Positions 1 to 64,000 of a stretch of 64,000 bases of DNA are shown here, in pieces; the first letter of the stretch is position 1; every line of letters begins with the position of its first letter. This stretch comes from Fragilaria crotonensis. Taxonomy: Eukaryota > Bacillariophyta > Fragilariophyceae > Fragilariales > Fragilariaceae. The notes beneath the pieces were generated by a model that ran no database searches, had not been told where the DNA came from, and worked only from the letters and a program-made list of their open reading frames with translations. A program made the translations under genes and the position numbers. The DNA lies in the NCBI GenBank assembly GCA_022925895.1, contig JAKSYS010000016.1, positions 62,001 to 126,000 of the forward strand, in the 5' to 3' direction.

Positions 1-351
1 AACCTGAACAGTTGCGAGGACAGTATTCCTACAGCACTCACCTTGCCTCGGATTGAACGCGTCAGGAAGGAATTCAAACCCACCGAGCTGTAGTTGACTT
101 TGATGCTGGCTTTGTGCAAAGCTTTGTCTCGCCTGCAATAGAGGACGTTGTTCTGATGGCAGCAAAGAATGAAACGCCAGCAGCAGGAGTATAACGTCTG
201 AGACGCTATCGGTACTTTCGGAAATGCAAGACCGATAAAGACGAATCTGTTCAACGTGCAGCTCACCTTCAATTATTCTCGTTGCTTCTTCATCGTTTCG
301 GCCTCGTAGTGCAAATAGATGCGAATGAAACAGATTGTCGAAGATATAGAT
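1..351 (-). CDS. Possible coding exon, cut by left edge, unknown protein
   Basis: On the minus strand the frame is open for about 117 codons, from just after a TAA at 352-354 to the window edge. The translation has protein-like composition, with acidic and amphipathic stretches such as EEATRIIEGELHVEQIRLYR, then a leucine-rich run, then a Gln/Ser-rich run. There is no ATG in the frame and no AG acceptor between the stop and the first good residues, so the 5' boundary is unclear. A possible donor (G|GTGAGT) lies near position 40, so the exon may end before the edge. I do not recognise the family. It could be a chance open frame. Confidence 0.3.
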   Translation of the reverse strand, partial: MYIFDNLFHSHLFALRGRNDEEATRIIEGELHVEQIRLYRSCISESTDSVSDVILLLLAFHSLLPSEQRPLLQARQSFAQSQHQSQLQLGGFEFLPDAFNPRQGECCRNTVLATVQV

Positions 352-854
352 TTATGGATCATACCGAATTCTTGTTCTATTTTGAGGAGACTGCCGGAGG
401 ATTGGAGGCAGTTTCTCAGTTCAACTAAAATTTTAGAATACTGAGTCTACGTGCTCCTACCATATATTGCCTCATGGTGAAACAAGCCATACTAGTACCA
501 GGTACTCTCTAGTAGCCTGCGCAGTACTGTACAAGGATCTCTTGTATATATCAGTTGTCCATATAACGATCCATGGACATGACGTTTCATTGAAATGCCT
601 GATTTTTTGGTAAAAAGATACTTGTATGCTGTATACTGGATATTGGTCAACGCACGACTCATACGTAGCCGAACGAAGCACCAGGTACAATATGATACAG
701 TACGAACAACTGCCCTCTCACAGCACCAATCAGCATCAAGTGCTCCGTGCTAGTAGTACTTCTTGGCGAGCTGATGTAGTCTACTAGTAGAGAGAGCTGT
801 GCTGCTGCTGCGTCTTCATTCCGCCCCATCCCATTAAAATGACTCGACGGGACG

Positions 855-1247
855 ATGTCGACCTTGAACATTGCACTTCAAGATGCCTCTCAGATTCTTC
901 TCGAGGCTGTGGAGAAAGCAAAAGTTCGAGACGCGTCGAGTACAAGAATGAATGCAACTTCAACAACAACACTGCCCTATGCTGTTGCTGATCATGCTGA
1001 ATTGAATTCAAGAGAGGAACTGTCACAAGCACAATCATCACCACCATCACAACAGCAGAAACAATGTAATCGTAGTAGGAGTAGTTGCAATGGAAAGGAT
1101 TCTGATGAGGAGGAGGATCCAATCATGGCAGCCTTTTTGGAAGCTCAAAATCGTTCTACTCCGTCATTGAATTTTGATGATTGGGCGCGTCTGATTGTGT
1201 TATTGTCGTCGAATGGAACAGTTCTGAACCATGGGAACGTTCAATGA
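855..1247 (+). CDS. Small hypothetical protein, acidic and low-complexity
   Basis: A 130-residue frame starting with ATG. The N-terminus (MSTLNIALQDASQILLEAVE) could form an amphipathic helix. The middle is Ser/Gln-rich, and an acidic patch (DSDEEEDPIMAAFLEAQ) precedes a short hydrophobic C-terminus. I see no domain, signal peptide or membrane segment. Support is only open-frame length and plausible composition; the overlapping minus-strand frame over 784-1122 looks less protein-like. It stands alone upstream of the paralogue pair on the opposite strand. It may be a real short gene, one exon of a longer one, or a chance frame. Confidence 0.35.
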   Translation: MSTLNIALQDASQILLEAVEKAKVRDASSTRMNATSTTTLPYAVADHAELNSREELSQAQSSPPSQQQKQCNRSRSSCNGKDSDEEEDPIMAAFLEAQNRSTPSLNFDDWARLIVLLSSNGTVLNHGNVQ

Positions 1248-1647
1248 TGAGAATGCTAGCCATACGTTCCACATGAAACAGAACTGCAACGATCGTTTTA
1301 TAATAGGAATCTACTCAAGTTCTTGCCATTGGTGACGATTTATACACGGGTCCGAATTGAGTGAAGCCTTTACAACTAAAGAAGCAGTACGTCATTAACA
1401 AGCAGCAACGATCGCGCATTGTTAACTATAAATTGCAATGATTTTATAGCTCCTTTCTGAAAACCACAAAACGAAGGAACATCATCGAGATATTGTCTCT
1501 TCCTTTAGTAGCTCCTCCTGCCTGTGCACGTTTGCAGGAAAATGGTGGTAGCAAGACTATGTACATGGTTTGATCACACACACACCAATGCCAGACGTGA
1601 CGAAAGTCATCAATTTTTGCAACAAACTCTTGTGTGTGTGTGTTGTG

Positions 1648-2253
1648 TCACCTCTCATGCTCGTTTTTATTTCCTCCCGATGAGATTTGCAGATTATTGT
1701 TTTCACACGACTTTTTTCGTGACGAACAAAGACGCTTTCGTAACAGGGACGAACAGCTCGTTGTTGTTGTTGATGATTTGGTATTCACGGCAGTGGTGGT
1801 TCCATTCGATGCTCGTTCACGTGCCTTGACAGCATCAACTTTGGAACATGCGATTGATATACGATATAGACTAATGGAATCATTGATCCCCATGGCTTGG
1901 AGAGACTTGTATTCTCCCACCACAAAGCGGACAAACGTTCGAACACGATGCCGCCGTGCCTTGAAGGATGCTTTCGATTCGATATCGTCGTCGTCATCAT
2001 CCAACTCCATGGGTATATCATCATCGTCGTCGTCAAATTCGTCATCCTGTTGATGCACCACATTAGATTCATATAATCAATATAGAGTCGAGAGAATGAG
2101 GTGTGTGAGTCAAAAGAGGGAGTCAAGACAGTGCGATTGAAAATGTTTCATTGCTTGCAAACGTACCCAGCACCAGATTCCCTTTCGTTGCTGCAATGTC
2201 AACTCATCGCTGATCTCAATGTTGGCTTCTTCATTGAACGATACTTTCATCAT
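1648..2253 (-). CDS. Diatom orphan-family protein, two exons, copy A
   Basis: Two exons on the minus strand: 2253-2167 (29 codons) and 2046-1648, with a 120-bp GTACGT...CAG phase-0 intron, giving about 161 residues. Exon 1 reads MMKVSFNEEANIEISDEL and ends in QQRKGIWCW. Exon 2 opens with two poly-Asp blocks, then a basic core (ARRHRVRTFVRF...EYKSLQAMG...SLYRIS) and a Ser/Thr-rich tail. The gene matches copy B (3345-3878) in both exons and in intron position; in the core 21 of 44 residues are identical and most other changes are conservative (I/V, H/Y, K/R, N/D). From memory, diatoms carry many proteins with a short VSF...LWY first part and this Arg-rich second part; their function is unknown. 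Third codon positions coincide on both strands here, so the plus-strand frame over 1634-2053 is a shadow. I read the other start option as the second ATG, one codon later. Confidence 0.65.
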
Positions 2254-3344
2254 GCTTCCTCAAGAAATTCGGATTGTAAACCTACTTGTACTAACATAAG
2301 ATACACAAAGAATGCTGCTTCTATGTCAAATCGTGAACGAGGGATTCGAAAGAGAGATTGTCCGTCGCCTTCGAGTGCGTGTAGTGATGAGAGTGGCTTT
2401 ATCCACGCTTCGGAGTACCGTAGAAGCGTTTCAAGGTTGAAGGTGCACTTGCTTGTGGTGCGACAATCCTTGTGACATTGGAGAGGGTACGATTTGTTCC
2501 TTGGGGGGGAATCCTGGCACAGATTCGTTAAATGAATTGTTGTCGCACCGTGATGGTATACGACAATGACGGACAATCATCAGAATGATGGTTGATTTCT
2601 AAGTGTTCTCATGAAGTGCGTACTTATAATTGCCCACTCAATCAAACAACTACTGCCCCTTAAACATCTGTGCTTCGAACCGGCACTGAAGGTGACAATC
2701 TGTTATTATTCCTCTGGAACTGCCATCACGTTGCTTTTACATGTGTGGTTTACAGTTTACAAGAGGAGGACATGAATACGCACAGTAGGATCAACATTTA
2801 TGATTGAGAACTGAGAACTCGTCCTAAGTAGATCCTGACACTTCACATGTTCTATGGAGATATAGAGACCTTCCTAAGTAGATTCGTGACGCTTTTTGAT
2901 ACAATGGCGATATCCAATCAATTGGTACCGCGACGCCTGCCTCGTGACCATTGGCATTTGGAATTCCAATCACATCGTTCCTTGTGTCTCTCTCTCTTTT
3001 GTGACGAATGTAAACAACCATGGAACGATCAACATGAGCAAATGAAAGATAGATTGGAGGAAATAATTGCCAGCAATGCATGTCCAATCCTTTTCACATG
3101 GTCAACTATTAAAGTAACAACGCGGATGCCAAATAGATAGAAGATCGGTAGCAATAGATGATTTTCTAAAGTTCTAAGGGGTTATTTGATTATGTTCATA
3201 CAGCATTGATAGCGCATCCATTTGTGTACAGTATTTACAAACAAGTGGTGGCGTAGCTGTCTCCCACTTGTATTCGGGATAGCAATCAATAGCAGGACGT
3301 TTGTACAAAGTTTGTGGTCGTCCTCGAGTCCTCGTCGTTGTTCT
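2254..3344. other. Intergenic, no gene recognised
   Basis: About 1.1 kb between the two paralogues. It holds only short frames; the longest (ATG at 2847, 97 codons) has no recognisable features. No repeat or RNA gene was seen. Confidence 0.5.
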
Positions 3345-3878
3345 TCAGCATTGGACTGCGTTGCGATAATACGTTTGAGCCAACAACTGAGCCTGTGACT
3401 CGGCACGTTGCTGAGCCATGGCAACATCCGTCTTGGAACAAACCGATGACATTCGGCAAAGACTGACGGTATTGGTAAGTCCCATTTCTTTCAGGGAACG
3501 GTGTTCATCAATGATGCATCGAACAAACGTGCGGACCTGTCGTCGGCGCTCCTTGAGGATCTCCACACGATGATCGCCTCGTAACTGTTCAATACAACAT
3601 ACTCCAGGATTGCAGCAAGATGAATACTATCTCCACGTTTCGTCTTTCTCGTCTTGCCTTGGGTGTTAGCATTTGTGTCATGAGGTAGGATGGTTGCCTT
3701 TCGATAGCAAGGACAGAATGTCAGTTGATGGGTATCGAAAGGACGCGTACAACAAGGATTTCTTTGCACTGTCGTTGTTGTTTCCTTACCGCGTGTGTCC
3801 ACATCTTCTTCCGCTCTTGAGTGCTCAAGTTGTCGGGCACAAACACATTGGCGTCTTCGTTGAAGGAAACTCTCATTG
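3345..3878 (-). pseudogene. Diatom orphan-family protein, copy B, frameshifted
   Basis: This is the paralogue of the gene at 1648-2253. Exon 1 starts MRVSFNEDANVFV (ATG at 3878) and continues, two bases out of frame, as DNLSTQERKKMW; the exon is 89 nt against 87 nt in copy A, and the extra TG lies in a GTG/TTTGTGTG run. The donor GTAAGG follows at 3789 in the same place as in copy A. A TAG acceptor gives exon 2 at 3626-3345, which contains CCIEQLRGDHRVEILKERRR, then RQVRTFVRC and EMGLTNTVSLCRMS, and 93 codons in all. The CxxEQLRG segment fits the 'RGLE' region that I recall for this family and that copy A lacks. The frameshift could be a real dinucleotide slip, making this a pseudogene, or a sequencing error. 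Confidence 0.55.
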
Positions 3879-5318
3879 TTGATTATTTATACAGTAGTAG
3901 TAGTGCCGTTTCTCGTTTGGATGTTTCACTTTTTGTGGTCCGAATAAGTCTCGACACGGTCAAGGAGTCCCACGGATAAACCCGTGGGTGGTGGAGGACA
4001 TTGTGACCTCCATCCACAGACACCGCATTTCCATGTAAGTAATAGCTTCTCCGAACTCAGTGCAGAGTTGACCATCAGCTGACTGCAGGAAGTGCGTTTT
4101 AAAGGAACTTGATTAACATCGGTATTGCCCATGTTCGGTCTGCCGACTTCTTTGTGGAGTCTGAAGTACGTTTTTTCAACAGAACGGCACCTGGCCTTAT
4201 TGCCCTCTATGTGAAGGCATTCATGTAGTTGTCACAAATTCTAGAAGTGAAAGGGCATCGTAATGCCTAAAATGACAATTCTACCAGTAGGTAATCAGGA
4301 GGTTCCGGAAATTTCGGCTCAATTTATGAACATAGAGAGAGAGTTTTCGCTTGACATCTGTGGACGCTGCAAGGCTGCAATTTCCCGAAGTAGTACAGTA
4401 TACAGTAGTGTACTGGAGTATCATTTGACACTCGTTCCAGTAGTACTCGTACGTGGTCGTACTTGAGACTTGATACTACTCGAAAAGGTCCTCAGTATGA
4501 ACATACTTGAGACTTGAGCCTATTCGAAAAGGTCCTCATTTTACGAAAGCAACAACCAATTTATTTGAAGAATTAACTACGATTCCTTTGGAAATCCTCT
4601 AGATGATGTGTTATCACAATAGAATACGTCGTCGTTTCTGCGATTGCACAACTCCGTTATCTTCCACATGATTTCTAACTCACTAAACGGGTTGGTCCAT
4701 TGTGCTTTATTGAACTTCTAATGTTAGACCTATGAGGATGGAGACACAAATACACTATAAAACTGCTATTGCATCAAACTCATCGCCACACGCCAGCAGC
4801 TCATCATGAATGCTGCTGAGCTTGCTCCTCATGAGCCACAGTCGCTGTGATAGCGAATGAGCAGCTGCATATCTCTGACAAGATTGAAGCACTTCCACCA
4901 TCCAACAAATTCTGTACAAGGTGCACAAGCAATGGATTGTTCAGTACAAGATACTGATGTTTGAACCTGCATGTCAGTCTTGTGCACAAGTTGCGGCAAA
5001 AGATTGAGAAGTCACATGCCACATGCAGAATCATCACCATCATGAGACTCCATGTCAACCTGTTGGTGAGCTAGTACATTTCAAGGCTTCGTACATTCTT
5101 TCTTGATGAATTTCATCGACATTCCATGGCAAGGTCAAGGTGCAACCCATTATAAGCTGTCTGATTATAAACCAAAAACTTGCACAATGATCACAAGCTA
5201 CTGGTACCTGGTACTGTACAAACTGGCAACTGGCGTGTAGGAGAATGACACGACTCATTTCTCGGTATTTTGTACCCCCCAAATGTACATCAAAAATGTC
5301 CGAAGGGTACAGGTCACC
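3879..5318. other. Intergenic, with a short tandem repeat
   Basis: About 1.4 kb up to the transposon end. No convincing gene. A cluster of GTAC palindromes lies near 4390-4450 and a two-copy tandem repeat at 4461-4538. Confidence 0.5.
4461..4538. repeat. Two-copy tandem repeat, 44-bp period
   Basis: ACTTGAGACTTGA at 4461 and ACTTGAGACTTGAG at 4505 each lead to TCGAAAAGGTCCTCA. The two 34-bp copies differ at only a few positions. Confidence 0.8.
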
Positions 5319-5355
5319 CACTAGAGACCATTCGGGCTCTGAACTTTGGCCCGAT
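5319..5355 (+). repeat. Left terminal inverted repeat of the CACTA-type transposon
   Basis: 37 bp, the exact reverse complement of 10785-10821. The flanking bases differ (ACC on the left), so the repeat proper starts at CACTA. Confidence 0.9.
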
Positions 5356-5727
5356 CCCGCCGGCTTCTCGTTATACCACCGTTACCACTGTTAATTTTGT
5401 ATGATGAAAAATCAAGTCATTATGACAGAGTAAATAACGGTTTTTGAGCTCAGATGATGTACGTTTTCTCCACCAATTCCTTGAACTTCGATGAAAGTGT
5501 GCACAATGATGCTCATTGAGTGGTGCTGCATCCTGATGTGCACGGACGTTTCGAAGTTCGGCATTTTGGTGAAGTCGATTTGTGGTCGAGAATGGACCTT
5601 CCACGTGGACGAAAGATATTCTTGTACTAATTCCCATGTACGCCCTACAGGAGTTTTTTCACAGCTGCGATGCGAGACCCCTTATTCATAGAACGAATCG
5701 CATGATTGCAGCACTCGTATCTTGCAG

Positions 5728-7836
5728 ATGAGCAACATGCAGCGGAATGACCTCTACAAACGAACCAGGAGTTGCCCAGTGACATGTCTCACGTTTGGAA
5801 AAGAAAGGAAGACAGAGTATCCTGATTACTTCTTTTGCCATGGGTGTGATCTGTTAGAAGATGCCGTGGAAAGAAACACCAAACAAGTACATCGCCAGAT
5901 GAAAAAGTACATGTGCACTGGTGGTCACATTTATGTGAGCAACCCTACCACACTCAAGAAAAAGTATCGACAGAAGCGAAACGTAAAGCCAGCACCAACA
6001 GGCAGAAAAGATTCTGCACGTGGCAATTCCGACAAAAATGATGAAGTGAAATCTCCGAGCAAAAGTCCTACCAAGAAAAAGCCTCGACGACAGCAAGATT
6101 CTCTCTTGCATTTTGACATCTGCAATTATTCCGAACAAGAGGACGATGATGTCAGTGATGATATGCCAGATTGTGCTGATCCCCGAAGACTTTTTGCTTG
6201 TAGTAGTACTACCGCCGACGAAAAAGAAATACAAGAAAAGCGGTCACAATTGAGGAGGTTGAACACGACACCCTCAACACCGATGGTGACTGGTTGTGTC
6301 ACACCAGCAGCCATCTATGAAAATGGCTTTTCTAACGAACGGAACCTCTTGGAACAAATCAACATGCTTGAAGCGACAAATGAGTTGCTGAATAAGCAAC
6401 TCAAGGACCTCGATGACAGCCATGACCAACTTGCACTGACCGTGGAGACTCTTACTGCTGAATTGGAACAACTCAAATTTCAACAAAGGTGTGACCCCGT
6501 GAGCCCTGGGTGTGGCAATGACAATGATGGAAAAGTTCGGGAGAGCTCTGCACGAAGAAAACGTCGTGTGCAAATAGAGAATGCCAAACTTTCACATGAG
6601 CTTTCTATTCGAATTCATGACTTCATAACAAGTTCCAGTCTTTCAGATCGACGCAAGTTTCCAACTAGTCGGCTTGCAAAGATTGTGATTGATAGCGTCC
6701 TTTCCTTTGAGTGGAGTCATTCGGAAATCGCCAACATTTCTTCAACAATGCAAGCAGCACCACCAGGAGAGAATAGTGACTCTTTGGTATTACTCCTGTC
6801 GACATTTTTGAATGTGAAGATGAAACGATACCGTCACAAGAGCAAGGCAGCACTGCTCGTAGATTGCATGTGGGACAACAATTTCCTTGACGGAGAAGTG
6901 AAAGCATGTATGATTAATAGAGTTCGTTCGTACCTTCGCAGCCATGTCTTCTCGCCATGGAAGATCCTAAGAGCTATGGATATTGCTGGATTTAATTTAA
7001 GTCTTGCAGGTATTGAAGTGTTGCGAGGTGTTGATGTCCAGGGAAAGTATGTGCGAAGTGTACTGACAAGCAAATCAACAATATTGCGAGTGGCTAGAAA
7101 GCTTGAAGCAGCTGCCGACAGGTTTTGCCCCTTTACGATGATTGGGCGAATGTATCAAGACAACGAAGGACAGCAAGGTACTAGTGTTGATAATGATGAT
7201 ACGTTTGGAGAAGGCTTTGAATTTGATTCGATCAAAGTCACTCATACACTATTTGAGGCATTTGGTTTGCAGAACATCGCCAAGCAGCGGCCAGTTGAGT
7301 TAGGACTTACGTCCGATGGGGCTCAACTCACAAACACAATATCACATGTTGCTGCAGGATTAAAGTTAAATGACATGGCGATGTGCAATCCAGTAACCAA
7401 GCGCCCACTTTTACTTCACGAACCTGACTCTTTGGTACAGAGTCGCAATCTCTGCTTTCCACTCCGAATTGTTATTGCAAAGGACAGCAAGAAAACTCTC
7501 GACGGTTTTCGGCCACTGTACAACTTGTTTAATTCTGGTGAGGTGTCTCGAGCCTTGCGATGTCACGCCTTCAAAATGTCCTTCCCTGGAGACATGAAAC
7601 TGCAGTGGGGAGCACTTGACGACGGTGGCGCAGCAAAGGTGAAAGAAAAGTTTTGTTACATATGTCCCTGTCGCTCGTCAACTCTGCATGTACCACAAGA
7701 TAAGTCGCAATGTGCATTGTGTAAGAACAAGGCACCACCAACAAATGGCGAGGTGGAAGAACGGCATTGTTATCACTATCCATTTCTCATGGATCCCAAT
7801 GTTCGACAAGAGCTAGTGGACGAGCTTGAGTTTTGA
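5728..7836 (+). CDS. Transposon protein, N-terminal part (diatom orphan family)
   Basis: 702 residues from the ATG at 5728; the preceding in-frame codons include only a TTG. The N-terminus has a possible zinc-binding site (C16, C20, C37, C40 in SCPVTC and FCHGC) followed by a Lys/Arg-rich, probably disordered stretch. Around residues 200-255 there is a Leu-rich predicted coiled coil (LLEQINMLEATNELL...). The C-terminal half carries SDGAQLT, VIAKDSKKT and ALDDGGAAKVKEKFCYICPC, then further CxxC and HCYH pairs. I know this pattern, including the D-G/A-LT, KDSK and GGA-K-FC-C motifs, from very many unannotated diatom proteins. The frame stops at TGA 7834-7836 and the family continues in the next frame (7857-9068). 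It lies inside the inverted repeats, so it is probably the transposase or part of it. A DDE triad cannot be assigned by eye. Confidence 0.7.
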   Translation: MSNMQRNDLYKRTRSCPVTCLTFGKERKTEYPDYFFCHGCDLLEDAVERNTKQVHRQMKKYMCTGGHIYVSNPTTLKKKYRQKRNVKPAPTGRKDSARGNSDKNDEVKSPSKSPTKKKPRRQQDSLLHFDICNYSEQEDDDVSDDMPDCADPRRLFACSSTTADEKEIQEKRSQLRRLNTTPSTPMVTGCVTPAAIYENGFSNERNLLEQINMLEATNELLNKQLKDLDDSHDQLALTVETLTAELEQLKFQQRCDPVSPGCGNDNDGKVRESSARRKRRVQIENAKLSHELSIRIHDFITSSSLSDRRKFPTSRLAKIVIDSVLSFEWSHSEIANISSTMQAAPPGENSDSLVLLLSTFLNVKMKRYRHKSKAALLVDCMWDNNFLDGEVKACMINRVRSYLRSHVFSPWKILRAMDIAGFNLSLAGIEVLRGVDVQGKYVRSVLTSKSTILRVARKLEAAADRFCPFTMIGRMYQDNEGQQGTSVDNDDTFGEGFEFDSIKVTHTLFEAFGLQNIAKQRPVELGLTSDGAQLTNTISHVAAGLKLNDMAMCNPVTKRPLLLHEPDSLVQSRNLCFPLRIVIAKDSKKTLDGFRPLYNLFNSGEVSRALRCHAFKMSFPGDMKLQWGALDDGGAAKVKEKFCYICPCRSSTLHVPQDKSQCALCKNKAPPTNGEVEERHCYHYPFLMDPNVRQELVDELEF

Positions 7837-7856
7837 CTTCTCTTCGAGATGTCATC

Positions 7857-9068
7857 ATGAATGATGCCAACAATAACAATCAGCAAAAGATGTATGTGCG
7901 TCAGTCAGGCCAGGTGATGATTGATGGCGATACCATGGATATAGACAATCAACCGAGTGAACCAAACATGAGGGCGCTTTGGTCACGTCACATTACTGAT
8001 GAACTTGCAAGTCGCGGAATGGAAGTCATGGGAACTCTTAGTGAACGGCAACAAAGACTCCGAGAGCAGCTTGTAAATGAACAACGAGCTCACCACATAG
8101 CTCGCATGCTCTCTGAAAGCGAACCCAAGGACCAGGCAATGTATCTCGTACTTCAGGCTGTTGTTTGCATTCTTCACTTGGAGAATCGAGTTGGTCTCAA
8201 ATCTATCGAGAGCATTCTTCGTTCAGGATTATCGAATGCAAGAAAAGGGATTTTGGAGTGGACTGTTGCAAGCGGTGCAAAAAGGCGACAGGAAGAGTAC
8301 ATTGGTTGCATCACAACGATCATTCAAACTCAAATTCTTGGTTCTTTGATGGCACCTTCGCAGTGGCGGTTTCCCCTGACAGAGGAAGGGAATGTTGGCA
8401 CCCTATCAATGGACAACAATCGAACTCGGTCAGTCATGAATTCAATCGAGCTATTGATTGAAGTCTCATTTCCTAACTCAGATGACAACAAACGGCGCTT
8501 GCTTCGATGCTTTCCAAGATACAGAGCTGCTATGATTATTCTCCGGAAAGATACCGATGCTACACTGGATGAGATCAGTACATTTCAGGATCACATCGAT
8601 GCCTGGTTTCAAGATTGGGTAACAGTTTACGGGAGAGAAGGATGTACAAACTACACCCACATGCTCTCGTCATCGCATGTTATGAGGTACATGCAAGAGT
8701 GGAAGTGTTTGCATCGTTTTTCACAGCAGGGATGGGAAGCACTAAACGCATTGATTAAAGCCTATTTTTTTCGTCGGACTAATCGAGGTGGCCTATCAAA
8801 GAATGCAACAAAGAAGAGTAAGCTCTTGGGTATTGCTCGCTGGTTGCAGCGTCGAATCATGTGGTACAGCGGGAATGGTGATACTCTTTTACAGCAGAGG
8901 ACGAGGAGGTTCTTGACGATGAAGACGATAGTTCCTACAATGACAACGCTAACGAGGAGATTGATGACGACAGTAGCATTAGCACCACAGGCAGCGATGT
9001 TGATGAGAGCTTTGAAATGGGATACATCACAAGTGACGGGGAATAAAGACACTTCTACGAGCGATTAA
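7857..9068 (+). CDS. Transposon protein, C-terminal part (diatom orphan family)
   Basis: 403 residues from the ATG at 7857; the frame is open from 7830 and overlaps the end of the previous frame by 7 bases in -1 phase. It contains family hallmarks I recall: AVVCILHLENRVGLK, a GLSNARK block, TNYTHMLSSSHVMRYMQEWK, FSQQGWEALNALIKAYFFRR, TNRGG and ARWLQRRIMW. In relatives these blocks follow the cysteine-rich part of the preceding protein in one chain, so the two frames are probably one product joined by an intron, by -1 frameshifting at the TTTT run, or separated by a mutation. The GWE...K...RRT block is reminiscent of the region downstream of plant CACTA transposases, but that likeness is inference. 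The C-terminus ends 14 bp from the convergent gene. Confidence 0.65.
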   Translation: MNDANNNNQQKMYVRQSGQVMIDGDTMDIDNQPSEPNMRALWSRHITDELASRGMEVMGTLSERQQRLREQLVNEQRAHHIARMLSESEPKDQAMYLVLQAVVCILHLENRVGLKSIESILRSGLSNARKGILEWTVASGAKRRQEEYIGCITTIIQTQILGSLMAPSQWRFPLTEEGNVGTLSMDNNRTRSVMNSIELLIEVSFPNSDDNKRRLLRCFPRYRAAMIILRKDTDATLDEISTFQDHIDAWFQDWVTVYGREGCTNYTHMLSSSHVMRYMQEWKCLHRFSQQGWEALNALIKAYFFRRTNRGGLSKNATKKSKLLGIARWLQRRIMWYSGNGDTLLQQRTRRFLTMKTIVPTMTTLTRRLMTTVALAPQAAMLMRALKWDTSQVTGNKDTSTSD

Positions 9069-9081
9069 AAATTTGATAGTC

Positions 9082-10584
9082 CTATTCTAGCATTTCTTGA
9101 ATTTTCTGATAAACGTGTTCCATGTCGGTGTAAACAACAACCTCCTCGGATTCATTAACTTTGGTTGTCATCCGAGTATTATGGATCATGTAAACCTTCT
9201 TGGCGTGTATCTCAGTCCTTCGGACTTCTTGAACTCGCATCACATATGTATGGTCGATAAACTCCATTCCTGCAACAATTTTAGTACTTAACCTCTCATC
9301 GGACTCAATTTCGCCGGACACGACACAAGCTCCAATGCTGGGATGCGTTTGAGTACCTCCAACAGAAACACCGACACCAGCAAGTGATTGCATCGACTCA
9401 TTTGTCACAATTAGTTTTCGATATCGCAAAGAAATCAACAGTGTGCCATCCGATGAATCATACGACAGGTCAATCCCATCTTCTGTAATTCCAAACCGTT
9501 GAAAGGGACACAGAGAAGTATCGCTTGTATCATCGTCTGCAGTTACATTGTCCTCTTTGGAAGGACACAAGACAACATTTAGAACGTCATTCAAGCTCAA
9601 GAGAACACGGCCATCACTGTACTTGGGTCGCGTCTTGCGTACCCCGAAGCCAGCCATCCTTCCAAAGAGCGACCGAAACACTTCCAATTTCTTACTTGTG
9701 TCAAAACGTAGCACCTCAAGGTATCCAGTATGCCGACAAGAATGATACACAAGACCCCATGAAAGCAGGATTTGGGGTCGGGTGTATTTGACAGCTGCAA
9801 TACTGTCAATACCTTTGGCCTTCATCGTGTTCTTGATGAAAAACCAAGAGCAACTTGGTAGCTGCAATTTCGAGTTCCTCATTGCAAAGTCACCCTGAGA
9901 TTGAGCTACACGGCAAAGAATCCGTTGAATTTCTTGTCTTATATGCCGGATAGAATTGAAGATAAGCTCACAGTGATCGACAGACCAAACATCGTAGAAA
10001 TTCTTGATTTTACCAGGAAACGGCGGACATGTGTGTCGTGGGATGATTGAGATGTTACCGCTTTCTGTGATGCGATACGTTGCAACATAAAAGTTAGACA
10101 TGCCTTGACAATCATCATAGGCATCATCCTCCGTAGCAACAAATGCTAGCCCGACAACTAGATATGATGGTATCCAGTTAAACTTGTCGAGCTGGACAAT
10201 TCTTTGATATCCATCCAACCGACAAGGATCATCTCGCACTTGGAAATTGCTCCCACTCAAAAATTGACTGTCCTTGAAGATGTTGACCTTTGCGAACTGA
10301 ACTAGCTTTTCATCTTTAAATTGATCTGGTGGTTCATGACGGAGTAGTTCATAGCGTTCATAACCACCAGGAATCAAATCTTTAGATGCAACAATTTCAA
10401 TCACCCGACCGACATGATATGGTGACACCTCACCCACCAAGCTGGTGTATCTTATGAAGGATCCTGCAGTTACAGAGATCTTCAGAGAAGGAATGTATAG
10501 AGTCAAATTGAATGATGTAGGAATCAGCGATTCCCACGTTGTTGAACACGAGCCATCATTGTCATCATCACCATCAGCAGTCAT
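9082..10584 (-). CDS. Accessory protein of the CACTA-type transposon, unknown
   Basis: 500 residues, taking the first ATG at 10584; the frame extends upstream only to a GTG. It is convergent with the 403-residue gene, with 13 bp between the stops, and its 5' end lies about 200 bp inside the right inverted repeat. I do not recognise the family. Residues ~30-110 (SFIRYTSLVGEVSPYHVGRV, then an ELLRHEP and FKDSQFL region) are faintly like a BAH or chromatin-reader fold, all-beta with conserved aromatics. The rest is a globular alpha/beta protein with a Glu/Lys-rich C-terminus (YQKIQEMLE). CACTA elements often encode a second DNA-binding protein beside the transposase, and that role is possible here. 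The frame is intact over its whole length. Confidence 0.6.
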   Translation of the reverse strand: MTADGDDDNDGSCSTTWESLIPTSFNLTLYIPSLKISVTAGSFIRYTSLVGEVSPYHVGRVIEIVASKDLIPGGYERYELLRHEPPDQFKDEKLVQFAKVNIFKDSQFLSGSNFQVRDDPCRLDGYQRIVQLDKFNWIPSYLVVGLAFVATEDDAYDDCQGMSNFYVATYRITESGNISIIPRHTCPPFPGKIKNFYDVWSVDHCELIFNSIRHIRQEIQRILCRVAQSQGDFAMRNSKLQLPSCSWFFIKNTMKAKGIDSIAAVKYTRPQILLSWGLVYHSCRHTGYLEVLRFDTSKKLEVFRSLFGRMAGFGVRKTRPKYSDGRVLLSLNDVLNVVLCPSKEDNVTADDDTSDTSLCPFQRFGITEDGIDLSYDSSDGTLLISLRYRKLIVTNESMQSLAGVGVSVGGTQTHPSIGACVVSGEIESDERLSTKIVAGMEFIDHTYVMRVQEVRRTEIHAKKVYMIHNTRMTTKVNESEEVVVYTDMEHVYQKIQEMLE

Positions 10585-10784
10585 CGCGCAGCACACTTGT
10601 AGCTAGAGCCCTTGCACTAGAAAGGATTTCTGGAGCACAAGGGTACTCAAATGCGCGCGTAAAAATACAGAGCACGGCCAGCGACTCTCCTAAACGATTT
10701 TTTTTTATGTCTTGCTTTGTGGCTGAAGTTTGCATTCCATGGAAGGCGTTAAATTTTGGGCCGACATTGAGCTCATAACCAGAA

Positions 10785-10821
10785 ATCGGGCCAAAGTTCA
10801 GAGCCCGAATGGTCTCTAGTG
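10785..10821 (-). repeat. Right terminal inverted repeat of the CACTA-type transposon
   Basis: 37 bp, exact inverted copy of 5319-5355. A further GGGCCGA motif lies about 25 bp inside, as a possible subterminal binding repeat. Confidence 0.9.
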
Positions 10822-11140
10822 CGAGGGAAAAAAACAATGCACAAACCAGTGAAAAACTTGAAAACAAAGATTTAAACTCATCACTTGATCATTGAAGTTA
10901 TACATGAAAAAATAGGATTCGGCAACGAAGAATTCAAATGACCTGACGCTTCAGCGAAATGCCAGAATTCGCTCTGCGAAAGGATCAAAAAGGGGCTCAC
11001 TTTTTAGAGTCGAGTGGGTCAAAAATATGCATCGATTTTTGGCAAAGGGTACAGGAATCCGTGGAGAGTCGTGGGGTACAAAATTCCGAGAAATACGGTT
11101 GGCGTACGTACAGCTGGAAAAAGATTCTGGATCTTTGGGC

Positions 11141-11287
11141 TGGCATGTCCGAAGATCGGGAAAGGACGGGCAGTCGCCATCAGACAGACGAACACGAGAC
11201 ACAGACAGACGAACACCACGACACAACACAACACAAGATACGAATTGCTCACAATCCGAACGAACTCGAATCGACAAAGACACTACT
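11141..11287 (+). repeat. Split direct repeat A1 of the DIRS-order element
   Basis: 147 bp, starting TGGCATGTCCGAAG and ending GACACTACT; identical by eye to A2 at 15651-15797. Confidence 0.9.
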
Positions 11288-14200
11288 TGTCTTCCCGGCC
11301 TGCGACTTCCTCAAGGAGCGGCTGGGACGTGGAGTCGACCAAAAGGGCGACTCGCAGCCTGTAGCCGCCGCCGGGAGCGCTCGAGCCGGACGTCGCGGGC
11401 AACCCGCGGACGCAGTCACAAACCCACAGCAGGACCTTTTCCCGAGAGACGCGAACGACACTTGGCAGGTGTTCCTCGATCACGTCCGAAGTGGACCGAT
11501 CCCGAACATGTGCTGCAGGTGGCACCTAAACGGGAAGTGCGTCAAGAGCTGTTTCTTGAGCGCCTCGCACGTCGCCCTCACGACCGAACAGACGACCGCC
11601 GTACGAGCGTGGATAGAGCAGTGCCGGGCGCGCATGCGCCGCCCTCGTCCGACGCGACGCCGCCCAGCAAGAAAACAAAATTAGGACCTCTGCATCTGCT
11701 TACTTCCAGCCCGCCTTCGTCGCACAGCCGTCGCAATGGGCGTTCGACCAGGAACGGTCGACGGCCGAGTTCCACAACAGACGCCACGTAGGACGCCCCG
11801 GACTTTATCGGAATCTGCCGCCCGAGACAGTCCCGCGGGAACCCACGCGCACGAACCTTCTCGCCCCGCCACGTCGCCGACGCCCCGCATCTCTCGCCAG
11901 CCCGCGACGACCCGTCACGAAACGAAGTCGGGCCTGGAGCGCTACGCTCCCGCCCTCGACTCGCCACCGACCGACCACTCCGTGGCGCGCGCATTGTCGC
12001 CCGGAGACGCCCACGACGCGCCGACATCAGCCCTCGCAGACACGCCACGCCCGCTTCCCGGTAAGTTCCCATCGCTGGTGCCATTGCCGACGATCCCGCT
12101 CCCGAACGTCGACTCGCCGTTCCCACGACTCCCCGAACCACGCCTGGCCGATGCCCTTGCCACTATTTTGCACTCCGGCCAACCGCGCACCCACGCGACG
12201 GAGTTTCGCTTCGACTGGACGCACGACGCCGCCCGCCACAACCTCGCGGTGCTCAAACGGTACGCCCTCGACCTCGACGCCGCCCTTCGGGCCCAGCCGT
12301 TCAGCGCCCTGACGCCGGGATCCGAGTTTCGCCCCACCGAACTTCTCGCCCCGCTCCTGTCCGCCCACCCCTCTGGCCGCGTTTTCAGGAGCGCATCTCC
12401 GAAGGGGCCGAGTTCCGCTTCGCGAGATCTCGATTCTGACCGCCTCGCGGACGTGCGCGCCAACTTAGCTCGCGGCAATCACAAATCGGCCTGAGGCCAC
12501 GAGGCAAAGTTGATATCCATGCTGAAGGACGAAGCTCAAGGGGTTGGCAGCTACCACTGCCGCGAGAAGCCGCCTTAGAGATCAAGGGATGCGAGGTCGC
12601 GCCTCTGGGGATGGTCGCGCAGACGTCGATCGACGAGAAAGGAAATTCAATAGAGAAACTCCGACTGACACATGACCAGTCATTCAGCCCGAGCGGAGTG
12701 GCAGGACGAAGCGTAAATGAACGCGTGGACACATCCCAACTGACAGAAGCACGTTTCGAAAAGCATTCAGCAGACTCATGTACCACATCTCGTTCCTGCG
12801 CCAACTATGGCCAGACGAGCCTATCTGGATGACGGGTCGACTGCAAATCCGCCTACAGACGAATCCATCTCAAAGCAGCCACAGCCATGAAGTCCTGCAC
12901 GAGTATCGACGACCTGCTGTTAGTGGCGCTGAGGATGACGTTCGGTGGAGCGCCAAACCCATCGCAATGGAGCGACGTGTCGGAGATGATCACGGACTTG
13001 GCAAACGACCTTGTCCGCAGGGACGACTGGGATCCGAGCGTCTACCACTCGCCGCACCAGCACCTCCTGGACACCGAAGGGGCAGTGGACAATGACAAAG
13101 GGTCGGTCGACAAAATGAGTGTTTTCGGCAAGGCGGACTACTTCGCAGTGAACTATCCACCCTACGACGACCTCCCTCGCTTCGACTGCTACCTGGACGA
13201 CATTTTTGGGGCCTTCAACCCCCGCGACGCAGAAAAGAGCGCTGCCGCGATCCCGCTGGCGCTCCACCTGGTCGGGAGGCCTTGCGACCCCGAGGTTAAG
13301 GAGACTTTTCCCAGAGACGATATCCTTGCGATCCCAAAGTTCCTGGCCGAGGCCAAACCATCCGAGAGGAAGATGATCCTCGGATGGATCGTGGACACAC
13401 GCCGCTTCGTCGTCGCACTGCCTCACGATAAGCACATGAGCTGGACGCAAGCCGTTGACAGGATGCTGACGCACAGACATGCCTTCGTGACGACGAGAGA
13501 CCTAGAGACGACCCTCGGACGTTTTAGCCACGCCGCCTACGTCATCCCTTACGCAAGACACTTTATGGGAAGGCTATACAAGGCCTGCGAGCGTTCGAAG
13601 CAGGCCGGGAAGGCGAGACTGACCAAACCCCAACTGGACGACCTGATTCTGTGGAAGGCTTTCCTTCAGAAGGCGTCGCGAGGTATCTCGATCAACAGGC
13701 TGGTTTGCCGGTGGCCGACGCGCATAGTGAGGGTGGACGCATGCCCACAAGGCATCGGAGGCTACTGCCTCAAGAGCGGCCTGGCGTGGCGATATCAGCT
13801 ACCAGAGCACCTGCTGGGGCGAGCGACCCTAAACACTCGAGTTCCTTGCTGCCTTTGTGGGGATGATCGTGGAATTCCACGAAGGGGCCGCGTGGACGGA
13901 CGAAGACGTTCTGCTCAGTCAGGAGACAGCACCTCAGCAGCGGGATGGCTTGCTAAGTCGAACTTCAACGACGATTGTCCGCTTCACCTGACGATAGCCC
14001 GAGCGTTCGCTGATTTCTGCCTCACGCACGAGATAGACCACTACACGCAGTGGTTCCCGGGAAAGAGAACAAGGTGGCGGACATGCTCTCCCGAGATTTC
14101 GCTCTAGACGACGCGGCACTGACAGACTTGATCACGAAAACTGCTCACCGTTTGTTCCACAGAACTTCAGGATCATCCCTTTGCGGCCAGCCCTTATTTC

Positions 14201-15353
14201 GCAGATTGAGGCTGGCTGCAGCTGCTGCCCAAAACGCAGCTCTTGCCGACTCAACCCGTGCCAAGCGCGATAGCAGCTGGCGCTGTTACGAAAGATTCCT
14301 CGGACGAATCGACGGAGTCGGAGGAGCCTTTCTCCAAGGACTCGGACGAGAAGCGAAAGCAGAAACGTTCGCCTGCTTCGCCGCCGCCCTTCGGGACGGA
14401 CGGCTTCGCCCCGACAACCTCAGGAAGCTGGCAATGGACCCTTGTCCGGTTCCATTCGTGCCACCCTCGACGGTGTGGCTCAGGCCTTCAGGCTTAACAA
14501 ATTTGAGAGCCCAATCCACGACGCCGCCGGACGACTCGACCCCCTTCTGGCTTTACAACTGAAACGTTACGCCGACGAGGACCCAGGACCTACCCCACAG
14601 CAGGCGCTGCCGTTAGAGGTGATTCGAAAGGTTCGATCCTGGGCAAGAAACGAGACGGACATCGCTATTGGACAACTTGTGGTGGTCGCGTTCTTTTTCG
14701 CCATGAGGTCGTGCGAATATTCCGATGTCGGAAGCCGACGGACGACATCAGTGATCAGAGTGGACGACGTTCGTTTCCGACAGAAGGGACAGGACCTGCA
14801 GACAATCGACCGAGGACAACTGGAGAATGCCGACACCGTGTCGATCACCTTCCGGCGACAAAAGAACGGGGACAAAGGCGCGACAGTGACTCAGCATCGA
14901 AACGACAGGCAGGGACAAACGGACATCTGCCCCGTCCGCGTGCTAGCGGACCTGACGACGAGGGTACGGAGTTACGATTGCCATTCACGGACGAACCCGA
15001 AGATTAACGCCGTCAGGACGCAGGACTCAGACGAACCCCAACACATCTCTTCCAAGTCCATACTGAGGCAGCTCAGGATGGCGACGACTCTCGCAGGGGA
15101 GGAGAGGCTTGGCCTCCAGGCGAGTGGCATCGGCACTCACTCGATCAGATCAGGCGCCGCGATGGCCATGCACCTCGCCGGAGTTCCAAGTGAGACGATT
15201 CAGATGGTGGGGAGGTGGCGAAGCCAGACGTTCATGAGATACCTCCGAATTCAAGTGCCGGACTCGACACTCGGAGTAGCCGCACGCATGACGAGTCGAC
15301 AATCTTTCTACACGATCGCCCCAGATTCTGCGGACGAACGACAACCGGAAAAT

Positions 15354-15655
15354 GGCGGAAACCAGGTCGACTCACAATCGCGCGACGGACCCCCGCTAGA
15401 TAACTATCACGGGACCGACACCGCGAGACGAACCAGGAGAGAGAGACAAAACTATTAGGACCAGATTCCGATGCCATCTATTTATTTCTACTAGTCTCAC
15501 GAGCACAAAAGAGAAACGAGAATGACCACAGACAACACACGAATCGACGCGACAGTGCGCGAGACAACGGTACGACGAAACCACGAAGCAGACGACTCAT
15601 CCGACTAAACGGACTTAGAGAAATTTGGACAAGACTCGGAATTTATTTCGTGGCA
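15354..15655 (+). repeat. Split direct repeat B1 of the DIRS-order element
   Basis: 302 bp, starting GGCGGAAACCAGG and ending ATTTCGTGGCA; identical by eye to B2 at 15896-16197. Its last 5 bp (TGGCA) are shared with the start of A2. Confidence 0.9.
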
Positions 15656-15797
15656 TGTCCGAAGATCGGGAAAGGACGGGCAGTCGCCATCAGACAGACG
15701 AACACGAGACACAGACAGACGAACACCACGACACAACACAACACAAGATACGAATTGCTCACAATCCGAACGAACTCGAATCGACAAAGACACTACT
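15651..15797 (+). repeat. Split direct repeat A2 of the DIRS-order element
   Basis: Second copy of A1, directly following B1. A 98-bp spacer (15798-15895) with CCCACCCACCCAC separates it from B2. Confidence 0.9.
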
Positions 15798-15895
15798 CTA
15801 GTTAATCCCACCCACCCACACCTCCTCTCCTGGCCCGATGCCTAGGTTCATCGGCGCCCCTGGCGCCGGTTACCTCCTGGCCATGCTCTGCATGG

Positions 15896-16197
15896 GGCGG
15901 AAACCAGGTCGACTCACAATCGCGCGACGGACCCCCGCTAGATAACTATCACGGGACCGACACCGCGAGACGAACCAGGAGAGAGAGACAAAACTATTAG
16001 GACCAGATTCCGATGCCATCTATTTATTTCTACTAGTCTCACGAGCACAAAAGAGAAACGAGAATGACCACAGACAACACACGAATCGACGCGACAGTGC
16101 GCGAGACAACGGTACGACGAAACCACGAAGCAGACGACTCATCCGACTAAACGGACTTAGAGAAATTTGGACAAGACTCGGAATTTATTTCGTGGCA
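15896..16197 (+). repeat. Split direct repeat B2, right end of the DIRS-order element
   Basis: Second copy of B1, ending at TGGCA, where host sequence resumes. Confidence 0.9.
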
Positions 16198-16409
16198 CGC
16201 GCAACCTCGAGATTCGGGATGTCAACTCGTTTCATTGAAGTTGTCACCTGCAGGATCAATCAAGGATACCAAAAAAGTCCGAAAAGATACACCTTCGGCC
16301 ATCCAGCGAGCGCTGTATAGTGTGTTCCAGTGTCTGGCGATTGCAGCTCGTGCTAATTGAGATTGAGCACATCGCGCCTTTTTGAATAGTTGTTGTGCCA
16401 AACACTCCT

Positions 16410-17021
16410 ATGACTCGCTACAGCTACAGCACTCTCGTTGCTCTTCTCCTTTTTGGTTTCGGCCTTGTCGTCAATGGCTTTCCATTGATTTTTCATCATG
16501 GTACGAAGAGCCTTCGACCGTTCCATAGTGCAGTCGCTGTCGATGCCACGAACAAACGTGCCACGTCTGACTTCGAAACGACACTGTCGATCCTTTGCAT
16601 CGGTGCCGCCTTGATCTGCAATCCAGCAGCATCTACTGCTTCTGTTGCTGATTCATCGACAGTGATTACGCCATCCTTGCTATCGTCGTCGACATCACCA
16701 TTATCATCGTCCACGTTTGTGATTGGGGAAGAGATCAAGATCCTCGACATGTCCCTTCCAAGTTATGGCGCAATTAGTGATCCGAAACAGGCGGATCTTG
16801 ATAGTCTCAAGAAGGATCTCCCTTAAAATGTTCCGGCAGTCATTGCCAAGAAGGACAGCTCGTCCGCTGCCAAGGCATCCTCCAAAAAGGCGAAGAAGGT
16901 AGTTATTCAAAAGGAAGATGACGATGACGAAAAGACCAAGAACCTCAAGATTCTGGACATGAGTTTGCCGTCCTACACTGAAAGTACAGTGGGAAAAGGT
17001 AAGGATGCCTTTCTGCTCTGA
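16410..17021 (+). CDS. Probable plastid-targeted protein, interrupted by in-frame TAA
   Basis: The ATG at 16410 opens a 138-codon frame ending at TAA 16824-16826; the same frame is then open for 64 more codons to TGA 17019-17021. The N-terminus has a hydrophobic signal segment (LVALLLFGFGLVVNG) followed by FPL, so a phenylalanine sits at the likely cleavage site, as in diatom plastid presequences. The motif ILDMSLPSY occurs twice: near residues 110-118 before the stop, and again after a Lys/Ala/Asp-rich linker beyond it (NLKILDMSLPSYTESTVGK). The repeated motif in one frame shows that the stop interrupts a longer host protein of about 203 codons. I recall similar SLPSY repeats in unannotated diatom proteins; their function is unknown. 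The TAA may be a real nonsense change, a site of read-through, or a sequencing error. Confidence 0.55.
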
Positions 17022-17932
17022 AGGGTGAGACAGAAACGAAGATGAGGCGTTTGGATAATGTTAGGTGTGTGCAATGGCATGCTATGTATTTCAGTAGTCT
17101 TGGGTCTGATCGCTTGCGAAAACCACTGAATTAAATGGAACGAGGCTCTCCGTACCATGGCAATGCATGTTTGCCGTGCATGAGGATTCTTCATTCCACG
17201 GATCATCGTCACGCTTCAAGATTTACAAGTGTCGCGTTTAGTACATGATCTTTGTATGAAAGGAATCGTTATGATAGAGTAGAACAAACGTAACGCTGCG
17301 CAGGATGTAAATCAAGCGCCTGATGCATGTGCTGGGTGCGTCTTATCTGCGGATGGGATCACTTGTACTCGGAGAATCCTGCTCTTGACAACTTGTAGAG
17401 ACCATGCGGCCATTGTGAAGGGCTGTTTTACTACCGGTATGGTCGTCATGCTGCGAACTGGAGGACCCTACCGTAATAGATAATACGCACTGTACTCGGA
17501 GTACTACCGTAGCTAGTGTTGCGTACGGAGTTTTCTGGTACGACAGTATTTTAGAACACCATCGGTATACAGTATCCGCCGGAATATCATTTAACATTGT
17601 ACTCTACGACTGTACAACGGTGTACTACTACCTGGTAATCCACTTCTTAGCACCATACGTAATCCAGTACACACCGCATACCGTAGCTGGAACCTGGAAC
17701 TGGCGGTACCTGGTATTGTAGCACCGCGTAGCACGTAGCACCCTCTCCCTTGAGTACGACTCTAGCTAGTAGAGCAGTATATCACGGGTTCTACGGTAGT
17801 TCACTAATGACGTACGTCTGCCAGACGAAGATAAGAACTGAGAATCCTGCATCTGATTCACACGAGAGGACATTCGAGCACAACCGCAAAAAATCCTTCG
17901 GATCCTCCTCCCTCACCTTTTTTTTATCATCC
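17022..17932. other. Intergenic, GTAC-palindrome-rich
   Basis: No gene recognised. The stretch 17450-17720 is dense in short GTAC-centred words (TACCGTAG, GAGTAC, AGTACAC, GGTACC). Confidence 0.5.
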
Positions 17933-18870
17933 ATGAAGCTCACGACCATGATTTCCGCCATGATTGTTGGTTCTGCACGAGCATTTGCTCCTCGTACTAC
18001 TACTGCCTTTGCTCGCGTTGGTACCCATGCTAGTTATTCCAGCTCGAGTAGATTGATGGCGAATCCAATCGGTATGTATGCTTGTTTGTGGTTGGATGAT
18101 GAATGTCGAAAGATCTTCGTGTGATTGCCGTCATACTCGCTACGACTGTACGGTACTGGAGTACTACAGTAACTTAGTAATGCAGTACTTTGATGGAGCT
18201 ACTTTGTCAATTTGTAAAGTGCAACTAACAATGTTCCTCCTACTCCTATACTCGCACCTCGTAAATGATGGTATGATTCCATTATTACAGTCTACTTTGA
18301 CATGGAAGTCGGTGGCGAAGATGTTGGTCGCATTACCTTTGAATTGCGTGCCGACGTTGCACCCAAAACGGCCGAAAACTTTCGTGCCCTCTGCACTGGC
18401 GAGAAGGGATTTGGATTCAAGGGTAGTTCTTTCCACCGTGTGATTCCCAACTTTATGTGTCAGGGAGGAGACTTCACCAATCACAACGGTACCGGAGGCA
18501 AGAGCATCTACGGTGAGAAGTTTGCCGATGAGAACTTTGATTTGAAACATGAGGGAAAGGGAATTTTGTCCATGGCGAATGCTGGACCCAATACCAAGTA
18601 AGTGAAGTCCGGTGTAGGCGCGTGGGAAATTGTTGGAATAGACTTGTATCCACCTTGCCGGCATCCACTCACATGTCAATATCATTTTATTACAACAGCG
18701 GTTCCCAATTCTTCATTTGCACCGTTGACACTCCTTGGTTGGACGGAAGACACTGCGTCTTTGGAAAGGTATCGGATGGCCTCGACGTTGTTGACAAGAT
18801 TGAATCCGTTGGGTCTCAAAGCGGGAAAACGTCAAAGAAGGTTGTCGTCAAGGATTGTGGTGAACTTTAA
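17933..18870 (+). CDS. Plastid-targeted cyclophilin-type peptidyl-prolyl isomerase
   Basis: Three exons: 17933-18071, 18291-18597 and 18699-18870. The introns are 219 bp (phase 1) and 101 bp (phase 2), both GT-AG, and the product is 205 residues. The first ~20 residues are a signal peptide ending in ARAFAP, the ASAFAP-type motif that routes proteins to diatom plastids, followed by a Ser/Thr-rich transit stretch. The mature domain is a single cyclophilin fold with the expected signatures: [19 protein letters not shown], the catalytic Arg in [29 protein letters not shown] spanning the second splice junction, and the cyclosporin-binding Trp in [10 protein letters not shown]. It ends [11 protein letters not shown]. 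Cyclophilins catalyse cis-trans isomerisation of peptidyl-prolyl bonds and act as chaperones; this one is likely in the plastid stroma or thylakoid. The length is normal for a single-domain enzyme plus presequence. Confidence 0.93.
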
Positions 18871-19044
18871 ATAGAATGTAAACACACGTGATTCCCCCGT
18901 ACATGCCATTGTGAATCATGTCCATTGCTTGCCAACATGGGTGCTATAGTTTCGATCAAGCCACCGAGAAGTCGTATGTTTGTTTCTCGCGTCGAAAAGG
19001 AGGTGCTGTGTGTGCCTGCAACTAGCGATTCCTGTCCTGTTTCG

Positions 19045-20174
19045 TCAACACGAGTCGAATCCATACCTACTGCCAGCATCGTCCAAACACTGCCATTGAC
19101 CCGGAGAATCATCCGATGACAAGACTTGCGACACGAACAAATCCCTGGTTGGTTCATCGTAATCCTGATGTGTGTTGCCTTCTTCCACGACGGTACCCTC
19201 CGTATCCATGATGGGCATTTCCAATGACGATGTCATCGTCATCGTCGCGCCACGATCATTCCTGATTGTGGTTGATTCCATACGACGTTTTCGTGTCGAA
19301 CTATTGCTTGCTTGCGGTGTCTGGCTCGTGTCAGCATCTCGTGTCTTGACCCATCGGACCAATCGAATGGATGGATCATTATAATTTTGATCCATGACTT
19401 GTTCCCTTTTTAAAATGAGATGATATATGTGTTCAGAAATATGTGTGCGTCGCTGACTTTCGGTCCCCCATACAACACTATTTCACTTTGATGCATACGA
19501 ACTAGTCGTCGTACATTCTCACACTCACACTCAGTCCACACAACAACACAATCACGATGTATACAGAAGATTACATGAACAAAAAACGACACTCACCATG
19601 TGGAGAATTGATCATGTTCATCCTTGGACCAACTAACATGTTCCCAGTCCCAACTATTAGAACTACCACCGCCAGGACCATGTGGTATCGGTATTGCTGT
19701 TGATGATCTTGCTGTGGATCGATCGTGTCCATGAGAAGTAGTGCGACGTCGTGCCGTGTCGTTGTGACGTTGATCCTGAATCAATAATGTTTGGAAAACC
19801 GATGTGGCTTTTCGTCGAAACCAAAACCACCAAATACCAAAAAAGACTGGTATAATGAGACAATTGTACGAAATAATGGGTCGGAAATACAATGGTAACT
19901 CCATTGTGGACAACGACACATCCTGGTCTACACCAGCATGATGACTGTCGTATCGTCGTTTCAGGCGTACGTTACGTGATGGTCCGTCGAATTTCGATTC
20001 GGTCTCATGTCTGGGATATCGTTGATACGACAAGGACGCCGACATGGACAACAGCAAGGCCGGTTTCGTAATGCGTAGTGATTTCGTTGTTGGTTGGTCG
20101 TCATGGTTGTTGTTGTTGAGTATCATGGCAGTTGATGTCATGGTCATGTCAGGTGCTTCTATTCTCCTCTCCAT
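19045..20174 (-). CDS. Single-pass membrane protein of unknown function, two exons
   Basis: Minus strand. Exon 1 is 20174-19597 (ATG at 20174) and exon 2 is 19405-19045; the 191-bp intron (GTGAGT...AAAAAG) keeps phase 2 and joins ...FSTW to EQVMDQNY. The product is 312 residues. Residues ~1-100 are polar and basic (LRITKPALLLSMSASLSYQR). One membrane segment follows (IISYNCLIIPVFFGIWWFWF), flanked by RRK. The C-terminal part is hydrophilic, with HGPGGGSSNSWDWEHVSW and a VRWVKTRDADTSQ segment. No domain was recognised. A further upstream segment on the same strand (20343-20220) reads like a signal peptide (LLIAALGIIVIDTSVGFAI) and ends at a possible donor (AAG|GTGAAA), but it has no ATG, so I did not add it. 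Function unknown. Confidence 0.6.
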
Positions 20175-21041
20175 GACGTGTGTTTGAATGTAATATTGTT
20201 ATCGTCCTTGTCGTATTTTCACCTTGAGTGTCTTCATTGACTTGCACGTTCTGCTCTCGATTGCCTTGACGTTGAATCGCAAAGCCAACGGATGTATCAA
20301 TTACGATGATACCCAGCGCAGCGATGAGCAACCCAAAACACAACTCGGCTCAGTCCCACAGGCAGTCTACAGAGCTATTATCAACTATCGTCAACTCTCG
20401 TCGACCATTCACCATTGATTGCCCAGGTCTCGTCTCTCGTTTTGTTGGTTTGGAATTGTTCAGCTCGCGGTGTCCGACGTCCTTGGGGCAGGATCGCTGA
20501 TCGCTGACCATCCTCTGCATCAGACACGCAGCTGTCCGCTGGCCGTATACTAATACTCCGAGTACCGGTACAAGGAGTCGTGTACGCAGTATTTGTTACC
20601 GGTACACTACAAGTACTGTACTCTTGGTATAGTCACGGATGATAGCGTTCTCACCCTCACTTTCCCGGCAACGGCTACATCGCATGAAACACAATACCAC
20701 ATCTTCGTGTATGTTGGACATTTTAAGAAAAAGCATGACTGGAACACAAACTGAACATATGACTTTTTCATAGAAATATAACTACAAAATATGTCTATAA
20801 AGATCTTTACAGACTTATGTAGAACCGTGGACTACGTGGACCCGATCAACTATATCATAATACTGTGTATACGATATACGATATGCAGATATGCACCTTG
20901 GAGCAGTCTGCCGTCAATAGTCAAAGTGCATTTTTAACGCGGGCACACGGTATATCGTCGTCAACGTTAACATCTATTGGAGAGGAGCAACGAAGTTGGT
21001 AGAATACGACACCATAGTCTAGCTAGACTCTGCACACTATT
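20175..21041. other. Intergenic, no gene recognised
   Basis: It includes a possible unannotated upstream exon at 20220-20343 (see the preceding gene), GTAC palindromes at 20555-20640, and an AT-rich stretch at 20700-20900 with TATA-rich words. Confidence 0.5.
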
Positions 21042-23673
21042 TTACAGTACCAGGTTGGAATCACCTGACTTTGGAATACCACAATCATGTTTTGCTCCTT
21101 CAAGACTGGGAACATCATTGGCTGATTTGCTCATGTCCCAAGGGATACTCACGTATCGCTGAGTGCTAAACCCGTCCGTGGGATTCCATCGACTTGGTCG
21201 AATGCCTCGCACGGCAACACCATTGATACCACCCCAGCTCAAGCCATGCTCCAATAGAGTTGGATTGGAATTCACATATCGAACAAGCACATCGAGGGCT
21301 ACTTCGTCAATGCCAAACTCTTGGACGTATAGTCCAATCTTGAGGTTCAGCCGTTCCTTGTAGGCCTTGAGTGTATTGTCAAGACCGGGTTTCGTCGAAG
21401 TGAATGGCAATAAGTTGTACTGTGACATGGCAGTCGCGGGGTCGAATTCGCCACAGAACAATGTCATTAGGTAGCCTGTCGTTAGGGTTGGAGCTTCCCA
21501 CAACAGACTTCCTCCATTGACAAACACGGTATCGCCATATCGAAGAATTCCTTCGTGGCAGGCTCTTTGCATTTCCCCTGCCGAGTGACAAAAGATAATC
21601 TCCACCATGGGCGAGCGACACAAATGACTGACATCACGAATCTCGTCAATGGTAAAGGATGCAATCGCTTCGACGCGAGCGCCGGCAGCGTTGAGGTAGT
21701 CAACGACAATGGCCCAAACTCGTTTCGGGACATGCCGCGATTTCATGTCCAAGACCAGTCCAATGGGATGCACCTTCTTGGTAACAAGCCGTAACAGCGC
21801 CACTGACTCAGCAATGGACGAATTGGGACAGTTGGATGAGGCGAGACTTGACAAACAACTGGCTCCTCGTCCTCCTTCTATACTGCTTCCCGAATGTGGA
21901 AGCAATTTGGGCAAGCTAGTTCGATTCGCTTTCTTGCCAACGCCTGCTGCATCTTCGTGAAACAACAGCGGACATGACTCGGTCCGCACCATGCGAGGAT
22001 TCCAATCTCCGTCGATTTTTTCCAAACCATCATCCGAAGACGCGACTTCTTCCTCCTCCTCTTCTTCTCGCATCGTCGTTGTCGTAGTTGCTGTTGTTGC
22101 GGATGTCGTCGTCGTCTCCTCCAAAAGAAAATTTTCTGCCATTTGCATTCCAAGTCTCAAAGCTTCGGCATAGACTGCCATCCACTGTCGTGCGTACATG
22201 CCACCACCGAGTGTTCGACGGGTTCGTGCCACGCGAGAATAATTGTAATCCTTGGCACGACCCGTTTGTTCCATTAATAATTGTGTCAATTTACCATGTG
22301 CAATCAGCATGCGTTCCACAAGCTGAGACGAACGGCGTTCCAGCTCTTGATCCAAATATTCCAAAATATTGCGCTGTTCGGCAGTCCACAAGAGGGGTCT
22401 AGTAACGTCGTCATCATCCTCACCATCGTCGTCACTGCCACTATTGCAACTATTCTTACATGTTGCTCTCACTGTGGCCAGAAATTCATTTCGTTGATTC
22501 AAAACTAATTCAACGCGTCGTACCAATCTCGGTTCGAGGAAGACATCCCACTCTAAATTGACAACTTTGCCACGATTGGCCAATTCATTGGCCGTCCCAA
22601 AGGCGGCCACGACGGGATTATTCTCGGCCCAATGAATGAGTTTGGGGGCTGGGGCATTGTGATGGACACGACGTGACAATTCAATGTACACGTCTGGCAT
22701 CAAATGTCGCAATATACTAATCCAATCGGGATTGGCCAATAAGAAGGGTGCCGCTCCAAAGAAACAACCATGAGAGTAGGGCATATTCTTGATGGGTCCG
22801 CATGGAAAAAGGACTTGATCATTTTCAATCGATTTGGTTTGGTTCGTGGGAAACGTTTGAAAGGACGGACGACGTCGTCTGGCTTTCTTTCGAGTCCAAC
22901 TATCAAATCTAGTTTCAGCTTGAGTGAGAGTCCTTTGCAAACGTCCCCGAAGGTAGACATTCCGTCGAGTGCGAATGCGACCCAAAAGAGTTGTCGAATC
23001 GATTTCAGCCACTTCTGTTCGTCGTCTTTGATAATCTTCCATGTACTCCTTGGAACCGTAGGCCGATCGAAACCAAACATGTTGTCGACGTCGGACCATT
23101 CGATAGGCACTGACTGCGGCCCATAGTGATAGTAATGATTTTAATATTGATGTGGTCCAAGAATAATTGTCGTAAGTTTGTACCCAGGGGATGGTCAAGA
23201 TAATAATGTAGCCCAAGGCGACGTAGGTGAACTGGTAGGCTGCCAGAGTGATGCCAACGTGTCCAAGAATGGCAGAAAACAAGTTACTCCAACCGAAAAC
23301 TTTATCTTCCAGTGCCAGCTTGATGTGTAACGGAACAAGTTCCTTGTAAGCGATATCATCGACTTGATCTTCAAATCGATCAACTGCTTGGAGGACTTCG
23401 GTAATATCTCCCCAAGAGGGGTTCACTTTCACGTTCGGTTTCCATGTTTAGTTGAATATCAATATCCATACCGCCATCGGGAACGTGATTATAAGTGGGC
23501 TTTTCTTCTTGTAGTAGTAGCTGTTGTTGTTGCTGCTGGCACTGAGGATCAGAAGCATTCTTTGCTGTATCCAATCGTTGTGTTGTTGTTATCTTTACTG
23601 TTGGTGAAGTTGTGGTTGTGGTTGTTGCACGGGAAGCACTACCGACAGTACTTTCCATAGTTGTACTGCACAT
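21042..23673 (-). CDS. Large unknown membrane protein, probable one-base frameshift
   Basis: The main frame runs from 23432 to 21042 (796 codons) but starts only at a GTG, and its first ATG lies after the membrane segments. A second frame with a proper ATG at 23673 (MCSTTMESTVGSAS..., poly-Gln, METERESEPLLG) overlaps it; the two join smoothly if one G is removed from the GGGG run at 23410-23413, giving about 876 residues. Two membrane segments follow (LGHVGITLAAYQFTYVALGY and LLSLWAAVSAYRMV), then basic and low-complexity parts with poly-Thr and poly-Glu. The C-terminal ~250 residues form a conserved-looking alpha/beta domain (VHPIGLVLDMKSRHVPKRVW, GDTVFVNGGSLLW, YVQEFGIDEVALDVLVRYV), possibly a TIM-barrel type; I cannot name the family. 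The frameshift could be a sequencing error in the homopolymer. No introns are apparent. Confidence 0.65.
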
Positions 23674-24511
23674 TTCGTCTTGTTCTTGTTCTTGTTCTTG
23701 TTGACGTTGTTGTTGATAATGTCGTTGTTGTTGTTATTGTTGCGTATCCGTCGTTGTCGTGATGAGAGTCCAGCCAAACCTGATGGAACGGGGTTTTTTT
23801 CCTCGTTGGGAATGTGTTTGCCTACGATTATATCCACCAGTAGGATCGTCACTCTCTCGCGCAGGATACTGAATACAAGTATCGAACACCAAGTATCAAG
23901 TCTCAGGATGTAGTGCCTCCAAATACTTCTTTTCCAAGCGATCCCTGGTGATTTGCCATGTATCGCTCTCGCTCTAGAATTTTATGGTTGACTTGATTTT
24001 CGAGTTGTGCAGGCGTTGGGATTTGTTGATGTTTGAGGTTTGAGTCATGACGAGACAGCAGTGGCGTTTCTCTACGTCCCGCCTAAAAATTGGACTGAAA
24101 TCCTTGTACTTGTACTTGTGCTTGGACTATGCGCCATATTCGTACACACCTATACACCAAACTTCGTACTTCCAGTGTCACCGAATGTCGCGCAACGTCA
24201 GGTGTGTCAAATTGATTGGATGGGTGTGCCTAAGTCTTGAATACACGTCAGTTGTCAAGCTTGGCATTCGGTATTGAAATGGAATGGGTAATTTGTATTC
24301 ATACATGTATAATGCATAGCACAGTTGGAGTCTTGTTCACTTATGCCAGCAGCATTTTACAGTACTGCGTACTGTACCAAACGGTTGTTCTACTACTGAG
24401 CATCTCGTGACTACTTGTACTGGAGTATTCTACTCCGCGAGTACTGTACAAGACTACTGTTGCATATCCGGCAGGCTGCAACCATAAAACAACAACAACT
24501 ACAACAACATC
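23674..24511. other. Intergenic, simple-sequence and GTAC-rich
   Basis: Contains (GTTCTT)n and (GTTGTT)n runs at 23678-23745 and GTAC palindromes at 24358-24450. No gene recognised. Confidence 0.5.
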
Positions 24512-25816
24512 ATGTCGTCGTCGCCAACCATGACGATGATGGAAGGCGGTATGAAAATCTCACCAAGACGGAGGCTTCTCCTGCAAAGTCTGATTGTTGT
24601 AGAGATGATTCTCCTTACTGCATCTGCTTTTCGTTGGGGTTTATGTACAACGAGAGCAGCAGACAATGATGACACGTACGACAACTCGAAATGGTGTCCT
24701 TCTTTCCATGTCTCGCAACACCAAGTGGTGGATCAGCTATTGAAACAGAACTTAGTGACGTTTCATGATGGAGATGACGATACAGAGAAAGCTACTTCCG
24801 GTAGTCGAACGAGACTGCAGAGATATCGACTCAACCTAGTACTACAATTGGAGGTTCGTTCGTTGCTACCTCCGTCGCAACAACAACAGATGCAACATCA
24901 GACATTGTATCAACAGTGGTCGAGTGCCTGGAACGAATGGATGGAACAAACATCCTTTTCGAAATGGCCATTTTGGAAGGAAACACCAACATCCACAATC
25001 ATATTGGGAGGAACACTGACGAAGATCTCAAAAACAAAACAATCACAATCACAGGAGAACGTCGAGACGAGACTTGTCGCAACGTCTCTTGTTGAGGAGC
25101 TGTTTCAATCGTACGTGCATCGACTCGAGGATGATGAACTTGAGGTTATTCTGTATGTTTACACGCAACAACCATCGCAATCAAGTAGGTTGCTGTTTAC
25201 AGATGAAAACACTGGAAAAGAGTCGGAGGCACTTGTCATTCACCAGAATCGACTCATCATTCTTCAAGGACCCAACACCAACACAATTGGTGATTCCATG
25301 TCGTATCTTATACCTTTTCTCTCCAAGATTACTCTTGCTCATGATAATCATGATGATGATGGTGGAAGTATCATGACTAATTCAACACAGATTGAAGCGT
25401 GGCAGCAGCGTGTTGTGAAATCGTATCTTCATGAACTTCGATTGGAGCTCCTGTCCACTCGAGACTGGTTGTTTCAATTGTCAACAAAAGATAATATTCA
25501 CGTACCCGCTCCCGTCGGAGAACAATGGATGCAAGCATTCACATCCCGTAATCGCGCAATGCACCTCTACCAACAACGACGTGCTGTAGAAGCAACAGAA
25601 CAAAAACAGCAGTGGCGTGAGATACTTGAATTGCTCGAACAAGCACAACTCCAACTATCTAACATACGGACGGATCCTGTATTGATGCCACCTCTTCACT
25701 TTCAAATGGATCATACTCTTGCAATCTTTGCTCCTCTACTTTTTCCTCTCTTGTTACCAATGATAGTGGGACTTCGACGAGAATACAAGCGATACAAGAC
25801 AGGAACGTTCCCATAG
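24512..25816 (+). CDS. PIGS: GPI transamidase subunit PIG-S-like (GPI17)
   Basis: 434 residues, single exon, ATG at 24512. An N-terminal membrane segment (RRRLLLQSLIVVEMILLTASAF, about residues 19-40) is followed by a long lumenal region and a C-terminal membrane segment (LAIFAPLLFPLLLPMIVGL) with a basic cytosolic tail (RREYKRYKTG). This two-ended topology, and the phrase DPVLMPPLHFQMDHTLAIFA just before the last helix, match PIG-S/Gpi17, a subunit of the ER complex that attaches GPI anchors to proteins. Mid-protein LHELRLELLSTRDWLF and NRAMHLYQQRRAVEATEQ are consistent with the family's helical lumenal part. The protein is somewhat shorter than the human one (about 555 residues), with Gln-rich insertions. 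The assignment rests on topology and the C-terminal motif, not on catalytic residues, which PIG-S lacks. Confidence 0.7.
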   Translation: MSSSPTMTMMEGGMKISPRRRLLLQSLIVVEMILLTASAFRWGLCTTRAADNDDTYDNSKWCPSFHVSQHQVVDQLLKQNLVTFHDGDDDTEKATSGSRTRLQRYRLNLVLQLEVRSLLPPSQQQQMQHQTLYQQWSSAWNEWMEQTSFSKWPFWKETPTSTIILGGTLTKISKTKQSQSQENVETRLVATSLVEELFQSYVHRLEDDELEVILYVYTQQPSQSSRLLFTDENTGKESEALVIHQNRLIILQGPNTNTIGDSMSYLIPFLSKITLAHDNHDDDGGSIMTNSTQIEAWQQRVVKSYLHELRLELLSTRDWLFQLSTKDNIHVPAPVGEQWMQAFTSRNRAMHLYQQRRAVEATEQKQQWREILELLEQAQLQLSNIRTDPVLMPPLHFQMDHTLAIFAPLLFPLLLPMIVGLRREYKRYKTGTFP

Positions 25817-25905
25817 TTGTAAGAGCTCTACTAGTACTCGAGCACCTTGCAGTAAATCACAGCATTAGTATCACAGGATTATGACTGCAATTCTGCGTCT
25901 AAAAA

Positions 25906-26601
25906 TCACTGTTCCCAAGGCCACTTCTTCTTCGCTGGTTCGGGCACCTTTTTCGCTTGTTGCTTCTTCTTCTGAGCTGGGGACTCACTGCCACTAGTAG
26001 CCTTCTTCTTGTTTCCACCAAACATTCCTGCAAGCTTGCCCATGACATCCGCATCATCATCAACATATCCTTGATCGGCATACGGCAAACGAAGATCAAA
26101 TCGTCCGCCATTGTCAAACTTTCCACCGACACCAAATTCACCACCGACTCCAAAGCTTGCCATGGGCAGTGGAATGCCACCAATCTTGCTCGGTTCTCCA
26201 TATTGATTCTCCAAATCCGATATTGTCCCATCAGCACGTCGTTTCTTCCATTCCGTCAATGGATCTTCCCCCTTGCCATAATTCTTGGTCTGCCACGCCC
26301 ACTTGTCTTTATACTCCTCACTTGCCTTTTGTCGACTTTCTTCAATCTTTTGAAAATACTTTTCACGTTCTGCCTTTGGCAAACGACGAGCCTTGAGAAT
26401 CTCTTGTTGTTGTTCCCATTGTTCATCCAAACGATCCTTGCCACTTCCCTGAGCTTGCCAATTGTCAAAGAGACCATTCAGAGACGTTGTTGTTGTTGTT
26501 GAAGTCGTGACACCAACGTGAGTCCCAGGCACGGGGACAAAGGCATCCGCCGTCCCAACAACAACAACAGCACCAGTTACAATTGCCAACGAGACTTTCA
26601 T
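25906..26601 (-). CDS. Plastid-targeted protein of unknown function, diatom-conserved
   Basis: 231 residues from the ATG at 26601. The frame is open further upstream, but that extension is not protein-like and would bury the signal peptide. The presequence MKVSLAIVTGAVVVVGTADA is followed by FVPVPGTH, an ASAFAP-type site, then a Thr-rich transit stretch, so plastid import is likely. The mature part starts with LFDNWQAQGSGKDRLDEQWE, followed by a charged helical region (KARRLPKAEREKYFQKIEES). A glycine-rich block with GIPLPMASFGVGGEFGVG comes next, then FDNGGRFDLRLPYADQGYVD and a Lys/Pro-rich tail ending KKWPWEQ. I recall the ASFG...FDLRLPY...DDDADVMGK pattern from unannotated diatom plastid proteins; no biochemical role is known to me. 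It is convergent with the PIG-S gene, with about 90 bp between the stops. Confidence 0.75.
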   Translation of the reverse strand: MKVSLAIVTGAVVVVGTADAFVPVPGTHVGVTTSTTTTTSLNGLFDNWQAQGSGKDRLDEQWEQQQEILKARRLPKAEREKYFQKIEESRQKASEEYKDKWAWQTKNYGKGEDPLTEWKKRRADGTISDLENQYGEPSKIGGIPLPMASFGVGGEFGVGGKFDNGGRFDLRLPYADQGYVDDDADVMGKLAGMFGGNKKKATSGSESPAQKKKQQAKKVPEPAKKKWPWEQ

Positions 26602-27626
26602 TGTTTTCCAGAATTGTGTTGCTGAGATATGTATTGAAGTGAGTGAACTTAGAAAATTACATACAAATTGTGAGACCAAGTTGCAGTTTGGAAGCAGCTG
26701 GTACTGTGACACGACGAAAGTGTGCGACGTCACAGCATTCCCACGTTTCCCGAAATCATGCCCTTGCGACTCGTTCGATTCCATCCTTCTGATTTGATTC
26801 CCTCGACTGCATGGGATCGCCAGGCTGGTCGGAGTCGCCCTTCATCACTCACCGACTTCGTACGTCAGGGGTCCACTTTGATGAAATCAATGAGACAGCA
26901 GAAACGTACGACAGGTGCCTGGCGTCTGACATGGAGTTCGCATCTGGTATACGGCACGTAGATCTACGGGGTCCACTCAGAGTACTTCTATTTTTCATAT
27001 ATGATTATATGAGATATAATATCTTTTGTACTACGAGTACACAATGTCGTACAAGAGTAGAGGCAATACTGTCCTCCGAGTACACTGTAGTCAATTAGTC
27101 AGAGCCTTCAAGTGCGTGCTCAATTGTTTTCCCAAAAGATCTCGAAAGTGCTATCTGAAGCAGTACATTGCATTTCCAATTGTTCTGTGAAGCAAACGAA
27201 AATCGTTGCCTTTCAAACAAAAACACATCTCTCATCCAGCGATCGTTGAGGAGAAGTGGCATTGAAGTCAGTGATTTAAACCTCTGTCGATCAATTGCGA
27301 GAGACAAGTAAAGGGAGTGAAAAAGGGATTTCAGGTCGTTAACACGAATCTGATATTTTTCGTCTGTCATTCGACCCGTCGTCGCATCATCGTGACATCA
27401 CACGGTTCTCAAGTTACGACATACTAACGTTGTACGGACGCTTCGTGTGAATCACGTGTATTTGGTTGGTTGGAAAGTCACTTACGTCCGGCAACCGGAA
27501 CCACAGAATCCCTCGAAGGCTTTTTGCCTCGCCTACCACGTACCTTTCGCAGCAAGTACACATAAAACGGCTGCCAGTTGTCATCGCAACAAGGTCAATT
27601 ATCATTTCACGAAAGTACTGAAAGCA
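26602..27626. other. Intergenic, no gene recognised
   Basis: A divergent promoter region between two genes that point away from each other. GTAC-rich words occur at 27020-27095. No convincing open frame. Confidence 0.5.
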
Positions 27627-28046
27627 ATGAATTCTTCCCTCTTCCTCCTTCTGTCTATCGCCATGATGGCTTCACTCTCTGTGGATGCTTTGGTGGTATC
27701 AAATGAATTACGTCGGTTCAAAACGAGTCGCAGCTTTTCGCCGAACCCCACCATGTACACTCCGGTATCACCCACGCCAAGCGCTCAAACCCGCAAGTCC
27801 ACTCCTCTCCAACTGAGTCCCTCTGTTCTTTCATCCTGTGACACACTACCAGCCTTCCATACCGCTCATGGACTGTTGTCACCCGAAACTGTCATGAGAC
27901 TCGAGAAGACAGCTACCAAAAAATCTCCGGAACTGAACAAGTTTCTCACCACGTATCGACGAGATGGTCCCATGTCATGTCTCTGCATGTTGTCTGACCC
28001 AGAGATCTTGCCACATTTGACCACGGCCATGAGAGACTTGTTGTAA
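27627..28046 (+). CDS. Small secretory-pathway or organelle protein, unknown family
   Basis: 139 residues from the ATG at 27627; the upstream in-frame extension is rejected because the signal peptide would then be internal. The N-terminus is a clear signal sequence (SSLFLLLSIAMMASLSVDA). After a Ser/Thr/Pro-rich linker comes a conserved-looking C-terminal domain: LPAFHTAHGLLSPETVMRLE, then ELNKFLTTYRRDGPMSCL and DPEILPHLTTAMRDLL. I recall the HGLLSPE...GPMSCL...LPHLTTAMRD pattern from other unannotated diatom proteins; the function is unknown. There is no Phe at the cleavage site, so secretion or another organelle is as likely as the plastid. The last codons and the stop lie inside a perfect hairpin (28033-28070). 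Confidence 0.7.
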   Translation: MNSSLFLLLSIAMMASLSVDALVVSNELRRFKTSRSFSPNPTMYTPVSPTPSAQTRKSTPLQLSPSVLSSCDTLPAFHTAHGLLSPETVMRLEKTATKKSPELNKFLTTYRRDGPMSCLCMLSDPEILPHLTTAMRDLL

Positions 28047-28070
28047 ACGAACAGGTTTACAACAAGTCTC
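28033..28070. repeat. Perfect 16-bp hairpin overlapping a stop codon
   Basis: GAGACTTGTTGTAAAC (28033-28048), a 6-nt loop (GAACAG), and the exact reverse complement (28055-28070). The TAA stop at 28044-28046 lies in the stem. Confidence 0.95.
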
Positions 28071-29897
28071 GTGCACCTTGAACATTATACCTACCCCTCC
28101 TACTGCATGATGTTGTTTTGGTAAAATTTCACCAACAACACGTTTTACGATTCGCACAATACCCCTTCCCACCACTTGGCTGCTGGGCGCTATCATATCA
28201 CAAACACAAAGCAATACACCTTGTATGTTGTACAACAGAATTCTTTATAGAACGTTACAAACTTTCGTGCTATATCATTGTTATTGTTTAGGTGTGGTAG
28301 CAGTAGTACAATGTACTCCGAGTAATATGTATAGTCGATGACCTCGTTGTTGATGAAGAGCTTTGCAAGTTGCAGCACAGGTGAAAGGACCACTGTAGCC
28401 TGTAGCCTGTAGCGAGCCTTCCAATTTGATATTCCACGTGCCCGTTGGGTCGTTTCTACTCGCCGCGAGTGTCCAATTTTCATAGTGCTCCTGTAGGACC
28501 TGGTACGACTACTGGATACGGTCGAGGGACTGCCAAAAACCTCCAACAGACTCCTGACACGTGTCCGCCATCTGCATTCCAGTACCGGATCCTACATCTG
28601 CGGTTGTCCCAGTACGAGTACTGTACTTTGCAGATAAGACTGTAGGCAATACAGCAGTAAGCGTACTAGCGCAACAGTACATTACAATTGCCCTACAGAC
28701 ATAGTTGCTACGGAGTGGAGACCGACGGACCAAGGACAGCCAGTAGTACAATACTGTACAACTGGCGGCAAACGACGGTATGCATATTTGGATGGAGACT
28801 CGAATCACTCACTTTTCTCAAGAGTGACCGAATCGATGGCAATGGTGATGATACATCTGCCTAACCATTTTTTCGCTACCCACCCGCCCTCCCACAGGCC
28901 TGTGCTAGAGTGAAAGCCATCCAGGAGCCGTTAGACTCCTAGGATTGCACTAACGTCATAACCACTACGTTTTTAGCCCACTACACCGCCTGTAGAACCT
29001 CGTATTACTACTAGAGTCCACATACAGACACGTAGGAGCAAAATCTCCAACGCAGTCATAATCATTCACAAACTGAGAAACTGAGCCATATCGCTGGAAG
29101 CTGTAGTTCAGCCGAGGCGACATCTGGGAATCCAGCGGATTCGTTGGGTCGTACCACAGTGAGAACTTGGTGCAACTGTGCAACTGTATTTGGAGTGTAT
29201 CATAGTGTCGCAGCGACTCCAGTATAGCTAGTACTGGAGTACTGTACCGGGTACTTACTACACTACACATTGAATGTTGCATATCTCATATGAACATATT
29301 GCATATTGCATATGTCGTCGGCTGCAGTCCAAAACCGTCATTTGCCAGCCTTTTTCGGCACATACGTGGACCCTCTACATTGTACTCCAGTGAACAATTC
29401 AAGTAACTACCGGTAGTAGCACGACGAGGGTGGCTTCTCGATTGCCTCGGTGCGATGCTATTCACATCACTTACTTTCTTCCACATGAAGTACAATCACG
29501 TACGAGATGCCGCGAACAGCACTTGCTATCAATGAGAAGCGAGCAGTGATGGAATATGTAGTGTATTCTACTACTATTATACACCTGAGATGACATTGAG
29601 GTTCGCGTTTACTGGCAAATCCGAAAAATGCGAAGCTAGTCAATTGAGAAACGTGCCCCAAAATCAAGTGGAACTATAGTTTGGACCAACCACAATTATC
29701 TCTCGCGTGTGTTCAGTACCTTTGATCGAATCGTTGCAATTGCAAAACAAGGGTTTTTGAAATGATGCAGGACACTACTGCTAAAGTACGGAGGGTGCCA
29801 GTTTGCCAAGAGTTTCATAGAACAACAACATCACCAGCAGAGCACATATCAAATACAGCAAATACGACAAGAAGCAGATCATATTGATGACAGTATC
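28071..29897. other. Long intergenic stretch, GTAC-palindrome-rich
   Basis: About 1.8 kb with no credible gene. Dense GTAC-centred words lie at 28480-28760 and 29215-29260. Confidence 0.5.
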
Positions 29898-30833
29898 ATG
29901 GTGGCAACAAGCCGTATCCAAATCATTTCGCTTGTCCTCCTCTTGGGAGGTGTACGTGTCGTATCTGGCATCATTGGTGGTTCCGTCGCAGATCCAACCA
30001 GGTATCCATACTTTACTCGACTTGAAGTTGTGCGTTCCAAATCTGAAACAAAGTCCCCGGGAGGGACATTGATTGCTCCAGATGTGGTCTTGACGTATGC
30101 CTACCGTCTTGCGGAATATGACGATGGCGACAAGGTTGTCAAAATCAAAGCGTGGGTGAATAAAAGTTCGATTGAAGCTTCCGAGTATGAGTATGAGCGT
30201 TCAGTAGGATTTTGGTTGGTACATCCTGATTTTACTGCCGATTCATTTGATAATGATATTGCACTTGTCTTTCTGGATGAACCTGTCATGGACGTGCCAG
30301 TGGTGAAGATCAACAGGGACACCGCGATTCCTGAGGTTGGCCAGTCGTTTACCAAAATTGGATTCGGAATTACCAATGATCAACCATGGGATTGGCCAAC
30401 AAAGCTACTAATGGAGGTGACAGTGGACACGGTATCCTTCGAAAACTGTCAGGAGGCTAGTGATCCTACACCAATTTTTGAGGATCACCAATTCTGTGCC
30501 GGTAGCGAGCGTCAAGGGCACTGTTTTGGCGATAGTGGCGGTCCGCTGTTGCATCTATCCCATGGCACTCATCACGCAGCACCAGACAAGGATGTGCAAG
30601 TTGGCATTATATTATATAATACGATTGAAACTGCCCTCATGGACACTGATGACGAGCAGTGTCTTATGCCTGGGTACCCTGGCGGTTTTACCAAGGTGGC
30701 CCCTTATGCGGAGTGGATCGATTCCAGCATTCGCATGTACTCAAAGTACAGCAAAGGCAAGCGAAGCAAAAAGTCGCACACGGACAGCAGGAAGGGTAGC
30801 ATGAAGGGTAGGACCAGAAATCGACAGCTTTGA
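29898..30833 (+). CDS. Trypsin-like (S1) secreted pseudoprotease, catalytic His absent
   Basis: 311 residues, ATG at 29898. The signal peptide (residues 1-24, ending VVSG) abuts IIGGSVADPTRYPYF, the mature N-terminus typical of trypsins, with no propeptide. S1-fold landmarks follow in order: GGTLIAPDVVLT, DNDIALVFL (catalytic Asp present), FCAGSERQGHCFGDSGGPLL (catalytic Ser present) and PGYPGGFTKVAPYAEWID. At the position of the usual TAAHC the sequence reads TYAYR, so both the catalytic His and its paired Cys are missing. The enzyme is therefore expected to be inactive or to work by another mechanism. A basic tail (SKYSKGKRSKKSHTDSRKG) follows the domain. The intact frame suggests selection. 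The paralogue at 43552-44507 shares the Cys-to-Arg change and the tail. Confidence 0.85.
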   Translation: MVATSRIQIISLVLLLGGVRVVSGIIGGSVADPTRYPYFTRLEVVRSKSETKSPGGTLIAPDVVLTYAYRLAEYDDGDKVVKIKAWVNKSSIEASEYEYERSVGFWLVHPDFTADSFDNDIALVFLDEPVMDVPVVKINRDTAIPEVGQSFTKIGFGITNDQPWDWPTKLLMEVTVDTVSFENCQEASDPTPIFEDHQFCAGSERQGHCFGDSGGPLLHLSHGTHHAAPDKDVQVGIILYNTIETALMDTDDEQCLMPGYPGGFTKVAPYAEWIDSSIRMYSKYSKGKRSKKSHTDSRKGSMKGRTRNRQL

Positions 30834-31399
30834 AAATGATGCATCCAGGTTATGCCACCATGAATTGCGTTGCCTTACATTCCAGGAAGAGCGATTTCTT
30901 TCGCGTGCATTTCATGCCACCCCTGTGCGATGGTTGTTAACATCATCATGCTTTTATCTATTAGGTATGCACCGGATAACAAAGGTAATTGTGCATGCTG
31001 TCTTGGCATTCATATAGAAATAATAAGATATTGCAAACGCGAACCGAGGAAAGCAAAGGTTTAGAATACTGAATCCGCTAAACAGACATGATGACATGAT
31101 CCTTCTCGTTCATTGTGTATTCATTAGATCCGAGATGGAGCCCAACTGTATCTACCGGTAGTGTCATACTGGGCGCAGTACAGTAGCAGGTAGTATGGAG
31201 TAGGGAGTAGGGGAGTTCTCCTATGTATATGAAATATGACGTGGTACAAGTATGTTAGACTGCCACTGTCAACCGTACCGGTAACGCATATGTATATCTT
31301 GGTTTGCATGTATAGCTCCTGCGATTGAGCAGTTTCGAATAAAGATTGCCGTCTCATAGGACGGTGCACTTACTAGAATTCAAATTGGTCAACAAAAGA
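30834..31399. other. Intergenic, no gene recognised
   Basis: Spacer between the pseudotrypsin and the copia fossil. GTAC-containing words lie at 31150-31290. Confidence 0.5.
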
Positions 31400-31403
31400 G
31401 TGA

Positions 31404-31471
31404 GATCCGACAATACTAGGTCGGATCAAGCACCATATCGCTATATCTAACATGTGCACAGCACATGTTAG
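31404..31471. repeat. Two adjacent hairpins in the putative copia-1 LTR
   Basis: GATCCGAC (31404-31411) pairs with GTCGGATC (31420-31427). CTAACATGTGC (31447-31457) pairs with GCACATGTTAG (31461-31471) around a 3-nt loop. Both stems are perfect. Confidence 0.85.
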
Positions 31472-33205
31472 GCTTATCTATATGCTGCGTATACCTCTTG
31501 TCTTATCGGTATTCGCTGTAATATAATCAACTATACAGCGCGTGCTATACCATACCACCAACGTATAGTCACACACATGCTTGTACTACCCTGTCCCATT
31601 CTACAGTAGGGTACAGCACAGTATTATTCGTTCGGTCCCCTCGAATGGATACATGGAATACATCCGTTCGACATCACCTAATAGGTGAACTTGTCAAGTA
31701 ACTCCTCACGTCGCGCTTGCGGCAATAGTTTTGTGAATAAGTCGCTCAAGTTCGTTTGCGTGCCCTCTTTTTGCAACGCGCACCGTGCCAGCCGCCACTG
31801 CTTCCCTACAGCGGTGGTAGGCTATGGAATGATGCTTCTTCTTCAGCGTCGATTCGGGCATCGTTGAACTTTTACATACAGCTTCATTGTCGCAGAAAAC
31901 ATTCGTGGCACCCTCTATCGGCACTCCAAACATCCTGAGCTTATACCGTAGAGACTCAGTTAGCTCCACGGCATTTTTCATCGCCTGAAACTCGCTACCG
32001 AAGGTACTCGCCTCGACGGTATTCTGACGTTTGCTATGCCATATGATTGACGCCTTGTTACAGAATAGTAGGATGCCTGTTTGCGATCTTCTGGTCGCTC
32101 GATCACTCCCATGACTTGCATCGACGAAACAATGTGTAGTCATGGGATTGCCTTTGGGCGGTGGCATGTCGAGTGGTATTGCTTCGCTCGCATCGCGATA
32201 GAAATCATACCAGTCGTATTGCTTTGAACATTCTCTCGCTGATGTTGGGGTGCTGAAAATCGAAGGCAAGTTTCCTCTTTGGGTACAATTTGGGGTACCC
32301 AAACATTCGATATAGTTGCTGGAGGTGCCCCTCTCTCGGCATTGCCATGTACGTCGACATCAGCGACGCCTCGAGTAGTATATCGACCCTCCCGAGTTCG
32401 ACGGCCCATCGTAGAACTCCTATCAGTTCCTGATATAGTTGTATCCCGTCACTCTTAAGCTCCGGACTAACCTCCAACTCCGGGCGGTAGTCTGATGACA
32501 ACGGTGTGTAACACTTTGTCGGCAATCGCAGTCCCTTCTTGGAGAGAGCTTCTTCAACGTTCTTGACGGCTGAGACGACGTATTTCTCTGCGGACATGGT
32601 CCAACACTCGACATCATCAACTTGCATGAGCCCGAGTTGCGCTCCGAGGTACATCTCAGGGGGCTCGATCTTGTCGTCCTTTAACTTGAAGGTGCGGGTG
32701 AGTGCGAGTAGGGTTGTCTTCGGGTCGTCAGATATCGACAATATGTCGTCGACGTAACATAACACCATTTTGTGGTATTCAAACCCATCGCTTTTCGTCG
32801 CGGGGCGAATCCATACATCGGGGTCAGCTTTCGTCGGTTTGTACCCGATATCCATCAATGTATCTGCGAGTAGTGAGCGAAATGCCGCACCGGCAGATTT
32901 CAATCCGTACAGCGCCTTCATGACCAAGAATATCGTTCCGGCCTCAGACCCGAACTCCGGTCCAGCGACCGTCCAAATCTTCTCTCGACAGTCAGCTGTA
33001 AGGTAGGCGTTCTGGATATCGCAGGCCATAACCTTCAGACCATTCAGCCCAGCGATCGTCAATGCAATTAGTACCGAGTCCCTTGACACGACCGACGAGT
33101 ATGTGATCAAGGACTCTGGGACTTCCGTCGTATGTCCCCCAGCTACGAAGCGGGCTTTACGTCGAAAGTTTTCTCCCATTTTAACGTCGAAGATCAAATG
33201 GCATT

Positions 33206-36200
33206 CATCAGAAGGTGGGTTTTTGTTAGTATGTCATGATATGTTGGTTACTTTGTTATATTTTGCACATATGTCGTCAACTGTGACTTACATTTGTGCA
33301 TTTCACACTCGTATATGTCATAGTAGCAAAAGTGCTATTTAAGATGTCACAATAAATGTTTACTTCAAACCATTTAAAGTAATCGTTGACTAACAGTTTT
33401 GGTAACCTCCTAATGAATACAATGTATTTTGTTAAGAACAAGCATAAGTATTTTTGAATGGATAAGATCATCCCATTAGTGATTTCATAGTAAGGTTATC
33501 GATCATTGTATGTTCTCATGCAATGGTTTTTTTTCAATGTGTTACCATTCTATTTTACAATGTCATTTGTTTTTCTAGCTCAGTTTTGTTGCTCGGTGAC
33601 ACTTGTTTGTTTTCTTAATATTTATCACATACTACATGATCAATAGTTTTAGTTGCTTAATTCCAAAGTTTTCAACAAGGATGTCGCATTCTGATCAAGT
33701 CATTCAAAAGGCTTTTAACTCATGTTGCTCAGAATGCAGTGTGTGCATCGCATTATGCGGCACATGACAAATCTGCACCAGCAGTACTCAGCATCCCGAA
33801 CGATGGCCACATGAACACCAGTTGTGGTGTGCACATGGTTCATGATGATGATGACATTGTCCATCCTCTGAGGTTCAATACTTGCATTCACAGTGAGTGC
33901 AATTGCAGACGAGTGATGTTGAGGACAATTTCATGGTGTATGAGGACGATGACATTGTTTGTATGTTCTTTTTGATGAAAGTAAGAAGAGAAGAGAACTG
34001 TTATCAAACCCGTGTGATCTCGAGAGTGCAATGTCGTGCATCCACGGTTACAATAGCAAATGTAAAATGGCTAGTAATCCAGTTGTCAGATACGAGCGTC
34101 ATACTGACAGAAGAAGAGTGGAGACAGCAATGCCATATAGCACTAATTGAATGGCAAAAACAGTCGTCATCATCTTCAGATGGAAGACTCATGTCGTTGA
34201 TTTTGCACATGCAATCTGATACAAGCACCCATAGTAAAAGCAAGGGGCACAAAATCCACAACTGTGAAATGGCAAAAGCACTCACTGAAAGGAAGCTCAG
34301 ATATATATGTACGATGGGAGTTATTACTCACGACAGGCGATTACGTGTGCGCGCACACGACGACTGCTGACATGCGCAGTATCAAATACAGAGACTCCTC
34401 AACCCGCTTGCTGGCAGGGAGGATCATCTGCAAAAGACGACTGACATGCTGCGCAGGATTCGAACCTCGAGCAACCTACAATATATATGCCTAATTCTCA
34501 TTAGAAATATTAAGGTATATAAACTCTTGATAAAAATTTCGGACAACTGTGATAAGTAACTAAGCAAGACAATGCAGCAACGAGCAAACTCGATGTTTCG
34601 ATTGCGCACATTGCACATATTCAGACAAGTATAATACCAAATGAGTAACAGCAACAACATACATTCAAATAAAACACATGGTAGCACAGCATGGTGCTGT
34701 GGATGTAGTATGCAGTATGCATGTCGCAGCTCATGTCCACCTTTGAATCATGCACATGTATAGTGAAAAAAACTGACTCTCACTTGGCATTTGAAAAGTA
34801 GATCCAAATTCAAAAGCAGTAGCAAAATGTACATAGAAACTGCGGTCAGGTCAAGAAGCAGCCGACAAGCAGCACAAAGAATTTACGCAGGCTCTTCAAA
34901 CAAGACCGCTTCACCTCTTCATGCTTATCAAACCTGCATTCTATTCATCATGAGTAAGTAAAGCAGGTATTTTGTCATCACCTTACCATAGAACTTCCTG
35001 CAAAGTGGCAACGGCTACGACAATGATGTTGGCAGAATCAAACCTTGCCGGGAGATGAAAAAAGGTTAGTACAACAACAAAAGCTGTAAACAAGAAACCA
35101 TGAAAGTACTAACAGCGGGGGATAAACAGGATGATGTGGTTAAAGTCAACCAGCATTGGCAGTTGCAATGAAAGGGCAACTGACTCCAGATATAATGAGT
35201 ACAATTGTACCCGTTGCCAAAAATATGACATGTGTGGCTAGCACTGAGTGAGGAATGGAACAAACAACCATCCCGAATCAAGTGCTGTGATTTGAGCGAG
35301 TTTCGCGCTTCCTATTGAGGACATTCTTGGCTTGTGATTCTGAATATAAGTAGTGATCATGATGACAATGAGAAACAAGGTTCTGCACAATTTGACGACA
35401 GCAATGAAAGGTGGCACAAATCCTTCTCAAGAATATAGAATTGGCTTTGGCTGAGGAGGAATGCAACGTGTTAAACTGAAGTGCACCCATAAAGGTACAG
35501 TGAATTCACAAAACACAAAACCCAGCAATGTTGTTGTTTCTCCTTTGCATTCACGTTTGCTGATGTTGTCATTCCAGTTCATAGCGCGCATGTCAAGGAT
35601 GGAATTGAAATGACAACAACAAAAAAGGTGGACACTGCAAGGAGTACGGAGGGTGGAGCCATGATAGAACTTCAAGGTTCATCAAACTGAACATTCTTGT
35701 GTTCATGACAACTGAGCATGCAAGCAGTCAGAAGCAGTGGATGGCAAGACAATGGCCTTTTGCGGGGCTCAGGTGGGAACTGGCTTCATGCGGGAATAGG
35801 TGGCAAAACACGTCGTGAAGTGGAGGTTCATAGTGACATCCATGCATTGGAAAGCGCAGAAGTACTACCCGTTGAGCACCAAGGTACTTAGTTGACTAGT
35901 TGTGCTTGGAAAACTGGCGCCAATTGTCAATTAACAGCAAAGAAATAGGTGAAATGAATTATAATAAATGGCGATCTTAATACAATGTTTGTTATAATGT
36001 AAACAATGCAATGCATCTGAATTCAACATATTTAGCAAGCTTACAACAGAAACAACAACAATTAGTGCAAGAAGTTACCATAGGTGAGTTACTTATTGGA
36101 ACAAATTAATGTATTACAAATGACATCAGATGTAAAATATGTTGAGTTGTAAATACTGCATGGCATCTAAATTGTTACAAAGTGAACAATTTTTGTGTTA

Positions 36201-36313
36201 TAAACAAATATGTTAGTACGCTACTATAAATGTTCACTAGTTCCTGAACGGAGGTCATTACATGGTATGGGTTACCATCTAAATTAATAGTTAACAAAAC
36301 CCACCTTCTGATG
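33206..36313. mobile_element. 3.1-kb inverted-repeat element inserted in copia-1
   Basis: AT-rich insert bounded by inverted repeats that begin CATCAGAAGGTGGGTTTT (18 bp perfect, then one extra T on the left and GTTA continuing on both sides). It splits the copia-1 polymerase. The copia element at 55 kb provides an uninterrupted version of the target; the comparison gives a duplicated TT, that is, a 2-bp target duplication. No frame longer than about 160 codons was found and none resembles a transposase, so the element looks non-autonomous. The superfamily is unassigned: a 2-bp duplication is typical of Tc1/mariner, but there it is TA. It contains DDDDIV-type acidic micro-frames of doubtful meaning. 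Confidence 0.7.
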
Positions 36314-39300
36314 TTTGATCTGTTGGTACCCTGGTGGAATATCTTCTTTGGCCTTCTCCCAAACTTCAAAAGCTGGGCGGACATTCCTCATCTCCTTGAG
36401 GATGGCGTCCCACCAGTATGTGTTGCCGTTCTTGGCATCAATTTCCCTGGCTTCTTTGACAGACTTCGGTATTCTTATGCCGAATTTGTGTGTGCGAATC
36501 CAGTACTTTGACTTTACCTTCGCAATAATACGGTTCCGCTTCTTAAGTGTGTGCGGTGCCCACCAAGCGAAAGCAGGTTCGTCGGCTATTCGTGCCTGCA
36601 AAGCATATTCCGCAGACTGTACAGGGTAGGCTTCCTTCATGTCTTTTAACGACACCCAAGTCGTACTCAGGTCCTTCCACTGTACAAGGAGTTCCCATCC
36701 AACCGTGGATTCTCTCCGTCGTCGAGTCCCCGTGCGCGAAATGATGAAGGCATCTTGTTGGAGAACTTGCTTGCCGTTCATGCGATGGTCGACGATTTCT
36801 TGAAACATGACGTGTCTGTTGCCCTCGTCATCGATCTGCGCGAATAAGTTTTCGGCAATGGCATTCGCCGCGAGCGAGGTCCTGTAACCGTCTTGGAATT
36901 CGACTTCATACATACGTGAATCCAAGATTGGGTTGTCGTTAGCCGTCCCGATCGGCAAGCCATCTTTATCTCGCATTCGCTTTACAACGCGCCCAAACTG
37001 CACTTCACCGCCTTCTCTCGGAAGTGCGAGTTCCATATTGAGATATGTATCGTCGAATGTGTCGGGTGTGAACAGTTGGTCAGCTTCCTTTATCGCAGGG
37101 TCGCTTATAGTTCTTCCGAATTCCTGAACGAATTCGGGATCGAAAGCCGGGTCGTCCCAGTCGTCAATGCCGAGGGTAACATTCCCGTTTTCATCGTGCG
37201 CAACGATGTCGTTCCCGCCGATTCGTGCGGTAAGTTGGTCGGTGAAATCCTGCATTCGAGTTTTATTTTCCTCGATCTGCGTTTCCAATTGTGTTACTCG
37301 TTGCTCGGTTGTCCTCGAGAGGACTTTTCCACTGGAAGTCAATACCCAGAAGGACATCAAAGTGCCAATTCGATGTGAGACACCGAGCCATCTTCCGAGC
37401 TTCGTTTCACCAAGTCCCGCGTTCTCGCGGTACCAGACCCAGTCGTAAAACCCGAAATCAAGGTACTCTGAGATATCAACTGTCTCACCAGTGATTCGCT
37501 CTAACAGGCACCGACCATCGAGTCCCCGTGAGCTGTTTGATGTGCAATTTTGTATATCGCATACCCACTGTAAGCCATAATCCCACCAGGCGTTGTGGAA
37601 CATTCTTCCTGACCATGATCCAAAACCACTTTTTCCTTATCTCTCGGATTACGCCTTCCGCAAAGTTATGATTCGGTCGGTGAGGCTCAGTGATGCGAAA
37701 GTCGATTGAATATTTCCGCACGTTCGCCATGAATTCGGTCTTGCGGCCGCATTGCTCCTGCGAGCCATCGAATGTTAATCGCTCCGGTCGCCCGAACTCA
37801 TTTATGAACTGTCTGAGCGCGTCGCCCGCCCCGGCTTTTGATGCTAGTGGGAAGGCAACTGCGAAGAAGTCTTTATTTGCAAATATTTGTGCGTATCGAT
37901 TCCCATTCGTGGACTTATTCCGTCCATCCATGGTATCAATATATTTGTCGCCGCGAAGTAGTGGCTTCTCGAACACTCGATCTGCTCGGTATCGCCTACT
38001 CAGGGGCAGGACGGCAGATCGTATGCAGTTTTGCGTGGTGACTTTGATCGTCTCATGCGCCTGGGTTAGACCGATCAACCAACGCTCGCTTAATTCATGT
38101 GCGGTGACACCGGCGTGCCGCTTGCTCGTAGCAAATGTCTTGGGCAGTGGTACATCGAGGGGCATGTCCTCATGCTGATTATTGTGCACTTCGGCAACCA
38201 TTCGGTCGCTGATTACACATGTGAGGGCCCGAGCGTCAAAGTTGTGAATGGACATGTCGAATAACGGTACATCCGATGACGTTTTTGATATGATGAGGTC
38301 TTGTGTATACTGCGTTCCTCCCCCAAGTGATGTTGGGTTGGTGTTGGGAACTGAACATCACGTGGGTTCCACTCGTTCGGGGACGATAGTACGATGTGCG
38401 GGCAGTTATCCAACTCGTAATTGGTAGGCGTCCGCGAGTCGAAGAATATCGTCGTACCATCCGCTTGCATGGGATGGACGAAACCGTCGTCGTCAGATGC
38501 TATGTGCATTGCGACGATCCCGAACGGGTTGTCTTGCACATCGACTCCATGGGAGCGAAGTTGATTGGGATTGATGAGTGAGTGATCCAACAGATCTCCC
38601 ATCCAAATCGCTTCGTTGAATACCAAGATGTAGGTCATGCCGGTCTCTTGGCTGGGGACAGCGGTTGCACCCGTTACGATGGGTACGTTCCGAATGGGAT
38701 CGTAGCTGTCAGCGTAAGGTGAAACGTCACACTCACGGGTTGTGTAGTGCATGATTATGGCATTGCTGCCGAGCACGATGGTGTCCGCATGCGAATCGAG
38801 CTCCATCCGACCGTAGGTCGCATGAGAATGGTCGTGACGTTTGCGGGGATTCTTATTCACAGATGAAGTACGTCGTTGAGATGTCTTATTGACCGAGACC
38901 ACAATATAATGAGAAAAAGTATTAGAGCTGAAAGTCATAACTTTTGCAGACTTTTCTGTTAACTTTTTAGTTATTGTGGAGACGGTCACATCACGCCAAT
39001 CCTTTTGTGCTTTCTTTTTGTTACGTCCACCAAAGGAATCGCCGGCGTTATCTGGAACGCTGGAGTCATCAGTGGCGCTTGTTTCGTCATCCTTGGACGC
39101 GTTGCTGAGCTTTATGGCAGCAATGGACTTTTTCAATTCGGCAATTGCCGTCTTGACGTCGCTGACCTTCCTTTTGGTTGGAGTTGTCCCTTTCGCTTTG
39201 TTTTTCTTCCTGGTATCCATGACAGTTTGCTTGTCCGCATCTGACATCTTTTCCCAGTCGGAATAGTAGCCGGTCCAAACCGACCCATCAGGCATATGAA

Positions 39301-39349
39301 TGCCCTTGCGCTTCGATGCGAGGGACGTTCCTGCGCCTCCGCCTCGGAT

Positions 39350-42300
39350 TGACGCGATGATGGAAGGACTGTGACTGTTCGAGGAGCTGAGTTGGACAAC
39401 CGCTGGGTAGTGCCTTACAATTGCTATCTTACCAAGAAGTATGACTGCCACATCAATGTTGAGGTATGCAACTCAGTGCAGGCTATCAAGTACCTCTACA
39501 AATATGTATACAAAGGCCACGACCGTGCTGCAGTCCAGGTTGGTGAAGATACTGATGAGGATGAGATCAAGCTCTATCTTCAGGGACGTTATGTCTCTGC
39601 ATCTGAGGCATGCTGGCGCCTCTTCAGTTTTTGTCTTCACTCTGAAAAGCCAAATGTGATGCGCCTAATGTACCATCTTCCCAATCAGCAATCGGTTGTG
39701 TTCCAGGAGGATGAAACAATTGCTCAAGTACTTGCAAGGGGAGCACCCCATACACAGTTACTTGCCTGGTTTGAACTCAATCAAAATGATCAGTATGCGT
39801 GCCACTTCCTTTATCATGACATCCCTCAGCACTATAGATGGGATAATGCTGGGAAATGCTGGATACAGTGATCTCCTAATCACCAGCGGAAATTCCCCAC
39901 TGTATCTCGCCTCTACAGTGCTTCCCCTTCTTCTGGTGAGCGATACTTTCTGCGGCGCATGTTGACTGTAGTGAAGGGTGCAACAAGCTTTCAATCACTA
40001 CGAACAGTGGATGGAGTGATTTGTCCAACATTTCAAGATGCCTGCCATACACTGGGTCTTCTAGACGATGATACTGAGTGGCATAGAGCCATGCAGGAAG
40101 CCACACTGATAGTGTCAGCATGCCGGCTCAGAAGACTCTTTGCAATCATTCTTTTCAACTGTGGTGATGTCTCTGATCCAAGGTCACTCTATCAGTCTTA
40201 CTGGGCTGCAATGTCAGAAGACTTTGCACACCATCACCCTGACTTCACTGAACAACAGCTGCAGGACTTCCTTGTGCGTGAACTTGATGCCCTCCTGGGG
40301 ATGATGTACAGTCATTCTATATTTGAATGGGTACCATCCCTTCACACATGTCTGCTTGAGCATGCAACTGCTGTGGACAATTCAATCAACCATTTGTTGC
40401 AATTACAGCTTTCATCATCAAGCAGTGAAATTCAACAACAGCTGGATTGCTTCCCTCTTCTGAATGCCCAACAACATGCTATTTTTGATGCTGTCCTGGC
40501 ATCTGTCAACAATAGTGGTACTCAATCTCAGCAAAATGTGTTCTTTGTTGATGGGCCTGCAGGCTAAGACAGAGTTGTTCAGGATGATCCTTGCCAAGGT
40601 GCGCAGTGAAGGACATGTTGCTCTTGCAACAGCTACATCAGGCATTGCTGCCACCAACTTTGCTCCTTTGGGCCGTACACTGCACTATATATCTGGACTT
40701 CCAACTCAATTGTACTCCCTCCGTCCGAATATAGTAGTCCCACTTAAACTTTCAGTTGAGAAAATTCTGGCATTTCACCGAAACGTCATGTCATTTGCAT
40801 TGCTCTAAATGAACACTATGGATCTATGTATAACATCAAATGCATGCGTTTCGATCTGAATGTTCAAAATTGAGTTTTCAGGTCGCAATTTTCGAAATAA
40901 ATTTTTCTTAAGGCTTTAACTCGCGCAGATGACCTCCCCAATCCCAAAGCTTCCGTTACGACTTTTTCAACTATACATGACAAACACAAAACGTACTGGG
41001 GGCTAAGCAAAATAAATTGTTTACAGAACGCTGCGATACCTGAAAGGTTGCAGTCCTGACCGTAGTTTTGCTTGAAGTCATTAACGGTCATTGTTCACGG
41101 CTTTAATGTGCTTAATAAATCAGTATCGCACCACATAGGAAAAAATAACGGATTATGTTAATTAAAAAACGTGTCTCAAATTGCAAGGACACTTTTCCTC
41201 ATACAAGGCTCATTCAAAACTTTATGTAACTATTAGTGGCCTTTACTTTGAATACTGTTCCGTTTCCATGTGTTTCATTCAACATGACATATGGAATGCC
41301 AATTATGCGGAATTTTTTGTCACAATGCAGAAATTTCTCTACGTAGCGTCGGTTGAGAGAGCGCATGCCTTGCCAACATGTAGAAAGATACCATCAGCCT
41401 ACGTCCAAATGACTGAAAGACACCGGATGGGAACCCCTTAAATATATTAGTTGGGACTGCTATATCCGGATGGAGGGAGTATGAAACATCCATGTGCAAC
41501 CTATCAAAAGACAAGGCAGAAGTTCTGAAAGTTGCAAATCATTGATGAGATCACAATGCTTAAGGGTGTTGGTCTTGATGTTCTTTCACAGTCTCTTTGT
41601 GACTTGCTTGAATGTAATGATGCTCCTTTTGGTGGCTTGGTTGTCATTATGGGTGGTGACTTTCGTCAAGTGCTTCCCTTACTAAGCCATGCTGGAAGAG
41701 CTACCATTGTGCATTCAACTGTCCTACAATCTAAAGTCTGGCAAACTTCATCTGTGAACATAATGCAACTCTCTGAGAATATGCGATTGCGTATGGACTT
41801 AGAAAACACAAGTGACCCACAGCTGCAAGAAGTACTTTCCCATTTTGCATCATTCCTCTTGAGAATTGGTGAGGATGTGGAGCCTTCCCCAATAAATCTA
41901 CCATTGTATATTTCCCAGCCTCAAGAAGTGAAAGAACTGGTTGAGCATGTGTTTGATGATTTTTCTTCTAATGATCCACTCTATTGGTCTGAACGTGCTA
42001 TCCTATGTCCCAAAAACAAAGATGTTCAACAAATAAATGATATGGTATCATCAAGATTGCCTGATGATGAGCATGTATTTCTCAGTATTGACAACATCAT
42101 GTCTGAAGAAACTGATGATCCTGCATATACCCTTTATCCTCCTGAATTCCTGAACTCTTTGGAACCATCAGGCCTCCCACCACATCGCCTCACTCTAAAA
42201 AAGGCATGCTGGTCATGTTACTCAGAAACCTATCAAGTACACTCAGCAATGGCACCCGACTCATTGTTCGCCATATCTCACGGTCCATCCTTGAGTGTTC

Positions 42301-42641
42301 TGTTCCTGCCTCTGCAGAAATTGTGGACATACCACAAATTGCTCTCCTTTCACCAGAAGATGAACTGCCATTCATCTTTAAACGACGACAGTTTCCAGTC
42401 CGGCCAGCATAGCTATGCAATGACCATCAACAAGAGTCAATGTCAAACAGTGCAAAGAGTAGGCATCTTTGTGCCACAAGGCATATTTGCACATGGCCAA
42501 CTTTACGTTGCTCTTTCACGAGTTCGTAACCCGCATGATCTTTTTGTACTATTTACTGGTGGTCATCCTTTGCAGAACATTGTTTATAAGGAGGTCCTCA
42601 TTTCAACATTGTGCCCTCGGCATCATCAGCAACAAAATTAA
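39350..42641 (+). mobile_element. Decayed Helitron, Rep remnant plus PIF1-like helicase
   Basis: Plus-strand remnant of a rolling-circle transposon. It starts abruptly within the Rep-side region: LDNRWVVPYNCYL and HINVEVCNSVQAIKYLYKYV are hallmark blocks of the Helitron N-terminal-like domain, and the catalytic HUH part upstream is absent. The frame continues to a TGA at 39869-39871, then on through SGERYFLRRML and DGVICPTFQDACHTLGLL. The helicase Walker A box is damaged: VDGPAG is followed by a 5-base loss where SGK is expected. Later helicase motifs survive (IIDEITML, GGDFRQVLPLL, ENMRL, YAMTINKSQ, GQLYVALSRVRNPHDL), with a stretch near 42206-42400 in another frame. A MITE interrupts the helicase at 40715-41479. 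No 5'-TC or 3'-CTRR end was identified. The element cannot be active. Confidence 0.85.
40713..41481. mobile_element. Stowaway-like (Tc1/mariner-type) MITE, 765 bp
   Basis: Inverted repeats of about 31 bp with three mismatches: CTCCCTCCGTCCGAATATAG on the left and CTCCCTCCATCCGGATATAG on the right (reverse complement). TA is present on both sides (40713-40714 and 41480-41481) as the target duplication. It lies in the Helitron helicase between LPTQLY and ETSMCNLS. There is no coding capacity. CTCCCTCCGT... ends are the hallmark of plant Stowaway elements, and the TA duplication fits that superfamily. Confidence 0.85.
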
Positions 42642-43551
42642 ACAAGTTCACTGGCTATTTACAAGTAACATTTGGACAAACTAAATTAGCAAATTTCTTT
42701 GAAATTATCACATCTTCCCTTATCCTCTGCAGGTACCACTACACACATAGGTTAGGTATTTACAATGCCTCTCAGTATTGCACTGGACACCAATACTATG
42801 CTGCAAACTGGGTACTGTACGTCCTGTAGTACCAAACATTGGAAACACAATACCCATAACCCATAACCCATACTCCGATCAATTGTGAGGCACCTATTGT
42901 ACATACCAGACGCTCTCGATCCTGAAATCCGAGTCCTGCAGAATTATTTTTCCAATCCATGGTTCACAATTCGCAAGTTCGACGAAGACAACGGCGACTA
43001 GAGAATAGAAATTAAAATTCCCACCCACCCACCCCTGCCGCAACAAAGGGCAGAACAAGAGAGGGAGGGTTTTGGGAGAGAGAATTACTAGGGCCAGAAC
43101 CCGACACCATAAGGAGAGCAAAGCGTCGAAGCTAGCTTGCGAATACCCGAACGCAATCAGGATAGGAGACCGACTCGGCGAATAGGACTCGAAGTTCACT
43201 TCGACACGCGTCCGCAGATTTTAACAAACGCGAACCGTGGACAGAAAGGTATGTACCGATGCTGAATGCACTATATAGACATGATGCTTCTCATTCTCGT
43301 TCTTTTCCGATACGAAAACGTTGCGAAGCGAACACTGAATCTGAATGTACCAGCAATCTTCAACTACCAACGTTTCGGAACAGTCCTTCGATGTTCACTC
43401 GCAGTTTGATAAGTCATATTGAGCCATATCAAGGTCTTTTAAAATACGAAAGGACGCTACCGATCAGATTGTCGTGAGACAATTGCGAAGCCCGATCATT
43501 TCCAAGCATATTGCGAACGAGCACACAATTTGTAAGTCAAACGCAAAGAAA
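42642..43551. other. Intergenic, with a possible DIRS-repeat relic
   Basis: No gene recognised. 43018-43140 holds CCCACCCACCCACC and GAGAGAGAATTACTAGGGCC, resembling motifs of the DIRS-order element repeats at 15.3-16.2 kb. Confidence 0.4.
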
Positions 43552-44507
43552 ATGGCATTCATTCGCCTTCAAACCATTTCCCTTACCCTCCTCATACTAG
43601 GAGGTGCTCGTGTCGTCTCTGCAATCATTGGCGGCTCCATTGCAGATCCAACGAGGTATCCATACTTCGCTAGGGTGAATATCACTCGTTCAGATCCCGC
43701 TGTCAAATCTGGAGGCGGAACGCTGATTGCCCCGGATGTCGTCTTGACCAGCGCTGCTCGTGTTGTGGACAGGGAAGATAGTACCGTTCTCAGCATTCAA
43801 GTTTGGGTGAATAAAACCACAATAAAAAATCAGGGTACGAGTATGAGCGCACTGTCCGATTCTGGTTGTTGCATCCTGACTACGATGATGTGACGGTGGA
43901 CAATGACGTTGCCCTCCTCTTTCTTGATGTTCCTGTTATGGACGTGCCATTGGTGAAGCTCAACAGAAACATGGAAATTCCCGAGACTGGCCAGTCCTTC
44001 ACAGAACTCGGATTCGGTGTTACCAGTGATATTCCAGAGAAGTATCCAGAGAATCTTATGGAGGTCGCAGTCGACACAGTTCCTTTTGATGAGTGCCAGA
44101 TAGCTAGCAGTCCTCCACCAGTCGTTGAGGGTCATGTTTTTTGCGCCGGCATCACAAGTAGCTCCGTCAGCGAGCGCCATGGGCATTGTTGGGGCGACTA
44201 CGGTGGTCCGCTGTTAGACCTTTCCAAGGGAGGATCCCATCATGCCGACAAGGATGTGCAAGTGGGAGTCATCTCCTATGCAACAATTGAAACATCCCTC
44301 ATCGGCACGGATAAAGAGCAGTGTCAAACGGCTGGATACCCCGGTGGCTTCACGAAGGTAGCTACTTATACAGATTGGATAGAATCCAGTGTTCGCACGT
44401 ACTCGAAGTACAGCAAAGGCAAGCGAAGCAAGAAATCGCACACGGACAGCAGGAAGGACAACGACAACAGGAGCAAGAGCGGCAAAAAGGGAAAGACCAG
44501 ACATTGA
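43552..44507 (+). pseudogene. Trypsin-like (S1) paralogue, frameshifted, active site lost
   Basis: Paralogue of the gene at 29898-30833. The ATG at 43552 opens a signal peptide and IIGGSIADPTRYPYFARV, then GGGTLIAPDVVLTSAARV. The frame is lost around 43825-43835, near an AAAAAATCAGGG stretch, and the homologous sequence (YEYERTVRFWLLHPDY...DNDVALLF) continues in another frame to the stop at 44507. The catalytic His and its Cys are replaced (TSAARV where TAAHC is usual), and the catalytic Ser is Tyr (GDYGGP). The Asp remains. The C-terminal domain and basic tail (SKYSKGKRSKKSHTDSRKD) are kept. With the frameshift and two of three catalytic residues gone, it is a decaying relative of the pseudoprotease. 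The shift could in part be a sequencing error, but the Ser-to-Tyr change is not explained that way. Confidence 0.8.
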
Positions 44508-44838
44508 CAGATCTGAATGCGCATGAATCGCGTTGCATCCCAGGAAGAGTGATGCCTTTTCGAACCTTCATACTATGATTTCATACTTCGATTATACTCC
44601 AGAGTATTCGCTTATAGTAGAACGAAACTTGTTTTTAAAACTACAGCTTCCCGTAGTTCCTCCGAGCGTCGATCCATAGCAATGGTACAAGAACATATCA
44701 GATACCGTACCTTCTAGTAGCATCGTCCTAGAATCGAGGCTTGGTTCTACGACATGTTGCAATGTAATGAATCTTCTTTTCTCAGGTGAAGTCAACTGCA
44801 ACTTGTTTTGTTGGTTTTGTTATTGTTTTATCATGTGT
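44508..44838. other. Short intergenic spacer
   Basis: 3' flanks of two convergent genes. Nothing else seen. Confidence 0.5.
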
Positions 44839-45282
44839 TTAAAGAGGAATGAATCGGGTCTGATGAGCCGCGGAAACTCCAGGTCTTCCGTGACGAACTG
44901 GCTTGTAGGTAATCGCAAACTCTCCCAAATACATGCCAATCATTTCTGGCTTCATCTCCACACCACAAAACATTTTTCCATTGTAGATACCAATGATCGA
45001 TCCGATCATTTCAGGCACAATAATCATATTTCGGAGATGGGTCTTGACACCGCGTGGCTTTTCTCCGGCGGGGGCCTCCTTCTTGGCCTTGCGGAGGCGT
45101 TTGATGAGTGCCATGGGCTTGCGCTTGAGCCCTCGCGACATGCGACGACGGGCACGTGCCGTGACAAGCTCCATGAGTTCATCGTTGGACAAGTCCAACA
45201 GGGGTTCGAGTTCCATACCGCGGTAGGTGAATTTGCGGAAGGTACGCTTCTTGCGCAGTTCGGCAACCTTTTCTTCGTCCAT
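44839..45282 (-). CDS. RPS15: Cytosolic small-subunit ribosomal protein uS19 (S15)
   Basis: 147 residues, single exon, ATG at 45282. The protein matches the eukaryotic uS19 family from end to end: [20 protein letters not shown] near the N-terminus, [20 protein letters not shown], the conserved TYLRNMII-like block ([20 protein letters not shown]), [19 protein letters not shown], and the C-terminus [15 protein letters not shown]. uS19 sits in the head of the 40S subunit, and its C-terminal tail reaches toward the decoding centre. The length is normal for the family. Third positions are more C/G-rich than in neighbouring genes, as expected for a highly expressed gene. There is no intron. The frames on the plus strand across this interval are shadows. 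Confidence 0.97.
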
Positions 45283-48184
45283 GTTTTTGCTGTTTTTAGT
45301 TTGTTTTAGTGGAAAAGACAGCCTTTTGGTATTTCGTACTGACGCTACCGGTTAACAATCAAGACTAACTGAAGAGGCGTTCAACGAGTGCAAACGAGAG
45401 CAAATGAGAGGGAGAGAGCGAGAATTGTTAGATTAATACGGATGCCACACAATAAAGTGTCCATTGATCCAGGCACCAGAGACTACAAGGTACCAGGTAC
45501 AGTACACAGGAATAACGTAATGATGAAGACGCCTGCAGCGAGGGAGCAGCGACGATGCATGATCAACAGGGAATTCGATTTGAAATTCATCGTCACCTTG
45601 ATTCTAGATTTGGTACGAACAATAATGGCACTATGGAAACAGCGAAACCGATAAAAAGTCCAATGGTAAACGTGTCTGCCGTCGCCATCATGGTCGATTT
45701 CACATCCAAAGAGGACGCTCACACACATCGCGACACCCACCTGATCGAAATGAGGTATGGAGCTGGAGGCGAACCACACGTAGGGCCAAGGTCATGTCTG
45801 GTATTCGAAGACGGAATGGGAAGTAAGGAGGTAAGCGTATTTTGGGGAATAATCTCGAGGTTTTTGGGATCATATCAATGAAAAAGACTTCGTTTTCAGT
45901 AAACAGTACAGTAGTTGTTGTTTACTCCCACGCGGAGCCAACGTACACTTCAGTATGACACTGGCGTACAAACTTCAGAAGTGTTGTGACTTGTGAACAA
46001 CCGCTTGCCAGTCCTACGCAGTACAAGTAGCTTGTAGTACAGTACCCCTGTGTTTAGTACTCCAGTACCAGGAATTAAGTGTGTTCGCCTGTGCGTACTT
46101 GTACTCTAGTAGTAGTGTAAATACGTGTACTATCCCGATGCCTCTTCTGAAACTTCACAAATACTTGGAGTACAAATCATTGAGACATTGAATCTGGGGG
46201 ACGATTTTAAAAGTGGTGGTCAAAAGGTTAGCCAGGGTCAGTATGGTAGGGACCTAATCCTTGACCAAACAAACAACACCATAGTGATAAAAAGATTTGC
46301 GTGTTTAGGAAAGATGCTGGTTTTGGCTTCTTGGGATTGCTTGTCAGCAATTACCTGGCTGCTGAGAGCAAACATTCACTGTAGCACTCAAAGAGCAACG
46401 CAAAAGCAGTATCAGCATACAATTGAGGCCTCAACATTTCTTCAGCGTTAGCAATGAGTCATATTGTTGGGCCTATCTGCTGGAAAGCAAGCCAAGTTGG
46501 TTACTCTAGTCCACCCTGACAGTGTACTCCTGGTGGTTAGGTGAGCAGTATACCTCAGTAGGCCTCAGAAGGGCAACCAACTGCTGTACCAGCAGTAACT
46601 CTGGAAAGTACTGCCCCTATCAGATGAAAAATTGACTGTCACAAATTCAATGAGAGAAATAGTATCTGGTATTTCAACACAACATCCTGGCATTCAAACA
46701 AGGCTTAATGAGAGTAATCTGTCCACATAAATAATAGTATATTGGCATCCTTGTTTGAATCTTCATTATTGATACTTCTCGTCTTGATGAAATTGGCAAT
46801 GGTCTCGTCTTCAAGTAGCAAAGAAAACCATTTACCTGCAATTGCCAGCAGTAAAACCAGCGAGCAAACATTGTCATGATGCTTTTGGCCATCCAAAATT
46901 GCAAGGGTTTCATGGTTAGGGGTTTATAGCCATCATGCTCAATCCTTATCCAAACAAATGCATCACCATGGCCATCACCAAGACATCAAAGCCTCCAACA
47001 GCAGCCTCACCTGTAAATGAATCATGGACCATGCTGATAGGTAAGTTCTTCAACACAATCCACCCAAATCTACTTGAAGATGTCATGCTCAACCTCACTG
47101 ACACATGTAACAAATGGTGTGATCCAAGGCTTGTGTTGTTGCTGAGCAGAGTCAAACTTTTAAGCGAACCAACACAGGATTGATAGGTGTGGCTGAAAAA
47201 GGTGTTCCACCCAGCCCATTTCAGAATAGATTCATTGTTGGCAATCACAAGAAGAGTGAAGAAGAATGTGCATGATAGTTTAAATCTTGAACACATTGAC
47301 ATCCTTCATGTACTACAATGTATCATAGTACCACTCTGTTCCAAAAAGGTCCGATTTACTTCATATTATTTTTTATTTTAATTTTTATCTATGTACGGAT
47401 ACGGTTCTAATTGACGTCTTGGGGTCATTTTGCAATACCGGTAGAAACTTGGAATGCAACATTGTCCACATTCCGAGCATGTTCGAAAAACCACATTTGT
47501 TGCATGATATACTGTACTCCAGTATATCCCTGGCGATCAAGGACACTGGTACGATGTTCTGAGTACAAGTACCTGATACTGAGAAGGTTGTGATTCCAAT
47601 GTGTACTTGTATTGTACTACAGTACCGTATGTGTGTGAATCCGGAAAAGCTGGTGCAAGTACTACAGTACTCCGAGTATATTCCTGCTAAACGAATTCCT
47701 TTTTTATGTGCAAACAATATCTGAGAGCGAAAATTGAGAAAACATTTGAACAGAATTCAAAGCACTTGTCCTCGAATGTTTCAAACAGTACACACAATTA
47801 AAGAATATGTATACTTTAGTTTCGAAAAGGGAGTATTCTCCTCGCCGCTTAGTGTATGTACTGTATATGTCACACACATACTCGAGTACAGCGCATTCGC
47901 ATTTAGAAAACGGAGTTGGTTGATGCATAAATTACTTATAGTCACACTTCATACATATATCTATTATGGAGTAAACTGGTCATGCGAAGAGGGGTCGTGG
48001 GAACATTGGTGAATACCTGAGTCTGAAAGCCAAGATTACCGTTCCTCGCGTGTGTGTATGACCATACCTCCAAGTTGAGATTCTAAGGGGGCCGAGTGTC
48101 ACGTTTCAGACATAGGACAGACGTGCACTTGTCGAATGTCGCAACTCGCATCACGAATCTCGGAGCAGATGACATTCCTCGTCG
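45283..48184. other. Long intergenic stretch, degenerate and GTAC-rich
   Basis: About 2.9 kb. GTAC-centred palindromes are dense at 45950-46120 and 47500-47690. The part 46140-47340 is AT-rich with broken short frames and may be an old element, but I cannot assign it. Confidence 0.45.
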
Positions 48185-51100
48185 ATGCGCATTTTCAGGC
48201 TCTTTTCGCCTCCGGACGCACAAATTGATACTACTATGTCGAAAAGCCCCAACGGTAGCATTGCGCGATTCGCCGCTGTCGTCGTTGCGACGAACCTTCT
48301 AGCCGCTTTCGCCACTCTCGTCACAGTTGTATCCTTGTATCAGAGCTATACCAGTACTCATACCGTTAATGGTCGGAGTGCATCGAACCTCTATGTCGAG
48401 CGAGAAACTCAAACGTGTTGCAAGTGTTTCGACGCATATTTCGGAACTGAGTTTTATTGTCCTTCGTTTGAAGGATCGTTTGACATCTACACTTCCGGTC
48501 TCGTCGAAGTTAGCAACTCAAATCAAAACTCTCTATGCACTATCACTGAGATTACGAAAGATTCTTTCCTCAAGCCAGTGGCGCGCTCCTACAATGGCAT
48601 GAACTGGGAGGCATCACCTGGAGACTATTCCGCTGTTGCCATTGCATGTGGTGCCAGTCGGTCATGTAAGGTGTCTCTACCACCCTTGCCAGCTGGCTCT
48701 CGCTTCCAGATAACAACGTTCAAGCCACCGTCCTACACTGTTTCAGATGAAGTGGCTCGTTTTCTAGAACAAGCCACGTTCGGACCAACGTTGAAAGACA
48801 TTTCACTTTTCACCAGCAGTAGCATTCTTCAGCTGTCCTTTGCGAACTGGGTCAAGACTCAACAAACGTCAGTTCCTCTCACTTCCCATCGTGAATACTA
48901 TCGCCGTCGCGTGAACTCTCGCTTCGAATACGCGACACCGATGGCAGCGGTGGCTCATCCTTGTCAAGCAGGAGCACGCTATAGGCGAGTCGCATTCGCG
49001 TCAAAGGATCTCTATAAAATCCTCACAATCCAGACAGTTGGGTCCTATACCAAGCTGATTGTGGATGGGATTGTACGTACTGTGGTCAAAGGACCGGTAG
49101 TAGCCGTAAGCGGAGGTGCAGTGTTTGCCGACGGAAAGTAAGTTCGAGATCGGGATGCTACTGATGTACCAGTTTGCGTTTGGATTGCTCACCTTGTGTC
49201 ACTCACTCCTACGTCACCCATCACCTACTTCACTTGCAGATACCGCATATGCGGTGACCGCACTCCAATACCTTGGATAGGCGGCGCAGTCTCTCTTGAA
49301 ACTCCTTTTCGTTGCACTCCTGTCAGTTTCAACGGTCAAGGAGGCAATCCTACAATTCAGTTTGATGGTGCAGACCCGCCGCAAAATGTGATCACCGTTA
49401 TGGGAGGCGATGAGATTGTCTATGTCGTTGCAGTTGATCAGCAATACTATGCCACTGTTGCGACTGCGTCAACTGCCGTCCAGGACCTGCTGGTTATCAC
49501 CGACCTCACCGATCCCATCTGCTCCAAGTTGTCTAATCCAATGGATTTGGTACTGATTTTTTCGGAGGAAATTACTGGGCTCACGATCCTCGTCATGTAA
49601 GTTGTAATCGTCTCTTGGCTGCAGTGAAATCCTCCCCTCGTTGTCTTACTAGATTTTTTGGTCGCCCGCAGGAGCTCCTCGATAACACGCCCGCGTCCCC
49701 TTCACCAGATGGAGGCGGAAGCGTCATGAAGGCAACTGCCAATTTTGGAAATCCATATTTCAGTACCCTGTGTTCCAACGTGGCGCCTTCGTTCTTGAAT
49801 GGGAACAATTGCATCCTCAGCAGTAGCGCGGACACGTGCTCTGTCGGCTCTGGTTACGTCCCGAGCACTGTAGCACTCATCCCCCTCAACTCCACCACCA
49901 TTCGACTCCTGTACACTGAATCAGGCGCCGGGGATGTTGGGACGTTGTTTCTCTATGCAATCGATGGACTCAGAATTGATAGCGATGTTGCAGTCGCTCC
50001 GCCATGTCAGATAAACACCAGGTCGCGATGGATCAAGGTCGACTGCACGAGTTCAGCTGTCGATCCGAGTACTCAAAATTTATTTGGAAATTTGATATCG
50101 GTTGCCCTCAAGACCAATACGAATCCATATGTTCTCGATTTGACAATGCCTAAGACTTCCACGTGCCTAACAAGTGATGCAACTCAAGTGGGATTCACAG
50201 TTGCTGATCCAACTGGACAGTGCTGGCTTAATGTGCACCCTGATCACCTCAATGTCTACGATTTTACATCTTGGACAATAAGCCATCCTGGAAACGCCCA
50301 TAACTACAACCCGATCAAGCAGGTTGCCTTGGATGGCTTGACGACCCTTTCTTTCCCCAGTTGGCACGGGTTGGAGCGATGGCAAGCCAACAAAGGGCGC
50401 TTTCGCTTCGTGGGTAGATTGGGTGACACGTTCAACTACTACACCATCCCCCCCGCCTATCGGACTGCAGCGTTCAACAGCGGCGTTGGCTTTAATCCTG
50501 TACCGCTGGTTGCACCAAACAACCAGACTGCTGTGGCATCGGCAGCACCACTCGTCTGCGGCAGCCCGAACGAAGTTGCGAACCGCCCCGCGTTGGGTGG
50601 GAGTGACTATTTTGGGGCTTTCATCTCGTGGACTCAATATTTTTCGACCACATCCGATAGTGAAATTTTCAAGCAAAGAAAATACGTATGGACAAACGTT
50701 GCTCTGGAAGCCAGCGATCAATTGAGACAACGCGTCGCATGGGCGCTGTCGCAGATTCTTGTGGTCGGCCCAACTGGTGTACGGAGGGGGCTCACCCTGA
50801 CCGAGGTGTTTGTTGTCTACTACGACATTTTCGTCAGGAACGCCTTTGGAAACTATCGGGATGTCCTCAAGGAGGTTTCCTACAGTTCCCTAATGGCTGA
50901 CATGCTCACCTTCAAAGGTTCAAAATCTACAGCGTATGAGTTTGATACGTCCGGCACAGTCAAGTACGCCGACGAGAACTATGCTCGCGAAATAATGCAG
51001 CTCTTTACCATTGGATTGTATCGACTGCAGCCCAATGGGAACAAAGTCCGCGACACTCAAGGTCAACCAATTCAAGCGTACTCTAACGAGGACATTGTTG

Positions 51101-54100
51101 AATATGCTCGTGCGTGGACAGGATTCAAGAGTCAGCTGGTGAGAGGAAACATAGAAATTGACTCCGAGAATCGTGTTGATCCCATGAGCATTGACGAGAC
51201 CTGGAGAGACCGTTTCCCCAAGATGGGATTGAATCGCAGATACATTGGCGACGGCTATCCACTTTGCGCCGACTTGCCGGACAAACACTTCTTATCCAAG
51301 GGTGCAACCTACACACTCCTTGGACGATCGCCCATGCCGCTGAATCAGCGAGACCCTGCAGGTTGGCTGAAGGATCCACTCGTACGTCGCCTTAAATTGC
51401 AACCAAATGGCTCGAATTCTCTCTTCGCCAAGCTTTGTGGTGCGACGACCCCAGATGCTTGTCGTTTTGTTAATGAGGTTGTTCTTGATGACAACACTCC
51501 ATGCACAGCGACTGAGTGCATAGTCGACACTGTTCGAACCGTCGAAGTTGCTGATGGCGTATTTTATGAGTATTCTCGACCCCCATGTGTGTATCAAGCA
51601 TTTTATGATAGTGCGAAGCTCGTTGTCCCATCTAGCAGCTCTTCGAGCCGCGTCTGCGCTGATCCTCGCACAGATATTGCCACAGCCGCTTGTTGTTCAG
51701 TTAATGGGGCGACACGTTCTTGGAACTCCACCTTCTGGGGAGAACGCAGCACCTTCGCAACAGCCTCAAGAAGGTGCAATGCGAAACTTTGCACCCATAC
51801 ATTACGACCATCATGCACCGGGTCGACGCTTTGCGCAGGCAACGATCGTTATTGGACCAACACGAGTTGTATTCTCCGCGTGAAGATTGACGCAAGTGGT
51901 AATGCTGCGATCGTGCACCTTCCATCAGGTGTTGCGAATACAAGTATCGCATCACTCGTCGGCGAGAACACCAAGACATTCTTCCGCGTAGATTGGAGCA
52001 ACGCCAGTGCCGTAAGAGGTATCATCGCGAATTGTGCATCCGTCAGTGGATGCAAAATGACTGTCGACGGAATGTGCATGTGTCCAGTCTCTGTGTCTGA
52101 AAGCCAGGTGTTCTTCGACGGCGACAAACCCTCGAGGGCTGACGTGCTTCGCCGACTGACTGTCGGTGCCTTCCACCCAAGCTCTCGTTCTGCTGAGTAC
52201 ACTTCGCAGCAATCCGGTGATGTCACATGGTACAGCAGGAATGGAGTATTGTCCTCGGATTCTGTATTCAGCGTTACGGATGATGCTGGTATGACACAAC
52301 TGCGAAAGAATGTGAAGTTGACCGTTTCCATTGTCAACTCGGACATATCGTTCCGCAATCCCGTTCATTTCATGAGCATAGAAGACCCGGAGCCACGCGA
52401 TGCTATCTATGAAACTGATGCGACCCTGGATCATTATTTCTATCATTCCAACACCGCGCCGTTCATAGCCACTCGTTTGGCGCAGCGCTTCGGTATTTCT
52501 AATCCCTCGCCCGGCTACATAGCCAGGATCGCCGATTCCTTCCGGACCGGGCTGTACAGGTTCTCAGTGGGCTTCTCTTCTATGATGTTTGGATCTGGCA
52601 GGTATGGCGACCTTGCGGCAACAATCGCGTGCGTGTTGCTAGATCGTGAGGCCCGCACGGTGGTGTTGGACGCCGACCCCGCTCATGGCTCGCTCAGGGA
52701 ACCACTGCTACGAGTCATTGCGTTGATGAGGGCAATGCAATTCAAACGCTATGACGACATACCGTACGTCGACTTCGCCAGCAATGCTGGTGCTGCGATC
52801 GGGCAAATGGCGCATGAGATTCCTACGGTGTTTTCGTACTTCTTACCGGGGTACAAGGCCCCCGGCGTCGTCGAAGAGGCGTCGCTCGTTGCACCAGAAG
52901 CTCAGGTCGCGAGTGGTCCAAAAATCGTAAATTTGGTCAACGGCATGTTATCGTTGATCAAGTATGGTTTCGATGGGTGTAATGGCGGACTTGGAACTGT
53001 GACCGGAAGGCGTTCTTGCTCTTCACTGAAGATTGGGGACTCCCTCAAAACCTTTGGGCGTCTGACATACGCGCCATCGTCGACATCTAGCGAAGTGATC
53101 GTGAACGAGCTGGCTACACTTCTGACAGCTGGAAGACTAAGTGCAGAAAGTCGTCAAACTGTCCGAAAGGTTGTGGCAAACGAAACGGACCCAAGACTGG
53201 CTCTCATCAAGGCGCAGAGCCTCATCGTCACATCACCCGAGTTTCATAGCAACACCATTATGAAAAAGAGTGGAGACATCCGTCCCAAACCGCCGGTGCC
53301 CCCTCGCCCTCGCAATGGCTATAAGGCAGTCGTTTACGTGGTTCTTAGTGGGGGAGTTGACTCTTTCAATATGCTCGTACCACACACGTGCAGCAGCACC
53401 AACGAAGGGGGCCAAACTCCGCGTGAGCAGTACAATGCCGTTCGAACGACCCTTGCGTTTACAGATGACGAGCGCACACGCATCATTGACGCGAGTGGAC
53501 AGCCCTGCGAGCAGTTTGCGATCCATCCAAGTCTGGGGATCGCTGAGAGATTGTACAAGGGTGGTGACCTTGCGTTCTTTGCTAATGCCGGTGTGGTTAA
53601 CGCTCCATCGAGATTCAGCAACTACACGAGAGTCACCAAAACCGTCCTGTTCGATCACAATTCTATGAGAACAGAAGCGCAGAAGATAGATCCTTTCGAC
53701 CAGGCGGCTGGAACTGGTATCTTAGGTCGAATGTGCGACAAAATGAAGGAGAAAGGGTTCGTTGTGTTGCCCTTGAACGTTGAGGACATTGCAATAGCAA
53801 CCACCGGCACACCCGGAAGTTTAGTCTCTCCTATCACGGTATCATCCGCTGGAGTAGGTTCGTTCAATCCGAAGCCAGCTAGTGAAACCTTCGACCCTAC
53901 TGCGCCCCTCCTTGACTTGAATGGCAAGCCTAAGCTTCAGAGCAGTGTTTTTGGTGAGATTTGGTCGAATGGACTTGTTAAGGCATTGTATGACATCACA
54001 AAGGTTCGTGAAGATGTATCCGGTGTCAAGCTCAAACAGGCTTGGGTAGGCACCGGATACGTCTCGAGAATGAAGACCGTTGCCAGTCTTCTTGTCTCTA

Positions 54101-54668
54101 GCTCTCAACGCGGTACCGATCGTGAAGTGATGTACGTGGATTTAGGTGGTTGGGATCATCATTCAGTAAGTACTCAAGCTATCCGATGCCTTGGTTGCTT
54201 TATTGCTCATGAAATGCTAATAATTTGCGTATGGTTCAGGATATGAAACTTGCAATATCCTACAATTTTGGGGAGCTCAATAAGTCATTAACTTACTTGG
54301 CGGACGAACTCATCGGTCAGGGATTGTGGGACAATGTTACCCTGGTTGTTGCATCTGACTTTGGTCGCACATTGACTGTCAATTCGCGCGAAGGGAGCGA
54401 TCATGGATGGGGAGGAAACTATTTCATGATGGGAGGCTCAGTCAAGGGAGGACAGATCTACGGGCAATATCCCCTCGACATAACTGAAACCGGCCCTGTC
54501 AACTATGGCCGTGGTCGAATCTCTCCAACGACTAGTTGGGATTCTATCATGAACAGTGTTGTAGACTGGATGGGTATTGAAGACAATGCGGGGCTGGATT
54601 ACTGCTTGCCTAACCGTCGCAAAACAGGCACAAAGTTATTCAAGAAAGAAGAGGTATTTGTCGTCTGA
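48185..54668 (+). CDS. Giant membrane-anchored DUF1800-DUF1501 fusion protein
   Basis: Four exons: 48185-49137, 49240-49596, 49653-54165 and 54240-54668. The introns are 102, 56 and 74 bp (phases 2, 2, 0), and the product is about 2,083 residues. The 56-bp intron is the least certain; its TAG acceptor was chosen because it alone keeps frame. A membrane segment near the N-terminus (FAAVVVATNLLAAFATLVTVV) suggests a signal anchor; a second ATG 17 codons in is equally possible. DUF1800 follows: EVARFLEQATFGPTLKDI, RQRVAWALSQILVVG, ENYAREIMQLFTIGLYRL, and later NTAPFIATRLAQRFGISNPS and LREPLLRVIALMRAM, with a Cys-rich insertion. DUF1501 ends the protein: GGVDSFNMLVP, DLGGWDHHS|DMK, ASDFGRTLTVN, GSDHGWGGNYFMMGG. 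In bacteria the two families are usually separate, adjacent genes of exported proteins; here they are one polypeptide. DUF1501 belongs to the alkaline-phosphatase/sulfatase-like fold; substrate unknown. Confidence 0.88.
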
Positions 54669-54941
54669 GGGAAGCGTTGCCGGACTTCCAACGTTGTCTT
54701 TACGTGAACATTGTATTTAATCACATACATCGTTCTATGGAACGTTTCCTGTTACTCACTTTCGTAGAAATGGTCATCCGTTTGAGGTTGCATCTCCTTC
54801 ACATCGCCATGCTGCATACGAATACCCTTTAATGTCCAATGTACGTGTGAATGCTGATTATGCATTTTACTACAACAACCTTTGTGCCATTAATGTTGCA
54901 GTGCGTTGTGTGATGATGAAACACATGGTGTCGTGGCTTAT

Positions 54942-55012
54942 GGTTCATGGTTCATGGTACCAGGTTCATGGTGCCAGGTTCATGGTACCAGGTTCATGGT
55001 ACCAGGTTCATG
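54942..55012. repeat. Tandem repeat of a 14-bp unit
   Basis: About four to five copies of CAGGTTCATGGTAC and variants, ending exactly where the left LTR of the next element starts. Confidence 0.85.
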
Positions 55013-55232
55013 TGTATAAATTACGCTGCGCTATCGCTGCCATGGGTACTTACAAGAGAAGATAGAGGTAAACGCTAAAACAGATAATCCTAAGATAAGT
55101 GCGCCGTTTCTCACATATGGACGCACACATGCACGCTATCACTATCGCTAACACCATCGCACACTAACGGCTAGTTCGAATCTGTACAGTACCTCTCAGT
55201 CAGTAGTACCGTACCGCTATCATATTCGTTCA
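55013..55232 (-). repeat. 3' LTR of copia-2
   Basis: 220 bp, plus-strand start TGTATAAATTACG and end ATATTCGTTCA; identical by eye to 61220-61439. Confidence 0.93.
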
Positions 55233-58200
55233 GTCCCCTCGAACAGTATCGAGGCAACCGAGGTATTGTTCGCCACAAGTCGACCTGGTATGTACAAAAG
55301 CCACATGTCAATGCATGTTCCAGGAGGTAACCGAGCGCCCCACGGCCCTCGATGAACCTAGGCTATACATCACCCCATACATCAGTACTTAGTACATGAA
55401 GCGATCGCAAAGGAAATCTCGCATTGTTTGCGGCAACGGTTTCGTCAACACGTCCGCCAAATTCGTCTTCCCATCTTCTTTCGTCACTCTAATCGTGCCC
55501 GCTGCAACAGCCTCTCTTGTCCGATGGTAAGCTATTGCATTGTGCTTCTTTTTCAGGGTTGACTCGGGGTATATTGCATTCTTGGTGACGGCCTCGTTAT
55601 CACAGAACACATTTGTTGGGCCGTCGAGTGGTACCCCAAACATCCGGAGTTTATATCGCAACGCTTCAATCAATTCAACAGCAATTCTCATTGCCACAAA
55701 CTCGCTACCGAACGTCGAAGTTTCCACTGTATTTTGCCTCTTACTATACCATAATACCACTGCCCTGCAAACAAAGAGTAAAATCCCGGTCTGTGATCGC
55801 CGGGTCACACGATTGCCTGCATGATCGGCATCGACGAAACAATGAGTTGAAACAAGGTTACCACGGGGCTCAGGTGAGTCCCCTTGAATTGGTTCCATCG
55901 CGTCGCGATAGAAATCATGCCAATCACACTTAACAAAACGCTTCTCATCAATATCAGGATGCTGAGGATCAAACGCAATCGTACGCTTCGGCTTCGCCTT
56001 CAAGAACCCAAAAATGTGATAAACCTGCTGTAAATGTCCTTCTCGAGGTAACGCAAGGTGAGTGGATAACATTGAAACTTCCATGGCGATGTCGATACGG
56101 CCATGTTCCACGGCCCATCGCAATACGCCAATCAACTCTTGAAAATATCGGACACCATCAATCTTCAGTTCCGATGAATCATCAAGCTCTGGGCGATAAT
56201 TGGCTTGCATCGGAGTTGTGCAACGTGACGGCAGCCTTTGCCCGGATGAGTCGAGCGACGCTTCAACATTGACAATTGCCGCCTTCACATAACTTTCCGA
56301 TGACATAGTCCAACATTCAACACCTCCAATCACTTTCTGCGACAGTTGTGCACCGAGATAGTGTTCCGGCTTCTCGATCTTGTTATCTTTCAACTGAAAT
56401 GTCGCTTGTATACCTTCCATAGTCGCTTTGGGATCATGAGATATGCACAAAATGTCATCGACATACACGAGTGTCATTTCATAGTATTCAAAACCGTCAG
56501 GCTTTGTCGCTGGTCGAATCCACACGTCGGGATCCGCCTTGGTTGGTTTGTAATCCAGTTCATAAAGAGTCTCTGCTAAGTGTGCTCGGAAAGCCGCCCC
56601 GCTCGACTTTAACCCGTACAACGCCTTCCGAATGATCATGATGCTTCCGGCCTCAGATCCAAATTCAGGTCCGGCAACAACATAAACTTTCTCGCGGCAA
56701 TTCGCGGTCAAATACGCATTCTGTATGTCACACGCAAGGATCTCAAGTTCATTCAGAGAAGCAAGCAATAGAGCAATTCTTACCGAATCCCGCGACACGA
56801 CAGATGAATAGGTCAGTGCCGCAGGAGTTTCTGTTTCGTTTCCGTTCGCTACTAGTCTCGCCTTTCTCCTGAAGTTCTCACTCATCTTAATGTCAAATAT
56901 AAAATGGCATTTGATCTTTTGAAACCCCGGTGGTAGCTCTTTCTCACTCTTCTCCCATTTCTCACACGCCGGTCGCACATTTTTCATTTCTTTACAAATG
57001 GCCTCCCACCAGAGATTATCGCCATTCTGCTTGTCAATCGCAAGTGCTTCCTCGACAGACTTTGGGATACGTATACCAAACTTATGTGTTCGCTGCCAAT
57101 ACTTAGACTTGACTTTTGACAAGATTCGATCGCGCTTCCTTATCACATCTCCAACCCACCAAGCAAACGCTGGCTCCTCATGAATGCGGTTCGCAAACGC
57201 ATATTCCGCCACGAGGATCGGATACGATTGTCTGGCATCCTTTAAGGACACCCAATTAGAACTGCCATCTTTCCACTGGCACAGGAGATGCCACCCCTGC
57301 GTTGTGTGTCGCCTCCGCTTTACGCCGTTCTTCATTATCATGATCGCATCGGCCTTGTCAATAGCGCTGTCACCTCGCCGGTGATCTATGATCTCGTCAA
57401 GCAGCACGTGCCTGGCGCCCTCCTCATCAATCTGTGAAAATAGGTTTTGAGCAATAAGGTTAGCAGATATTGATTCGGTCCGGCCATCTCTGAATTCCAC
57501 TTCATATTCTCTCGTGTCAAGCAATGGATTCTTATTTGCCATGCCAATTGGCCGGCCTTCAGCGTCACGAAGCCGTTTCGTTACTTTACCGAATTGCACA
57601 TCGCTCTCATTATTCGCTCCCGCGGTCATCGCCACCTCTTTGTTTAGATACTCATCGCCGAAGGTGTCAGGAGTGAACATTTCATCAGCATCAGGGATTG
57701 CAGGGTCCGACACAGCCGCGTTAAATTGTTCTGCAAAATCGCGGTCATTCTCCGCAGTGTAGTCGTCCCAATCCTGTAGCTGACGCTCATGCCCCTCTCC
57801 GTCATGAATCACATGGTTATCATCTTTCAACAATTCGGCAATCCGCTCATCATATTCCTTGCATCGCTGTCTGACCTCCGTTGTTCCAAGCTCCAAATTT
57901 GTAACGCGCTGCACTGTGGTCCTTGAAATTACTCGCCCATTAATGGTTAGTATCCAGTATGACATTAGGTTACCAATGCGATGGGATACGCCAATCCAGC
58001 GTCCAAACATGTTGTCACCAACACCTGCATTGTCACGATACCATATCCAGTCATAAAAACCAAAATCGAGGTACTCCGATATGTCAGGTGTTTCGCCTGT
58101 GATTTGTTCAATCGGAGTTCGACCTTCGAGAGAAAAGGATGAGTTCGCTGTAAGTGACATAGTCTCACATATCCATACTATACCAAAGTCCCATAGACGC

Positions 58201-61200
58201 CTGGGGACCCTCCGCTTTGTCATTTGGCGAAACCATTTCCTCTTGACCTCTCTGATGACCGACTCCGCTCGGTTCTGCTGCGGCCGGTGAGGTTCGCTGA
58301 CATGATGCTCAATGTTGTACTTTCTCACTGTATGCATAAATTCCGTCTTAGGTCCGGTCTGCTCACTCGCTCCGTCAGAAGTCAATTGTTCCGGGACACC
58401 GAAATCACGCACAAATTGTCTCAAAGCCTGGCCTGCTGACGACTTCTTTTCCATAGGGTACGCTTTTACAAAATAGGACTCGTTCGCAAATATTTGAGCA
58501 CATGTATTGTTAGTGATTGACTTGCATCGCCCGAACAGAGTGTCTGTGTAAAACTTCTGGTTTCGTAATTTCTTTTGGTTGAACATTCTGTCGGATCGGT
58601 ACCGTCTACTCAAAGGGAGTATCGCTGACCTGACTCCTCGCTGTGTGGTTACCTTTAAGGTCTGCTGCGCGTGTTTTAATCCAATGTTCCATCTCTCGCT
58701 GAGTTGCTCGCTTGATATCGCTGGGTGTCGCTCACTGGATATGAATGTTTTTCGTGCTTCAACATCGACTGCACTGACAATTCTATGGTCGGATATTGAT
58801 TCCGCCATTTCGCGCAAGCAGTAGACAGAAGATATCTGCAGAAGACCTGGCTCCGTATCACAGAATACATGTTCCGCCTCCGCAGATTGTGTAGACGCAA
58901 GTCGCACAGTGTGCGGATTCCATTCTGTGTCGAGGGTAAGGTGGATGTGAGGGGATTCATCAAGTTCGCGCTGGGTAGGTGTGGTGGATTCCATGAAAAT
59001 GGTAGTTCCAATCAAGCGCAGGGGGATCGACACATTGTCTGTGGAGATAGAAATAGGGTTGTGATCATCAAACGGATTATCATGCACTGTCACTCCGGCA
59101 TAACGCAACTGGTTGGGGTTAATCAACGAGTGGGTCAACTTGTCGCCAAACCAAAGACCCTCGTGGATCACCAGGATATACACTTGACCATCCGATTGGT
59201 CTGTGTACGCCGTTGCTGCAGTTACGATGGGGATATCTTTCTCCGCATCATAAACATCGGAGTTATAGGGGGACACATCACAAACACGACCAGTGAAATG
59301 GAGGGGGACGAAATTTGATCCGAGAGCACAAGTGTCAGCATGGGAATCGAGTTCGCAACGAGCTGTGTAAGGGTTAGAGTTAGAGAGAGAGGAAAGGGTG
59401 CGATGAGCAAGTAATATGTTCCGTCTCGACGTTGTTCGATACGCCGCCAACACTCGAGACAGAGCAGCCAGTCATTCTGTCTTGCTTCGTTTGGCGCTTT
59501 CCTTGCCGCCGAAAGCATTACCGGCTTGTGTATTCGACTTCTTGGGAGTTTCATCGCCACACGCATTCTCTTTCTCCCCAGCCTTTTCTGACGCCTTTTG
59601 GAGTGAGCTAATGAGCGCCGTGGTTAGTTGCTTCGTTGTCATCTCAGAAATGGTTCGTTTGCTGCCACCCTGCTCGCCCTTCTTGTCGCGTTCCTTGCGA
59701 ATATTGTCACGCTCCTCAAATGATAATTTTTCCCATTCCGCCGGAGAGTAATACCCTGTATTGGCCTTTCCGCTTCCGCGGCCTCCGCGACCGCCACGTC
59801 CGCGCCCAGTGCCTCGTCCACCCCGACCACTGTGGCGACCGCCACCGCGTCCGCCGCTTCCAGTGGCCACGGAGCTGATCTTTCGGGACAACTGATAATC
59901 TGGGGTTTGAGAGATCTCAGAGTTCAAGTGGTTAGCCGCAACTGTAAAAGAAATACCCACGGTATTAAGCTGGTACCTTAGCTGAGCCACCGCTGCAGAC
60001 AACGCTGTGTTTTGAACCTTTGTCAACAATTCATCGACTTTCGCCCTTTCTGTCATGGGCTCGCCTTCCTCTTCGAAAATGGTGAACATACGCTGCAAAG
60101 AATCGAGGAATTTGTTAAACGGCAAGGCCCTCTCCGTTTTGTAATGGAGGGACGATTGATTCGCTTCGCATCTCCTATCCTCCTAGTGGAGTTCCCTTCG
60201 CCGGCATAATGGCGGCGTAGGGCAATCATGTCACGTCGTCCGTCCTGGAAATTGGCTATATTTCGGATCCAGTTCTCCGTGTTTTCGCCTTGAAGAAATC
60301 CCACCAACAGGTTGTGCACGCGCCGAGTATCGGCAATAAAGTATTGTCCAACGAGTGGGGCTCGATGGATCATCCTATCAGTGAGGGTTGGATAATCTAT
60401 CCCAGGCGTGGGAATTTCCTGCTCTCGCACAACGTACGACAACGGGATACCACTCACGCCAGGGACAACAGACAGATAATTGATGAATGCCTTCTCCCAT
60501 TCAGGCCACTTACGCTCGTCCTTGAACTTCCCGGGTCAACTGCTTTCGTGTTGGTAGAGACCAATTCGACATCGGACTTGTGTATCTGAGCCAGACTAAG
60601 CGCCTCAATCAAGACGTCGTTATCAAAATGCGCATGGTTCGGGACATCGCTAGCCCTGAAGCAATCCTGCACCCAGTGCATTACACCAACCAACTTCTTG
60701 GACCTTCCGAGTCCAAAAACAATCCTCCCCGCTGCCTGTGTACGCTTCCCAAATTCGTCTGCCATGTCACGAATGTCCTTTTCAACTAGGTAACGGAAAT
60801 CCTCGAACTGATTGAGTCCAGCTTGCATGATGTTGTCTCTGTCGACAGCCCGGTCGAAACCAATAACCTGAAGCACGTGAGCAACGCCCACAAGTTCAAT
60901 CGGGTCATCAAGATCAGCCATGTTTACTACGATGACGTTCGTCTCAATCGTTAGTGCTCGTGTGGGGCAACACGGGTTTTCACGCTATATCCAATCGAGA
61001 TGATCAGTCTCTTTTGGTCGCTTTTCGCTACGCTTAGTATGGGAAGGATTCCCTTTCCCATACCATTGTCAAAGAACGCTTTCAGTGCCCACCATCAGCC
61101 GTCGCCAATGTAACCGAAAATATATACGTTATGACATAACTCGCATTTTCATGGCATAACCCACTTTCTTCTCACAATCTCTTCTCCATTATCATCTAAC

Positions 61201-61219
61201 GCGAGTGGGTCTGATAAAC

Positions 61220-61439
61220 TGTATAAATTACGCTGCGCTATCGCTGCCATGGGTACTTACAAGAGAAGATAGAGGTAAACGCTAAAACAGATAATCCTAA
61301 GATAAGTGCGCCGTTTCTCACATATGGACGCACACATGCACGCTATCACTATCGCTAACACCATCGCACACTAACGGCTAGTTCGAATCTGTACAGTACC
61401 TCTCAGTCAGTAGTACCGTACCGCTATCATATTCGTTCA
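61220..61439 (-). repeat. 5' LTR of copia-2
   Basis: 220 bp, identical by eye to 55013-55232 and followed by CATG, the target duplication. Confidence 0.93.
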
Positions 61440-64000
61440 CATGGACACAATTTTTCTAGTATTAAGAATCTGAAACACCAGTCTGTCAGTCGCCCGTTTT
61501 GCAGTATAAAAACCAACGAAGCCGTCCCGTGCGTCACCACCATGACCGAAGCAGCGGCTCCTCCGTCCCAAACCCTCCTCACGTCTCTCCCTCCTGACAC
61601 TGACAACTACTTTGGTTTTCATTTGAAGGACTGGAAGGATTTCCCCGATACCGACATTCCTCCTGAGCACTTGTCTGAGACGCAGAACGATCGCGTCAAA
61701 CGCATCTACGAGGAAACAGTCCAACGCAACGATACCACTCCAACTGTCTGGCATAGGTTTTCAACTCTTGGGCGAAACATTGTGTCTTTTCCCAACTTCG
61801 AAGCACTTTGGAACAATTTCGATAACGATCAACTTCAACTTCACTTAGTTGTCTGGTATCGTTATATGTACTACATCGACCGTAAACTCGATGTTCCAAA
61901 GAAACTTCACGACTGGGCAAACAGTTTCTCTCTTCCCTACTTATCCACTCACACCGATAAAGTTCTCCCAGTGGACACGATCACAGTCGGTTTTGAGGCG
62001 TGGGCAAAGCGTGCAAACAATATCTACTCATGGAACAAGGTCATCGGATCCGCGAAGGCAAAGCGTCGCACCCAGATCGCCAGGAAAACATCCTCTGGGC
62101 CAAAGAAGATGTCAATCGCTCTTAAGACAACAGACCTCTTCAAACAACAACTTGCATTCACTACCCCTCCAATTCCAGAAGAACTAGACGACGAACCGAT
62201 GGATGTGGAAATGCCAGGAGTCCCAGCACAAACACTTCAAACGCCCACTCCAAAGTCCCACACAACTCCGCTCCCACCAGTAACCAAACTACACCCACAG
62301 ATCAACAACCCGCCACCAAAAAGCCACCCACAAGGACATGAAGAAAAGAACAAGGAGTCGAATTCTACTACATCGTCCGCGGATGGAAAAATGTCGGCGC
62401 TGATTCCAAACTCGAACATTCCTATTAATGATGGCACTATTCGTATCTCGCTTCGTTGGAAAACGACGGCAGACGTCGTCTCGCTTGCCTTATCTCAGCA
62501 ATCGCAGAAATTATCCGTTGCAATCCACTCGCTTCTCAACGATATCTTCCGAGACGAGGATGGCCTTCTATACCTGTGGAAAGACGAAGGAACTGAAAAT
62601 TACAACTCCTTATCAAAAATGACGCCAGAGGAAGTCCGATCGTACATTGCTCCTTCCCTATCGGTTCTACCGTCCCAATCGCAAATCATTATTGCGCTTC
62701 GGTTCGGATTCACTGATAAACCGTCTTTCTATTGGAAAACCAGTCGAGAGTGCAGGAAGCACTCACAAGGAACAAAGTCTCAGTGATGTTTTCAAACTCC
62801 AAAAGCACCAGCGGCGATCAGGTCATTTCGGGTTATATACTTCTCAAAGCTCCTCGCACAACTCATCGCACACGTTTCCTCCAAAGCTTACGCAGCAAGC
62901 TTCCCGCCACGACTCCTTTTTCGACATTTTCCTTCATCGACGAACTCCATTTGATCAGGACATCAATCATCTGGTGGTACAATGTGGAAAAACCACGTTC
63001 ATTCTTTGAGCCAGACGCTACTTTCTGCACTGGACGGATCTGGAGCTGGAGTTTACATTCCGAGATTTGCGTTCGCGAAAATGACGACGGCCGAGGCAAT
63101 GAATTTATTTGACAAGCACGACTCTTATATCAAGTCCTTCAGATATATCCAATTGTCTCCACTGATTAACAATTTAGACACCATGAGGACAGAGTTTTTC
63201 CCGGATGGCACAACAATGGAGAGAACCACAAGAGACTGGGCCGCATCCATCCTATCTGCCGACGGAAACGAATCAGCACATGTCGATGTCGTTAATGGAG
63301 GCTACGATCAAAAATCTTTCCTACTCATGGCTCCTCAGCACGAAGTCATTGTTCGTCAAGCGTTTGAAGAGTACCGTCGCCGAGTCTTTCCTTTCTCGAT
63401 CAGAGAAGAACGGTTCAGAGAAGCAATCGGTCCTCCTCCATCAGTTATACATGTGTTCTCTAAAGTAAATGAAAATTTGTCTTCTATTGACAAATTATTC
63501 TCTTCAACGGAATCGTGGAAGCAAACATCAGTTCAAGGCGACGAGTCATTTGCAGAATCAGGATCGAAAGCTGATTCTTCTCTGACACCCGGCGGAGCAG
63601 CCGACCAACCTGTATCTACAACAAACGATTCATCCTCTGAAACAGGAGGTTCTAAAATTTCCACGGAACAGAAAGAAATGGCTAAGTCAAAGGCTCCACC
63701 GACATCATTGGATTCACTTCGGGAACAATATGGTCTGCGTTCCACAGCACAGACAACAGCATCAACTGACTCGAACAATTCTGCCACTTCCCGATTGTCT
63801 TCAATGTCAACGTCCACAGCCCGATTCCAAGAAATAGAAGCTCGAATCCAACGTCAACAGAAGGAATTTGATCGGAAGGATCGTATCAATACGGAGCGAC
63901 TGGAACGCATGGAACGACAATTTACAAGATTTGACGATATGGATCACAGGTTCGACACTATGCAAGGCAATCTCATGAATGTTATGGAAACACAAGCCGG
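61440..64000 (+). mobile_element. Retroelement-like unit, first protein, runs off right edge (fossil)
   Basis: A TATA-like leader (CAGTATAAAAACC near 61501) precedes an ATG at 61542 and a long hydrophilic protein. Its first ~190 residues are structured (DNYFGFHLKDWKDFPDTD, LVVWYRYMYYIDRKLD). A Pro/Thr/Lys-rich linker and further conserved-looking blocks follow (RISLRWKTTADVVSLAL, SGYILLKAPRTTHRTRFLQS). The last ~150 codons before the edge are open and acidic, ending in a heptad-like coiled coil (RIQRQQKEFDRKDR). I have seen similar first proteins in repeated diatom elements, but I cannot say whether this is gag of an LTR element or ORF1 of another retroelement. This copy appears broken, with about two or three breaks. 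No polymerase is in the window. Confidence 0.5.

Follow-up and report, generated by a model that had tools for sequence, protein, structure and literature searches.

A two-gene diatom transposon with 1-bp target site duplications and a probable CACTA/Transib/RAG1-type transposase

Genes, ends, and copies of the element

The element described here lies at positions 5319-10821 of the window, by which we mean the whole 64,000-nucleotide stretch of Fragilaria crotonensis DNA that was analyzed. It is bracketed by perfect 37-bp terminal inverted repeats (TIRs), as the first-pass annotation of this DNA had reported, and the two plus-strand reading frames named there are present and contain the motifs that it quoted (Table 1). 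These frames, however, are parts of a single frameshifted transposase gene, and a convergent gene on the other strand had been missed.

Table 1. Positions of the element, its genes, and its insertion site in the window
Feature	Position	Strand	Remarks
Host repeat, inverted ends	5257-5289 and 11062-11094		repeat copy at L135:180-520
TSD, left copy (c)	5318		1 bp; flank identity and empty sites
Left TIR	5319-5355	+	starts CACTAGAGACCATTCGG; 37 nt, 100% complementary to right arm; multicopy
Transposase gene, first part	5722-7836	+	704-aa frame; N-terminal Cys motif, coiled coil, candidate D (SDGA), D (GDMKLQW), C-x2-C
SDGAQL	7312-7329	+	candidate first catalytic D
GDMKLQW	7588-7608	+	candidate second catalytic D
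CYICPC	7654-7671	+	C-x2-C
Transposase gene, second part	7833-9068	+	411-aa frame; H-x5-H, candidate catalytic E (SQQGWEALN)
THMLSSSH	8655-8678	+	H-x5-H
SQQGWEALN	8721-8747	+	candidate catalytic E; aligned to RAG1 E962 block
Second (accessory) gene	9082-10596	-	504 aa; convergent with transposase; no known domain
Right TIR	10785-10821	-	37 nt, 100% complementary to left arm
TSD, right copy (c)	10822		1 bp; flank identity and empty sites

The reading frame of the window transposase breaks near 7833. In copies on contigs C120, C273, and C150, a single open frame of 1162, 1157, and 1143 aa, respectively, spans both parts (single frames of 1143-1162 aa, loci L014, L017, and L021), so the two plus-strand frames are one frameshifted gene, and their interpretation as two genes is ruled out. 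Comparison with L009 (contig C421), a near-identical copy that matches the window copy at 99-100% in most aligned pieces, reveals damage at two points of the window copy: L009 passes the break point in one frame, and the last ∼58 aa of the window's second frame are in a different frame from L009. L009 is broken too, elsewhere.

In the Pfam scan, residues 28-76 of the second frame weakly matched SDE2_2C (E 0.0017; 18.6 bits against a cut-off of 26.6). By eye this segment is SAP-like, and it may be a portion of the insertion domain that binds DNA.

An accessory gene had also been proposed for the element; a conserved second gene does exist, on the minus strand and not in the frame then meant. 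Its relatives are present in the other full copies, and the second proteins of the two families described below are 26-27% identical. Two 2.9-kb elements with CAATAG ends (C76:102397-105297 and C38:80020-82916) match the second gene, and no transposase match at either is among the matches listed, one scan having scored 44 of 108 candidates.

Values of dN/dS, obtained with a Nei-Gojobori script, suggest purifying selection on both genes, most pairs being saturated. The L014-L017 pair, the sole transposase pair with dS below 1, has a dN/dS of 0.18. Near saturation (dS 1.4 to 6.3), the value is 0.08 for the transposase pair C361-C690 and 0.18, 0.19, 0.12, 0.16, and 0.32 for five second-gene pairs; the remaining pairs are saturated.

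The TIR pair is not unique. Across the 62.1-Mb genome, a 21-nt end pattern with at most 3 mismatches allowed has 33 forward and 39 reverse matches, and the reversed pattern, used as a control, has 0 forward and 0 reverse matches, so the end sequence of the window element is not a chance occurrence. For the silicon transporter family PF03842, this genome gives 19 matches, of which 18 are above the cut-off (best E 4e-193), as would be expected of a diatom. Most paired copies of the window family, which we call family A, are either full length, at ∼5.5-5.9 kb, or shorter, at 1.2-1.7 kb or 320 bp. Family A ends start CACTAGAGACCA or CACTACAGACCA and have the form CACTA..TAGTG.

At some ends the initial C of CACTA is missing, or there are small tandem duplications or fillers (such as CACTAGTAGAG, CACTATGATAGAG, and CACTAGAGACTAGAG), which are possibly traces of end processing; such ends occur at L011, L013, L015, L016, L020, L022, L026, L027, L031, L036, L037, and L047. 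One copy with family A ends contains, at L020:3387-5138 on the minus strand, a PIF/Harbinger-type transposase gene (DDE_Tnp_4, E 8.8e-22) that probably belongs to another element nested inside. Copia-like polyprotein frames were seen by eye at L019:2529-6605 (contig C235), between family A ends that lie ∼10.1 kb apart (L019 and L037).

A second family was reached through the protein and not through the ends. Searching the genome with the window second frame gave 45 matches, one group of which is 37-41% identical and has open frames of up to 1127 aa. The four loci of this group that were opened (C361, C690, C38, and C1) all have the convergent two-gene layout, and in the three where both ends were readable the element starts CAATAGCGACCA, an end similar to that of family A. 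The transposases of this group, family B, are 29-30% identical to those of family A. Family B ends read CAATA, and both families have 5'-CA..TG-3' termini. CAATAG ends are also found on elements of ∼220 bp and ∼1.9 kb. A 19-nt CAATAG-end pattern was found at 51 forward and 40 reverse places, compared with 16 and 20 for its control, and individual weak matches to this pattern are therefore not trusted.

TIRs at both ends, many copies, and short copies with identical ends are the marks of a cut-and-paste transposon, and relatives of the window proteins are flanked by TIRs elsewhere in the same genome. These features, together with the empty sites described below, bear out the proposal that the orphan proteins belong to a mobile element. 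The motifs of these proteins are presumably shared by many unannotated diatom proteins; if so, those orphan proteins would gain a home as transposon genes.

Target site duplications and empty insertion sites

Target duplications were measured from the flanks of 36 tabulated loci, all in one genome (17 in family A and 19 in family B, including the window and three long family B copies, and leaving out L028, L029, and the three pairs of L025). Exactly one identical base flanks the element in 32 of these loci (14 of 17 in family A, 18 of 19 in family B; binomial p about 1e-15 at 0.25), and at none of the 36 do 2-8 bases match. The loci that lack the 1-bp match are L023, L030, L032, and L080; outside this table, one pair in L025 also lacks it. 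The duplicated base is C at 11 sites, A at 8, T at 7, and G at 6, with no clear target-site base preference among the 32.

Counts of paired ends single out the same register. In 14 of the 18 family A pairs whose two ends both read CACTA, the same base lies on either side, and other registers reach at most 10 of 18. This count includes L028 and L029, apparently the same insertion in two contigs, and leaves out five pairs that lack CACTA at one end (L011, L016, L020, L022, and L027) as well as five further loci that were skipped. Among family B pairs, 20 of 21 match in one base (other registers, at most 9 of 21), and so do 15 of the 16 that are distinct by their shared flanks. The flanks of L090 and L091 (contig C346) place a family B element inside a microsatellite of the TACTGCTA type; taking out a single base brings back, by eye, the period of the repeat, which provides an internal check on the 1-bp duplication.

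Empty sites were sought in the genome with the joined flanks of 29 of these 36 loci, and 40 stretches for 12 loci were compared. The flanks overlap by 1 bp at six of these loci and by 0 bp at one, and five gave no clean reading. A ∼340-bp MITE-like repeat from another family hosts the window element, and the repeat's own 31-bp inverted ends account for a second, imperfect inverted repeat around the element. Copies of this host repeat without the insertion number 14 among those listed; all 14 were compared, and 12 show a 1-bp overlap of the flanks. At C361, 6 of 7 empty copies have a 1-bp overlap, the odd copy having a longer indel at the joint, and C38, L010, L106, and L084 each have it in 1 of 1, the left flank of L084 being diverged. 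The overlap is 0 bp in both empty sites of L023. Overlaps of 8-9 bp at L021 (5 of 5), 6 bp at L013 (3 of 3) and L017 (1 of 1), and 3 bp at L088 (2 of 2) are not clean readings because the flanks of these loci carry insertions or have diverged. Two partial empty-site matches for L103 stop short of the right flank.

The empty sites of L013 suggest 5 extra bases on the right, and the flanks of L077 have a split match on C310. In the two odd copies of the window element's host repeat, L143 and L144 (contigs C257 and C485), three extra bases lie exactly at the insertion point (GTCACC-GG-CGAGG versus GTCACC-GAGG); an earlier insertion may have left them as excision footprints, or they could be plain variation.

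The flanks and empty sites also bear on how the element should be classified. If it were an ordinary CACTA (EnSpm) element whose 3-bp target duplication had decayed or been read in the wrong register, the CACTA ends of family A would be expected, and the catalytic layout described below, which resembles that of the wider clade, would fit. The empty sites, however, establish a 1-bp duplication for both families, and a 2- or 3-bp match occurs at 0 of 36 loci even though the empty sites of several loci are 96-100% identical; in addition, the ends of family B are CAATA, and none of the eight transposases analyzed matches Transposase_21 or DUF4218. We consider this explanation highly improbable, and CACTA proper was rejected on the 1-bp empty sites and the lack of any 3-bp match.

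It is also scarcely credible that the element is a DDE transposon with blunt, Spy-like (0-bp) joining that carries one extra base at its end. This would accommodate the 0-bp overlap at both empty sites of L023 and the few ends in which the first C is missing or a small tandem duplication occurs, but a carried base would match the target in about 1 of 4 cases. The match seen in 32 of 36 loci, with all four bases used, led us to reject 0-bp joining in favor of insertion with a 1-bp duplication.

Candidate catalytic residues and relationships of the transposase

Seven residues are invariant in the eight transposases compared, which represent both families: D530, D622, C643, C646, H984, H990, and E1010 (L021 numbering). 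Their spacings are also constant in all eight, with 21 residues from the second D to the first C, 3 between the cysteines, and 26 and 20 from the histidines to E. The corresponding residues of mouse RAG1 are D600, D708, C727, C730, H937, H942, and E962, with spacings of 19, 3, 25, and 20 (PMC4914335). According to a second report, a C(2)C and an H(3-4)H motif between the second D and E are common to EnSpm/CACTA, Mirage, Chapaev, Transib, Plavaka, ESTA, Lanisha, and RAG1, and the CMCT clade (CACTA, Mirage, Chapaev, Transib, and RAG1) has mostly CA..TG ends and reported target duplications of 2-5 bp, a range and not a strict definition (PMC12730594). All eight proteins have C(2)C, but their histidines are H(5)H, in contrast to the H(3-4)H of the clade.

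Local hhalign of the core against a RAG1 fragment aligned the block TNY-H...H...G-E..N with H, H, and E in register (pairwise E 0.029), and 0 of 100 shuffles scored as high. The C block alone gave the same result against RAG1 (0 of 100 shuffles as high), and pairwise hmmsearch of this block gave an E of 0.0002, calculated for a one-sequence target. When realignment was used, 45 of 200 shuffles reached the hhalign score of the C block, a chance-level result, and the first-D block matched RAG1 no better than its shuffles, 8 of 100 of which scored as high.

Database searches returned little. No Pfam family exceeded its cut-off in the window proteins, for which the SDE2_2C match was the best, or in the eight transposases. 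A comparison with the Transposase_21 (PF02992) and DUF4218 profiles had been suggested, and neither matched the window proteins at E 1 or the eight proteins at E 10; a genome search with PF02992 was also empty, yet its 14 controls were likewise without a match. Searches of the PDB with profiles of the eight proteins and of the C block listed no RAG1 or Transib chain at E 10 and nothing below E 0.09, and the matches of the full-length profile fell mainly in the coiled-coil region. A single-sequence AlphaFold model of window positions 6709-7833 had a mean pLDDT of 32.6, too low for a fold to be read from it. Pattern scans for relatives in IMG/VR and GTDB gave 58 and 32 pattern matches, none of which was confirmed.

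Based on these results, homology of the transposase to the CACTA/Transib/RAG1 clade is likely but unproven. It is less probable, though worth weighing, that this is a transposon with a 1-bp target duplication from a DDE superfamily unrelated to CACTA, Transib, and RAG1, in which the zinc-motif and E-block match reflects convergence or chance. The absence of Pfam matches above the cut-off and of a relevant PDB match, the H(5)H spacing, the chance-level first-D block, and a target duplication outside the 2-5 bp given for the clade (PMC12730594) speak for this alternative. We nevertheless regard it as unlikely because seven candidate functional residues recur near the RAG1 spacing in two families that are 29-30% identical, and the C block aligns in register with RAG1 at a score that 0 of 100 shuffles reached.

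The best reading of the data is therefore an undescribed lineage beside the CACTA/Transib/RAG1 transposases and not CACTA proper. The first-pass annotation had suggested a divergent CACTA branch, perhaps an undescribed lineage. The lineage does look undescribed. The first suggestion is borne out in part: the CACTA ends of family A agree with it, but the CAATA ends of family B, a target duplication of 1 bp instead of 3, and the missing Transposase_21/DUF4218 match do not. The residue layout points to the wider CACTA/Transib/RAG1 group. The element is not filed as CACTA because the 3-bp duplication and Transposase_21 tests failed. It may best be called a CACTA/Transib-type transposon variant, possibly of superfamily rank. 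Among the papers listed in our survey of the literature on diatom elements, none concerned this element, and no report of a 1-bp duplication was found in the open-access literature, a scope that omits Repbase reports and subscription papers and so leaves absence unproven.

Proposed insertion mechanism and comparison with known transposons

We are fairly confident that the window contains a copy, with a broken transposase, of a two-gene cut-and-paste lineage that inserts with a 1-bp stagger and whose transposase is probably a DDE enzyme of the CACTA/Transib/RAG1 type. With somewhat more reserve, we lean toward a fuller proposal, in which this is an undescribed, superfamily-level two-gene lineage in diatoms, sister to CACTA/Transib/RAG1, that makes its joints 1 bp apart and needs its conserved partner protein.

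The length of a target duplication follows from how far apart the two target phosphates lie in the strand-transfer complex. Elements of family A begin 5'-CACTAG or CACTAC and those of family B CAATAG, with nGACCA coming next. The mechanism that we propose centers on the ∼1000-1160-aa protein, which is probably a DDE transposase of the CACTA/Transib/RAG1 type. Its putative D-D-E triad would lie in a presumed RNase H fold with a large insertion, and the C-x2-C just past the second D and the H-x5-H just before E may bind zinc. By analogy with established DDE chemistry, the transposase would excise the element at its CA..TG ends and attach each 3' end to a target phosphate, the two phosphates being on opposite strands and one base pair apart; filling of the gaps would then yield the 1-bp duplication. 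The convergent ∼500-aa protein probably co-acts, for example by binding chromatin, the target, or the ends. Movement in trans would account for the short copies, which have the same ends, and the lineage may be active at present.

The single-base duplication that insertions of this lineage typically carry is shorter than the range reported for the nearest known relatives, and a 1-bp spacing of the joints, if correct, would be the shortest duplication possible. Should the transposase indeed be a neighbor of RAG1/Transib and CACTA, staggers from 1 to 5 bp would all arise within a single active-site architecture, and what sets the stagger would become directly testable.

Among known systems, EnSpm/CACTA elements resemble this lineage in having CACTA ends (family A), a large transposase with a further gene, and non-autonomous copies. 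They differ in their 3-bp duplication; in the lineage described here, the duplication is 1 bp, family B has CAATA ends, no Transposase_21 match was obtained, and the second gene is convergent and has no Pfam match. ESTA, Plavaka, and Lanisha, divergent CMCT lineages that could be compared by description only, share the C(2)C and H..H motifs, but the duplications of the clade in which they are placed are given as 2-5 bp (TA in ESTA) (PMC12730594). The very short target footprint is also like that of Spy elements, from which this lineage differs in that a duplication is present. Spy elements have a PHIS-type transposase and make no target duplication at all. The Transib/RAG1 systems, in which the duplication is 5 bp, differ in that length; the proteins described here have H(5)H and no significant database match to them, and the present lineage has a second gene with no known domain. 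They are like this lineage in their CA..TG ends and in the D, D, and E residues, with a C-x2-C after the second D and paired histidines before E at nearly the RAG1 spacing, and RAG1 itself shares a weak in-register match across the E block.
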